A stretch of 38,989 nt of DNA from the IMG/VR virus record IMGVR_UViG_3300048583_000245, positions 1-38,989 of that record; one strand, written 5' to 3'. Made by a program: the position numbers and the translations under genes. This document shows positions 1 to 38,989 of this stretch, one piece after another; the stretch's first letter is position 1; the number at the start of each line of letters is the position of its first letter. This stretch comes from a virus. The notes below the pieces were generated by a model. That model was not told the DNA's origin and ran no database searches. It worked only from the letters and a program-made list of their open reading frames with translations.

Positions 1-142
1 TCGATTGATTGCAGGTCACGGACCCCAAAACGCCGGCAACCCATTCAAATTCGGGAAAGCCGAGGTTGTATCGCGCCGTCGATGCGCTGCCGGTCACCGC
101 GCCGGCAAAATCGGTCCAGGTGTTGGCGCCGGCCGGGCTGCG
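1..142. repeat. Terminal overlap, left copy
   Basis: Bases 1-142 match 38848-38989 at every position except one (T at 16, A at 38863). Joining the copies gives a 38847-bp circle and restores one uninterrupted tail-tip reading frame. The overlap is most simply an assembly closure of a circular or circularly permuted genome rather than a physical terminal repeat, because it lies inside a coding region and far from the terminase genes. The mismatch changes one codon from Ser to Thr. Confidence 0.95.
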
Positions 143-2761
143 TTGCCATTTGAAATCCATCGATCCGCTGTCCAGAATCGACCCGCTCAACAGATAATCA
201 ACCGGCGCCGTGCCATAAATGCTTTCGCCCGTCGCGGTCGTCACCGTCATCACATTCGACACCGCGACAAAACTCGTGCCGCTGACGGCATCAAGCGTGG
301 TATCCGTCGCGGTCTTCGCCCCTGTGCCGCCGCTCGATGCCTGCGCGGCGTTGGTGCGGGTGAACAGGATAGCCTGTTTCGGCTGCACCACACCATCAAC
401 CGTCACCTGCACCTCGATCACCGCCTGCGAACTGGTCAACGCGGTCGGCGTGATGTCTCCCTTGTTGGCGCTGCCTGCGGTGTTGTTGATCGTGGCGGTG
501 ATGCCGCCCTGCAGGGTGATGGCATAGGTGGTGCTATCGGCCGTCTTGATGTTCTGGCCGCCGCGCGTCACCCGCACCGAAACAGGCTCCAGATCACCGA
601 TGATGGCGCCCGCGGCTGTCGCGTCATAGGCTTGTGTCGGCGGCACGGCCACAATCACCTGCTGCGTCACCGTATTGTCGGCACCGCCCTCGGTATAGGC
701 CGCGCGAAAACTGGTGATCTGCGTCACCGCCCCGCCGCCATAGGCAGGCACTTCGAACAACATTTCAGCGGCGACGCAGTTCGGCAGCAGCGCCGCCTCC
801 AACCGCAAGGCGGTGACGCCCGGCGCGACCGAACCGCCGCCGTTGAAAGCCGTTGCGATGATATTGTCGGCGGCATCGCGCTGGCGCAGATACAGGCCGA
901 TCGGGCGCGCCGAACCGGCAATAAACACCTGCATCGACGCGAACAGCCGGCGGCCGGCCAGAACCGGGAAACTTATAAAGGGCGTGATGCCTGATCCGGT
1001 CGTCGTCTCAAACGCCCAGACCGATGACAGCCCGGCATTCGCTGCGACGCGCGAAAAACCGGCCGGCAACTCCCATCCTCCGACGCCTGACGCCAGGCCC
1101 CCGTCAAAGATCAGGTTGTCGCCGAAGGTGGCGTTGTTCTCCACCCCGATGTCGGTGCCCTTGGTGATCAGGAACGGCTGGTTCGCCGGCAGGTATGAAA
1201 CCGCCGGCACCACCGTCGGCACGCTGCCCACGTCGCCGCTGGTAAAGGCATAAATCGCCGGGTCTTCCTCCTGGAACACCATTTCGCAAAAGGCCCCGGC
1301 ATCGGCCTCGCTGTTCACCACGATGATCTTCTGCTGCACCACCCGGAACAGCTTGTCGGTGAAACCCAGCGCCGGGAACGTCCACCGCACCGGCTGGCCC
1401 ACCTCGGCCGCCCATCCGCGCGGGCCGACGGTGACCGAAAATGTGCCGCGGGTCTGGGCGCGGCGCAGCACCTGTTCGGCCACCTGCTGCGCCATGCGCG
1501 GATCCTGAAACAACGGCAGGTCCAGCCGCAGCGGCCGGTTGATGCCATCGGCGGCGGTCACGCTGCGCGTCGGATAGGGCGCCGACTGGTAAAGCGCCGC
1601 CCCGTTCGGGTCGGTCCAGCTGCCGCGCACGACGTTGTAACTCTCGCTCAACGGCGCAAAGGGCTGCCACTGATGCTCACCCAGAACATCGTCTTCGGTA
1701 AAGGTGACCAATGATCCGCCCAGGTCGTTGATCGCCATCCGAATGCCGATCTTGCCCCCGGCGTCGCGCAAAACGGCGTTCATGTGGGCACACAGCACGT
1801 TCAACACCCCGTTCGGGTCGTCATCGTCGCTGAACATGCCGTGGGTGGAATATCGCCGCCCGCCCAGCACGGTTTCATCACAGACATTGGCCGCGGCAAT
1901 CCAATCGGCCATCGCCAACCGGTTGACCGGCATCCCGACGCCGACCGAAACCACCCCGCCGATCCGCCAGCCGATAAGATAGGTCAGGGCCTGCAACGCC
2001 GGGTTGGTGCCCAGAACGGTCGCGCCATCGGAATATGCCCACGTCGCCGGATTGTCGGCCCGGTGGCTTCCCGATCCGCCAACGGTCGAATCGCGGCGCG
2101 GGTCATAAACCGGGGCGCCGCGGCCGATGATGGTCAGGCGGGCGGGAATGCCGGCGGCAAACGGGCTTTCGGCCTTCTTGCCGTTGCCGGTGCGCTTCAC
2201 CCGCATGACGATATAGGCGCAACCGGTCAGGCTGCAATTGGCGTTCCACACCGCGCCACCGTTGATCGGCACGCCGCTGCCGCTCACCCCCTCCGTCACG
2301 GCGGTCACGGTCAGATACCCGACATAATCGCCCTGCGCCCCGCCGGCGGCGGTCCAGATCGTCTTGTCCTCGCTGACGATGGTGTGAATGGCGTCAACCC
2401 GGTGCGCCGCCACGGCAATCACCAGGTCGATGAACTCCTGATCGGTGCCGCTGGCTTCCTGGTACACCCCATCGGTGGCCATGGCGGTTTCGCCGACCAC
2501 CAGCTTGCGCGGCGCCTGCGCGTTGAACGTCAGGTTCAGCCGCGAAAGCTGCCGCTGCTGCTGCCCGGCCAGCGCCTGTGTCGCCAGCCCGACCCCGGCG
2601 CTGATACCCAACCCGACGATACCGGTCAAAACCCCGGCGGCGGCGGCACTCGAAAGCCCGATGCTCAAAAGCGCGCTGCTCAACGCCGCGCCGACACCGG
2701 GAATGAACGCAACGGCTACCGCCCCCGCCACCGCAAGGATGCTGCCGATCGTCTTGCCCAT
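1..2761 (-). CDS. Tail tip / host-specificity protein (J-like), part before the circle junction
   Basis: This is the first 920 codons of a 955-residue protein that continues across the circle junction into 38741-38989 in the same frame. It starts at ATG 2761, four bases after the peptidase gene. The N-terminus (about residues 1-65) is a long Gly/Ala/Val-rich hydrophobic stretch followed by QQQRQLSRLNLTFNAQAPRK and LVVGETA. That opening is characteristic of J-type tip proteins in alphaproteobacterial siphophages and the gene transfer agent. The central part resembles a hub/baseplate core, and the C-terminal third (from about residue 590) is low-complexity, beta-rich sequence typical of receptor-binding appendages. 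By family it sits at the tail tip, binds the host and guides DNA entry. Its place after tape measure, distal tail, hub and peptidase genes supports the call. Confidence 0.88.
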   Translation of the reverse strand, partial: MGKTIGSILAVAGAVAVAFIPGVGAALSSALLSIGLSSAAAAGVLTGIVGLGISAGVGLATQALAGQQQRQLSRLNLTFNAQAPRKLVVGETAMATDGVYQEASGTDQEFIDLVIAVAAHRVDAIHTIVSEDKTIWTAAGGAQGDYVGYLTVTAVTEGVSGSGVPINGGAVWNANCSLTGCAYIVMRVKRTGNGKKAESPFAAGIPARLTIIGRGAPVYDPRRDSTVGGSGSHRADNPATWAYSDGATVLGTNPALQALTYLIGWRIGGVVSVGVGMPVNRLAMADWIAAANVCDETVLGGRRYSTHGMFSDDDDPNGVLNVLCAHMNAVLRDAGGKIGIRMAINDLGGSLVTFTEDDVLGEHQWQPFAPLSESYNVVRGSWTDPNGAALYQSAPYPTRSVTAADGINRPLRLDLPLFQDPRMAQQVAEQVLRRAQTRGTFSVTVGPRGWAAEVGQPVRWTFPALGFTDKLFRVVQQKIIVVNSEADAGAFCEMVFQEEDPAIYAFTSGDVGSVPTVVPAVSYLPANQPFLITKGTDIGVENNATFGDNLIFDGGLASGVGGWELPAGFSRVAANAGLSSVWAFETTTGSGITPFISFPVLAGRRLFASMQVFIAGSARPIGLYLRQRDAADNIIATAFNGGGSVAPGVTALRLEAALLPNCVAAEMLFEVPAYGGGAVTQITSFRAAYTEGGADNTVTQQVIVAVPPTQAYDATAAGAIIGDLEPVSVRVTRGGQNIKTADSTTYAITLQGGITATINNTAGSANKGDITPTALTSSQAVIEVQVTVDGVVQPKQAILFTRTNAAQASSGGTGAKTATDTTLDAVSGTSFVAVSNVMTVTTATGESIYGTAPVDYLLSGSILDSGSMDFKWQRSPAGANTWTDFAGAVTGSASTARYNLGFPEFEWVAGVLGSVTCNQS

Positions 2762-2765
2762 GGGG

Positions 2766-3164
2766 TCAGACTTTCCAGGCCATGGTGCAGGAAAGCGTCG
2801 GCAGGTGGGCCGCTCCGCCCTCGCCGATGAACATGGATTGCGCGCCCAGGCACAGCCCGGCGTTGCCCTGCTCATTCATCACCACGTCACCGCGCCCGGC
2901 AAAGGCCGGATGCACCGGCTCGCCCAGCGCCGCCGTCAGGGTGCCGGGCAGGTCGCCGGCGCCGTACAGGCGCAAAGCCCGCGCGGCACCGGCGGCGCTG
3001 CGATACTTGCCCCGGAACGGCGTATAGAAATCCCGGCCCGTCTGCGCCTTCACCACGGCGGCGGCAAAGCTGGCGCAATCGTACCGGCCATATTCGAAAG
3101 GCGCTGCCGCCCATTCATCGGCCACGGCCTGCACCGCTTCCTGCCACGCGTCGATCCGGGTCAT
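2766..3164 (-). CDS. Tail-tip cell-wall peptidase (NlpC/P60-like, DUF6950)
   Basis: A 132-residue protein. The N-terminal block FEYGRYDCASFAAAVV carries the DC motif of NlpC/P60-like cysteine peptidases. It is followed by the conserved TGRDFYTPFRGKY segment, by GRGDVVM where the family places residues near the catalytic His, and by a C-terminal AWKV. This pattern matches the DUF6950 group found in phage tail operons. The expected role is local cleavage of peptidoglycan during DNA entry, as for lambda gpK or gp14 of the Rhodobacter gene transfer agent. The ATG at 3164 overlaps the stop of the upstream hub gene (ATGA). I see the DC motif clearly. The catalytic His is not obvious in this short version, so activity is inferred. 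Confidence 0.8.
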   Translation of the reverse strand: MTRIDAWQEAVQAVADEWAAAPFEYGRYDCASFAAAVVKAQTGRDFYTPFRGKYRSAAGAARALRLYGAGDLPGTLTAALGEPVHPAFAGRGDVVMNEQGNAGLCLGAQSMFIGEGGAAHLPTLSCTMAWKV

Positions 3165-3784
3165 TTCAGCTGCGCGAATTCATCCAGCCGGAACGGCGCA
3201 CCGCCGCCCCCGCTCTGGATCCCGGATGCACTCTGAATGCCGTTGGCCGCCGCCCTGATCCGCGCCGCCGAAATATCGGCCGGGTCATGCTCGCCCTGGT
3301 CCTGATAGGTGCGGGCGCGCGGCTGGCTCAACAGCGCCAGGTAATTCTCGATGTTCAGTGAAACCGTCTGCCCGTTCGGATCGCCGGCAAAGCTGCAATC
3401 CATGATGTACCCGGTGTAATATCCCTCGATCACCACCGGCTGGAAATTGGCGTCGGCAAGGCCGCGCCACAGCCGGGCGATGCGCCCCCGCCAATTCGCC
3501 GGGTTGGCCATGGCAGAAAGAAAGGCGGTGTCGCCCCCGGGAATGCCCGAAAGTGTGGCCGTCACCGTGTCGCTTCCCCGGTCGGAATGCACCACCGGCG
3601 TCACCTCGACAAACGCCGCCGGCAGGCTTTCGAACGTCTGCCCGTCAAGGTCGGTGTCGCCGGTGCCGGTGATCGTCAGGTTCGCCGGCAGGGTCGTCAC
3701 CCGCACCACATCCCCGGCGATGTCGATGAACCCCACCCAGAACGGCCTGATTTCGCCGGTCAGGGATGATGCGGCAAAGGTCAT
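3161..3784 (-). CDS. Putative tail hub/baseplate protein
   Basis: A 207-residue protein beginning MTFAASSLTGEIRPFWVGFI. The start at 3784 is chosen because its ATGA overlaps the stop of the distal tail gene; the frame stays open a further 20 codons upstream. The sequence is rich in short beta strands (VVRVTTLPANLTITGTGD, QPVVIEGYYTGYI), with no membrane segments. It lies between the distal tail protein and the peptidase, the slot of gp13 (hub) in the Rhodobacter gene transfer agent, so a role in the baseplate hub is inferred from position. Its C-terminus is Gly/Ser-rich (SGIQSGGGGAPFRLDEFAQLK). I do not recognise a specific family with certainty. Confidence 0.65.
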   Translation of the reverse strand: MTFAASSLTGEIRPFWVGFIDIAGDVVRVTTLPANLTITGTGDTDLDGQTFESLPAAFVEVTPVVHSDRGSDTVTATLSGIPGGDTAFLSAMANPANWRGRIARLWRGLADANFQPVVIEGYYTGYIMDCSFAGDPNGQTVSLNIENYLALLSQPRARTYQDQGEHDPADISAARIRAAANGIQSASGIQSGGGGAPFRLDEFAQLK

Positions 3785-4401
3785 ACGATCTCTTCCAGGT
3801 CGAATGACGTCGGCTGGTAAATCCGCCCCGGTGCCACCTGCCACCCCAGCGCGGCGCCATTGGTCAGCCGCATGATGGCAAAGGGCAAATGCAGCGCAAC
3901 GGTGCTCACCCCCGGCATCAGGGACAGCGGCGGGTCAAAGGTGGCGGCATTCGAAACGCCGCTGCCGTTGGTCGTCAGGTCGGACGTCAGCACGGCCAGC
4001 CGCCAGCCGACACCCGATGCGGTGGAAAACCCGACCATGCTGCCGGCGCGCAACAGCGGCGTCTGGCTGGGCAACAGGCCGCTGGCGGTGAAGCTGTTGG
4101 CGGTGGGTGCCGATGCCAGCGGGAAAGGCCCGGCGGCCAGCGTCTGCGCCGATTCCACCGCCAGCAACAGGGTTTCGTTGACGGCTCCGCGCATCTGCGC
4201 CTGCCATGATCGCCACGCCAGAACATCGGCGGCGCTGCGCGGTGCCACCGTCACGGTCGCCCGCCATCCTTGGGTGACGGTGCCCCGGTCGATGATCGTC
4301 GCCCGCCCGGAATAGGCGGATTTCGAAGCCCATGCCGCGCGCGGCGGCTGGGTCCATTCGATGGATTGGATGCCGCGCGACGGCAGTGCGATCAACGCCA
4401 T
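3781..4401 (-). CDS. Putative distal tail protein
   Basis: A 206-residue protein directly after the tape measure gene, with ATG at 4401 overlapping the tape measure stop (TGATG). The N-terminus (ALIALPSRGIQSIEWTQPPR) and the beta-rich body (ATIIDRGTVTQGWRATVTVA) resemble proteins annotated as distal tail or gp12-like in alphaproteobacterial phages. Its length is close to gp12 of the Rhodobacter gene transfer agent. In that system the protein forms the ring joining the tail tube to the hub. There are no transmembrane segments or catalytic motifs. The function rests on gene order and overall character, not on a diagnostic motif. Confidence 0.65.
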   Translation of the reverse strand: MALIALPSRGIQSIEWTQPPRAAWASKSAYSGRATIIDRGTVTQGWRATVTVAPRSAADVLAWRSWQAQMRGAVNETLLLAVESAQTLAAGPFPLASAPTANSFTASGLLPSQTPLLRAGSMVGFSTASGVGWRLAVLTSDLTTNGSGVSNAATFDPPLSLMPGVSTVALHLPFAIMRLTNGAALGWQVAPGRIYQPTSFDLEEIV

Positions 4402-6128
4402 CAGCCGCGCCCTGCCGCCATCCGGGGCCGCGCCTGCCGCCGGGCAATGTCCGCCGCCGCCGCCTGCCCCGCCTGTGCCGATGCCACCCGCACCGTCTGG
4501 ACGAACAGGGGCGAAGGCTCGGTTTTAACCGTCACCTCCACCGCCTGCCGCCCGCCGCCCATCATGTCGTTCGGAATGATCATGCCGTCGGCCGGCGCCA
4601 CGAACCGTTCACGGCCCAGCTCGCCGACGTCATAGGAAAGGCCGGCCCTGACAGGACCACCACCGGCCCGCGCGCCGCCTAAAAATGAAGCGCCGACGTT
4701 CAGAATGGAACCCAGAATGCCGCCGCCGCCGCCCTTGCCGCCGGTCAACAGGCTCAACAGCCCCGATGCGATCAATTCGGCCGCCGCCGCGCGAATGCTG
4801 TTGATCAAGGCATCGCCCAACGATTGGCCCAGCACCAGCGCCTGGCCAAGGTTGCGGGAAAGGTCTTCGCCGAACCGCTGCCCGGCGTCCAGCAAGGCCG
4901 GGTCGATGATCTGCACGTTCGAAAGATCGACGGCGATGGTCGAAATCTCGCCGATCGTCGTGCTGAACCGCTCCGAATTGTCCAATATGTCCTGCAACCC
5001 CTGCGAAACCCCGCCGTCACGGCCCAGAACGTCCTGCAACGTATCCAGCCCGCCCAGCCGAACCGCGTTGGCGCTCAACCCGCCATAAATATCGGCAATC
5101 GCCTTGATCTGGCTGCTGGCGCGCCCGCCGCCCGCTGAAGATGGGCCATCACCTGGGAGGCGCCCGCCTGCGCCAAACCCCGGCAGGCCATTGGCATTAA
5201 GTTCGCCCGCCATGATTTCATCAAACAGGCGCGCATCCCGCCCTCTTTTCAGGACAGTTTGATCATTGGCCAAGACCGCACTGATAAAGCCGCTGTCGCC
5301 TAGGATTTCTGAAAAGCCCCGGCGAAAATCGCTAACAGTGCGCAAGGCATTTCCGGCTGCCGATGTCGCTACAATCAACGCTTGGGCAAATGCCAACACG
5401 CTGTCCGCATTTTTCACCACCGCGCTGGCAAACTGCGCGTCCAGAATCATCTTCATGCGGTCAAGCTGGTCGTTAACCGGCCCGGCCTTGCGCAAAAGCT
5501 GTTCGTCAAGAACGATGCCGTAACTTGCCGCCTCATTGGCCAAGGCGTCGAACCCTTCCGCCCCCTGCCCCAGCAACGCCGTCAGGCTGCCGGCGCTCTT
5601 GCCCATCGCCTCCAGCGTGGCGGCATTCTGCTGCTGCACCGTCGGCAGCTTTGATACACCCTCGGCAAAGGATTTCAGGACGTCATCAAGGCTGCGATAG
5701 CTGCCATCGGCGTTCTTGATGTTTACGCCCAGCTCGTTGAACAGGTCCAGCTGGGCCTTGCCGCCCTGCTGCGCCAGGCCAAGGGTGCGGGCAAACTTCG
5801 CCACCGCCGCATCGGCATCATCGACGCTGGATCCCGAAAGCTGCGCGGCAAAGCGGAATTCCTGCAACGCGCGGGTGCTGGCGCCGGTGCGGTCGGAAAG
5901 GTCGCTGATGGCGTCGGCATAATCCAGCGCGCGGCGCGTTTCATCGACCAGCTTGTCCACGGCAAAGCCGCCGATGAACGCCAACCCGGCCGCCTTGGCC
6001 GCGCCGAACGCCTTGTTCATCTGGCGTTCCATGCCTTCGACGGCGGTCGCCGCGCGCTTGGTGTTGGCGATGAACGACGAACTTTCGAGCGTCAAAGATG
6101 TATAGAGACTCCCGACCAAAGTGGCCAT
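4401..6128 (-). CDS. Tail tape measure protein
   Basis: A 575-residue protein starting MATLVGSLYTSLTLESSSFIANTKRA, the standard opening of short alphaproteobacterial tape measure proteins. Helical, Ala-rich sequence follows through about residue 300. A Gly-rich hydrophobic stretch lies near the C-terminus (ELIASGLLSLLTGGKGGGGG, then ILGSILNVGASFLGGA). After it come GELGRERFVAPADGMIIPND and AVEVTVKT, the usual tape measure tail. It sets tail length and may cross the host membrane during ejection. The length predicts a short siphovirus tail, somewhat under 100 nm by the usual rule of thumb. The middle (about 5190-5500) has lower G+C than the ends, suggesting a mosaic segment. The gene starts 15 bp after the HNH island. 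Confidence 0.88.
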   Translation of the reverse strand: MATLVGSLYTSLTLESSSFIANTKRAATAVEGMERQMNKAFGAAKAAGLAFIGGFAVDKLVDETRRALDYADAISDLSDRTGASTRALQEFRFAAQLSGSSVDDADAAVAKFARTLGLAQQGGKAQLDLFNELGVNIKNADGSYRSLDDVLKSFAEGVSKLPTVQQQNAATLEAMGKSAGSLTALLGQGAEGFDALANEAASYGIVLDEQLLRKAGPVNDQLDRMKMILDAQFASAVVKNADSVLAFAQALIVATSAAGNALRTVSDFRRGFSEILGDSGFISAVLANDQTVLKRGRDARLFDEIMAGELNANGLPGFGAGGRLPGDGPSSAGGGRASSQIKAIADIYGGLSANAVRLGGLDTLQDVLGRDGGVSQGLQDILDNSERFSTTIGEISTIAVDLSNVQIIDPALLDAGQRFGEDLSRNLGQALVLGQSLGDALINSIRAAAAELIASGLLSLLTGGKGGGGGILGSILNVGASFLGGARAGGGPVRAGLSYDVGELGRERFVAPADGMIIPNDMMGGGRQAVEVTVKTEPSPLFVQTVRVASAQAGQAAAADIARRQARPRMAAGRG

Positions 6129-6142
6129 AGTCGGGCTCCTTT

Positions 6143-6898
6143 CTACAGCAAGCGCGGGTTATCCGTCTCCCACGGCATCTTCGCAGCTTTGCGACGATTA
6201 CAATCAGGGCAGGACAGCACTAGGTTATTAGGTTTATTTGTTCCGAGCTTTGCCAGCGGAATTCTATGATCAACTTGATATTCGGTTAACTCACACTGGC
6301 ACCACCAGCACTTGCCATTTTGCATCTTTCGCAACGCGGCAATGTCGCGCTTGGAAAACGAACCCTCGGCATTTTTTTCACGCTCGCGGCGGCGCTGGTC
6401 AGTTCCGCGTCGAATTTGCGCGTACAGTTCCGGCTTCTTTAGTCGAGCATTTTCAATAGCTAATTTGTGCTTCGGCCCCTTCACAGGGTCTGTCCTGATC
6501 GCTCGCCGCTTATCCAGTTCTCGCTGGTGGTTGTTGTAGTACCAGGCCCGCGCGCGGTCAGGGTTCGCCTTTTTATATGCTGCCAGTCTCTTATTTCGGC
6601 ACGAAATGCACCGTCTGCTGAGGCCGCGCTTCCCTGTATCCGCCTTATGAAAAAACTCGTCGGTCTCGGGAAACTGCTGCCTGCAGCCTGAACAAGTGCG
6701 GTTGCCGTCGCTGTCTGCATAAACGGCCCGAGGGGCTTTTGGGCCGCTTGTTCGCCAGTGTGCGGTTGCTGCTACCCGACATGATTTGCACGTCGATGTG
6801 AGACCAAACCGCCCTAACTTCTGACGCACAAAAAACTCGGTCGTCGCTGGCTTTTCAATGCCGCACTTGGTGCAAACCTTGACAGGACCCTCGCTCAC
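6143..6898 (-). CDS. HNH endonuclease with zinc-ribbon repeats
   Basis: A 251-residue protein. Two N-terminal zinc-binding repeats are visible, CTKCGIEKP...FF...STCKSCR and CSGCRQQFPETDEFF...RCISCR. A Lys/Arg-rich helical linker follows. The C-terminal HNH nuclease reads CWWCQCELTEYQVDHRIPLA then NKPNNLVLSCPDCNRRK. The ancestral metal finger and the DH dyad are intact, so activity is plausible. G+C is visibly lower than in flanking tail genes, and the gene interrupts the normal chaperone-to-tape-measure order, both signs of recent arrival. It overlaps the upstream 113-residue gene by ATGA and probably shares its promoter. Free-standing HNH genes of this build are often mobile homing endonucleases; an exclusion role against related phages is possible. 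The cleavage target is unknown. Confidence 0.85.
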   Translation of the reverse strand: MSEGPVKVCTKCGIEKPATTEFFVRQKLGRFGLTSTCKSCRVAATAHWRTSGPKAPRAVYADSDGNRTCSGCRQQFPETDEFFHKADTGKRGLSRRCISCRNKRLAAYKKANPDRARAWYYNNHQRELDKRRAIRTDPVKGPKHKLAIENARLKKPELYAQIRRGTDQRRREREKNAEGSFSKRDIAALRKMQNGKCWWCQCELTEYQVDHRIPLAKLGTNKPNNLVLSCPDCNRRKAAKMPWETDNPRLL

Positions 6899-7236
6899 GA
6901 AGCCCGCGCCGCAACCGCCGCGAACAGCTTCATCAGCTGCTGTGTCTCCTTCATTTTCTCGATGGCCGCTTTGGAGGTGGCCGACGAGCTGATCTGATCC
7001 AGCGCCACGGCGATCCGTATGGCATTCTCGCGATATGCCTCTGGCAGCGCGGCCAAAGTCATCACCGCCACAAAGCCAGCAAGATCGGGCATTTCCGGCA
7101 GCATCGGCGCTGGACCTGGCAGCTTGGGCAAACCCGCCACCACCACATCGAAATCGGTGCCCTGGCTCTGCCGGACTGGCCGCTTTGCAGCGGTAGGTAG
7201 CGCCACCACGTTTGTGCTATGTCTGATATCAGCCAT
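6895..7236 (-). CDS. Hypothetical protein of the tail-region island
   Basis: A 113-residue protein of unknown function. I place the start at ATG 7236 because a GGAG ribosome-binding site lies about 7 bases upstream and because the 17 codons before it run into the divergent promoter. The N-terminal 40 residues are polar and likely disordered (NVVALPTAAKRPVRQSQGTD). The remainder is mostly helical (PDLAGFVAVMTLAALPEAYR, AIRIAVALDQISSS, AAIEKMKETQQLMKLF). It has no membrane segment or known motif. It is the first gene of a two-gene unit with the HNH gene, transcribed from a TTGACA promoter that overlaps an inverted-repeat operator. Its lineage is not recognisable; it could be an accessory (moron) protein. 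Confidence 0.7.
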   Translation of the reverse strand: MADIRHSTNVVALPTAAKRPVRQSQGTDFDVVVAGLPKLPGPAPMLPEMPDLAGFVAVMTLAALPEAYRENAIRIAVALDQISSSATSKAAIEKMKETQQLMKLFAAVAARAS

Positions 7237-7304
7237 GATCGTCTCCGCAGGACGGTTGAGGTTAGGGACGACTGGGTGTTGGAGCACCTTGTCGTCCCGT
7301 CCAC

Positions 7305-7346
7305 GTATTACGCGAAGTTATTGACTGCTGTCAACTCGTGTAATAC
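7305..7346. promoter_or_regulatory. Divergent promoters and inverted-repeat operator of the tail-region island
   Basis: Two arms face each other: GTATTACGCGAAGTT at 7305-7319 and AACTCGTGTAATAC at 7333-7346, an inverted repeat with one indel. Between the arms, TTGACA reads on the minus strand (7334 to 7329), with 17 bp to GTAATA at 7311-7306 as a weak -10 inside the left arm. TTGACT reads on the plus strand (7321-7326) toward the ribbon-helix-helix gene. This is a compact operator between divergent genes. Autoregulation by the ribbon-helix-helix protein is the natural inference. Confidence 0.65.
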
Positions 7347-7356
7347 ATGAACGATT

Positions 7357-7518
7357 ATGGTACGCGAAACCAAACTCCCCCAGCTTCTGCAATTCAGGGC
7401 GCCCGACCCGTTGGTGAAGGCGATAGATGACTGGCGTCGCGCCCAATCCGACATTCCTTCGCGCTCGGAATCAATCCGCCGGCTCGTAGAACAGGCACTC
7501 GACTTGCCGAAGCTCTGA
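7357..7518 (+). CDS. Small ribbon-helix-helix (Arc/CopG-type) regulator
   Basis: A 53-residue protein on the plus strand, against all neighbouring tail genes. It reads as strand-helix-helix: LLQFRAPD (strand), PLVKAIDDWRRAQ (helix A) and SRSESIRRLVEQAL (helix B), the fold of Arc/CopG/MetJ DNA-binding dimers. The length is typical of the family. The ATG at 7357 has no ribosome-binding site, and a start point expected from the TTGACT promoter would fall almost on the ATG, suggesting a leaderless message. The inverted repeat just upstream is the likely operator. Its job is probably to repress itself and the divergent 113-residue/HNH unit. An antitoxin role is less likely because no toxin-like partner is adjacent on the same strand. 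Confidence 0.8.
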   Translation: MVRETKLPQLLQFRAPDPLVKAIDDWRRAQSDIPSRSESIRRLVEQALDLPKL

Positions 7519-7533
7519 ACATCGGCGACGCCA

Positions 7534-8207
7534 TCAATCGCCCCCTTCCGCTTTTGCATCCAGCCAGCCGATCAGGCTGGCCAGCTTGGCGTCGTCATCG
7601 ATCTCGGCCTGTGGCCGCCATGTTTTCAGGAAATCGCGCGGCTGTGCCACGCGGGATCCGGCCACCTGCCACGCGGACGCGATGATGCTGCGCCCGATGT
7701 CGTCGGCGCGCGGCTGGCCGAACGGCTCGATCAGGCTGTAAGCCAGCCAATCGACCATTTCGGCACTGGAAAGCCGCACCCCCAATTCCCGCACCGTACA
7801 GCCCATTTGCAGGGCCAGCCGGTGCTGGAACAGCCGAAAGGGGTTGGCGGCTATTTTCCCGCCGCTTCCTCGATGGCATTGGGGTCCAGCTTGTTCAGTT
7901 CGGCGATGGCGCTGAACACCCGGTCAAGTGCGGCGGCCGATTTGCGGCCCAGCGCGCCGATCTCGCCCTCGCTGAACAACGGCTGGCCATCCTCGCCGAC
8001 GATGCACGATGAAACATATCGCGCCCGCAGGTTCGGCACGACCACGAAACCATCGGTTTTCGCGGCGATCTGCGCCGCTTCGAACGCGTCGCGCTCCTCG
8101 GCGGTCATCGACCGGATGCGCACGCTGCCGCCCCATTCGGGCACGGCAACGTCGCGCGTCGGCAGGTCGTTCGCCGCGAGGATCGCGGCTTTCGTCAACA
8201 GGCTCAT
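7534..8207 (-). CDS. Tail assembly chaperone GT fusion, made by -1 ribosomal frameshift
   Basis: The frame of the G-like chaperone (start 8207) ends at 7851. The heptamer GGGAAAA lies immediately before its stop in the register required for -1 slippage (GCG GGA AAA TAG). After slippage, translation continues IAANPFRLFQHRLALQMGCT into the downstream frame (7534-7806), giving a 224-residue fusion. The downstream part (VRELGVRLSSAEMVDWLAYS, LIEPFG) matches lambda gpT-like / DUF4035 tail assembly proteins. By analogy with lambda G and GT, a small fraction of ribosomes shift, and both products coat the tape measure and recruit tail tube subunits. The slip site is longer in A than lambda GGGAAAG and should be efficient. 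No downstream pseudoknot was worked out. Confidence 0.87.
7851..8207 (-). CDS. Tail assembly chaperone (gpG-like)
   Basis: A 118-residue acidic/helical protein starting MSLLTKAAILAANDLPTRDV. The start at 8207 is preferred because its ATGA overlaps the tail tube stop (8204); 15 more codons are open upstream but lie inside the tail tube gene. The body (VPEWGGSVRIRSMTAEERDA, FEAAQIAAKTDG) is typical of alphaproteobacterial tail chaperones, whose N-terminal strand pair precedes a helical domain. It ends NAIEEAAGK at the frameshift site. Role: binding the tape measure during tail assembly; it is not expected in the virion. Confidence 0.85.
   Translation of the reverse strand: MSLLTKAAILAANDLPTRDVAVPEWGGSVRIRSMTAEERDAFEAAQIAAKTDGFVVVPNLRARYVSSCIVGEDGQPLFSEGEIGALGRKSAAALDRVFSAIAELNKLDPNAIEEAAGK
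7854..7860 (-). promoter_or_regulatory. Programmed -1 frameshift slippery heptamer
   Basis: On the minus strand this reads G GGA AAA followed directly by TAG, an X XXY YYZ heptamer in the correct reading register. It joins the G-like and T-like chaperone frames. It is directly visible and agrees with the -1 offset (401 bases) between the two start points. Confidence 0.87.
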
Positions 8208-8656
8208 GGCAGCGTCGTGCGGGTCACCGCGCCGGTGACGCGAATGGTGCATTCGGCGGTCAATGCCGAATTTGCCGATGGTGCCTGCGGCCGGAACGAT
8301 TTGACCAGCGCGGCAAAGGCGTACTGCAGCTGTACCTGCCCCACGATCCGCACCTGAAAATTGTGCGGCAGGCCGTCGTTGGCATACCCTTCAAGCTGTT
8401 CCTGCACCGCCAGATAGCCGCTGCCGGTGGTCTTCCTGCGCAGGTTCAGCGTCATCGTCACTTCGCCATTGTCGGCCAGGCCCAGGATGAATTCCTTTGC
8501 CGTGCTGTCCAGCGCCGTGACCTCGATTTCGTCGCGGACCGGGCTGGGGATCGTCGGGATGCCGACCACGCCGGGGATCACCGCGAAAACCTCTGTCGGG
8601 GTCGCGCCATTGCCCAGCCACACCGATACATTGTTTGCCAGTTGTTCGCCTGCCAT
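8204..8656 (-). CDS. Major tail tube protein
   Basis: A 150-residue protein beginning MAGEQLANNVSVWLGNGATP. The pattern of a short N-terminal extension, DEIEVTALDSTAKEFILGLA, GEVTMTLNLRR and a C-terminal ALTAECTIRVTGAV is characteristic of lambda gpV/HK97-type tail tube proteins. Their beta-sandwich subunits stack in hexameric rings around the tape measure. It lies between the tail terminator and tail chaperone genes, the standard siphovirus order. A GAGAG-like ribosome-binding site precedes the ATG at 8656, where a 9-bp gap separates it from the terminator gene, so this highly expressed gene is not purely coupled. It lacks the additional Ig-like C-terminal domain seen in some tube proteins. 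Confidence 0.87.
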   Translation of the reverse strand: MAGEQLANNVSVWLGNGATPTEVFAVIPGVVGIPTIPSPVRDEIEVTALDSTAKEFILGLADNGEVTMTLNLRRKTTGSGYLAVQEQLEGYANDGLPHNFQVRIVGQVQLQYAFAALVKSFRPQAPSANSALTAECTIRVTGAVTRTTLP

Positions 8657-8665
8657 TGCTCTCTC

Positions 8666-9046
8666 CTATTGAATGAACGTCACGAAATAATCCTGCGACA
8701 CCCGGAACAGCTTCAACGCCGGGTCGCTCTCCCGGATGTTGCGACCGTTCTCGAAAATCACATCCCGGATGCTGCCGGTGTCTTTCTTCCAGTTCCTCAG
8801 GGCGGCGCGCACCGCCTGCCCCCCGGCCCGCGCCTGGGTATAGGTCGCGCCGTAACTGTCGATCTGCACCCGGTCGCTTTCGATATCGCTTTCGGCGTCC
8901 ATCGCGCCCTGCGCCGGCACCATGCTGATGATCTGATAGACGGCGAACGGCACGACGGCGTTTTCCGGCGCCACCATCGGGTAAATCCGCCCGCCGAACA
9001 CCGTCGCCAGCCCGATCAACCGGGCGTAAAGCTCTTCCTCCATCAC
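8666..9046 (-). CDS. Tail terminator / completion protein (DUF3168-like)
   Basis: A 126-residue protein. The N-terminus EEELYARLIGLATVFGGRIYP followed by PFAVYQIISMVPAQGAMDAE and DRVQIDSYGATYTQARA matches the DUF3168 (gp10/tail completion) pattern. In that pattern a helix is followed by a strand-rich core including 'R(V/I)QID.Y' and a helix. It ends with the beta segment FRVSQDYFVTFIQ. The family caps the tail tube at its head-proximal end so that completed tails can join heads. It overlaps the HK97 gp10-like gene (ATGA at 9043-9046) and precedes the tail tube. Start choice: MMEEE or MEEE; the first ATG is in the overlap. Confidence 0.85.
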   Translation of the reverse strand: MMEEELYARLIGLATVFGGRIYPMVAPENAVVPFAVYQIISMVPAQGAMDAESDIESDRVQIDSYGATYTQARAGGQAVRAALRNWKKDTGSIRDVIFENGRNIRESDPALKLFRVSQDYFVTFIQ

Positions 9047-9513
9047 CGCGCCCCGTTCAGCTTGCGGGCCTTTTTGGCGGCGCGCTCGATGCCGGTGCGC
9101 AGCTCGCCGGTCTGGGTGTCGATGGCCAGCCGCACGGTCGCGTCAAACGCCGGCCGCATCCATGGATAGGCCGGCTGGTTGCGGGTGCCGAATTCCTGAA
9201 AAAAGCCCCAGAACGCCCGGCCTACCGTGACGTTGTAAACGATCACATTCTCCCTGCGCGCCTTCGCCAACCGCACCTTGATGTTGGTTTTCAACGACCC
9301 GAATTTCTTTGATCCCGGCGATTTGTCGGCCTTTGATTCCGGCGCAGTCGAAACCATCACATCGCGCATTTCCACCGCCGCCAGCCGGTTGGCCCGGCGT
9401 CCGACTTTGGTCGCCACCTCGTTGCCCAATTCTTCCAGCGCGGCGCGCAGCTCGGCAGCCCCTTCCAGCTTGAAGCCGCCGCGGCTGGCCACCTGGTTGA
9501 CACGAAAGGTCAT
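9043..9513 (-). CDS. HK97 gp10-family head-tail/neck protein
   Basis: A 156-residue protein. LEGAAELRAALEELGNEVAT opens the domain, and VYNVTVGRAFWGFFQEFGTR with AYPWMRPAFDA closes it. The 'FxEFGT...P..PFmRPA' signature is diagnostic of the HK97 gp10 family. In HK97-like phages this protein sits at the head-tail junction or tail end and is needed for tail completion. The central basic loop (KADKSPGSKKFGSLKTNIKV) is usual. It overlaps the head closure gene by ATGA (9510-9513). It is of standard length with all signature residues present. Confidence 0.9.
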   Translation of the reverse strand: MTFRVNQVASRGGFKLEGAAELRAALEELGNEVATKVGRRANRLAAVEMRDVMVSTAPESKADKSPGSKKFGSLKTNIKVRLAKARRENVIVYNVTVGRAFWGFFQEFGTRNQPAYPWMRPAFDATVRLAIDTQTGELRTGIERAAKKARKLNGAR

Positions 9514-9842
9514 GCCTGGACGCCTGCCAACAGCAACATCACGCTGCCGTCACGCGGGGTCGCGTCGGTGCCGATGACATTGTACACCACGCCGTCCAGC
9601 GTCACCCGCCACCGCACCCCGATCTGGCGGGTCAGGCTGTCCAGCCGCATCAACAGCTTGGTCGATGCCCGGCTGCCCGGCGTCTGTTCGCGCTCCACCT
9701 CGGCGGGGGAAAGGGACAGCAAGGCCACCCACCGTTTGCCCGCCTCGGCGAAAATCTCCACACTTTCCCCGATGGCGTTGATGCTGGTGGTGGGGCGCAA
9801 AACGCTCACCCGCCGGTCCAATCGCCCCGCGGCGATCTTCAC
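9510..9842 (-). CDS. Head closure protein (head-tail joining)
   Basis: A 110-residue protein starting at GTG 9842, whose GTGA overlaps the stop of the preceding 37-residue gene; a longer ATG start would bury it in that gene. AAGRLDRRVSVLRPTT is the classical opening of head-tail joining proteins of the SPP1 gp16/HK97 family ('rdR..v.'). RWVALLSLSPAEVEREQTPG and VRWRVTLDGVVYNVIGTDAT follow, with the family 'Y.I.gv' strand. It binds the connector after packaging to close the capsid. The adjacent connector and gp10-like genes give the full neck module. Confidence 0.87.
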   Translation of the reverse strand: MKIAAGRLDRRVSVLRPTTSINAIGESVEIFAEAGKRWVALLSLSPAEVEREQTPGSRASTKLLMRLDSLTRQIGVRWRVTLDGVVYNVIGTDATPRDGSVMLLLAGVQA

Positions 9843-9952
9843 AGGAAAAACCACTCCGCATCGCGCGCCTCGGCCTGGCGTTGCCGCCACCGCGCCACTT
9901 CGATGATCAGTGCAATAGCCAGCGCGGCAAACAACATCAGGTCGCCCATCAT
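9839..9952 (-). CDS. Small single-span membrane protein, 37 residues
   Basis: Translation gives MMGDLMLFAALAIALIIEVA, then RWRQRQAEARDAEWFFL. One hydrophobic helix at residues 5-20 is followed by a basic/amphipathic tail, so N-out/C-in topology is predicted. A ribosome-binding site (GGGAGGGCG) stands before the ATG at 9952, the upstream stop overlaps the ATG (ATGA), and its own stop overlaps the GTG of the head closure gene. It looks translated. Its position inside the neck module is odd for a lysis protein, though a holin-like or accessory membrane role together with the next gene is possible. No family is recognised. Confidence 0.65.
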   Translation of the reverse strand: MMGDLMLFAALAIALIIEVARWRQRQAEARDAEWFFL

Positions 9953-10212
9953 CGCCCGCCCTCCCGGTTTTTTTCCTGCCTGACCAGAAAGTCGATACCG
10001 GCCTGCATCTTCACGATCGCGGCCCGGTCCGCCTGTTGCTTTTCGTCCAGCCGGTCGATGTTGATATCAATCCGGGCGATGTCGTCGGTGTGCTGTCGCG
10101 TCACTTCTTCCAGCCCGGACATCGCCTTGCTGTTGCTGTGCACCAAACCGCCCAACGCCAGCATGATGGCCAGAATTGTGCCGATGTCCTGCAGCTTCAG
10201 GTTCGCCAGCAT
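9949..10212 (-). CDS. Membrane-anchored coiled-coil protein
   Basis: An 87-residue protein. The start is set at ATG 10212, two bases after the stop of the connector gene, rather than nine codons upstream. One membrane helix (IGTILAIMLALGGLVH) is followed by a heptad-rich region (LEEVTRQHTDDIARIDINID, then RLDEKQQADRAAIVKMQAGI), predicted to form a coiled coil in the cytoplasm or periplasm. This build resembles small phage proteins of the Mu-like/DUF-type family associated with lysis or spanins, but no specific match is evident. It is paired with the 37-residue membrane protein that follows, so the two may act together. Confidence 0.75.
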   Translation of the reverse strand: MLANLKLQDIGTILAIMLALGGLVHSNSKAMSGLEEVTRQHTDDIARIDINIDRLDEKQQADRAAIVKMQAGIDFLVRQEKNREGGR

Positions 10213-10214
10213 GA

Positions 10215-10799
10215 CTAACCCAGCCACCGCCAGCGCCACGGCGCGACCATCGCCTTCACGTCGCGGGGAATTTCGCCCACGCCCATGGCCTGCCCGCCAA
10301 TGCCGTCGCGGTCGGCCTGCAGATACGCCGCCATCTTGATGATGGCGGTCACAATCGGTTCCGGCACCACGGCAAAACCGGCGGTCGCGGTCAAGGTGAT
10401 CACCGGGTCATCGCCCAGCGTCGGCCAGCATTCGTTTGCCCCCGGCCGCACCCGCGTCACACCACCCTGCGACTGGCGCACCACAAAGCCCGTCCACGGC
10501 ACCACCGCGCCCTCGGCGTCGGTATAGGTGATCGAATCGACCGAATTGACCGGCATCAACAATTCAATGGCGTCGTCGCCGTTGCCGGCGGCCCCCGGCC
10601 ATTCTTCGAAAACCGCCGTCACCGTGCGCGGCACCAGGGCGCGGCCCAGCCATTGCTCGACCATCGTCCGCGCGGCGATCAGGTAACCCCACAGCATCGC
10701 ATCGTCGCTGTCGTCATCGGCGCGCACCTGCCCGCGCAGCTGCGCCAGCGTCACCGGCTCGGTGGCCGGTTCGCCCTGGTATCGCGGCAAAACCCTCAT
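10215..10799 (-). CDS. Head-tail connector protein (gp6-like adaptor)
   Basis: A 194-residue protein. The helical opening with TEPVTLAQLRGQVRADDDSD then DAMLWGYLIAARTMVEQWLG is the signature of the HK97 gp6 / phiE125 gp8 adaptor family ('vsl.eak.hlrvd...Dd.li..li.aA...ve..tgr.l'). A strand-rich insert (SVDSITYTDAEGAVVPW) and a C-terminal helix (PIVTAIIKMAAYLQADRDG) complete it. The protein forms a ring under the portal to which the closure protein binds. The length is typical. It overlaps the upstream gene by ATGA (10796-10799). Confidence 0.88.
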   Translation of the reverse strand: MRVLPRYQGEPATEPVTLAQLRGQVRADDDSDDAMLWGYLIAARTMVEQWLGRALVPRTVTAVFEEWPGAAGNGDDAIELLMPVNSVDSITYTDAEGAVVPWTGFVVRQSQGGVTRVRPGANECWPTLGDDPVITLTATAGFAVVPEPIVTAIIKMAAYLQADRDGIGGQAMGVGEIPRDVKAMVAPWRWRWLG

Positions 10800-11158
10800 G
10801 CCGGCACCGGCCCGATGCGGATGCCGATGGTTCGGCTCAGAAAGCGCCCCGCCGACGTCTGCACCCGGTTGTTCAATTCATAGACCCGCCCGGCAACGCC
10901 GCCGCTGGCCAGACACTGGGTCAACGCGCCATCGATCACTGTGCTGCCCGGCACGACTTCCAACCCGCCGGCAACATCTGGTGCCACCGTCCATTCCGAC
11001 ACCACGACAGTCTCCCCGGGGTTCAGTTCATGCGCGACGGCCCAATCGATCTGCGCGTCGGCGGCCTGCATGTTCAACGCGCGAATTTCCCTGATGGTGA
11101 TGCCCGAAGGTGCCGGCGCATCGCCGGCAAAAATCGGGATGAAGATCGAAGCGATCAC
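10796..11158 (-). CDS. Putative phage fibre-tail adaptor protein
   Basis: A 120-residue protein with the pattern seen in small phage fibre-tail adaptor proteins. DAQIDWAVAHELNPGETVVV resembles the 'DWs..L..GdtI..s.W' block. LASGGVAGRVYELNNRVQTS and GRFLSRTIGIRIG resemble the closing 'GG..G..Y.v.n.i.T..GR...rt..i.v' block. Such proteins occur beside baseplate fibres or capsid decorations. Here the gene lies between the SGNH-hydrolase protein and the connector, coupled to both by 4-base overlaps, so it may attach the hydrolase protein to the particle. The attachment partner is inferred from adjacency only. Confidence 0.65.
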   Translation of the reverse strand: MIASIFIPIFAGDAPAPSGITIREIRALNMQAADAQIDWAVAHELNPGETVVVSEWTVAPDVAGGLEVVPGSTVIDGALTQCLASGGVAGRVYELNNRVQTSAGRFLSRTIGIRIGPVPA

Positions 11159-13182
11159 AGCGATTCCCCCAGGAAGTTATCCAGGTGAATGCCGGTCGTC
11201 GCGCTGCCGGCGGTGCCGCTGTTGCGCATGCCGGCAAAGCCGGTGCCGCTCAACGTCACTTCGTTGTCGGTTGTGGTCACCACCTCGGTGCCATCAACGA
11301 ACAGCCGCAGGGTGGTGACGCCCGAAACCGGCGCGCTGCATTCCAGCCGCACGGTGCGGTTGACGCCATTGGCCGGCAGGTTGGTGCCCGATCCGCTGCC
11401 CAATTGGGTCAGGGTGCCGGCAACAGTCTTGAAAATGCACCAGCCGCCGGCGGCGTTCGAATATCCGGCGCGGTAGGCGGTGTTCATCGCCGCGTTCGAC
11501 CGGGCGTACAGCCACACCAGTTGCGTCGTCAGAAACGTCTGGCAGGCAAACACCGCTTCCACCCGGCACGCCGCCGGCAGGGTCTGGTTGTAATACCCCT
11601 GCGCGATCGAGGTGGAGGGCCGCACAGCGCCGCCGGCGGTGAATAGGAAATCTGCCGTCACAGCCACCCACGGCGTTGGCGAATAGGGTGATCCGCCAAC
11701 CGGGGTGCTGTCGCCGCGGCTGGTCATCGTGTTGCCGGTGGTGCCGGTGAAACTGTCCGAAACCCCCACCGCGCCGGTCACCGTCAGGTTGAACGCCGCC
11801 GCCGTCGCGGTCGCGCCGACATTGTCCGTCACCCTGATCTGGATGCCCGTCGTCGTCGCCGCCGTCGTCGGGTTGCCGCTGATCACGCCGGTGCTGGCGT
11901 TCAGGCTCAACCCCGCCGGCAACGCGGTGCCGACGTTCGTGAAAGTGTAGGGCGGGGTGCCGCCGCTGGCGTCGTAATCGGCGGTGTACGCCGCCCCCAC
12001 CGTGCCGGTCGTCGCCGGGGTGCCGGAAATGGAAAGCGCGGTGCCCAGCCCGACGACAGTCACAGGCGCGGCGCGCAGCCCCACCAGCAACGGCACCGGG
12101 TTGTTGTCCAGAACCGCCCCGGCGGTCGCCGGAATGCCCTCGTCCATGTACGTCACCAGCACGTTGCCGCCGCCGCTGTTGGCGTGGGTGATGTCGATCG
12201 TCGTCGCGCTCTGCCGCACCCCGGCGCTGTTCGCCGCGTAACTGGTGCCGCCGTCGATCGATGCACGGAATCCGGTGATGCCGGTCGTCGGCGTGAAATC
12301 GCTGCCGCTGCCGTGTGAAAGGGTGATCCGGCTTTGCGTGTTCGAAAGCGCCACGCCGCTGACAATCGCCGCCGCCGCCGGTACCGCCGAACCCAGAACC
12401 CGCGCCCTGATCGCCGCCGCCCACCGCCGCGCCTGGCCGCCGCTGTTGCCCAGCCCGGCCCCGGTCCCGGCGTACCCGACCTGCGAAAGGTGGATCCCGG
12501 ACAAAGGCTGATCGAAAGACGCGCCGATGTAGAAATTGTTGGCGTCCTGCGCCACGTTGAATTCGGCCTGCCGCACCAGCACCAGCTGCGCCAGCCCGGT
12601 GGCCGTCGCGGCGCCGGTACCGGCCTGTGTTCCGCCAATGCCGATGCGCAGGGCGGAAAGCCCGGCGGCGGCGCGGACGGTGGTGCAGAACTGCCGCAAC
12701 AGGCTTTCCATCGCGCCGATCGACGCGACGCTTTCGTCCGTCACCGCGTCGTTATAGCCGACCTGCAGCAACAGGATCATGTCGGAAACGCTGGCGCCGG
12801 CGGTCACCGCCGCCTGCAACGCCGTGATCAGGTTCGCCCGGTCGGTGTTGGCACCGCCGGAACCCCATCCGCTGGCGCGGGTACCGCCGACGGCCCGGTC
12901 CAGAAACCGCACGTCGCGGTTCAGGGCGTCGACCAGGACATTGCCCATCACCTGGTGCCCGGCACCCACCCCGCCCAGCGCCGTCCACGCGACACCATCG
13001 GTGCCGGCGGTAACGCGCGGGTTGTCGGTATACCCGGTGTAATCGGTGCGCGACCGGCCCAGCGTCGAACTGCCGGCGGTGGCGATGATCAACGGTGCGG
13101 TAATGGCAACAGGCGCACGTCCCCGCACCGACCCAAGGCCGATGCGGCCGGCGCCGCCAATGCCACCGCCGATCAACATCAA
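11155..13182 (-). CDS. Structural protein with SGNH-hydrolase, Ig-like and lectin-like domains
   Basis: A 675-residue multidomain protein. Residues 30-260 show SGNH/GDSL blocks: TAGSST (nucleophile Ser about 39), AVGGTRASGW (oxyanion Gly), LLLQVGYNDA (Asn 144) and LSGIHLSQVGYAG (His 231). The Asp normally three before the His is Ser here. Residues about 383-470 form a putative Ig/He_PIG domain (GAAYTADYDASGGTPPYTF, LPAGLSLNASTGVISGNPTT). Residues 475-675 are beta-rich with a LamG-like ending (TLRLFVDGTEVV...GIHLDNFLGESL). The likely activity is ester removal (for example O-deacetylation) on host surface polysaccharide, combined with glycan binding. It lies with the capsid/connector genes rather than tail fibres. 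Linkers are Ala/Gly/Thr-rich and may be mosaic. Confidence 0.75.
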   Translation of the reverse strand: MMLIGGGIGGAGRIGLGSVRGRAPVAITAPLIIATAGSSTLGRSRTDYTGYTDNPRVTAGTDGVAWTALGGVGAGHQVMGNVLVDALNRDVRFLDRAVGGTRASGWGSGGANTDRANLITALQAAVTAGASVSDMILLLQVGYNDAVTDESVASIGAMESLLRQFCTTVRAAAGLSALRIGIGGTQAGTGAATATGLAQLVLVRQAEFNVAQDANNFYIGASFDQPLSGIHLSQVGYAGTGAGLGNSGGQARRWAAAIRARVLGSAVPAAAAIVSGVALSNTQSRITLSHGSGSDFTPTTGITGFRASIDGGTSYAANSAGVRQSATTIDITHANSGGGNVLVTYMDEGIPATAGAVLDNNPVPLLVGLRAAPVTVVGLGTALSISGTPATTGTVGAAYTADYDASGGTPPYTFTNVGTALPAGLSLNASTGVISGNPTTAATTTGIQIRVTDNVGATATAAAFNLTVTGAVGVSDSFTGTTGNTMTSRGDSTPVGGSPYSPTPWVAVTADFLFTAGGAVRPSTSIAQGYYNQTLPAACRVEAVFACQTFLTTQLVWLYARSNAAMNTAYRAGYSNAAGGWCIFKTVAGTLTQLGSGSGTNLPANGVNRTVRLECSAPVSGVTTLRLFVDGTEVVTTTDNEVTLSGTGFAGMRNSGTAGSATTGIHLDNFLGESL

Positions 13183-13709
13183 TCGATGGCCCGGATCACG
13201 CTGATCGAACCATCACTCGCCGCATCGCGGATCACCGCGATGTGGGTATGGCCCGCCGGCACGATGAAATGAAACGGCACGTCAGGCGGAATCGGCATCG
13301 ACCCTGCGGCAACCGCCGCCGTGATGCCGCCGGTGCCGGTGCGAATGAACGTGCGGACACTCGCCAGAACGAAAACCACCCGCGACGCGCCCAGCGTCGG
13401 CAGGACAAAGGCGTTGCTGCCCGCCACCACCGCCGGGCGGATGCTATCGGCCAGGGTATATTCCACCACCGTGCGGCCGTTCGCCGGCAGGGCCGAAACC
13501 GCAACGCCGGTGTTTTCCAGCGCGGCCAGCGTCGGCGCATCCAGCGCCACAGTGCCGGACACCGGCAAAGGGTTCGCCACCGAAACATCGACCGCCGCCC
13601 CTTCGACACCCACCGCCACCTTGACGCGGGAAAAATAAGACGACCCGATCAGATCGGCCGCGAACGCCCGCGCCGCATCGGCAATCGCCGGAATGTTCAC
13701 ATAGGCCAT
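13179..13709 (-). CDS. Hypothetical structural protein
   Basis: A 176-residue protein starting MAYVNIPAIADAARAFAADL. It is Ala/Val-rich, with predicted beta strands after an N-terminal helix (SVANPLPVSGTVALDAPTLA, SRVVFVLASVRTFIRTG, FHFIVPAGHTHIAVI). It has no membrane helices, cysteines or catalytic motif. It overlaps the SGNH protein by ATGA (13179-13182), so the two are likely made and used together. The VSGTVALDAPTLAALEN segment resembles repeats in phage adaptor or decoration proteins. A capsid/neck decoration or fibre-base role is an inference from context. Confidence 0.6.
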   Translation of the reverse strand: MAYVNIPAIADAARAFAADLIGSSYFSRVKVAVGVEGAAVDVSVANPLPVSGTVALDAPTLAALENTGVAVSALPANGRTVVEYTLADSIRPAVVAGSNAFVLPTLGASRVVFVLASVRTFIRTGTGGITAAVAAGSMPIPPDVPFHFIVPAGHTHIAVIRDAASDGSISVIRAID

Positions 13710-13763
13710 GGATCAGGCTCCCGAAAAGAAAGGGGCGGCACCACAGGCACCGTTCCCAGATGG

Positions 13764-13964
13764 TCAGGCTTCTTCGGCCGGGCTTTCCGCCAGGCTTTCG
13801 GCGTATGCGACCGCTGCCGGGTCATCATCGCCCCAGCCGCCGTCAACGGCGGCCTTGGCCTCGGCGGCGCTCAATTTAACAACGGCGTTGACCGGCCAGT
13901 TGCTGCCCATGGCAACAACGCGGACCTTGGTCATCTCGCCGGTGGTTTTTGGCTTTACGGCCAT
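13764..13964 (-). CDS. Small hypothetical protein downstream of the capsid gene
   Basis: A 66-residue protein, MAVKPKTTGEMTKVRVVAMG, with a short strand-rich segment (NWPVNAVVKLSAAEAKAAVD) and an acidic Ala/Glu-rich C-terminus. The 'V..l...eA.alvd.GwG....' pattern resembles small DUF-type proteins that often follow major capsid genes, with lysine/alanine helices that may pack on the capsid or head-tail joint. It is separated from the capsid gene by a terminator-like hairpin and from the next gene by 54 bp, so it is not strictly coupled. The ATG at 13964 has a GGAGAT ribosome-binding site a few bases upstream. Confidence 0.7.
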   Translation of the reverse strand: MAVKPKTTGEMTKVRVVAMGSNWPVNAVVKLSAAEAKAAVDGGWGDDDPAAVAYAESLAESPAEEA

Positions 13965-13999
13965 GGTGCAATCTCCAAAATCTGCGAACCCCGAAAGCG

Positions 14000-14027
14000 G
14001 CGCGGGCGAGGAAACCCCCGCCCGCGC
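14000..14027 (-). terminator. Terminator-like hairpin after the major capsid gene
   Basis: A 9-bp G+C stem (GCGCGGGCG / CGCCCGCGC) with a 10-base loop lies about 33 bp past the capsid stop in the minus direction, followed by only a short T run (CGCTTTC). It probably acts as a partial terminator or 3' mRNA stabiliser limiting expression of downstream genes relative to capsid. Confidence 0.55.
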
Positions 14028-14059
14028 TGCCTCCGGTTTTCAAAGGGCCAAAGCCCGGA

Positions 14060-15280
14060 TCAGGTGGCCGAGTTGGTAAACACCTTCACCGCGCCACCGT
14101 TGTCGATCAGGTTGCCACCCGACCGCGACCAGGCGTTGAAGCCAACCTGCCCACGCTTGGCATAGGCGCTGTCGTCATACCGCTGCAGCAGCAGCTCCAT
14201 GACGTCGCGGATCGTGTATTCCGCCAGGGCGCCGAAGGCGATCGAACGGGCGTTGGCGGCCATGACCGCAACTTCGTTGTTCACCTCGATGCGATAGCCA
14301 AGCAGGGTGTTGAAGTTGCCTTCCGGCGCACCGTTGCCCATGCCGCGCGCAAAGATCGGCATGCCGGCGGTGTCCTTCACCTTGCGGATTTGACGAACCG
14401 AAAGATCGTTCATCATCCACGCGGTGTCAGGGCGCATCCGGTATTCAATGTCGACCGAATGCTCCAGATCGACCAGCTCGTCATAGCTGATGCTGGTGGC
14501 GCTGCCGGTGGTGCCGGCACGGCCCACAGTCGCCGCGACCATCAGGCCGAACGGCTGGCCGGTGCCGGTGCCGATGGTGAAGTGACGGTTCTGGATGCGG
14601 CCCAGCCGATTGACCAGCCGGTTGGTGACAAAGCCTTCCACATCAATCTGCGAATCCTGCAGAAGCTCCAGCGAAACCGGCACAACCAGCGAGCTGTATT
14701 TGAACACCGGCAGCGGGATCTGGGTGAAGGTCGGGTCGAGATCGGTGGCAAGCGCGTTTTCCGCAACAATCGCACCCAGCTCGGCCGTTCCATCCGATGC
14801 CGGGAACAGCAACGGGTTGCCGCCTTCGGTACGCAGGATGGTTGCCACACGGCGCATCCCGCCGAAATTGCGCAGCGCATCGATGATGCTCTGTGCCACT
14901 TCGGTCTGGACGGTGAAACCGCCCGCGGTGGTGACGCCAACACCCAGATCGGCGCGGAAAACGCCGCGTTCTTCGGGGGTCAGGCCGGAATCGCCAAAGC
15001 GCGCCCACTTGGCAAACGCCTTCATGGCCGGCGAACGGCCACGGCCGTCACGGTCGGCACGGTCGGCGCGTTCGGCGATGTGCTCGGCTTCGTTGTTTTC
15101 GAACTGCAGCTTGTTGGCGGCCTCGATGCGGCTGATCTGGGCATCGAGATTGTTGATCTCGTCCATCATCGCATCGAAAGTGCCGTTGTCGCTGGCCGGG
15201 CTGTAGTCCGCACGGTTCACGAAAATGTGGGCAGCCTTCGCCTTGGCGTCGCGCTGCTCACGAAGAGACTGGATGCTCAT
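14060..15280 (-). CDS. Major capsid protein (HK97 fold)
   Basis: A 406-residue protein. Residues 1 to about 100 are a charged coiled-coil segment (MSIQSLREQRDAKAKAAHIF, MMDEINNLDAQISRIEAANK) typical of the HK97 delta/scaffold domain, which is normally removed by the prohead protease. The capsid domain begins near GLTPEERGVFRADLGVGVTT and includes GGFTVQTEVAQSIIDALRNF and VVPVSLELLQDSQIDVEGFV. The 'YRMRPDTAWMMNDLSVRQIR' then LLGYRIEVNNEVA pattern is diagnostic of HK97-type capsids. It builds the icosahedral shell. It lies directly after the ClpP-type protease, with its own ribosome-binding site (AAGAAGGA) and a hairpin upstream, consistent with high expression. Confidence 0.95.
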   Translation of the reverse strand: MSIQSLREQRDAKAKAAHIFVNRADYSPASDNGTFDAMMDEINNLDAQISRIEAANKLQFENNEAEHIAERADRADRDGRGRSPAMKAFAKWARFGDSGLTPEERGVFRADLGVGVTTAGGFTVQTEVAQSIIDALRNFGGMRRVATILRTEGGNPLLFPASDGTAELGAIVAENALATDLDPTFTQIPLPVFKYSSLVVPVSLELLQDSQIDVEGFVTNRLVNRLGRIQNRHFTIGTGTGQPFGLMVAATVGRAGTTGSATSISYDELVDLEHSVDIEYRMRPDTAWMMNDLSVRQIRKVKDTAGMPIFARGMGNGAPEGNFNTLLGYRIEVNNEVAVMAANARSIAFGALAEYTIRDVMELLLQRYDDSAYAKRGQVGFNAWSRSGGNLIDNGGAVKVFTNSAT

Positions 15281-15298
15281 CGTTCATTGTCCTTCTTG

Positions 15299-15319
15299 AA
15301 AAACCGGCGATCTTGCCGG
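15299..15319 (-). terminator. Intrinsic-terminator-like hairpin upstream of the capsid gene
   Basis: On the minus strand CCGGC-AAGATC-GCCGG is followed by TTTTT, ending 18 bases before the capsid ATG and just after the protease stop. It looks like a weak intrinsic terminator or attenuator. An alternative is a 5' stabilising hairpin for processed capsid mRNA. Confidence 0.5.
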
Positions 15320-15346
15320 CGGTGGTCTGCTTGTCGCGCAGCGCGC

Positions 15347-16117
15347 TCAGGCAGCAGTGGCGAGCGAAAGGCGCGAAAGGTTGCGCCGCCGCTCGGTTTC
15401 AACCGCAGCAACATCGCTGGCGGTGGTGGTCTGGTTTTCCTGTTCGGCATCGTCCGCCGGTTCCCGCGCCTCGATCGACGGGGCGTGGGCATAAACGGAA
15501 AGGTCAAAGCTGTTCTTCGTCCTGGCCGCATCTTCGGCCACCGCAGTCACCAGCCCGGCCGCCACGGCCTCGGCCCCGGTGTACCAGGTTTCGGCGGCCA
15601 TCGCGGCCAACCAGTCGGCGGCATCGCCCCCGGCCCGGCCCTGATAGGTTTCGGCCAGCATGCCGTCGATCTTGTTCAACAGATCGGCGGTGGCGGCAAA
15701 ATCATCGGCGTTGCCCATGGCAATCGTCCACGCCTTGTGGATCATCACCATCCCGGCCTGGGCGATAACGCTTTCCGGTGCAGCCGCCACCAGCAACGAC
15801 GCCGCCGACGCGGCATAGCCATCGACATGCACGACCACCTTGCCGGCACATTCGCGGATGGCCTGCGCCATCGCCACCCCGGCAAACACATCGCCGCCCG
15901 GACTGTTGATCCTGACCCGCACCGTGTCGTCCGCACCCGCCTGGCGCATCGCCCGGCAAAAGGCGTCGGCTGGAACACCGCCAAACCATGCCGCGTCAGC
16001 CTCGCTGGAAACGATCACGTCATAGACCTCGATCGTCATTTCACCGGCGTTGCGAATGACCGCCATCGGTGAACCCCGGCCCTTGTTCGCGGCCAGCAAT
16101 TGATACAGTTTGCGCAT
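15347..16117 (-). CDS. ClpP-type prohead protease
   Basis: A 256-residue protein beginning MRKLYQLLAANKGRGSPMAV; the start is set at 16117 because the 15 extra codons upstream have no family character. VRVRINSPGGDVFAGVAMAQ is the ClpP-like oxyanion strand, HVDGYAASAASLL carries the nucleophile Ser (about 104), and GMVMIHKAW the catalytic His (about 127). The C-terminal 50 residues are acidic and likely disordered, as in other S14 phage proteases. The enzyme cleaves the delta domain of the capsid protein and itself during head maturation. Its gene directly precedes the capsid gene. No fused scaffold domain beyond the tail is seen. Confidence 0.93.
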   Translation of the reverse strand: MRKLYQLLAANKGRGSPMAVIRNAGEMTIEVYDVIVSSEADAAWFGGVPADAFCRAMRQAGADDTVRVRINSPGGDVFAGVAMAQAIRECAGKVVVHVDGYAASAASLLVAAAPESVIAQAGMVMIHKAWTIAMGNADDFAATADLLNKIDGMLAETYQGRAGGDAADWLAAMAAETWYTGAEAVAAGLVTAVAEDAARTKNSFDLSVYAHAPSIEAREPADDAEQENQTTTASDVAAVETERRRNLSRLSLATAA

Positions 16118-16127
16118 CGTTTTCCCC

Positions 16128-16589
16128 TCAGGCTGCCAACAGCCAGAATTCATCCTCGGCAATTGCTGCCGCGTACCTGTGGAACACCACCGCCTCGCCG
16201 CCAGCGCGCCCCGCTGCCGCGCATTCCCCGCCGCTGCGCGTCACAGTGCCACCGCGCCCGCGCACCACGCTGTTGCCCGCCGCTGCGCCGCCAACCTCGA
16301 TCGCCGTCCGAACCGATGCGGCGGCCACGACTGTCGCCGCGCCGGCCGCCGTGCCGCCCGATTCCACAAAATGCCGCCGCGGTTCCGGCTTCTTGAACCA
16401 CCGCGCCGAAAACCCGCCGCCCGCCACCACCGGCGGCTCGATAGTTGCCAGCCCCGCCGCGCCAACCACCGCCGCCGCACCCGCCGCGCTGCCGCCGCTG
16501 GTGACGTAAAACCCGCCGCCGGTGCCGCTGCCTTCGCCGCCGGTCCAGCCGCCGTCCCAACCGCCAGCCCAGCCGCCGGTCCAGGTCAT
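16128..16589 (-). CDS. Gly/Ala-rich hypothetical structural protein
   Basis: A 153-residue protein opening MTWTGGWAGGWDGGWTGGEG, a run of tryptophan-glycine repeats. Imperfect repeats of the form SGGSAAGAAAVVGAA, SGGTAAGAATVVAAA and VGGAAAGNSVV follow. The repeats suggest a beta-solenoid or fibrous structure, similar in style to the first half of the adjacent 160-residue protein (SGGAANGIAAVDGG). The C-terminus is less repetitive. It belongs to a four-gene block between portal and protease, an uncommon place for extra structural genes. No enzyme motif is seen. Frame support: the low-complexity sequence could mislead, but spacing (4 bp from its neighbour, 10 bp to the protease) fits a real gene. 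Confidence 0.55.
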   Translation of the reverse strand: MTWTGGWAGGWDGGWTGGEGSGTGGGFYVTSGGSAAGAAAVVGAAGLATIEPPVVAGGGFSARWFKKPEPRRHFVESGGTAAGAATVVAAASVRTAIEVGGAAAGNSVVRGRGGTVTRSGGECAAAGRAGGEAVVFHRYAAAIAEDEFWLLAA

Positions 16590-16592
16590 CGC

Positions 16593-17075
16593 CTAATCCC
16601 CGTCGCGGGTCGTCATCGTGCGGGTGCCGGCGCTGATGGTGCCGGCGATCCGCGTCTTGCTGCCGTCCGCGCTGCGAAACGCGATGCTGCCGCCGTCCAG
16701 CCCGGTGGCGTTGCCGGCGATGTGCGCCAGCTGCAGCCGGAACAGCTTGCGCGCCGTCCAGCCGGGTTCGAACTCCACGTCCAACAGCGCGCTTTCAATT
16801 TCCGATTGCGAAACCGCGTTGACCTTGACCGCCGCCACCGCGCGCACGAACTGCTTGGTCAATCCGCCGTCGACCGCCGCGATTCCGTTGGCCGCGCCGC
16901 CGCTGGCAAACAGCACCGTCGTCAGGCCGCCGATCACCGCCGCGCTGGCCGTGACGGCACCGCCACCGCGCACCAGAACCTTTGCCGAACCGCTGGCGGC
17001 CGCCGCCGAAACCACAATCGCCGCCGTGCTGGCCGGGCCCGCCCACAACAGATTCCACAGCGACGCCAAAGGCAT
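16593..17075 (-). CDS. Hypothetical structural protein with repeat domain and tail-type C-terminus
   Basis: A 160-residue protein. The N-terminal half (TAAIVVSAAAASGSAKVLVR, VTASAAVIGGLTTVLFASGG) is an Ala/Gly/Val repeat like the neighbouring gene. The C-terminal half (AVSQSEIESALLDVEFEPGW, FRLQLAHIAGNATGLDGG, ADGSKTRIAGTISAGTRTM) resembles a domain recurring at the end of phage structural proteins: 'aaevLrL..A..aGkasG....v.fr.adg..Ri.at.d..GnRt.v..Dg'. This suggests a virion appendage subunit. The start at 17075 overlaps the stop of the upstream gene by one base. The repeat-plus-module organisation may reflect domain shuffling. Function unknown. Confidence 0.65.
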   Translation of the reverse strand: MPLASLWNLLWAGPASTAAIVVSAAAASGSAKVLVRGGGAVTASAAVIGGLTTVLFASGGAANGIAAVDGGLTKQFVRAVAAVKVNAVSQSEIESALLDVEFEPGWTARKLFRLQLAHIAGNATGLDGGSIAFRSADGSKTRIAGTISAGTRTMTTRDGD

Positions 17076-17695
17076 CAGTCAGGCTCGACCGCGAAGTGCA
17101 TCAGAAACGCAAAGCTGCCCACGGTGCCGGTGGTCGGCTGCTTGATCGCCACCGCTTCACCGGGGCGCAGGGCATATGGCCGGCTGAATGGGTGCGGCAG
17201 CGCCAGATAGTTGGTCTGGTCGACAAGCTGCTGAATGTTGGTTGCCGCCGCCGTGTGTTCGTCACTGGACAGCACAAATGGCCGGATGATCTGCGCATCG
17301 CTCAGGCCCGCTGTCACGGTATGGCCCGCCGTGACCGCCGCCAGCGCCGGGTCGGCACTGTTGAAGGCAAAGGGGGTCAACGCGGTCTGTGTCGGGGTGC
17401 CGGTGACGCGCCGCAGATCGAACCGCAGCGCAACGCCGGCGATCGCCGCCACCGAAAGGTTGATGACATACAGGCCCAGCAGCCAGAGGGTCTGGGCGCT
17501 GGCCGCGTTGTTGCCGAGGTAGAGGTGATATTTGTTGGTGTTGACCGCCGAGGCGTCGTTGATCACGCCATAGGTCGGCAGGCCGTCGAAAAACACGCCC
17601 TGCGAATGCAGCAGATCGGCCCCGGCGGTGTACGACCGCATGGCCAGCTTGTCGCCGGTCGAATCGGGCGGAACCGCGGTGAATGTCCGGGTCAT
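17075..17695 (-). CDS. Hypothetical structural protein, 206 residues
   Basis: A soluble, beta-rich protein (MTRTFTAVPPDSTGDKLAMR, TNKYHLYLGNNAASAQTLWL, GVALRFDLRRVTGTPTQTAL, VGSFAFLMHFAVEPD). There are no membrane segments beyond a moderately hydrophobic LLGLYVINLSVAAIAGVAL stretch that reads as buried strands. The alternation and length suggest a jelly-roll-like capsid or fibre accessory domain. It is preceded by the 137-residue gene (4-bp gap) and followed by the repeat protein (1-base overlap), so the block is co-translated. It is present between portal and protease, where HK97 itself has nothing. No homologous family is recognised with confidence. Confidence 0.6.
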   Translation of the reverse strand: MTRTFTAVPPDSTGDKLAMRSYTAGADLLHSQGVFFDGLPTYGVINDASAVNTNKYHLYLGNNAASAQTLWLLGLYVINLSVAAIAGVALRFDLRRVTGTPTQTALTPFAFNSADPALAAVTAGHTVTAGLSDAQIIRPFVLSSDEHTAAATNIQQLVDQTNYLALPHPFSRPYALRPGEAVAIKQPTTGTVGSFAFLMHFAVEPD

Positions 17696-17699
17696 CGCC

Positions 17700-18113
17700 T
17701 CAATCCTCGGTCACGGTGATGGTGCCGGCCAGGCTGCGCGGCGTGGCGTTCTGCGTCACCGTCACCGGATCGGTCAGGGCGCCCTTGTAGAAAATCTGGC
17801 TGGCGCCGCTGGCGTTGCGGCCATAGCTGAAATGCGTCAGCACCTGGGTGATGACTTCGCTGCATTCCGGAAATTCGAAGGCGGGGACGTTGGACATCGT
17901 GCTGCCGGTGCGCGAAAACCCGGTGCCAGACCGGCTGACCGCAACCCGAGCATAGCCGGCGTAATTGGCCTCATTGGTGGTCTGGTCGCCCGCTTCGCCG
18001 GGGTCGGCGGTGTGATACGCCACGTACATCGTGGCATCCCCGGCCCACGGCGGGGCGGTGCCGAGGAAGATATAATCCAGCAGCTGCTGTTCCAGCGCGT
18101 TCGATTTGCTCAT
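17700..18113 (-). CDS. Phage fibre/decoration-like protein
   Basis: A 137-residue protein. MSKSNALEQQLLDYIFLGTA, MYVAYHTADPGEAGDQTTNE, ANYAGYARVAVSR and ASQIFYKGALTDPVTVTQNA are together characteristic of a small structural family in siphophages. In that family 'lYvaLhtadPgdaG.q.t.E..Y.gYaRv.v.R.....' is diagnostic, and the protein is often annotated as tail fibre protein or hypothetical virion protein. The ATG at 18113 overlaps the portal stop (ATGA). By family it should be a virion protein. Whether it is on the head or tail cannot be told, but the location beside portal argues for the head or neck. Confidence 0.75.
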   Translation of the reverse strand: MSKSNALEQQLLDYIFLGTAPPWAGDATMYVAYHTADPGEAGDQTTNEANYAGYARVAVSRSGTGFSRTGSTMSNVPAFEFPECSEVITQVLTHFSYGRNASGASQIFYKGALTDPVTVTQNATPRSLAGTITVTED

Positions 18114-19630
18114 TCGCTGATTTCCTCGATGGCGATGATCATTCCGGTTTTTTCGTCGCGCACCGGCACCTTGATGCGTGGCCGCGCGCGTTCGGCGGCA
18201 ACTGCGGCGGCAACGGCGGCGGCGGTGTCGCCCTGGCCTTCAATGCGCGCTGCCAGCGCCGCCAGCTCCAACCGCGCCGCGGCCAGATCGGCGCGGGCCT
18301 GTGGGTCAACCGGCTCGGCAGGCGTGGCGGGTTTGGCTGGTGCCGCGCCCGCCATCAACGGCTCCATCGTGTCGCCGCCGGGTTTCTTCTTCAATTTCAG
18401 GTAACGCCGCACCTCGTCCTGGTTCATGAACGGCCGTTCCCCGGCACGGCCCAGCGCGATGCGGAATGCTTCAAACAGCGACTTGGTGTCGGCGCGCTCC
18501 AACTCGGTGGTGTCGAAAGCCAGAAACTTGTTGCCGCCGCGATAGACCTTGCGGTTGAACTCGGTTTCGATGCGGTTCAGGTAGTTGCGCAGGGTGTAGC
18601 GCACGAACCCGACGCCCATCGCCTCGACCCCGCTGCCCCAGCTGGTGGTCTTTTCGTTGTGGCCAATCATGAATGGCGGCACCAGATAGGCCCGGGCGAT
18701 TTCCTCGACCTGGAACTGGCGGATGGCCAGCAGCTCGACATCTTCCAGCGGCATGGTGATCGACTGAAATTCGATGCCGCCGGTCAACAGCATCGGCCGG
18801 CGCGATTTATTGACCCCGGAATGATAGGCGTCGATCTGCTCGCGCATCTGCGTCATCTGTTCGGGCGTCATGTCGCCCTTCAACACATAATCCGGCCGCG
18901 CCCCCTGGCTAAAGAACCGCGCCGCATATTCCTGCGTCGCCAGCGCCACCGATGCCGCCATCCTCAGGAATGATCGCAGCGGTGACATCGACCGCAGCCC
19001 ATCAAAGCCGACGCCCGCGACGTGGATGATGTCGTCCTGGTCGTAAACCCGCTGGCCAACCATGTCGCGGCCATCGTCCCACTGGTAACTGATCCGGTAC
19101 AGCAACCGGCGGCCATCGTTCGATGCGGCCACCTCGACCGCCAGCGGGTGCACCGGGCGGAATCCGATGATCCGTGACCCGCGCCGTTCGATGACCAGAA
19201 ACCCGTCGCCGTGCATAAGCATCGACATGACCAGATATTCCCAGCCGATGGCGGCCGACCAGCGCGGGTTGAATTCCTCGTTCAGCACCCACCAGATCGG
19301 TTCATCGTGCAGCTGGTCCTGCTCTCCGTCCTTCTGGCGTTCGTAAACGTGCATCGGCAGGGCCGAAATGCAGCCGGAAATAAGCGAGGTGCAGGCGTGA
19401 ACGGCGGTGATAGATGCCGCGTTTGCGGTGCTGACCGCCGCCAGCCCGCCTTCCATGCCGTGCGACCCGGTAAAGGCCGACCAAATATCGCCGCTGCTGC
19501 TGCTGATGCCGGAAAGTGGCACCGCGTTCTGGACCTGCGGCAGTTGCCGCCCGCCGGCAAACACGCCGCCGACGCGCTCCACGATCGTCTGAAAGATCGA
19601 TCGCTTGTCAGTGTTGACCACATCGGCCAT
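18110..19630 (-). CDS. Portal protein (HK97 family)
   Basis: A 506-residue protein. ITAVHACTSLISGCISALPM and LHDEPIWWVLNEEFNPRWSA open the portal core. DDIIHVAGVGFDGLRSMSPL then LRSFLRMAASVALATQEYAA is the diagnostic 'G..G.SPL' region. VELLAIRQFQVEEIARAYLV then PPFMIGHNEKTTSWGSG is the conserved crown/stem block. The C-terminus is Ala/Arg-rich (ARADLAAARLELAALAAR) and likely helical. The dodecameric ring occupies one capsid vertex and passes DNA during packaging and ejection. It lies 18 bp after the large terminase stop. The length is slightly above typical, due to the extended C-terminal helix. Confidence 0.95.
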   Translation of the reverse strand: MADVVNTDKRSIFQTIVERVGGVFAGGRQLPQVQNAVPLSGISSSSGDIWSAFTGSHGMEGGLAAVSTANAASITAVHACTSLISGCISALPMHVYERQKDGEQDQLHDEPIWWVLNEEFNPRWSAAIGWEYLVMSMLMHGDGFLVIERRGSRIIGFRPVHPLAVEVAASNDGRRLLYRISYQWDDGRDMVGQRVYDQDDIIHVAGVGFDGLRSMSPLRSFLRMAASVALATQEYAARFFSQGARPDYVLKGDMTPEQMTQMREQIDAYHSGVNKSRRPMLLTGGIEFQSITMPLEDVELLAIRQFQVEEIARAYLVPPFMIGHNEKTTSWGSGVEAMGVGFVRYTLRNYLNRIETEFNRKVYRGGNKFLAFDTTELERADTKSLFEAFRIALGRAGERPFMNQDEVRRYLKLKKKPGGDTMEPLMAGAAPAKPATPAEPVDPQARADLAAARLELAALAARIEGQGDTAAAVAAAVAAERARPRIKVPVRDEKTGMIIAIEEISE

Positions 19631-19648
19631 TCGGTTCCCCTTCCGGCC

Positions 19649-21463
19649 CTAAAGCAGCACGATGCCGGCAGGCTTTTGCGGCGCCACAGTCATCGCCGCC
19701 GCCCCTGCTGCCATCGTGATGGTGATCAAACCGTCGATCCGGCCCCGGCTGCGCGCTTTGTCGAACGCCCGGTTGCCCATGGCGTCGGTGATCGGCGCGG
19801 CGTTGGATGCGCAGGCGGTGTTGATCGGGTTGCTGTCGATCGTGATCGTGCCCTGGCGAAGCCTGTCTTCCAGCGCCTCGACGCTGATCGGCATCGAAAG
19901 CTGTTTCTCGGCAAAGCCCATTTTCAGGCCCTGGGCGTGCGGCACCAGCTTCAACCCGCGCCCCGCCTTGGTCTTCGGCCCTTCGTACTTCCAAACTTCA
20001 AAGCCGATGCGCCCGCAGGCCTCGATCAGCTGGAACATCTTCGCCACGTCATAGGCCAGGAACTCGACCATCTGGTCCCCGGCCAGCTGCTGGATGAACG
20101 CGGCGATGAATTCCTTGTCGATGCTGGCGCCTTCCACCACGAACAAATGCCCCTGGTCGCGCCACACGTCGTACGGCATCTGGTCCTTGCGCGCCCGCAC
20201 GGTCAGGTTGGCGCTGCACGTCCAGTACCAGGTCTTCACGCTCAGGTGCGTCGCCGCCGGGTCGTCCTCGGTCGGTGCCGGCGTCAACCACCCCGCTGAC
20301 AGCGCGGTCAGATCATGCTTGTCCGAAAGATCCAGCGTCAGGAAACACGGCAGGTTGACCATCGCCGCCGGGTCGACCGGGCCAAGCGCTGCCTCCCACC
20401 ACGTCGGATCATCCAGCCAGAAATCAACCGCCCCGGTCGGGATCCCGAAATACAGCCGCTTGACCCGGTTCGCCTCGCTGGGGTTGACCCGGGCCTTAAC
20501 CACCTCGCGGCGGACATTCTCGATCGGGAAGGTGACGTTCAACGCCGGCAGCGACTTTCGCCACACGCCTTCATTGTCGAACACCGTTTCCCGGTCCACC
20601 ACATCGACGCGGCAGATGTAGACGAACAGCGAATCGTTGTAATCCCGCCCGGTCACCACCCGCTGGGCGCGTTCCGAATAGAAAGTCCCCGTCCCCTGCG
20701 TCTGCGCCGGCGTGTTCGTGGTCGCCAGCAGCAGCCCGCCGGCGGCATTCTTGGCTAGCGCCGCCTGCCAGATGTCGATCAACGCCGTGCTGGTCAGCTC
20801 GTGGACTTCATCGACCTGCACCATCACCGGGCGCGGGCCCGACACCTTGGTCGCGTTGCCCGATTCGGTGCGGAAGACGCTGCCCGATGCGCTGTGTTCG
20901 ATCTTGTGGGCGTTGTCCCCCTGCCCCGAAACCTTGAACTTGCCCTCGGTCTCCAGCGAAACGCCTTCATCCTCGCCGGGGATCGTGCCGCGCACCATCG
21001 CGGCGGCATCGGCCATCGTCACCATCGCGGTGGCGTCGCGCGGGCCGGTGACGACCACCTGCGCGCGCTTGTACCCCATGCCCCCCATCACCAACAGCGC
21101 GGTCGCCGCCAGCCAGGGGGATTTGCCCTGCCCCTTGCCGGTTTCGACATAGGCTTCATCAAACCGCCGGCGGACGTTGCCTTCCGGGTCGCGCTTGAAC
21201 CAGCCAAACACGCTGCCGGTGACGAACAGCATCCAATCGAGAAGGTGGAACGGGTCACCGGCGCGCGGCCCATCGGTAATCGTGAAATACGCCGGATAGG
21301 CGTCGATAATCCGTTCGGCCTCCTCAACCTTCCAGATCAGGCCGCGTTCATGCCCGTGCTGCAAATCCGCCAGGTGGCGGCTGGCGGCGGCAATCTCCAA
21401 TTCGCCGGCCACCACCGCCCCCGAAACGATTGTCCGCGCAAACGCCGTCGTCCTGTCGTGCAT
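19649..21463 (-). CDS. terL: Terminase large subunit
   Basis: A 604-residue protein starting at ATG 21463, which overlaps the small terminase stop by one base (TAATG). The Walker A-like motif TGKGQGKS is at about 108-115 and Walker B VMVQVDE at 213-219, with ATTNT as coupling motif near 247-251. The nuclease domain begins with TLDLSDKHDLTAL (Asp about 378). The YmfN/HK97-type pattern (HLLDWMLFVTGSVFGWF..., RPVMVQVDEVHEL, GVDFWLDD) places it in the terminase_1 family. It packages DNA into proheads through the portal and cuts the concatemer. The companion HNH gene upstream suggests a cos-type strategy like HK97, but that is inference. Confidence 0.95.
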   Translation of the reverse strand: MHDRTTAFARTIVSGAVVAGELEIAAASRHLADLQHGHERGLIWKVEEAERIIDAYPAYFTITDGPRAGDPFHLLDWMLFVTGSVFGWFKRDPEGNVRRRFDEAYVETGKGQGKSPWLAATALLVMGGMGYKRAQVVVTGPRDATAMVTMADAAAMVRGTIPGEDEGVSLETEGKFKVSGQGDNAHKIEHSASGSVFRTESGNATKVSGPRPVMVQVDEVHELTSTALIDIWQAALAKNAAGGLLLATTNTPAQTQGTGTFYSERAQRVVTGRDYNDSLFVYICRVDVVDRETVFDNEGVWRKSLPALNVTFPIENVRREVVKARVNPSEANRVKRLYFGIPTGAVDFWLDDPTWWEAALGPVDPAAMVNLPCFLTLDLSDKHDLTALSAGWLTPAPTEDDPAATHLSVKTWYWTCSANLTVRARKDQMPYDVWRDQGHLFVVEGASIDKEFIAAFIQQLAGDQMVEFLAYDVAKMFQLIEACGRIGFEVWKYEGPKTKAGRGLKLVPHAQGLKMGFAEKQLSMPISVEALEDRLRQGTITIDSNPINTACASNAAPITDAMGNRAFDKARSRGRIDGLITITMAAGAAAMTVAPQKPAGIVLL

Positions 21464-21885
21464 TACAGATCGAAGCCGCCAGCCGCGCCACCACCACGCT
21501 TTGTCACCACCTTGCCCCCGGTCGCCCGCTTGCGCGGTGAAAGCGTCAATTCGGATTCCAGCGCGGTGCAGATTTCGGCCTGCTTGTTCATGATCGACAG
21601 CGCCGGGTGCTGCATCAGCGCCTTGGTCTTCGGCGCCTCGATGACGCTGCCGTCCTTCGCCACCCGCCGCGCCGCTTCCTCGTAAATCGCCCGGGCCATC
21701 ACCAGCCGCGAAATCGCATGGCCGTTGACATCGGCCAGCTTGTTCTGCGCGCGCAGCTCGGCAACGATCTCCGCCCAATCCGCCCGCGCCGACGCGGCAT
21801 TCACCGGATCGGTGAACAGCTCATCCCAGTCGGGCTCATCCAGGCCAGCGGCCTCGGGGCAGTTCTTCATCGCTGCCCCTTTCAA
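21463..21885 (-). CDS. terS: Terminase small subunit (P27-like)
   Basis: A 140-residue protein. ADWAEIVAELRAQNKLADVN, GHAISRLVMARAIYEEAARR and ALSIMNKQAEICTALESELT then LSPRKRATGG follow the P27-family pattern: 'W..i...L...g.l...d...l..y...y..a', then 'np...i......i..l...l.LtP..R'. It binds packaging-initiation DNA and loads the large subunit. The start at 21885 is favoured by the ATGA overlap with the HNH gene; a second ATG lies five codons in. The Gly-rich basic C-terminus is usual. It is the standard partner directly before the large terminase. Confidence 0.85.
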   Translation of the reverse strand: MKGAAMKNCPEAAGLDEPDWDELFTDPVNAASARADWAEIVAELRAQNKLADVNGHAISRLVMARAIYEEAARRVAKDGSVIEAPKTKALMQHPALSIMNKQAEICTALESELTLSPRKRATGGKVVTKRGGGAAGGFDL

Positions 21886-22739
21886 ATCTTAACCCTGTTC
21901 CACGGGTGGTTCGGGTCCATCGGCCTGCCGTCGCCGGCGGCGCCAGGTGGTTTTTCCGGCCGGTTGCGCTGGGCGCCCCTCGCGTCGTGGCAGGGTTTGC
22001 ACAGGCTCCGGTGGTTCTTCGGGTCGCCCCACAGCTTGCCGTCGAATTCGTTCGCCGCGTTCCGGAACGGCTTGATGTGGTCCAGCACCGTCGCCGGCAC
22101 CTTCACCCGGCGTTCTTCCCAACAGAATCGGCACCACGGTTCGCGGTTCAGCTGCTGGTCGCGCAGCACGGCGTGGCTGCGGCCGTCGCTGCCCTTGCCG
22201 TATCCGCGCTTCGTGGCACTCTCCCGCGGCCCGCTGGCGGCCACTGACGGCCGGGGCGTGGCCACCGGTGCCATCATCCCGGCCGCCGCGTCCTGCGCCT
22301 CCGAATACCATCGGTGCACCCATTTCGTTGCCACGCCCTCGGCCACAGCGGAAACCAGCGCCGCCTGCTTGCCCGGATCGATCAACAAAACCTTGGCACC
22401 CAGCACGCGGGACCAGAAATCGCGCTGCCACTGCATCGGCGACGGGCTGATCAGCCAGGCGCCGGTGACGTCGCCGGGCTTTGCCAGCGCCTCCAGCGCC
22501 TCGTTGCGCCGGCCAAGGGCGGCCACCACCCACTGCGCATCGGCGTGCGCCGAATGCTGGCCCGAAATTTCGGTGATGATCGACGCCAGGTCGATGATCA
22601 CCTCTCCCGGGGCAAGGTTGCGCCGAGCATGGTCAAGCGCGCCGTTGCCCGGCGGCCCGACGATCACCGTCACCGGCACCACCGGGCGCGGCAGCCATTC
22701 CGGATAGGCCGCGTTTGGGTGGTTCTGCGGCCCGGTCAC
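21882..22739 (-). CDS. HNH endonuclease fused to a degenerate P-loop-like domain
   Basis: A 285-residue protein from GTG 22739, whose GTGA overlaps the stop of the preceding 33-residue gene. The N-terminal 150 residues resemble P-loop kinases (VTVIVGPPGNGALDHARRNL, EVIIDLASIITEISGQHSAH, GAWLISPSPMQWQRDFWS). The Walker A is GPPGNGALDH, lacking the GK[ST] needed for ATP binding. The C-terminal HNH domain has CRFCWEERRVKVPATVLDHI, then NHRSLCKPCHDARG. HNH proteins encoded next to terminase (as HK97 gp74) help cos cleavage and packaging, so this is the likely role. The fusion and missing lysine are unusual. It is coupled to small terminase by ATGA. Confidence 0.8.
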   Translation of the reverse strand: MTGPQNHPNAAYPEWLPRPVVPVTVIVGPPGNGALDHARRNLAPGEVIIDLASIITEISGQHSAHADAQWVVAALGRRNEALEALAKPGDVTGAWLISPSPMQWQRDFWSRVLGAKVLLIDPGKQAALVSAVAEGVATKWVHRWYSEAQDAAAGMMAPVATPRPSVAASGPRESATKRGYGKGSDGRSHAVLRDQQLNREPWCRFCWEERRVKVPATVLDHIKPFRNAANEFDGKLWGDPKNHRSLCKPCHDARGAQRNRPEKPPGAAGDGRPMDPNHPWNRVKI

Positions 22740-22837
22740 AACAGCGACAGCCGCAAATTCAAGCCCACAGAAAGCACTGCCGCGACACCCAGCACCAGCC
22801 ACATCAGATGTTCGAACCAGCCGGGCTTACCAGTCAT
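22736..22837 (-). CDS. 33-residue membrane peptide
   Basis: It reads MTGKPGWFEHLMWLVLGVAA, then VLSVGLNLRLSLL, with one hydrophobic helix over residues 11-30 and a short polar N-terminus. Its ATG overlaps the stop of the previous gene by 11 bases, and its TGA overlaps the GTG of the HNH gene, so translational coupling is likely. It could be a small holin-like or regulatory membrane peptide, or only a coupling leader. No family is recognised; its shortness keeps confidence moderate. Confidence 0.45.
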   Translation of the reverse strand: MTGKPGWFEHLMWLVLGVAAVLSVGLNLRLSLL

Positions 22838-23009
22838 CGGGCTTGCCCCGCGCGTCGCGCTCAAGCTCGGCCTGGAACCGCGCCGCCTCGGCCTCGTCGG
22901 CCTCGATCAGGAATTCGTCCAAATCGTTCGCCGGCGGCTCCGGCGGCTTCGGTTCTTTCGGTAGGGGCGTGGCCATGTGCAGCCCTCCCCACCCGAAAGG
23001 ATCAGTCAT
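22827..23009 (-). CDS. Small acidic hypothetical protein
   Basis: A 60-residue protein, MTDPFGWGGLHMATPLPKEP, with a proline-rich stretch (PKEPKPPEPPANDLDEF), then an acidic helix (LIEADEAEAARFQAELERDA). The start at 23009 overlaps the upstream stop by eight bases. A second ATG at residue 12 is an alternative. The helix and charge suggest a small adaptor; no motif identifies it. It lies in a run of four short coupled genes at the start of the late operon, before the HNH and terminase genes. Such genes in related phages are variable and mostly unstudied. Confidence 0.6.
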   Translation of the reverse strand: MTDPFGWGGLHMATPLPKEPKPPEPPANDLDEFLIEADEAEAARFQAELERDARGKPDDW

Positions 23010-23184
23010 CGATGACCAGGGCGGTCAGGGCGTCCGCCGCCTTGTCGAAATCGCAATCCGCCAGAATCACGCCGGGCGGCGGCACCAGTTCGAACCGCAA
23101 CCGGGATCCGGTGAACGTCGCCGACCGCCACGGGTTGCATTCGATGACCTTGACCTGCCAGCCCTTGGAATGATCGACCGCCAT
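23002..23184 (-). CDS. Small hypothetical protein
   Basis: A 60-residue protein, AVDHSKGWQVKVIECNPWRS, ATFTGSRLRFELVPPPGVIL, then ADCDFDKAADALTALVIDD. The start is ATG 23184, overlapping the upstream TGA by one base (TGATG). The sequence alternates strands and ends with a helix, suggesting a compact alpha/beta fold. One Cys in each half gives no clear metal site. It is part of the coupled small-gene run at the head of the late transcript. Function unknown. Confidence 0.6.
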   Translation of the reverse strand: MAVDHSKGWQVKVIECNPWRSATFTGSRLRFELVPPPGVILADCDFDKAADALTALVIDD

Positions 23185-23354
23185 CAAAGCCCGTCCGTTT
23201 CCAATGCCCGCTGCAACGCCCGCGCCTTCTGCTTGGCCGCGTCCTTGGTCTCGTGCAGGTGGTGGGGGTTGTTGCCGCGCTGGTTGATGCTGTCGATCAA
23301 CTCGACCATCTCGGCGGCCCGCTGCGCATAAGTCCGTCGGGGCGCATCAGCCAT
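23184..23354 (-). CDS. Small basic helical protein at the start of the late operon
   Basis: A 56-residue protein, MADAPRRTYAQRAAEMVELI, DSINQRGNNPHHLHETKDAA, then KQKARALQRALETDGL. It is predicted to be two amphipathic helices joined by an Asn/Pro/His-rich loop. The ATG at 23354 has a strong ribosome-binding site (GGGAGGG) about 11 bases upstream, so this is likely the first translated gene of the late transcript, after a leader of roughly 180 bases. No family is recognised. Confidence 0.65.
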   Translation of the reverse strand: MADAPRRTYAQRAAEMVELIDSINQRGNNPHHLHETKDAAKQKARALQRALETDGL

Positions 23355-23542
23355 CGGCCAAGCCCTCCCCGATCAAAACCCGATCAAGAAAATGTTCCGG
23401 CCTGCCCCCTCGACCTACCTGACAAGGAGGGGCCTAAGCGACCGCAAGGCGGTTTCGCCTTTTGGCTCATCAGGCAGCTTGCAATGCAAGCGTCAGGCAT
23501 GGGCTCCAAACTCTACCGGAACTGTGGAGCGTGTGCTCGTGC
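23355..23542 (-). other. Late-transcript leader with two hairpins
   Basis: There is no open frame of note. Two stem-loops lie between the candidate late promoter and the first late gene: GCTTGC-AAT-GCAAGC at 23477-23491, and AAGGCG-loop-CGCCTT at 23446-23461. They could be antitermination, attenuation or stability elements. The second has a T run (TTTT) only on the plus strand, so it could also end transcription coming from the other side. Confidence 0.4.
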
Positions 23543-23570
23543 ACTATACCAGCATTCGCGCCGGTCGCAA
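23543..23570 (-). promoter_or_regulatory. Candidate late promoter
   Basis: On the minus strand TTGCGA (23570-23565), a 16-bp spacer and TATAGT (23548-23543) make a good sigma70-type match. It is the only convincing promoter between the DUF6456 gene and the late genes, and it points toward the terminase operon. Confidence 0.55.
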
Positions 23571-23618
23571 TTCCACCCCTGACAGATCGGTTAACGGAAA
23601 CCCGCCGATTTCGCAACT

Positions 23619-23643
23619 GTTTTGACCGCAGGGCGGTCAAAAC
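23619..23643. other. Perfect hairpin at the end of the DUF6456 gene
   Basis: An 11-bp perfect stem, GTTTTGACCGC / GCGGTCAAAAC, with a 3-base loop (AGG on plus) overlaps the DUF6456 stop codon (TGA, 23637-23639). Neither strand has a following T run, so it may be an RNA stability element, a protein site or an attenuated terminator. Confidence 0.5.
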
Positions 23644-24263
23644 CCGTAAAAGCACACCAGCCGGTCGAGGCAAATCCGCACCCCCAGCATCCAGGTGCGA
23701 TCCGCATACACCCGAACCGGATCATCGGCGGGGTCGATCTCATCGACCAGCTGGTCATGCACCGCCATCGCGTCGAACCCGGCAGCGAGCGAGCCCAGGT
23801 CATCCCGCGCCGCGCGCCAGCGGTTCCAGGCGTCCATCTGCACCAGCGTGCCAGGCATCGCCGGGGAATAGGTGCCGCCGCCGCTGCCCCCGCCGCCGGA
23901 GTAGCGGCTGGTCACCCGCTGTTCAAAGCCGGTCTTTTCATAATCGCTGCGGTACCGGTCACCCGCCTCGAACTGCCTGGCATCGATCTTCCCGGCGTGG
24001 AACCAGCGTTCAAGGTTGCGACTGGTCAGGTTGCGCCGGGCAAACCGGGTCGTCGGGCCTTCCGGGTCTTTGATCCGGCGAAAGGCATAAACGTTGCGCT
24101 TGAACTGCTCTGTCGTCGGCAGCCCCTTGTCGATTTCTTCGGCTTTCTTCTCGGTGGCCTGCTTCTCCCGGGCCCGGTGCGCCGCCCGCTGCACATCGGT
24201 CATCGGCGCGGCCGGCGCTTCCGCCACCGCTGCCCGCCCGCCCTTGCGCTTTCGCCGTGCCAC
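23637..24263 (-). CDS. DUF6456-family protein, candidate late regulator
   Basis: A 208-residue protein. GTG at 24263 is chosen because GGGAGG lies 6-8 bases upstream; the ATG 47 codons earlier has no family-like sequence. The N-terminus is basic and Ala-rich (ARRKRKGGRAAVAEAPAAP). The C-terminal two thirds (FEAGDRYRSDYEKTGFEQRV, MDAWNRWRAARDDLGSLAAG, TWMLGVRICLDRLVCFYGF) follow the DUF6456 pattern 'aG.ryr.dyerag...r', then 'da..r...a...lg', then 'R..lgv.L...Ld.La.hyG', an alphaproteobacterial family linked to regulators. It stands at the junction of early and late genes, like lambda Q or ArpU proteins, so control of the late promoter 70 bp downstream is inferred, not shown. Confidence 0.7.
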   Translation of the reverse strand: MARRKRKGGRAAVAEAPAAPMTDVQRAAHRAREKQATEKKAEEIDKGLPTTEQFKRNVYAFRRIKDPEGPTTRFARRNLTSRNLERWFHAGKIDARQFEAGDRYRSDYEKTGFEQRVTSRYSGGGGSGGGTYSPAMPGTLVQMDAWNRWRAARDDLGSLAAGFDAMAVHDQLVDEIDPADDPVRVYADRTWMLGVRICLDRLVCFYGF

Positions 24264-24402
24264 CCTGTCGCCTCCCGATCGCCGCCGAAATGATAGCAAA
24301 AGCCCCGCCCGCCCGCGATGTTTATCCACTGTGCGGATAGAAAACCGCCACCCCGGCTTTATCCGGGCATGATGCGGCCCGATCTGGGGTAAGGTGCTGG
24401 CC

Positions 24403-24762
24403 ATGGTCGATCAGCCCCCGGCAATCCTGTGCGCCGCGCCCCGCGCCGTGGATGGTGACACCATCGCCTGCGCCAACCTGCCGGCCCGCGTCCGCCTGCT
24501 CGGCATCGATGCGCCGGAACTGCCCGGCCACTGCCGCCGGGGCCGCGTCTGCACCCCCGGCAACGGTGCCGCCAGCAAACGCGCGCTCGCCGCCCTGCTC
24601 AAATCCGGGCACGTTTGGGTGCGCGGCGAAGGGCACGACCGTTACGGACGGATCCTCGCCCGCGTTCAGATCGGCCGGATCGACGCCAGCTGTCACCTGA
24701 TCGCCACCCGCGCCGCCGTGCCACGGTACAGCCGCATCACCTGCCCCCGCCCTTTGGCGTGA
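24403..24762 (+). CDS. Thermonuclease-like (SNase fold) protein
   Basis: A 119-residue protein on the opposite strand to all neighbours. The SNase pattern is visible as AVDGDTIAC, RVRLLGIDAPELPGHC, GNGAASKRALAALLKSG and GEGHDRYGRILARVQI, i.e. the DxP turn, the helix and the DRYGR Arg. The Glu that normally precedes the helix (E43 in S. aureus nuclease) is Ala here, as in a PGHCRxGRxC subgroup, so activity is uncertain. The start is ATG 24403, with AAGG 8 bases upstream; a GTG three codons earlier is an alternative. Its 3' end overlaps the converging 84-residue gene by 26 bases. No signal peptide is seen, so it likely acts in the cytoplasm. Confidence 0.82.
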   Translation: MVDQPPAILCAAPRAVDGDTIACANLPARVRLLGIDAPELPGHCRRGRVCTPGNGAASKRALAALLKSGHVWVRGEGHDRYGRILARVQIGRIDASCHLIATRAAVPRYSRITCPRPLA

Positions 24763-24991
24763 TGGCGCCGCACAGCCGGTCGCGCTCGCGCTCCAGCCCC
24801 TGAATAAAGCCCAGCGCATCGGCCCGGCTGGTGCCGCGTGACGCGCCGCGCAGCAGCTCGCACTGGTCACCGCGCACCGCCAGCACGACGACCAGCACCT
24901 TGCGCCCCTTGCCCTCCAGCACCGTCACGGCGGCGTTCGCCTCCATTTCGGCCAGGTCGCGCCAGGCGGCGTCATCTTCGGCGGCGGTCAT
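24737..24991 (-). CDS. Hypothetical early protein, 84 residues
   Basis: It reads MTAAEDDAAWRDLAEMEANA, AVTVLEGKGRKVLVVVLAVR, GDQCELLRGASRGTSRADAL, then GFIQGLERERDRLCGAITPK. The ATG at 24991 overlaps the upstream stop by ATGA. An acidic N-terminal helix is followed by a hydrophobic strand (KVLVVVLAV) and a C-terminal helix, suggesting a small alpha/beta protein. It is the last gene of the leftward early operon before the opposite-strand nuclease gene. No family recognised. Confidence 0.6.
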   Translation of the reverse strand: MTAAEDDAAWRDLAEMEANAAVTVLEGKGRKVLVVVLAVRGDQCELLRGASRGTSRADALGFIQGLERERDRLCGAITPKGGGR

Positions 24992-25283
24992 GCGGGCGCC
25001 CCGATCGCCACGCTCCACGACGCAATGCTGACTACGCCGCCGGCGGAAAGCTCCTGTTCCGGGCAGGTGGTCACGTACAGCAACCGCTTGGCCATCATGT
25101 CGATAAGGGCGATATGGTTCGCCCGGCCGGTGGCCAAAACGCTCAAGCCGCTTTTCGCGCTGATCTCCAACTTCCGGCCGCCGCAAAGTCCGCCGGCTGT
25201 CCGTCCAACGCGGCGATGTGGGTCGACGTTTGAACCTGCAGCAGGGCCGCGTCGATCACGTCGTTGCTGGCAAATTTACCCAT
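24988..25283 (-). pseudogene. Frameshifted small structural-family protein
   Basis: Two frames carry consecutive halves of one recognisable protein. The first (25283 to about 25180) reads MGKFASNDVIDAALLQVQTS, then THIAALDGQPADFAA; it then runs to a stop at 25143. The second, one base back (-1), reads GRKLEISAKSGLSVLATGRA, NHIALIDMMAKRLLYVTTC and SAGGVVSIASWSVAIGAPA, ending at 24988. The halves match the start and end of a small phage protein family ('Kfa.ndvlDaaL..i', 'GRk..i.a..g..v..tGtA.hvalvd...lLyvt.c', 'l..G..v.i.sw.i.i'). The family's middle is shorter here. No classical slippery heptamer is evident, so decay is favoured over programmed frameshifting. A sequencing error is also possible. 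Confidence 0.65.
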
Positions 25284-25611
25284 TTGGCGCTCCTGCCGCT
25301 GCATCGATCTTGCGCGCGCTGTCCACCACCGCCCGGCGCGCATCGCGCAGCCAGTCGTGCAGCCCGGCCTGGCGCTCTTCGAACCGCCGTTCCAGCCGGT
25401 TCAGGTCTTCCAGAAGATCGACCGCGCGTTCCCGGGCGCCGAACGTGCCGGCCACCCGGTCTTTGCGCACCGTGGTCGTGATGTTGCCACCCAGATCGAG
25501 CACGACCGAGCCATCGTAATTACGCAGGATCACCCCGGCCTGGTTCCGCCGCGCCCGCTCAAACACCGCCCAGCGGCCGGGGGCATAGCTGGTGACATGG
25601 GGTTCGGTCAT
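25276..25611 (-). CDS. Hypothetical early protein, 111 residues
   Basis: MTEPHVTSYAPGRWAVFERA opens a strand-rich segment (GVILRNYDGSVVLDLGGNIT). Long charged helices follow (RERAVDLLEDLNRLERRFEE, HDWLRDARRAVVDSARKIDA) and look like a coiled coil. The start overlaps the preceding stop by ATGA (25608-25611). The two-part build could suit a DNA- or protein-binding adaptor. Nothing identifies the function. It ends ALA-rich without membrane segments. Confidence 0.65.
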   Translation of the reverse strand: MTEPHVTSYAPGRWAVFERARRNQAGVILRNYDGSVVLDLGGNITTTVRKDRVAGTFGARERAVDLLEDLNRLERRFEERQAGLHDWLRDARRAVVDSARKIDAAAGAPNG

Positions 25612-25928
25612 TTCGGGGCCTCGATCGACAGTTTGCCGAACGCGATCGCGCGCATGTCGGCAAGGTGCGCGCCTTGGGCATCGAAAGCGCCGGCGGACAT
25701 CTTGGATTGCGCAGGCCGGATCCCGGCGTCCCACAGGGAATCGGCGAGCGCCTGGGCATCGGCTGTGCTGATCCTTGCCGAAGGTTCGGCGAATTCGACG
25801 GGATTGATGGCCCGCATCTGCATGTTTTCGACGATGCTGACCTGCTCGCCATCCTGCTGAAACATGTAGAGCGCGATGCTGCCACTGATCGGCTGTCGTT
25901 CCGCTTGAATTTTTAGGCTTTTCCTCAT
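25608..25928 (-). CDS. Hypothetical early protein, 106 residues
   Basis: MRKSLKIQAERQPISGSIAL, then YMFQQDGEQVSIVENMQMRA, form a strand-rich N-terminal half. The rest (EPSARISTADAQALADSLWD, AGIRPAQSKMSAGAFDAQGA, HLADMRAIAFGKLSIEAPK) is mixed, and the AQALADSLWDAGIRP motif is typical of small phage proteins beside replication genes. It starts three bases after the stop of the replication initiator. No membrane helix, Cys pair or enzyme motif is seen. Function unknown, but the family-like block suggests a conserved phage gene. Confidence 0.65.
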   Translation of the reverse strand: MRKSLKIQAERQPISGSIALYMFQQDGEQVSIVENMQMRAINPVEFAEPSARISTADAQALADSLWDAGIRPAQSKMSAGAFDAQGAHLADMRAIAFGKLSIEAPK

Positions 25929-25931
25929 GGG

Positions 25932-26981
25932 TCAAACCCGCTCCCTCATTTTTGCGCGTACCCTGATCGGCCCGGTGCCGGCGTCCTGCGCGGCGCGGCG
26001 CAGCTGGGCGGCGAAGTGCGTCGTGACGTGATCGGCATGGAACGCGCCGGGCGCCACCGCCTCCACGCCATCGCCGGTGAATTCGAAGCAAAGGGGGTCG
26101 ATCCACACCGCGCTTTCCCGCGCGCCCAGCCGCGCCGCCAGCGCCGCGCGCAACCGCCGTTCGGGTTCGGGTCGGTCCGCTTCGCCTGCCTCGGCCGGCC
26201 GCGCCACGGGCACCGGATCGGCCCGCGGGGTCAGCGCCCCGAAATCCCCGTCCAGCAGGCGGGTCAACAGGTGCAGGCCCGCCGCATGGCCAATCTCGAA
26301 CGCCGCATCGAACGTCGCCCAGATGCTGTCCTGCCCGGTTGCGCCCTTCCGCCGGAAATTCCCGGCGCGCACCTCGCGTTCGATGGTGTCGATCATCATC
26401 AACACCTTGCCCAGGCCGTTGTCGCGCACCGCCCGGTCCACCGCCACCCGCCGCGCCGCCGTCCGCGTCACCGGCCCCGGCAGCCCGGCCCGGTCCCGCC
26501 ACGCATCCCAGGCGGCAAAAACCTGGTCGACCGGTTCGCCCGGCACCGGCGCGGCCACCGGCGATTCCCGATCAATGAAATCGACCTCGCGCGCGCTCGG
26601 GCGTGGTGAGTGGGTATTGGTTATATCTATATAATTGGCACCCTCTGACAGATTGGCAGGGGGGTCTGACACGCTGGCGCAACCCTCTGCCATTTCGGTT
26701 TTGGGCAAAGCGGCGGCAATTTGGGGATGAACCTTCGTGGCGAGTGCCGCCCCGGGCGCGGTTTCGATGCGGGTAATGTGACCGGCCTCGGTCAGGATGA
26801 CATAAGCCCGGTGGATCGTGCGACGCGACAGGCCGGTGCGGTCGGCAATCTGCGCCGTGGTCAGGCTGGACCGATCGCCGTTGTAATCCCGCGCTTCATC
26901 CGCAAGCGTGGTCAAAACCTGCCGCGCCATCGCCGGCAGGCCGGTGACACGATGCGCCATCTTGAGAAGGGCAATGCTCAA
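25932..26981 (-). CDS. Replication initiator with N-terminal winged helix
   Basis: A 349-residue protein. I choose TTG 26981 because GGAGG sits five bases upstream and the TTGA overlaps the DUF1643 stop; an ATG 7 codons later lacks this. The N-terminus SIALLKMAHRVTGLPAMARQ, VLTTLADEARDYNGDRSSLT, TAQIADRTGLSRRTIHRAYV is the helix-turn-helix domain seen in lambda O-type and DnaD/phage Rep initiators. A low-complexity linker (about residues 95-140) holds the candidate origin. The C-terminus (ESAVWIDPLCFEFTGDGVEA then HVTTHFAAQLRRAAQ) is a small alpha/beta domain reminiscent of DnaA domain I-like adaptor regions. No helicase or primase gene is encoded, so host replisome recruitment is inferred. 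Confidence 0.8.
   Translation of the reverse strand: MSIALLKMAHRVTGLPAMARQVLTTLADEARDYNGDRSSLTTAQIADRTGLSRRTIHRAYVILTEAGHITRIETAPGAALATKVHPQIAAALPKTEMAEGCASVSDPPANLSEGANYIDITNTHSPRPSAREVDFIDRESPVAAPVPGEPVDQVFAAWDAWRDRAGLPGPVTRTAARRVAVDRAVRDNGLGKVLMMIDTIEREVRAGNFRRKGATGQDSIWATFDAAFEIGHAAGLHLLTRLLDGDFGALTPRADPVPVARPAEAGEADRPEPERRLRAALAARLGARESAVWIDPLCFEFTGDGVEAVAPGAFHADHVTTHFAAQLRRAAQDAGTGPIRVRAKMRERV
26616..26700. other. Candidate replication origin inside the initiator gene
   Basis: An AT-rich block (ATTGG TTATATCTATATA ATTGG at about 26616-26638) stands in very G+C-rich surroundings. Next to it, TCTGACAGATTGGCAG (26644) and TCTGACACGCTGGCGC (26665) are direct repeats, and a weaker third (TCTGCCATTTCGG, 26686) keeps the exact 21-bp period, two helical turns. 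An AT-rich region flanked by iterons within the initiator coding sequence is the lambda O arrangement. Confidence 0.6.
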
Positions 26982-27526
26982 GCTGCCCTCCAAACGATCG
27001 GGTAAACATCGGGCGCGATGCGATGCTTCCCCCGCGCCATAGGATGCGTTGGCGCGCCGGCTTTGGTCTTTCCCCAACACCAAAGCGCTGGATAAGGCAT
27101 CGTGCCGGTCTGAATTTCTTCGACCACCTGCTCGATCAACACGTCGTCGCGAGCAATCGCACCCCAACAGACGAATACCATCGCCGCGCGCTTCGCAAGC
27201 TTCCCGACCGCGGTGATGTTGTGGAGGATTTCATCGCGGTTGTGCCAGTCCGGCCCTTGCCAGGCCCGTGCGGCAATACGGTAGCATTCGGCAGGATCGG
27301 GGGTGCAGAATGGATAGAGGTTTACCAGGTCGTACCCTCCGAAACCGTAGGTGGCGAACCAGCGGTTCATCCATTTCGTTGTCGGATCATCGTCTTCCGC
27401 ATCTGCCGTTGATGGGTTGTGTCCAATCACGCAAGCGCGGGGTCCGGCTTCCCAGTCCCGAGAAAGCCGCCGCCGAATGCCGGCCACCGGAAAGTAGGCC
27501 GAGCGCTTAATGAGCAAGTCGCTCAC
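26978..27526 (-). CDS. DUF1643 family protein
   Basis: A 182-residue protein. ACVIGHNPSTADAEDDDPTT, KWMNRWFATYGFGGYDLVNL and YPFCTPDPAEC carry the DUF1643 hallmark ('vmlNPStAda..DDpT...c...a..wGyg...v.NLf..r.T'). AMVFVCWGAIARDDVLIEQV and APTHPMARGKHRI supply the closing blocks. The family is a predicted small uracil-DNA-glycosylase-like or nucleotide-related alpha/beta protein with no established biochemistry. It is ATGA-coupled to the HTH gene upstream and TTGA-coupled to the initiator downstream. Frequent presence in phages suggests a nucleotide or DNA-modification role, but that is speculative. Confidence 0.88.
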   Translation of the reverse strand: MSDLLIKRSAYFPVAGIRRRLSRDWEAGPRACVIGHNPSTADAEDDDPTTKWMNRWFATYGFGGYDLVNLYPFCTPDPAECYRIAARAWQGPDWHNRDEILHNITAVGKLAKRAAMVFVCWGAIARDDVLIEQVVEEIQTGTMPYPALWCWGKTKAGAPTHPMARGKHRIAPDVYPIVWRAA

Positions 27527-27996
27527 GAATTCGCCCCACAGTTGAGCGAGGGCGGTGGCAGGCGGGCGAAGCGGGGTTCCGGCGCCACCACCGCGTCACC
27601 CACCGGGCGGACCTTGGCCAGTGCCGCCAGAAACGCCGCGTTGGCCGCCTTGGCGTCGCGCCGGGCATTGGCTTCGTAACTGTCGGTGATCGCCGGCAGG
27701 TGCGAAACGCTCATGACCCGGGGCGGCTTGGCGTTCTTTGCCGGCAGGTGCGAAACGCTCATGACCCGGGGCGGCTTGGCGTTCTTTTCCGAAACTGTTC
27801 GGCGCGGCGGCGGCTTGATCGTGCCGGCGTCCAGCGCGGCGATGTAGTGCCCGATCTGGGCCTCGATACGGGGGCCGACAGCCCGGCCAGCGCGCATCCT
27901 GACCACCAGCTTGGGGTCGCGTCCCACCGCCAGCGAAAAGCTTGTCGGCGAAATGCCATGCCGTTCCATCGCGCCCTCGATCTGGTGCAACATCAC
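27523..27996 (-). CDS. HTH protein with an internal 16-residue tandem repeat
   Basis: A 157-residue protein. The N-terminal 55 residues (LHQIEGAMERHGISPTSFSL, AVGRDPKLVVRMRAGRAVGP, RIEAQIGHYIAALDAG) follow a small alphaproteobacterial helix-turn-helix pattern: 'l..i...l...gmspt.Fg..a.gDp.lv..lr.GR...p....ri...i'. A linker then contains two identical copies of KNAKPPRVMSVSHLPA, produced by a 48-bp in-frame DNA duplication (27692-27787). The C-terminal region is Ala-rich and helical. Start MM: either of two adjacent ATGs. It overlaps both neighbours by ATGA. It probably binds DNA as an early regulator. The linker repeat may alter spacing to a partner; single-copy relatives should exist. Confidence 0.75.
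   Translation of the reverse strand: MMLHQIEGAMERHGISPTSFSLAVGRDPKLVVRMRAGRAVGPRIEAQIGHYIAALDAGTIKPPPRRTVSEKNAKPPRVMSVSHLPAKNAKPPRVMSVSHLPAITDSYEANARRDAKAANAAFLAALAKVRPVGDAVVAPEPRFARLPPPSLNCGANS
27692..27787. repeat. 48-bp perfect tandem duplication
   Basis: Two identical 48-bp units (27692-27739 and 27740-27787) lie head to tail inside the HTH gene, preserving frame (16 residues each). The perfect identity indicates a recent duplication. There is no palindromic or spacer structure. Confidence 0.95.
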
Positions 27997-28502
27997 CGCT
28001 GCCTCGCCTTCATTGCTGCTGCTTTCACGTTCAGGGCCTCGCCGATCATCCGGTCGGCGGCGCTGATCGTCGCGTCGGCCTCGGTCGCATCGATCACCCC
28101 GTCGGCGGCGGCGGTGGCCAGCTCGGCCCCGGCGCTGAACATCGCCGCAACCGCCACGTTCAGCCGCTTTTCGCTCAATTCCGCATCCTCGGCGATCATG
28201 CCGATGTCGGCGAGCGAGGCGGTGGCGGCCGTCGCCCCCAGCACGGCAAAGATCGACAGCGCCTCCGACAGGCTCGGTTGCCGCACATCGTCATCATCGC
28301 GCAGGAATTTGCGCAACCGGCCGATGGCCACGCCGCTTTCGGCGGCCAGTTGATCGAGGGTGATGTATCGCCGGCGCATGCAGGCGATGCGCAGCGTCCG
28401 GGCCAATGTTCGAATTGCAAGATCGGGCGAAACGATCTGCGCCTTTTGCCCGGACCCGTCACCCGGGTCGGGGGTATCGTGGGGGCATGATGAATATGGC
28501 AT
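27993..28502 (-). CDS. HTH-containing early regulator (CII-like position)
   Basis: A 169-residue protein from ATG 28502 (1-base overlap, TGATG, with the upstream stop). TLARTLRIACMRRRYITLDQ then LAAESGVAIGRLRKFLRDDD is a helix-turn-helix unit. The rest (LSEALSIFAVLGATAATASL, RLNVAVAAMFSAGAELATAA, EADATISAADRMIGEALNVK) is helical and Ala-rich, possibly for oligomerisation. It is the third gene after cro in the leftward early operon, the place of cII in lambda, so a role in the lysis-lysogeny decision or replication control is possible. It is not a clear lambda CII homologue. Confidence 0.65.
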   Translation of the reverse strand: MPYSSCPHDTPDPGDGSGQKAQIVSPDLAIRTLARTLRIACMRRRYITLDQLAAESGVAIGRLRKFLRDDDDVRQPSLSEALSIFAVLGATAATASLADIGMIAEDAELSEKRLNVAVAAMFSAGAELATAAADGVIDATEADATISAADRMIGEALNVKAAAMKARQR

Positions 28503-28663
28503 CACGATTTGTTCACCGGCAGATCGCCGGGCGATGTGCTGCTGAACCGACTGGTCAGAATGCTGATCGTATCCCGGCGCGGCCGGTTGGCGGCCGGCGG
28601 CTGGTCCTCGGCCAGCACCTCCCGGATCAATGCCCGGATTTCGTCTTTCTGGTCCTCGGTCAT
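28502..28663 (-). CDS. 53-residue early protein
   Basis: It reads MTEDQKDEIRALIREVLAED, QPPAANRPRRDTISILTSRF, then SSTSPGDLPVNKS. An acidic N-terminal helix (residues 2-19) is followed by a flexible basic segment. The ATG overlaps the cro stop by ATGA and its TGA overlaps the next ATG, so it is very probably translated. Such tiny acidic-helix proteins next to cro are common in sphingomonad phages and unstudied. No function can be proposed. Confidence 0.6.
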   Translation of the reverse strand: MTEDQKDEIRALIREVLAEDQPPAANRPRRDTISILTSRFSSTSPGDLPVNKS

Positions 28664-28890
28664 GCGGCGCGGGCGCCCGCACGGGCCTGTTCGATCCGGT
28701 CAACGGCGGCAATGTCGGCATCCGACAGCCCAAGGATGGGCCCGAACTTTCGCCCGGTGGTGCGAAAAATCCGCACCGCCAATCGTTGCGATGGCTGGCG
28801 CGTGCCGGTCAGGATTTCACTGGCGTAGGAGACACTGATGCCGACCTTGGCCGCAAACCCGGTGGGGGACTCTGGCTTTTCCATGGCCAT
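28660..28890 (-). CDS. cro: Cro-like repressor
   Basis: A 76-residue protein. GFAAKVGISVSYASEILTGT, RQPSQRLAVRIFRTTG is a helix-turn-helix of the XRE/Cro type (recognition helix VSYASEILTGTR), followed by LGLSDADIAAVDRIEQAR. It is transcribed divergently from the CI-like gene. A perfect 19-bp palindrome begins two bases upstream of the ATG, leaving no ribosome-binding site, so the message may be leaderless or begin at the second ATG (28884). It should bind the TTCGCA-N3-TGCGAA operators and favour lytic growth by repressing cI. It heads the leftward early operon, coupled by ATGA to the next gene. Confidence 0.82.
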   Translation of the reverse strand: MAMEKPESPTGFAAKVGISVSYASEILTGTRQPSQRLAVRIFRTTGRKFGPILGLSDADIAAVDRIEQARAGARAA

Positions 28891-28891
28891 C

Positions 28892-28977
28892 TATTCGCAG
28901 ATTGCGAATAAGCCCGCAAGTCCCGTTTTTTGCATCCTGCATAAAGCGCGGAATTCCGCCTTGCCGCATACTGCGAA
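28892..28977. promoter_or_regulatory. Immunity operators O1-O3
   Basis: Three sites of form TTCGCA-N3-TGCGAA lie between cro and cI. O1 is perfect (TTCGCAGATTGCGAA, 28894-28908, in a 19-bp palindrome). O2 is weak (TTTGCA-TCC-TGCATA, 28929-28943). O3 has one perfect half (GCCGCA-TAC-TGCGAA, 28963-28977). Centres lie at 28901, 28936 and 28970, spaced 35 and 34 bp. O1 abuts cro and O3 abuts cI, as expected for a switch. Confidence 0.8.
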
Positions 28978-28978
28978 C

Positions 28979-29374
28979 ATGGACCAGGAAAAGAACGGCG
29001 GGGTGAACCACCTGCGCGCCTGGCGCGAATTTCGCCGCCTGTCGCGCGAACAACTTGCCGCCGCCATCGATCCGCCGACGACCGGCCCGGTGATCTGGCA
29101 TCTTGAGGAAGGGGAACGCGGTCTGTCGGCAAAATGGCTGCGCCGTCTGGCGCCCGCGCTCGGGACCACCCCCGGCCACCTGCTCGATCACGACCCGAAA
29201 GACCTGAACACCGATATTCTGGACATCTGGGCAAAGGCCGATGCCACCCAACAGGCCCAGATCTACCAGCTCGCCGATACCGTGCTGCATTTTTCCGCCG
29301 CGGTGGCTGGTGACCCGGCGGACCATCTGCAGGGCCTGATTGACGCCCAGCGGAAAAAATCCAAGTCTCGGTAA
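28979..29374 (+). CDS. CI-like repressor
   Basis: A 131-residue protein. I place the start at ATG 28979, right after operator O3, since the 47 upstream codons cross the operators and read nonsense. LRAWREFRRLSREQLAAAID then GPVIWHLEEGERGLSAKWLR is an XRE helix-turn-helix; PALGTTPGHLLDHDPKDLNT ends the DNA-binding domain. The C-terminal 60 residues (DILDIWAKADATQQAQIYQL, DTVLHFSAAVAGDPADHLQG) are helical and lack the Ser/Lys peptidase of lambda CI, so induction would not go through RecA self-cleavage. No ribosome-binding site precedes the ATG (leaderless-looking, like lambda cI from its maintenance promoter). It should maintain lysogeny via five operators. Confidence 0.82.
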   Translation: MDQEKNGGVNHLRAWREFRRLSREQLAAAIDPPTTGPVIWHLEEGERGLSAKWLRRLAPALGTTPGHLLDHDPKDLNTDILDIWAKADATQQAQIYQLADTVLHFSAAVAGDPADHLQGLIDAQRKKSKSR

Positions 29375-29411
29375 TCCTTTGGCGGTGCGCCGCTGATTTG
29401 AAAGGGTGGCC

Positions 29412-29774
29412 GTGGAATACGTCATCATCTGGCTCTTGTTTGGCATCGCCGCCGCCGTCATCGGCGGCAACAAGGGGCGCAGCGGCTGCGGTTTTCTGCT
29501 GCTCGGCCTGCTGCTCGGCCCGATCGCGCTGGCGATTGCCCTGATCATCGGCCCGCTGCACCGCCCCGAATCGGTTGATACCCGCCCCTGCCCCCGCTGC
29601 GCCGAGCCCATCCGCGAGGAAGCGCGCGTCTGCCGGTTCTGCGGCCACGAAAGCGAACCGGCGGCACCGATCGATGTCGGCAGCGGCATCGGCATTGACC
29701 GGCAAGACGCGTTCTGGCTGGCAATTCTCTGCATCATAATTATCGCGGGGGCGCAGTTCGCAGGCTGGAAATAA
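29412..29774 (+). CDS. Membrane protein with zinc ribbon, possible lysogenic conversion gene
   Basis: A 120-residue protein from GTG 29412, with AAAGGG 5 bases upstream. It has a first helix (VIIWLLFGIAAAVIGG), a GRSGCGFLLL turn, a second helix (GLLLGPIALAIALIIG), a zinc ribbon CPRC(x11)CRFCG at about residues 59-77, and a third helix (FWLAILCIIIIAGAQFAG). The opening 'YviIWLLFGIaAAvIgg.KGRsGCG' is a known bacterial inner-membrane family with a zinc ribbon. It follows cI by 37 bp, ahead of the second operator pair, so it is likely expressed in the lysogen. Superinfection exclusion or another host-altering role is possible but unproven. Confidence 0.78.
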   Translation: MEYVIIWLLFGIAAAVIGGNKGRSGCGFLLLGLLLGPIALAIALIIGPLHRPESVDTRPCPRCAEPIREEARVCRFCGHESEPAAPIDVGSGIGIDRQDAFWLAILCIIIIAGAQFAGWK

Positions 29775-29779
29775 CGCCA

Positions 29780-29832
29780 TTCGCAAAATGCGAAACTTTC
29801 CTGTTGACGCCTTATTCGCAACCTGCGAATAA
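29780..29832. promoter_or_regulatory. Operators O4-O5 and promoter of the accessory operon
   Basis: Two perfect sites, TTCGCA-AAA-TGCGAA (29780-29794) and TTCGCA-ACC-TGCGAA (29815-29829, in a 21-bp palindrome), have centres 35 bp apart, as between O1 and O2. Between them TTGACG (29804-29809) sits 17-18 bp before GAATAA/AATAAA, overlapped by O5. Occupation would block this rightward promoter, so the downstream operon should be silent in the lysogen. Confidence 0.8.
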
Positions 29833-29895
29833 ACAGCCCAACGCCGCCGCCTGCCCCGATTTCCGGTGCCGGCTCGCGCGGCGGGGGGTTTCACG

Positions 29896-30285
29896 ATGTC
29901 CTCCAATTTTTCACGGCTGCGCGCCGCCCTGACCGGGTTGATCGATGCGGTGGCCGATATCCCGACCGCGCTGCCCGAACCGCTCGCCGTCGCACTCGAC
30001 AAGGCGATTGCCGCGCACCAGGCCACCCGCTTCATCACGCCCCAGTGTTTCCCGGCGATGTTCACCACGCGCAGCGGCGCGATCGTCACCCTGCTCGCCC
30101 ATTTCAAAGGCGAGCTGGTCGGCAGCTGGGTAGACCGGGATGGCCGCCAGGTCGGGTTCTGGAACACCGATGGCACCCTGTTCGGCCCAACCGACGCCGA
30201 TGATTTTGACCTGTGCCTGCCCGACGACGCGTTTGACGCGCCCGCCGGCACCAGGGTCATCCCCTTCATGGGCCGCGTCGCATGA
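29896..30285 (+). CDS. Hypothetical first gene of the accessory operon
   Basis: A 129-residue protein, starting at ATG 29896 (MSSNFSRLRAALTGLIDAVA); ten open codons upstream are ignored because they come before any ribosome-binding site. It has an N-terminal helical region (PEPLAVALDKAIAAHQATRF) and a beta-rich C-terminus (SGAIVTLLAHFKGELVGSWV, DRDGRQVGFWNTDGTL, CLPDDAFDAPAGTRVIPFMG) resembling a small WD-like/OB sheet. No motif assigns a function. It is the first gene under the O4/O5-controlled promoter, and its stop overlaps the next ATG (ATGA). Confidence 0.65.
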   Translation: MSSNFSRLRAALTGLIDAVADIPTALPEPLAVALDKAIAAHQATRFITPQCFPAMFTTRSGAIVTLLAHFKGELVGSWVDRDGRQVGFWNTDGTLFGPTDADDFDLCLPDDAFDAPAGTRVIPFMGRVA

Positions 30286-30743
30286 CGCGCGCCCCCGCCT
30301 CCTCAACCATCGCCGATTCCGCCGCGCCGCAGTCCCCTTTTCGCGCGGCAGAAAGGGGGGCGGCGTCTCCCCCGCCGTCCCCCGCACCTTTTCCCCAGTT
30401 TGGCCAGGCGTTCAATGACGCGTTTGCCGGACGCGTCATCGAAACGATGGTCGATGCGGACGCCATCGCCGAAAAGCTGGCCCCGGTGTTCCTGGCCGAA
30501 ATGCCGGATTGGCCGGGGCAGCGCGGCATGCCGGTGGCGCAGCTGACCCCGGTGCAGCGCCTGGCCAAGGGCCTGCCCGGCATTCCGGGGCAGGACAGTT
30601 ACGCCCCGCGCCCGGACGACGCCCCGCTGTCGCCGTACACGCATCTGGGCATTCCCCGGCGCGATAGAATCTGGATGGTGCAATTCCTGGCGCTGGCCGG
30701 CGCGGTTTGGTTCGTCGCCGAACGGCTGGGGTGGCTGTCATGA
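30282..30743 (+). CDS. Hypothetical protein with C-terminal membrane helix
   Basis: A 153-residue protein. The N-terminus is Ala/Pro/Ser-rich and likely disordered ([20 protein letters not shown]). The middle is polar ([40 protein letters not shown]). A single C-terminal hydrophobic helix ([20 protein letters not shown]) ends with GWLS, giving a tail-anchored topology. The start overlaps its predecessor and its TGA overlaps the next gene, ATGA in both cases. No family recognised. Confidence 0.6.
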
Positions 30744-30916
30744 TCTGGCGTCTGTTCCGCCGCAAGCCGACCCCCACCGAGGCCGGCCGCGCCCTTTCCA
30801 CCCGCGCACAGCAGCTGCGCCGCGCCGAACGCGACCGGTGGGTAAAGGCCCACATCGCCCAAATCCTCTCCACCCCGCCGTCCCCAATCGGCCCGCCCCC
30901 GAAAGGCAGATCATGA
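30740..30916 (+). CDS. Small basic protein, 58 residues
   Basis: It reads [40 protein letters not shown], then [19 protein letters not shown] basic amphipathic helix ([20 protein letters not shown]) dominates, with a proline-rich tail. The ATG at 30740 overlaps the upstream stop; the 11 codons before it belong to the previous gene's region. It is directly before the GapR gene and coupled to it by ATGA, so a DNA- or GapR-related role is conceivable. Confidence 0.55.
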
Positions 30917-31158
30917 CCACCGAAAATGTCAGCGCCGAACAGCTGCGCCTGCTGATCGAACGCATCGAAGGCCTGGAAGAGGAGAAAAAGGGCATCAGCG
31001 ACGACATCAAGGATGTCTATGCCGAGGCCAAGGGCACCGGGTTCGACCCAAAAACCATGCGCGCCGTGATCCGCCTGCGCAAAATGGAAGCCAGCGCCCG
31101 GCAGGAAGCCGAAGCGGTCCTCGACACCTACAAAACCGCGCTCGGGCTGGCGGATTGA
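30913..31158 (+). CDS. gapR: GapR-family DNA-binding protein (DUF2312)
   Basis: An 81-residue protein, [40 protein letters not shown], then [20 protein letters not shown]. This is unmistakably the GapR/DUF2312 family ('qL..iieRIErLEeEka.i..dik.VyaEAKg.GFD.k..r.virlRk.d...r.E.e.ild.Y..aLg'). Caulobacter GapR forms a clamp-like oligomer on overtwisted, AT-rich DNA ahead of replication and helps topoisomerases. A phage copy could assist replication, transcription or competition with host GapR. The start at 30913 is in the ATGA overlap. The gene lies in an operon of nucleic-acid-related proteins and is complete. Confidence 0.93.
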
Positions 31159-31400
31159 TGACGGCTCAAACCGACAGCAGCGGCGAACGTCTTGCCTATG
31201 ACGACGTCACCCGCCCCGATTTCCTGAAACTGCTCAGCGAAAAGCAGGAACCCAAGTTCCTCGCTGACTTGGCCAAGGTCTCGGTGCCGCTCTCGGTTTG
31301 GGCGCGGCGTCGGCTCGCCGAAGGCTTCACGGTTCAGACGGTCAGCGAGGCCCTGAAAGTGGCAACGTTCCGCCAAAAACTGGAACGGCTCAAACCATGA
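31158..31400 (+). CDS. Hypothetical protein, 80 residues
   Basis: [20 protein letters not shown], then DFLKLLSEKQEPKFLADLAK, VSVPLSVWARRRLAEGFTVQ, TVSEALKVATFRQKLERLKP. It is mostly helical and charged, with no Cys or membrane segments. The ATG at 31158 shares its A with the gapR TGA (TGATG). It sits between gapR and the J-domain gene, in a fully overlapping series, suggesting joint expression. No function assigned. Confidence 0.6.
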   Translation: MTAQTDSSGERLAYDDVTRPDFLKLLSEKQEPKFLADLAKVSVPLSVWARRRLAEGFTVQTVSEALKVATFRQKLERLKP

Positions 31401-31966
31401 TCCCTCCCTACCCCTTGCACTGGCCCGAAGGCCTGCCGCGCACCGTCGTGAAGGCGTCGTCGCAATTACGCACGACCCTTTCGGCGGCGGTGAGGAATGT
31501 GAAGACCTCGCTGGAAATGTTCGGGCGGGACAGCGGCAGCAAGGTTTCGAACATCAGCGCCACATCAAATGTCGGCGGCCTGGCCTTTGAAGCGCCAAAG
31601 GATACCGGCGTCGCCGTCTGGTTCGAATGGGATGGCGAAATGCGCTGCATCGCTGTCGATCGATATGCCAAGATCGAAGATAACCTGCAGGCCATCCACC
31701 ACATCATCGAAGCGCGCCGCACCGAGGTTCGGCACGGTGGCCTGCACATCGCCCGGCAGACGTTCAAGGGCTTTACCGCCCTGCCGGCGCCCAGCGGCGA
31801 AAGCTGGTGGCAGGTGCTGGGCGTCGACCAAGACAGCAGCCTGGACGTCATCGAGGCGCACTACCGCACCAAGGCCAAGGCCGCGCACCCCGATTCCGGC
31901 GGCAGCACCGCCGCCATGGCCCGCCTGAACGCCGCGCGCGAAGCCGGCCGGCGGGCGCGGTCATGA
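31397..31966 (+). CDS. J-domain protein
   Basis: A 189-residue protein from ATG 31397 (ATGA overlap). The first 130 residues form an alpha/beta domain (GVAVWFEWDGEMRCIAVDRY, AKIEDNLQAIHHIIEARRTE, RQTFKGFTALPAPSG) of unknown family. The last 55 residues are a J-domain, WWQVLGVDQDSSLDVIEAHY then RTKAKAAHPDSGG, with the HPD triad at about 164-166. J-domains stimulate DnaK ATPase, so this protein may recruit host DnaK to a specific client such as the replication complex or capsid. A C-terminal rather than N-terminal J-domain is known in prophage proteins of alphaproteobacteria but little studied. Confidence 0.85.
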   Translation: MIPPYPLHWPEGLPRTVVKASSQLRTTLSAAVRNVKTSLEMFGRDSGSKVSNISATSNVGGLAFEAPKDTGVAVWFEWDGEMRCIAVDRYAKIEDNLQAIHHIIEARRTEVRHGGLHIARQTFKGFTALPAPSGESWWQVLGVDQDSSLDVIEAHYRTKAKAAHPDSGGSTAAMARLNAAREAGRRARS

Positions 31967-32568
31967 CGACCCTCTCCCCCCTTGCGGCCGCCCGGCGCGG
32001 TGCCCGGCAGTCCCGCGTCGAAAAGAAGCCGCTCGATTCCTATGACACGATCGACCCCCGGGCCGTCGCGGCGCTGCTGCCGCATCTGCCGCGGCGCACC
32101 TGGTTTGTGGAGCCATGCGCCGGCAAGGGCGATCTGGTCCGCCAGCTGGAAGCGGCAGGGCATCGGTGCAGCCTGGCGATGGATATTGCGCCGCGCGCCG
32201 CCCTGATCGCCCAGCGTGATGCGCTGTCGCCCGACTGGACGGTGCCGATGGGCGGCGTCATCATCAGCAATCCGCCGTTCGAATGGCCGCTGGTTCAACA
32301 GCTGCTCGACGCCTTTGCCACCCGGTCGCTGGCCTGGGTGCTGTTGGAGGCCGGCTTTGCCCACACGAAACGCGCCGGGCCCCTGATCCAGCGGTGTCGC
32401 AAGATCGTGACGATCGGCCGCCTGCGCTGGGAAGAGGGAAGCCAGCATTCCAGCACCAAGGATTACGCCTGGTACCTGTTCGGCCAGACCGCATCGCCGG
32501 GCAACGCGCCAAGTTTCTACGGCCACGCCTGGGTCAACCCCCAGAACATCGGAAAGGACGCCGCATGA
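31963..32568 (+). CDS. DNA adenine methyltransferase-like protein
   Basis: A 201-residue protein from ATG 31963. FVEPCAGKGDLVRQLEAAGH (about 49-68) is the SAM-binding motif I and IISNPPFEWPLVQQLLD (about 100-116) holds the NPPF motif IV of N6-adenine methyltransferases. QHSSTKDYAWYLFGQT is the C-terminal block. No target recognition domain is large enough for a type I/II system, so this is a solitary phage enzyme. Such methylation usually protects DNA from host restriction or regulates expression. It overlaps the J-domain gene by ATGA and precedes the ASCH gene. Confidence 0.82.
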   Translation: MTTLSPLAAARRGARQSRVEKKPLDSYDTIDPRAVAALLPHLPRRTWFVEPCAGKGDLVRQLEAAGHRCSLAMDIAPRAALIAQRDALSPDWTVPMGGVIISNPPFEWPLVQQLLDAFATRSLAWVLLEAGFAHTKRAGPLIQRCRKIVTIGRLRWEEGSQHSSTKDYAWYLFGQTASPGNAPSFYGHAWVNPQNIGKDAA

Positions 32569-32723
32569 CCACACGCTTCATCGGGCCGCAGGAATGCGAC
32601 CAGCGCCGATACGGCACCCTGACACCCCCACCCCGCCGCGCCCCGGTGATGCCCGCCGCCCTGACCGGCCTGGCACTCGGCTGGGGCCTCGGGCTGCTCT
32701 GCGGGCTGGGGTGGGTTTCGTGA
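32565..32723 (+). CDS. 52-residue protein with membrane helix
   Basis: MTTRFIGPQECDQRRYGTLT, then PPPRRAPVMPAALTGLALGW, GLGLLCGLGWVS. The proline- and arginine-rich N-terminus is followed by a Gly/Leu hydrophobic helix at the C-terminus. Both ends overlap neighbours (ATGA upstream, GTGA downstream), supporting translation. It may be a small tail-anchored protein, possibly mainly a coupling element for the ASCH gene. Function unknown. Confidence 0.5.
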   Translation: MTTRFIGPQECDQRRYGTLTPPPRRAPVMPAALTGLALGWGLGLLCGLGWVS

Positions 32724-33208
32724 AAGCGCTCACCATCCGGCAGCCTTGGGCCTCGCTGATCATCGCTGGCGCAAAGCCATATGAGTTTCGCAGCTGGCGC
32801 CCGCCGGCCTGGCTGATCGGCCAGCCGCTGGTCATCCACGCCGCAGCGCAAAAGATCGATTTCCGGCAAGTTGATCAGCTGATCCGCCTGCTCGAAGCCG
32901 GCGGCCGCTACGCCGCGCACACCTGCCTGCATGCCGAAACAGCACTGCCGATCCTGAATGCCATCAAGATGGGCTTTGCCGAATTGCCGATGGCGGCCGG
33001 TCTCGGCGTCGTCCGCGTCGGCGAGCCCCGCCTCGGTACGGACATTGCCCGCGAATTCGGCGCTATCAAGGTCAACGACAGCGACCGCGACGGACACGCC
33101 AACTGGGGCTGGCCGATGGAACAGATCGAGCCGTTTTACGTGCCTTTCACGATGAAGGGCGCGCAAGGCCTGTGGAACTGGCCAGACGCCAAGGATCTGG
33201 CGGCATGA
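32720..33208 (+). CDS. ASCH-domain protein
   Basis: A 162-residue protein from GTG 32720. MKALTIRQPWASLIIAGAKP, YEFRSWRPPAWLIGQPLVIH, AAAQKIDFRQ is a textbook ASCH opening ('mkaLsirqPwA.lil.G.K..E.Rsw.t...Rg.llIhAs'). MEQIEPFYVPFTMKGAQGLW closes it. ASCH domains bind RNA or modified nucleobases (PUA-like fold); some members are amidohydrolases acting on N4-acetylcytidine. In an operon with two methyltransferase-like genes, recognition or processing of modified nucleic acid is an attractive inference. The GTGA overlap supports the start. Confidence 0.9.
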   Translation: MKALTIRQPWASLIIAGAKPYEFRSWRPPAWLIGQPLVIHAAAQKIDFRQVDQLIRLLEAGGRYAAHTCLHAETALPILNAIKMGFAELPMAAGLGVVRVGEPRLGTDIAREFGAIKVNDSDRDGHANWGWPMEQIEPFYVPFTMKGAQGLWNWPDAKDLAA

Positions 33209-33489
33209 CCACCCACCCCCTCACCATCCGTGGCGAGACCGCGATGATCGCCATCGATGCGCTCGACAAGCTGTCGCGGCTGCGCGCGCTCGATGACATC
33301 GAAAGCTGGACGCTGGAACGCCTGATCCGCACCCAGGAAGACAGCGTGACCGGCGCCGCCCGCCTGGCCGTCTGGCGCAAGTCCCGCCTCGCCATCGCCA
33401 TGCACATCCCGGAATTCGATCACCTCCTCCAATCCGCCACCCCCGGCACCAAACGCGCCATCGCCGCGGCAAAGCGGGGGGAGGGATGA
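33205..33489 (+). CDS. Hypothetical helical protein, 94 residues
   Basis: MTTHPLTIRGETAMIAIDAL, DKLSRLRALDDIESWTLERL, IRTQEDSVTGAARLAVWRKS, then RLAIAMHIPEFDHLL. It is predominantly helical, without membrane helices or cysteines. The 'L..i..W..ErLi' block resembles small phage adaptors but is not specific. It starts in the ASCH stop overlap (ATGA) and its stop overlaps the next ATG. No function assigned. Confidence 0.6.
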   Translation: MTTHPLTIRGETAMIAIDALDKLSRLRALDDIESWTLERLIRTQEDSVTGAARLAVWRKSRLAIAMHIPEFDHLLQSATPGTKRAIAAAKRGEG

Positions 33490-34142
33490 CGGCGATGCGC
33501 GTCCTGATCGGCTTTGAACAGACCGGCATCATGCGCCGCGCCTTTGCCGCGCGCGGCCATGACGTGTGGAGCATCGACACCGAACCATCGTGGGACCGCA
33601 GCAACCGGCACATCACCGGCGATATCCGCGACCATCTGAACGATGGCTGGGATTTGCTGGCCGTCATGCACCCGCCCTGCACCCGGTTGTGCAATTCCGG
33701 CGTCCGCTGGCTGACCGTGCCGCCGCCGGGCCGCACCCTGGCGGATCTGTGGGCCGAACTGGATGAAGGCGCTGCGCTGTTCAGCGCGGCATGGAACGCG
33801 CCGATTCCGCGCATCGCTGTCGAAAACCCGGTGATGCACAAACACGCCAAGGCCCGGATCGTGAATTACCAGCCGCCGGCACAGACGGTGCAGCCCTGGC
33901 ATTTCGGCGAGCGTGCGTTCAAGGCGACCAGCTTTTACCTGCGCGGCCTGCCCCCGCTGGTGCCGACAAACCGCCTCACCCCGCCGCGCTCCGGCACGCC
34001 GGAACACAAGAAATGGTCAAAGGTCGCCCGCGCCAGCCCCGGCCCGCGCCGCGCGATCGAACGCAGCGCCACCTTCCCCGGCATCGCCGAGGCAGCGGCC
34101 GACCAATGGGGCGGGTGGGCAGTGGAAAGGATGGCGGCGTGA
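33486..34142 (+). CDS. Cytosine-C5 methyltransferase-like protein
   Basis: A 218-residue protein. RVLIGFEQTGIMRRAFAARG, HDVWSIDTEPSWDRSNRHIT matches the SAM-binding N-terminus ('vLi.Fe.sG.vr.Af...GhdvwS.D.eps'). LAVMHPPCTRLCNSGVRWL carries the PC motif (about 64-65), and RIAVENPVMHKHAK the ENP motif (113-115). These match the catalytic Cys and Glu loops of C5-cytosine methyltransferases in a short phage-specific subgroup lacking a normal target recognition domain. FKATSFYLRGLPPLVPT is its C-terminal block. It could methylate or otherwise modify phage DNA; biochemical confirmation for this subgroup is thin. It is coupled at both ends. Confidence 0.75.
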   Translation: MTAMRVLIGFEQTGIMRRAFAARGHDVWSIDTEPSWDRSNRHITGDIRDHLNDGWDLLAVMHPPCTRLCNSGVRWLTVPPPGRTLADLWAELDEGAALFSAAWNAPIPRIAVENPVMHKHAKARIVNYQPPAQTVQPWHFGERAFKATSFYLRGLPPLVPTNRLTPPRSGTPEHKKWSKVARASPGPRRAIERSATFPGIAEAAADQWGGWAVERMAA

Positions 34143-34513
34143 ACGACGAAAAAGCCTACAGTGCTGCGACTGCTTGCCAAATTGCAGGCATTAACCAATC
34201 GTCTTTGCGAACCCTGATACAGCGAGGCGAATACCCATGGGCACCTGAAAAAAATAATTCGGGCCGACGGCAATTTAGATTTGGCGACATTGTAATCTTG
34301 CACATCTTTGTTCGGGCGCGCGTTTTTTTTCGAACCGAACAACTTTACCGAATCATGAACTCTATCCTTGAAGCAATCTCCGAAAATCAAGACGTAAAGT
34401 TTGTCGTTTTGAACACCCCGGGCCTGTCAATTGAAATCAATGTAGCTTTTTCACAGCGACAGGTTGGCGATGCGATAGTGACCAATACTTTGCTGCGCAA
34501 ATTGCGCCCATGA
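34139..34513 (+). CDS. AT-rich HTH protein, candidate excisionase/regulator
   Basis: A 124-residue protein from GTG 34139 (GTGA overlap). SAATACQIAGINQSSLRTLI, QRGEYPWAPEKNNSGRRQFR, FGDIVILHIFVRARVFFRTE is a MerR/excisionase-like winged HTH: helix-turn-helix, basic Gly-Arg-Arg turn, then strand. The C-terminal half (YRIMNSILEAISENQDVKFV, VLNTPGLSIEINVAFSQRQV) is of unknown fold. G+C is far lower than in neighbours (A-rich and T-rich runs, AAA, TTT and ATA codons), so it is a recent acquisition from another source. Its place directly upstream of the integrase suggests a recombination directionality factor; alternatively a MerR-like transcription factor. Confidence 0.7.
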   Translation: MNDEKAYSAATACQIAGINQSSLRTLIQRGEYPWAPEKNNSGRRQFRFGDIVILHIFVRARVFFRTEQLYRIMNSILEAISENQDVKFVVLNTPGLSIEINVAFSQRQVGDAIVTNTLLRKLRP

Positions 34514-35013
34514 CCCCCACCCCCATCACCGACCTCGCCGACACCCTCCGCCGCGCCGCGGTAAAGGGCACCCGCGCCCATCTCGATCTTGCCATCGTTC
34601 GCGCCGCGGCGCTTAATCCCCGCATCATGGCCCTGCTCGCCGAAATCGCCGCCGAGGAAACCGCAAAGCTATGCCACGCCGCCCCGATGCCCGACAGCCC
34701 GCCCTTGCCCTTGTTTCCGCCAGCGCTCGGGGAAGAAGCGAACCCATCACCGATACCGCCCGCGCCGCCGCCGCTCGAAAGGTCCGGCTCGACCCGTTCT
34801 ATCTCGAATGGCGTGCCGATCGGCAGCAGTATTGCGTCGCATGGTATGACCCCATCGCTCGTACAAGACGCCGCATCGGCACAGGCATCGGAGGCGGCGA
34901 CAGCCTTGATCCACCGATCGAAGCGCGTGAAGCACTTGCGGCGCATTACACCGCCTATGCCCGACCAGCGGCCGCGCAAGGCCCGGCCGAGGCTGGCTTC
35001 TCTGGACTCCTGA
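34510..35013 (+). CDS. Short protein overlapping the integrase N-terminus (C-terminal half doubtful)
   Basis: The ATG overlaps the HTH stop (ATGA). The first 53 residues, MTPTPITDLADTLRRAAVKG, TRAHLDLAIVRAAALNPRIM and ALLAEIAAEETAK, look like a genuine acidic/helical protein, similar to small phage proteins before integrase. From about 34671 the frame lies over the integrase gene for 343 bases, and its sequence there (Pro/Ser-rich, then basic) looks like an out-of-frame read of that gene. Either it ends as a 167-residue protein, or a frameshift into the integrase occurs (integrase frame is -1 relative). Confidence is only in the N-terminal part. Confidence 0.4.
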   Translation: MTPTPITDLADTLRRAAVKGTRAHLDLAIVRAAALNPRIMALLAEIAAEETAKLCHAAPMPDSPPLPLFPPALGEEANPSPIPPAPPPLERSGSTRSISNGVPIGSSIASHGMTPSLVQDAASAQASEAATALIHRSKRVKHLRRITPPMPDQRPRKARPRLASLDS

Positions 35014-36125
35014 CCAGGTATCTGGACGAACACTGCAGCAAGCTGCGCGCGCCCGACAAGCCGGCCTATGCCGCCCGGCACATCGAGGCCTTCCTCGCCG
35101 AACAACGCCGCGCCGGCGCGCTCCCCCCGATCGTCACCGTTGCCGATATCAACCGCAAACTGGTCGAACGCTACATCCGCTGGCGCCGCGCGCAGGGTGT
35201 CGTCGGCGAAACCATCAACCGGGAACTCGCCACCTGGTCCGGCTGCCTCGGCTGGGCCTGGCGGCAGGAACTGATCGTGTCGCGCCCGTTCATTCCGATG
35301 GTGCCCGAGGAGGAATGCAGCGGCCCCCGGGATCTGGAATGGTCACCAGAACAGGTGGCCGCCATCCTCGAAGCCTGCTGGATTGAGCCCGCCCGGCACC
35401 ACGTGCTGCTGTTCGCCATCACCAGCCTGTCCACCCACTTCCGCACCGATGCGATCCTGGAACTGGACCTCGATGTTCAATACAAGCGCGGCCTGCTCAA
35501 CTCGCTGCCGCCCGGTGATCGACAGACCAGCAAGCGACGCTCGGTCGTGCCGGCGGCGCCGACGCTGGCCGAATGGCTGGAAGGCCGCACCGGCAAGCTG
35601 ATCCAGTACCGCGCCCCAAAGGCCCAGCGGCATTGGGCAGACCCAGCCGTGCCGGAATATTTCGAACGGCCAACATGGGATATCGGCAAGGCGCTGTCAT
35701 CCTCGATCGTCGCCGCCGGGCTGGCTCACCCATCGCTCAAACTGATCGAGCCCCTGCTGGATGCCGACGGCAACCAGCTGATGCAGGTTTTCACCAAGCG
35801 GGAGGCCGGCACCGGCCGGGTGCCCGATCCCAAGCCGATGTGGAAACCGCGCGGCACCCCGAACACCTTCCGCCATTGCTGCCAGACCTATCACCAGGCG
35901 ATGGGCACGCCCGAGGCACAGATCGACCAGGCCAGCGGCCATGCCGGCGAAGGCACCGGCCGCCGCAATTACAGCCACCTGCGCCCCGAATATCTGCGCC
36001 AGTTCATCACCAACGTCGAAGCCTATTGGGCAGACATGGACAGCCTGACAAAAGTGCATCGTCGGTCCCAGGTCGGACCCAAAGTCATCGACCTGGCCAC
36101 CGCCCGCGCCAATCGCACCACCTAA
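34671..36125 (+). CDS. int: Tyrosine-recombinase integrase
   Basis: Up to 484 residues; the first 40 or so (MPRRPDARQPALALVSASAR) may be untranslated, since real sequence starts near RKVRLDPFYLEWRADRQQYC. The arm- and core-binding region follows (FSGLLTRYLDEHCSKLRAPD, VTVADINRKLVERYIRWRRA). In the catalytic domain: THFRTDAILELDLD (Arg I), TSKRRSVVP (Lys hairpin), TPNTFRHCCQTYH (Arg II box; the usual first His of HxxR is Asn), SGHAGEGTG (His) and RNYSHLRPEYL (nucleophile Tyr). It integrates at a tRNA-like site 71 bp downstream of its stop. The gene lies in the accessory operon rather than on an early/late boundary. The 3' end carries an arm-type repeat. Confidence 0.92.
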   Translation: MPRRPDARQPALALVSASARGRSEPITDTARAAAARKVRLDPFYLEWRADRQQYCVAWYDPIARTRRRIGTGIGGGDSLDPPIEAREALAAHYTAYARPAAAQGPAEAGFSGLLTRYLDEHCSKLRAPDKPAYAARHIEAFLAEQRRAGALPPIVTVADINRKLVERYIRWRRAQGVVGETINRELATWSGCLGWAWRQELIVSRPFIPMVPEEECSGPRDLEWSPEQVAAILEACWIEPARHHVLLFAITSLSTHFRTDAILELDLDVQYKRGLLNSLPPGDRQTSKRRSVVPAAPTLAEWLEGRTGKLIQYRAPKAQRHWADPAVPEYFERPTWDIGKALSSSIVAAGLAHPSLKLIEPLLDADGNQLMQVFTKREAGTGRVPDPKPMWKPRGTPNTFRHCCQTYHQAMGTPEAQIDQASGHAGEGTGRRNYSHLRPEYLRQFITNVEAYWADMDSLTKVHRRSQVGPKVIDLATARANRTT

Positions 36126-36195
36126 CCCAATGATTCCACAGCACCGCCGGAGCCTTCACCCGACCGGACACCCAAGCAATCGCACTGCTGAGGTC

Positions 36196-36223
36196 GGGAG
36201 TTCGATCCTCCCTTGCTCCACCA
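36196..36223 (+). other. attP core: 3' end of a tRNA-like gene
   Basis: The sequence GGGAG-TTCGATC-CTCCC (36196-36212) is a T-arm with 5-bp stem and TTCGATC loop. It is followed by TTGCTCC (acceptor 3' strand), A (discriminator) and CCA (36221-36223). Only the 3' end of a tRNA or tmRNA is present, the classical integrase attP core that rebuilds a host gene upon integration. The partner should begin GGAGCAA; I cannot name the amino acid. Confidence 0.85.
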
Positions 36224-36255
36224 CGGAACCCATCGGCCCTGCAGCAAAACAAGCC

Positions 36256-36269
36256 GTTTCACGTGGAAC
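36256..36269. promoter_or_regulatory. parS-like site (ParB-binding core)
   Basis: GTTTCACGTGGAAC is the reverse complement of GTTCCACGTGAAAC, an exact match to the 14-bp core of the universal bacterial parS consensus TGTTNCACGTGAAACA (N = C). The outermost bases are C/G instead of T/A. It lies 33 bp right of the attP core. By chance such a core would be rare in 39 kb. ParB binding is inferred. Confidence 0.6.
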
Positions 36270-36360
36270 GTGTAGGGAACATGCGGTCCCAGTGCGGACC
36301 CAAAAGCGCAGGCGGGCCGATGAAAAGGGGCGCGGCCAAGGCCGCAGATTGGAGCGCGTC

Positions 36361-36576
36361 ATGCGAGGCGAAATAGATCCGGAGTTTCAGCTGTCGCTGG
36401 CAATCTCGCTCAAGATGATGCCGCGCCACCTGGTCAAGGCAGTCGCGGCGGCGAAGCTTCCGCATGAAAGCGACAAAGCCGTTGCCGCGCTCGCGGCCGG
36501 GATCGTTGATCAGCTGCGCCTAAGCGGCTGGACGATTGCCGCGCCGACACGCCCCCCGCCGGAATGGGGGATGTAA
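36361..36576 (+). CDS. Hypothetical protein after attP
   Basis: A 71-residue protein. The start at ATG 36361 (MRGEIDPEFQLSLAISLKMM) is preferred over frames reaching into attP; GGAG is about 7 bases upstream. FQLSLAISLKMMPRHLVKAV, AAAKLPHESDKAVAALAAGI and VDQLRLSGWTI form two or three helices, followed by a proline tail. No motif. It points toward the lysis genes on the opposite strand and is the last plus-strand gene. In a prophage it would lie next to attR and could be read from the host side. Confidence 0.6.
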   Translation: MRGEIDPEFQLSLAISLKMMPRHLVKAVAAAKLPHESDKAVAALAAGIVDQLRLSGWTIAAPTRPPPEWGM

Positions 36577-36720
36577 CCGACCTCTAACCCCCCCTCCCAA
36601 AATCGTTGCGAGTGAAAAGGGATTTTGGCGGGCGGTCTTGGACGCTTTCATCCTAATGTTTTACCCTCCCCCCCTCTCTTGGCCTCACCAGCAGCCCAGC
36701 GCTGTGCCCCAGACGCACGA

Positions 36721-36754
36721 AAGGGCGGCAGTGGCCCTCGCCACCGCCGCCCTT
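36721..36754. terminator. Bidirectional terminator-like hairpin
   Basis: Arms AAGGGCGGC-A-GTGGC and GCCAC-C-GCCGCCCTT pair over 14 bp with one mismatch and a CCTC loop. It lies between the convergent plus-strand accessory/integrase operon and the minus-strand lysis genes, so it likely ends both transcripts; no long T run follows in either direction. The rest of 36577-36777 shows no gene. Confidence 0.65.
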
Positions 36755-36777
36755 CGCGCCGCCCACATATCCCTGCG

Positions 36778-37284
36778 TCAGTCAGGCGGCTCCGCCACCC
36801 CCACACCCCGCGCCCATTCCTGCCATCCCATCACCATCACCCGGTACCGGTCCCCCTCTTCGCTGGCGTTCACCAGGGCAGCCTCGATAGCATCGACGTC
36901 GGCGCAACCGGCGCCATCAACGCGGCCGGCGCCTGTGGCAGGGCCGGGCACACCGGCGCCCCCACCGGCACCGCCTCGCGCGGCGCGGTCGCGCATCCGC
37001 TTGCGCAAAGCATCATAGCCAGCGCGCAACTCCACAACATCCGCTTCATACCGCCTTGCCTCCTGTTTCCTGATGCGCTCGTTCGCCGCTTCCACGGCCT
37101 TCGCCCGCGCCACATGCTGGGCCCTGGCCTTGGCGATGGCGGCCAACCAAATCCGGTCCTGCGCCACCTGCCCGGCCTTGAAGGCGCGGGGCCGTTCGTA
37201 CCGCTGCCCGGCATGAAACACCCCGGCGATAATGCCGATGATGGCCAGCACCAGCCCGATCCGCGCCCATGGCAGGGCAATCAT
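36778..37284 (-). CDS. Rz: Rz-like inner-membrane spanin
   Basis: A 168-residue protein. ARIGLVLAIIGIIAGVFHAG is an N-terminal membrane anchor. A long charged helix (YERPRAFKAGQVAQDRIWLA, KARAQHVARAKAVEAANERI, RKQEARRYEADVVELRAGYD) forms a periplasmic coiled coil. A Gly-rich stretch and a short C-terminal domain ending VGVAEPPD follow. This is the layout of Rz (i-spanin). With the nested Rz1 it should fuse inner and outer membranes in the last lysis step. It is coupled to the beta-helix gene by ATGA (37281-37284). The Gly-rich insertion is longer than in lambda. Confidence 0.82.
   Translation of the reverse strand: MIALPWARIGLVLAIIGIIAGVFHAGQRYERPRAFKAGQVAQDRIWLAAIAKARAQHVARAKAVEAANERIRKQEARRYEADVVELRAGYDALRKRMRDRAARGGAGGGAGVPGPATGAGRVDGAGCADVDAIEAALVNASEEGDRYRVMVMGWQEWARGVGVAEPPD
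36870..37049 (-). CDS. Rz1: Rz1-like outer-membrane lipoprotein spanin, nested in Rz
   Basis: A 59-residue protein read in another frame entirely inside Rz, from ATG 37049: MKRMLWSCALAMMLCASGCA, then TAPREAVPVGAPVCPALPQA. KR, hydrophobic core and lipobox LCASGC (Cys about 19) make a lipoprotein signal. The mature part is Pro/Ala-rich, as in lambda Rz1. A fully embedded Rz1 is a known arrangement. It would be anchored in the outer membrane and join Rz to form the spanin complex. Confidence 0.85.
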   Translation of the reverse strand: MKRMLWSCALAMMLCASGCATAPREAVPVGAPVCPALPQAPAALMAPVAPTSMLSRLPW

Positions 37285-38102
37285 GCCACCACCTCGTTAT
37301 CTTCCATCACCGATCCCGCTGGCGCGCGCAGAATGGTCCGCCGCCCGTTCAACTGGCGCACCCTGTTGCGCTTCATGGTGACGCCGCTGGATTTCGGCTC
37401 GATGGTGATGCTGTGGAACCCGGAGACCGCGACGTCGTTGCCGTCAATCCACACGTCATGCAAACCGGGGTCGGCGGGCGACGACATTTCGCCAAGGCCC
37501 TGCACCGTGCCCTCTACCCTGTTGCCGATCATCCTCACCCGCAAGATGCCGTGGCGCAGCTGCACCGCGTCCTGGTGCCACCCGTCGCGCCAGCTGCCGC
37601 CGCGCGCCACACACGCCGCCCGCGAAAGCCCCTCGACCACCTCTCCCCCCGGCAGGGTGCAGGTCGTCGGCTTGGTCGCCACGCCCACGAAAACATTGTG
37701 GCTGATATCCATATCGCTCCCTCTCGAAGCAATCACCCCGTCCTGCCCCAGCTCGAACCGGCAGAACCGCACCGACAATCGTTCGGTGCCGTTTGCCACC
37801 ACGCACCGGTTGCTCTCGATGAACCGCACGCCTTCGATCGTCACGTCGCGCCCGGTCACCGTGGCGCCATATCCGCGCGCTGCAAATCCTTCGTACCCGG
37901 CGGGTGCCCGTATCGTGCCGCCGCGCCACGTCACCCCGCTGCCCTCGATGGTCAGGCCGGTGATGAAAGACCCTTGCGCCTCGATCACCATCGGCGGACA
38001 CCCCACAGGAATCCGCACATCACTCAGGTTGGCCACCAAACGGAAAACCCCGCCCCGCGCCACGGCGGCGGCCCACCCGGCAAGGTCCCTCACTTCGATC
38101 AT
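37281..38102 (-). CDS. Right-handed beta-helix protein
   Basis: A 273-residue protein. Repeated short coils (RIPVGCPPMVIEAQGSFITG, LTIEGSGVTWRGGTIRAPAG, ATVTGRDVTIEGVRFIESNR, CVVANGTERLSVRFCRFELG, GSDMDISHNVFVGVA) have the 'v.i.gn.f.g' rhythm of pectate-lyase-type parallel beta-helices. Such proteins act as tailspikes or polysaccharide depolymerases. No clear catalytic set is visible. It lies between endolysin and spanin, an unusual site, and could be a virion spike expressed with the late genes or a periplasmic glycan hydrolase assisting lysis. The N-terminal part (MIEVRDLAGWAAAVARGGVF) resembles the opening helix of spike proteins. Confidence 0.75.
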   Translation of the reverse strand: MIEVRDLAGWAAAVARGGVFRLVANLSDVRIPVGCPPMVIEAQGSFITGLTIEGSGVTWRGGTIRAPAGYEGFAARGYGATVTGRDVTIEGVRFIESNRCVVANGTERLSVRFCRFELGQDGVIASRGSDMDISHNVFVGVATKPTTCTLPGGEVVEGLSRAACVARGGSWRDGWHQDAVQLRHGILRVRMIGNRVEGTVQGLGEMSSPADPGLHDVWIDGNDVAVSGFHSITIEPKSSGVTMKRNRVRQLNGRRTILRAPAGSVMEDNEVVA

Positions 38103-38114
38103 GATGCTATCCTC

Positions 38115-38591
38115 TCACAGCCCGGTCAGGCACAACCGCACCTCGGCGGCCCGGCGGTTGGCCAGGCCCTGCACCCGGCGTCCCCCGGCGCGGTTCCACC
38201 GGCTGAATGCCTCGCATCCCGCCCGCCATTCCCCCCGGTTGAACGCCGCCGCCGCGCTCGATCGACAGAACGCCGGCGATCCGATGTTATAGGCCAGGCT
38301 GATGCTGGCGGCGAACTGGTGCCGCCGCCTTGGCACCGCCAGCCCCGGCACACAGGCCAGCACCTCGGGCGCAAAATCATTGCTGATCGCCTTCGCCGTC
38401 ATCGCATCGCATTCGGCATTTGAATATCGCCGCATCCGCACCCGGGTTTCCCCGTCGCACACCGTCCACACCCCCACGATATCCTGATAGGGGTCAAGCT
38501 TGCGGCCTTCCCACCGGCTGATGATCGGCGTGGCAATCGCGGCGGCGGCGGCAATCGCGGCCAACCACCCGGCCTTGCCGCCGCGTGTCAC
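38115..38591 (-). CDS. SAR endolysin (GH24 lysozyme)
   Basis: A 158-residue protein. AGWLAAIAAAAAIATPIIS (residues 7-25) is a weakly hydrophobic, Ala-rich N-terminal helix typical of signal-anchor-release endolysins. The catalytic triad follows the E-8-D-5-T spacing: RWEGRKLDPYQDIVGVWT gives Glu28, Asp37 and Thr43. SISLAYNIGSPAFCRSSAAA and GCEAFSRWNRAGGRRVQGLA then NRRAAEVRLC are the lysozyme C-terminal blocks. The enzyme is exported by the host Sec system, waits tethered in the membrane, and cleaves peptidoglycan after depolarisation by a holin or pinholin. It is coupled (ATGA) to the small membrane gene upstream. Confidence 0.9.
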   Translation of the reverse strand: MTRGGKAGWLAAIAAAAAIATPIISRWEGRKLDPYQDIVGVWTVCDGETRVRMRRYSNAECDAMTAKAISNDFAPEVLACVPGLAVPRRRHQFAASISLAYNIGSPAFCRSSAAAAFNRGEWRAGCEAFSRWNRAGGRRVQGLANRRAAEVRLCLTGL

Positions 38592-38722
38592 GGCTTCTCG
38601 CCGCCGTCCGGTCGCCCGCCTTCATCCTGCGGCGCGGTGTCGGCCGCCGGGCCGGGCCGCGTCGCGCGCCAGATCATTGCTGCGATGGCCACCGACAGCA
38701 CGATTGCCAGAAATTCCCACAT
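38588..38722 (-). CDS. Small membrane protein, candidate holin
   Basis: A 44-residue protein, MWEFLAIVLSVAIAAMIWRA, TRPGPAADTAPQDEGGRPDG, then GEKP. One N-terminal membrane helix (residues 2-18) is followed by a polar, proline-rich tail. It lies 18 bp after the tail-tip stop and overlaps the endolysin start (ATGA). The position and single helix fit a pinholin-type holin that would release the SAR endolysin, though it lacks a second helix seen in S21. No other holin candidate lies in this cassette. Confidence 0.65.
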   Translation of the reverse strand: MWEFLAIVLSVAIAAMIWRATRPGPAADTAPQDEGGRPDGGEKP

Positions 38723-38740
38723 GGCTTTCTCCCTCGAAAA

Positions 38741-38989
38741 TCAAACCCGCGCTTCAACGGTGACGGCGTTGAACAGGCTGAACGACTGGCCGCCGCTTAC
38801 AGCCCGCGCGACCAGGCGCACGTCATAATTGCCCGCCGCCGGGCTGGTCGATTGATTGCAGGACACGGACCCCAAAACGCCGGCAACCCATTCAAATTCG
38901 GGAAAGCCGAGGTTGTATCGCGCCGTCGATGCGCTGCCGGTCACCGCGCCGGCAAAATCGGTCCAGGTGTTGGCGCCGGCCGGGCTGCG
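38741..38989 (-). CDS. Tail tip protein, C-terminal part across the circle junction
   Basis: This is the end of the J-like protein that begins at 2761. In circle coordinates the frame is continuous, ending YDVRLVARAVSGGQSFSLFN then AVTVEARV with a stop at 38741. In this copy residue 924 region reads GSVSCNQST, while the copy at bases 1-142 reads GSVTCNQS. The C-terminus is beta-rich, like a small Ig or fibronectin-type strand pair, suggesting a receptor-binding or capping fold. The lysis genes follow 18 bp later. Confidence 0.85.
   Translation of the reverse strand, partial: RSPAGANTWTDFAGAVTGSASTARYNLGFPEFEWVAGVLGSVSCNQSTSPAAGNYDVRLVARAVSGGQSFSLFNAVTVEARV
38848..38989. repeat. Terminal overlap, right copy
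   Basis: Copy of bases 1-142 with one difference (A at 38863 versus T at 16). The last 126 bp are identical. See the left copy for interpretation. Confidence 0.95.

Follow-up and report, generated by a model that had tools for sequence, protein, structure and literature searches.

Why does a block of about 1.4 kb (6143-7518) lie within the tail operon of this phage, between genes that are usually adjacent, and what might be the function of the 113-residue protein (U113) that it encodes? The window, by which we mean the whole stretch of 38,989 nucleotides that was analysed, has a 126-bp direct repeat at both ends (17-142 and 38864-38989), which suggests a complete, circularly assembled genome. 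As an integrase gene is also present (34671-36125; phrog_1), the window is probably the complete genome of a temperate siphophage. Known phages gave no nucleotide match to positions 4300-8700. The tail genes are on the minus strand in the order major tail protein, chaperone, lambda-T-like protein and tape measure. The island fills the gap between the last two, so the interruption of the tail genes described in the earlier note is real. Its genes are, in order from the lambda-T-like gene, a ribbon-helix-helix (RHH) gene (plus strand), U113 (minus) and an HNH gene (minus) (Table 1).

Table 1. Coordinates of the island, its predicted control signals and the bordering tail genes in the window.
Feature	Position	Strand	Basis
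Tail chaperone	7851-8252	-	phrog_344, E 4e-26
Lambda-T-like tail gene (left border of the insertion, outside the module)	7534-7806	-	PF06223, E 3e-9
RHH (CopG-type) predicted repressor gene, 53 aa, divergent from U113	7357-7518	+	PF01402
Predicted RHH operator, two sites (7305-7315 and 7336-7346), 31 bp apart	7305-7346	.	Inverted repeat
Predicted sigma-70 promoter of U113: TTGACA (7334-7329), 18 nt, TAATAC (7310-7305)	7305-7334	-	Read directly
U113 mRNA leader: 34-nt hairpin (7265-7298), UAACC, Shine-Dalgarno GGAG (7246-7243)	7237-7298	-	Covariance model
Predicted SymR-like antisense RNA, complementary to the U113 leader, Shine-Dalgarno sequence and start codon	7231-7301	+	RF01809
Predicted extended -10 of the antisense RNA, TG-C-TATGTC	7215-7223	+	Within U113 codons 5-8
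U113, cargo gene, 113 aa	6895-7236	-	ATG with GGAG upstream
HNH endonuclease, two N-terminal zinc-ribbon-like repeats	6143-6898	-	PF01844, phrog_1035
Tape measure gene (right border, outside the module)	4401-6128	-	phrog_2276, E 3e-23

The insertion site in the tail operon

We gathered related tail modules by means of the chaperone and measured the gap from the chaperone to the first possible tape-measure start in the 39 related loci in which both genes were seen. The gap is about 90-560 bp in 34 of these 39 (some of them copies of one phage) and 1723 bp in the window. Relatives with an empty junction were identified (e.g., L022), and the longer gap in L009, L112 and L118 contains a gene like the HK97 gp10 family (recognised by eye in L009). 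Two further relatives, L004 and L020, carry a single antisense gene at the same junction. These genes, which were read by eye, are unrelated to the island and encode a protein with a secretion signal. The two antisense genes (L004 1750-2214 and L020 6701-7132, both on the minus strand) resemble each other.

The relatives are mostly free of the island and two of them have other cargo in its place; thus, the junction is a site for accessory genes (morons). The earlier note had proposed a moron with its own regulator, to be refuted if all relatives share the island. They do not, and the island consists of extra genes between conserved phage genes that are absent from relatives, as in a moron, so that this proposal is supported. 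The lower G+C content that had been described is also found (0.564 for 6143-7518, compared with 0.655 for the window, within the lowest 0.5% of windows of the same size), but it is mostly due to the HNH gene (0.544), U113 having a value of 0.611.

Predicted control signals upstream of U113

The opposite-strand gene had been named as a ribbon-helix-helix regulator, and its match to Pfam RHH_1 (PF01402) is above the gathering score (21.7 bits, cut-off 20.5). The gene lacks a Shine-Dalgarno sequence and starts about 11 nt past its -10 box, so that it is possibly near-leaderless. The inverted repeat that had been suggested as its operator exists: 10 of the 11 positions of the arms are paired, across a spacer of 20. 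When the 120-nt intergenic region is shuffled, an equally good repeat arises in about 2% of cases, which is modest support when taken alone. The two predicted operator sites flank the -35 box of the U113 promoter and overlap both -10 boxes. Relative to the start of the leader described below, the arms are at -48 and -17 and TTGAC is at -36. Paired sites near -48 and -16, with a spacing of 31-34 and different words, were identified at other loci with this leader (L124, L126, L128, L129, L130, L134, L136, L150, L154 and L160). Constant geometry with varying words is what cognate pairs of repressor and operator would give. In most of 35 modules, TTGAC lies between -32 and -42 relative to the leader. 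The island may thus have transcription signals of its own, namely a predicted near-consensus promoter and an operator geometry that is conserved across modules. A simple consensus scan does not report this promoter, as the second hexamer falls outside the scan's rule. Transcription of U113 is predicted to start at the hairpin, at about 7298.

RHH homologues occupy the same divergent position in six of eight viral-contig loci (L121, L122, L124, L125, L126 and L128). All six have the same layout (RHH gene, operator-like repeats around a TTGAC box, 34-nt hairpin, (C)UAACC, Shine-Dalgarno sequence and start codon). The start codon of the divergent gene is 58-64 nt past the start of the hairpin in these loci and 62 nt past it in U113. 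The other two, L123 and L127, have RHH relatives and no match to the leader.

The hairpin of this layout is a second, stronger inverted repeat in the window (7265-7278 paired with 7285-7298) that does not appear in the earlier note. We constructed a covariance model from seven leaders (R1; the window and the six RHH loci) and a second model (R2). The window leader was included in building both models and scores 67.6 bits (R1) and 65.1 bits (R2). Searches that made no use of proteins identified loci in 21 of 398 genomes of the phylum of Stenotrophomonas (L038) with R1, and in 22 of 385 genomes of one class and 13 of 149 of one order with R2. The element was found in about 60 loci besides the window. 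Named cases (Bradyrhizobium, Rhodoplanes and the Komagataeibacter phage phiKM1) are all alphaproteobacterial or from a phage of such a host. Several weak matches, among them L132, L141, L142 and L186, are probably false.

Pairing within the hairpin is maintained by compensatory change. Double changes occur in 7 of the 11 pairs among the seven leaders. In an alignment of 63 leaders, 82.8% of cells are paired (55.0% with shuffled partners), double-change cells number 182 (49 in shuffles), and the covariation score is 0.607, compared with 0.174 for shuffled partners and at most 0.107 for partners that were slid. This alignment was fitted to the structure, which introduces some bias in its favour, and the effect is far above the controls. 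Judged by covariation, the leader hairpin is a real RNA structure.

We identified a divergent RHH gene 58-109 nt upstream of 24 of the 57 leaders that were found without use of the RHH protein, with only one RHH match elsewhere nearby; some of these loci were among the seeds of the HMM with which the neighbours were sought. As RHH is beside only about half of the leaders, the two presumed locks, one by repressor and one by RNA, are separable.

Opposite the leader, the Rfam SymR model (RF01809) aligns from end to end (1-77) with a score of 41.1 bits (E 9.6e-7 in 251 bases), below its gathering score of 61. No Rfam family has a match at the gathering score in the window or in L121-L128. The alignment begins at 7231, opposite nucleotide +6 of U113. 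In the E. coli K-12 control, the annotated SymR also starts opposite +6 of symE. A search of 5 kb with R2 gives a single match (E 4.3e-6), the symE leader, whose end is at the symE ATG. Further matches to the SymR model were seen in L133 and at the SymE gene of L138. The latter (1180-1503, minus strand) is a SymE-type toxin gene with the same leader, and its SymR match is below the cutoff on the other strand. In genomes of one class, the model has matches below the cutoff in L200, L205, L206 and L201. Every one of them starts opposite +6 of a small ORF with ATGACT as its first two codons; this set includes three near-identical copies in one small genome. Phage phiKM1, which carries the module as well, has a match to the ctRNA_pGA1 family of antisense RNAs (L193 5379-5458, plus strand; 40.0 bits, cutoff 45).

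The promoter of SymR lies inside the symE ORF (PMC1891008). In the window, the predicted -10 element of the antisense RNA is likewise within the coding region, 7 nt before the predicted start at 7231. Cargo genes, as we refer to the genes behind this leader, contain GCT-N11-TANCAC at fixed positions near the start codon. Of 48 leaders outside the R1 build, 18 have TANCA at +18 and 6 have it at +24, whereas other offsets average 0.08. When synonymous codons were redrawn in 2000 trials, the count at +18 averaged 2.65 and reached 10 at most, compared with the 18 observed. Read on the opposite strand, TANCA is an extended -10 (TGNTA), 7 nt before the A opposite +6. Thus, the conserved element inside the cargo genes fits an antisense promoter. 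The N-terminus of U113 (MADIRHST) follows the pattern of other cargo genes, MAxxx(H/N)(S/T)T, and the synonymous-codon control rules out this pattern as purely a protein motif. Of 55 leaders, 25 have a T-run after the antisense hairpin, compared with 6 and 10 in control windows. The window lacks it, so the predicted antisense RNA may not terminate there. The antisense RNA, the start sites and repression at U113 are predicted from sequence.

These features suggest how the island may be controlled, and the SymR-like leader and antisense element, which is absent from the earlier note, is the most informative of them. The RHH protein would bind the two sites over the divergent promoters, 31 bp apart, and repress both its own gene and U113. 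The U113 mRNA would begin at the hairpin leader, whose structure is indicated by covariation. An antisense RNA of about 70 nt would start within the first U113 codons, opposite +6, and cover the start codon, the Shine-Dalgarno sequence and the hairpin, so that translation of U113 would be blocked; we propose this because of the end-to-end SymR match and the conserved promoter-like element. U113 would be made only once both locks are open or late transcription floods the region, and the HNH protein would be made along with it through translational coupling.

Alternatively, the hairpin leader could be solely a cis-acting element for translation or mRNA stability, with no antisense RNA and with the first codons acting via the nascent peptide or ribosome binding. 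We consider this unlikely. A small hairpin around the Shine-Dalgarno sequence is indeed predicted in several leaders, and the leader in L039 has neither the TANCAC element nor an RHH neighbour. However, a cis-acting leader does not account for a SymR match that runs end to end and starts at +6 as in E. coli, nor for a coding element whose conservation, even at third codon positions, exceeds synonymous expectation and which in several genes is displaced by 6 nt along with GCT.

U113, other cargo and known systems

Homologues of U113 were not identified in viral contigs, genome contigs, phages or plasmids, or among the 14,068 reading frames of all fetched loci. The protein has no PADLOC, Pfam or PHROG match and no match to toxin or antirepressor families. 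A weak match in G019 (L036) was dropped; it appears to fall in the frame of an XRE-type protein. The single-sequence AlphaFold2 model has a mean pLDDT of 59.5, too poor for a fold search; at this low confidence it suggests a disordered N-terminus and three C-terminal helices.

The 52 cargo proteins form 41 sequence clusters, and 49 were scanned for families, the matches being assigned to loci by sequence. Recognised cargo comprises a SymE toxin (PF08845; L138, the only one of the 49), a KilA-N/ANT antirepressor (phiKM1, L193), a Bro-N antirepressor (L166) and an HNH nuclease (L039). A short-chain dehydrogenase in L186 follows a weak leader match that is probably false. Given the toxin, antirepressors and nuclease recognised among this cargo, U113 is most likely a tightly silenced phage protein for takeover, anti-host or regulatory functions. 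In phiKM1, the deposited start of the KilA-N gene (L193 2060-2908, minus strand) is inside the leader; judged by the leader and the N-terminal pattern, the gene starts at 2854. The neighbouring RHH gene lacks annotation.

U113 could instead be an inhibitor of CRISPR or of another defence, with RHH as an Aca-like autorepressor. This is compatible with the explanation that we favour, and it would account for a small orphan protein beside a small autorepressor in a moron of a temperate phage. Conservation of regulatory sequence has also predicted anti-defence genes in archaeal viruses (PMC11065993). We nevertheless regard this more specific assignment as rather improbable, as U113 lacks a match in PADLOC, Pfam and PHROG, and the cargo recognised behind the same leader (toxin, antirepressors and nuclease) does not include known anti-defence proteins. 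Like phage morons and acr-aca loci in general, the island looks like an additional transcription unit that lies among structural genes and has a predicted small autorepressor, but an RNA lock is outside the definitions of these loci.

The closest parallels to a silenced moron of this kind are found in P22 and E. coli. Mnt and Arc of P22 are ribbon-helix-helix proteins. The ant moron of the P22 late operon contains mnt, arc, sar and ant, of which mnt, arc and sar control ant, and it also affects transcription into the tailspike gene (PMC2629481). The island resembles this immI region in being a moron in a late operon with, as predicted for the window, an RHH repressor and an antisense RNA on the cargo gene. 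The modules of phiKM1 (KilA-N/ANT) and L166 (Bro-N) control real antirepressors, the counterparts of ant. In contrast, the cargo in the window is an orphan protein with an HNH protein, the insertion is at a different site (before the tape measure gene), and there is one RHH gene with no second repressor. The antisense RNA predicted for the island would share with SymR of E. coli its position over the leader and start codon from +6, the two-hairpin layout and the promoter inside the ORF. However, the SymR match in the window (41 bits) is below the cutoff of 61, and U113, without a Pfam match, is not a SymE protein (PF08845). LexA control has been reported for symE (PMC1891008); in the window RHH would take its place. 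As the island has neither an antirepressor nor SymE, it is not an immI region by content and not a SymE/SymR locus.

The whole of the R1162-like plasmid antisense RNA (RF00043) can be aligned with the sense strand of the leader, opposite to the strand of the SymR match; CUAACC, GGAG and, at the start codon, AUGGCU are all within the alignment. Scores are far below the cutoff of 55 (window 22.5 bits, L138 33.4, L124 31.8), and at 22-33 bits we treat this family match as a lead only.

We think it probable that the island is a moron, inserted at a tail-operon junction that is used recurrently, and that it combines a P22 immI-like arrangement with the logic of SymE/SymR. No description of an RHH plus SymR-like module was found in open-licence PMC papers. 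SymR was curated in Rfam around E. coli: with its Rfam model, not one of 190 genomes from a single class passes the cutoff, and E. coli is alone in doing so among 14 well-known control genomes. With the leader model, the same architecture is found at many loci. We suggest, tentatively and with somewhat less than even confidence, that SymR may exemplify a broad, modular kind of antisense leader, made up of a hairpin leader, a start codon and, within the first eight codons, an antisense promoter. Phages, plasmids and alphaproteobacterial chromosomes would place this element before unrelated genes, often with an RHH repressor. The lock would mark cargo that is to be kept silent, and U113 would be a new protein of this kind, for takeover or against the host. 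Should the antisense RNA exist, the module would be a general device for silencing accessory genes, and hidden phage effector genes could be found by their control region rather than by their sequence, much as promoters have been used for gene finding in archaeal viruses (PMC11065993). A link in architecture between the classical antisense controls SymR, R1162 and P22 sar is also suggested.

The HNH gene and the remaining alternatives

The HNH protein reported for the island was confirmed by a match to PF01844 well above the cut-off (35.1 bits, cut-off 21.4), and its best PHROG is endonuclease VII (E 2e-31). In both respects it resembles the HNH/endonuclease VII-like free-standing endonucleases of phages, while its homing activity and target site are putative. 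The GTG start of the gene overlaps the U113 stop codon (GTGA). Codon usage of the HNH gene is foreign to the phage (log-likelihood -36). The closest match among viral contigs, about 31% identical over the full length, is in L039, where the gene is also directly before the tape measure gene. The common position fits a free-standing endonuclease that prefers this junction, which is suggestive, and the gene looks like a separately acquired endonuclease of the homing type. The idea that it supplies mobility is thus plausible, on account of its codon usage and the homologue at the same place in L039, with homing itself only putative.

If homing were the whole explanation, the endonuclease would account for the insertion and U113 and RHH would be passengers or remnants only. 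The foreign codon usage and low G+C of the HNH gene, and the 31% homologue directly before the tape measure gene in L039, are in keeping with this. However, the codon usage of U113 is phage-like (+20), its leader is intact with a strong match to the models, and modules of RHH and leader are found before other genes elsewhere, and we judge that explanation to be quite improbable. Type II antitoxins commonly bind DNA through an RHH domain, so that an RHH antitoxin with U113 as toxin might be considered, but this is the least probable explanation and was rejected, as the two genes are divergent rather than co-directional in one operon. In addition, the RHH protein, at 53 aa, comprises hardly more than its DNA-binding fold, a cargo gene is present behind many homologous leaders that have no RHH, and U113 matches no toxin family.

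Elsewhere in the window, an ORF at 21882-22739 (minus strand) matches the terminase small subunit in its N-terminal half and an HNH endonuclease in its C-terminal half. We also identified a DNA methyltransferase gene (33495-34142, plus strand; phrog_757), and the product of 31963-32568 (plus strand) is methyltransferase-like too, by its NPPF motif.
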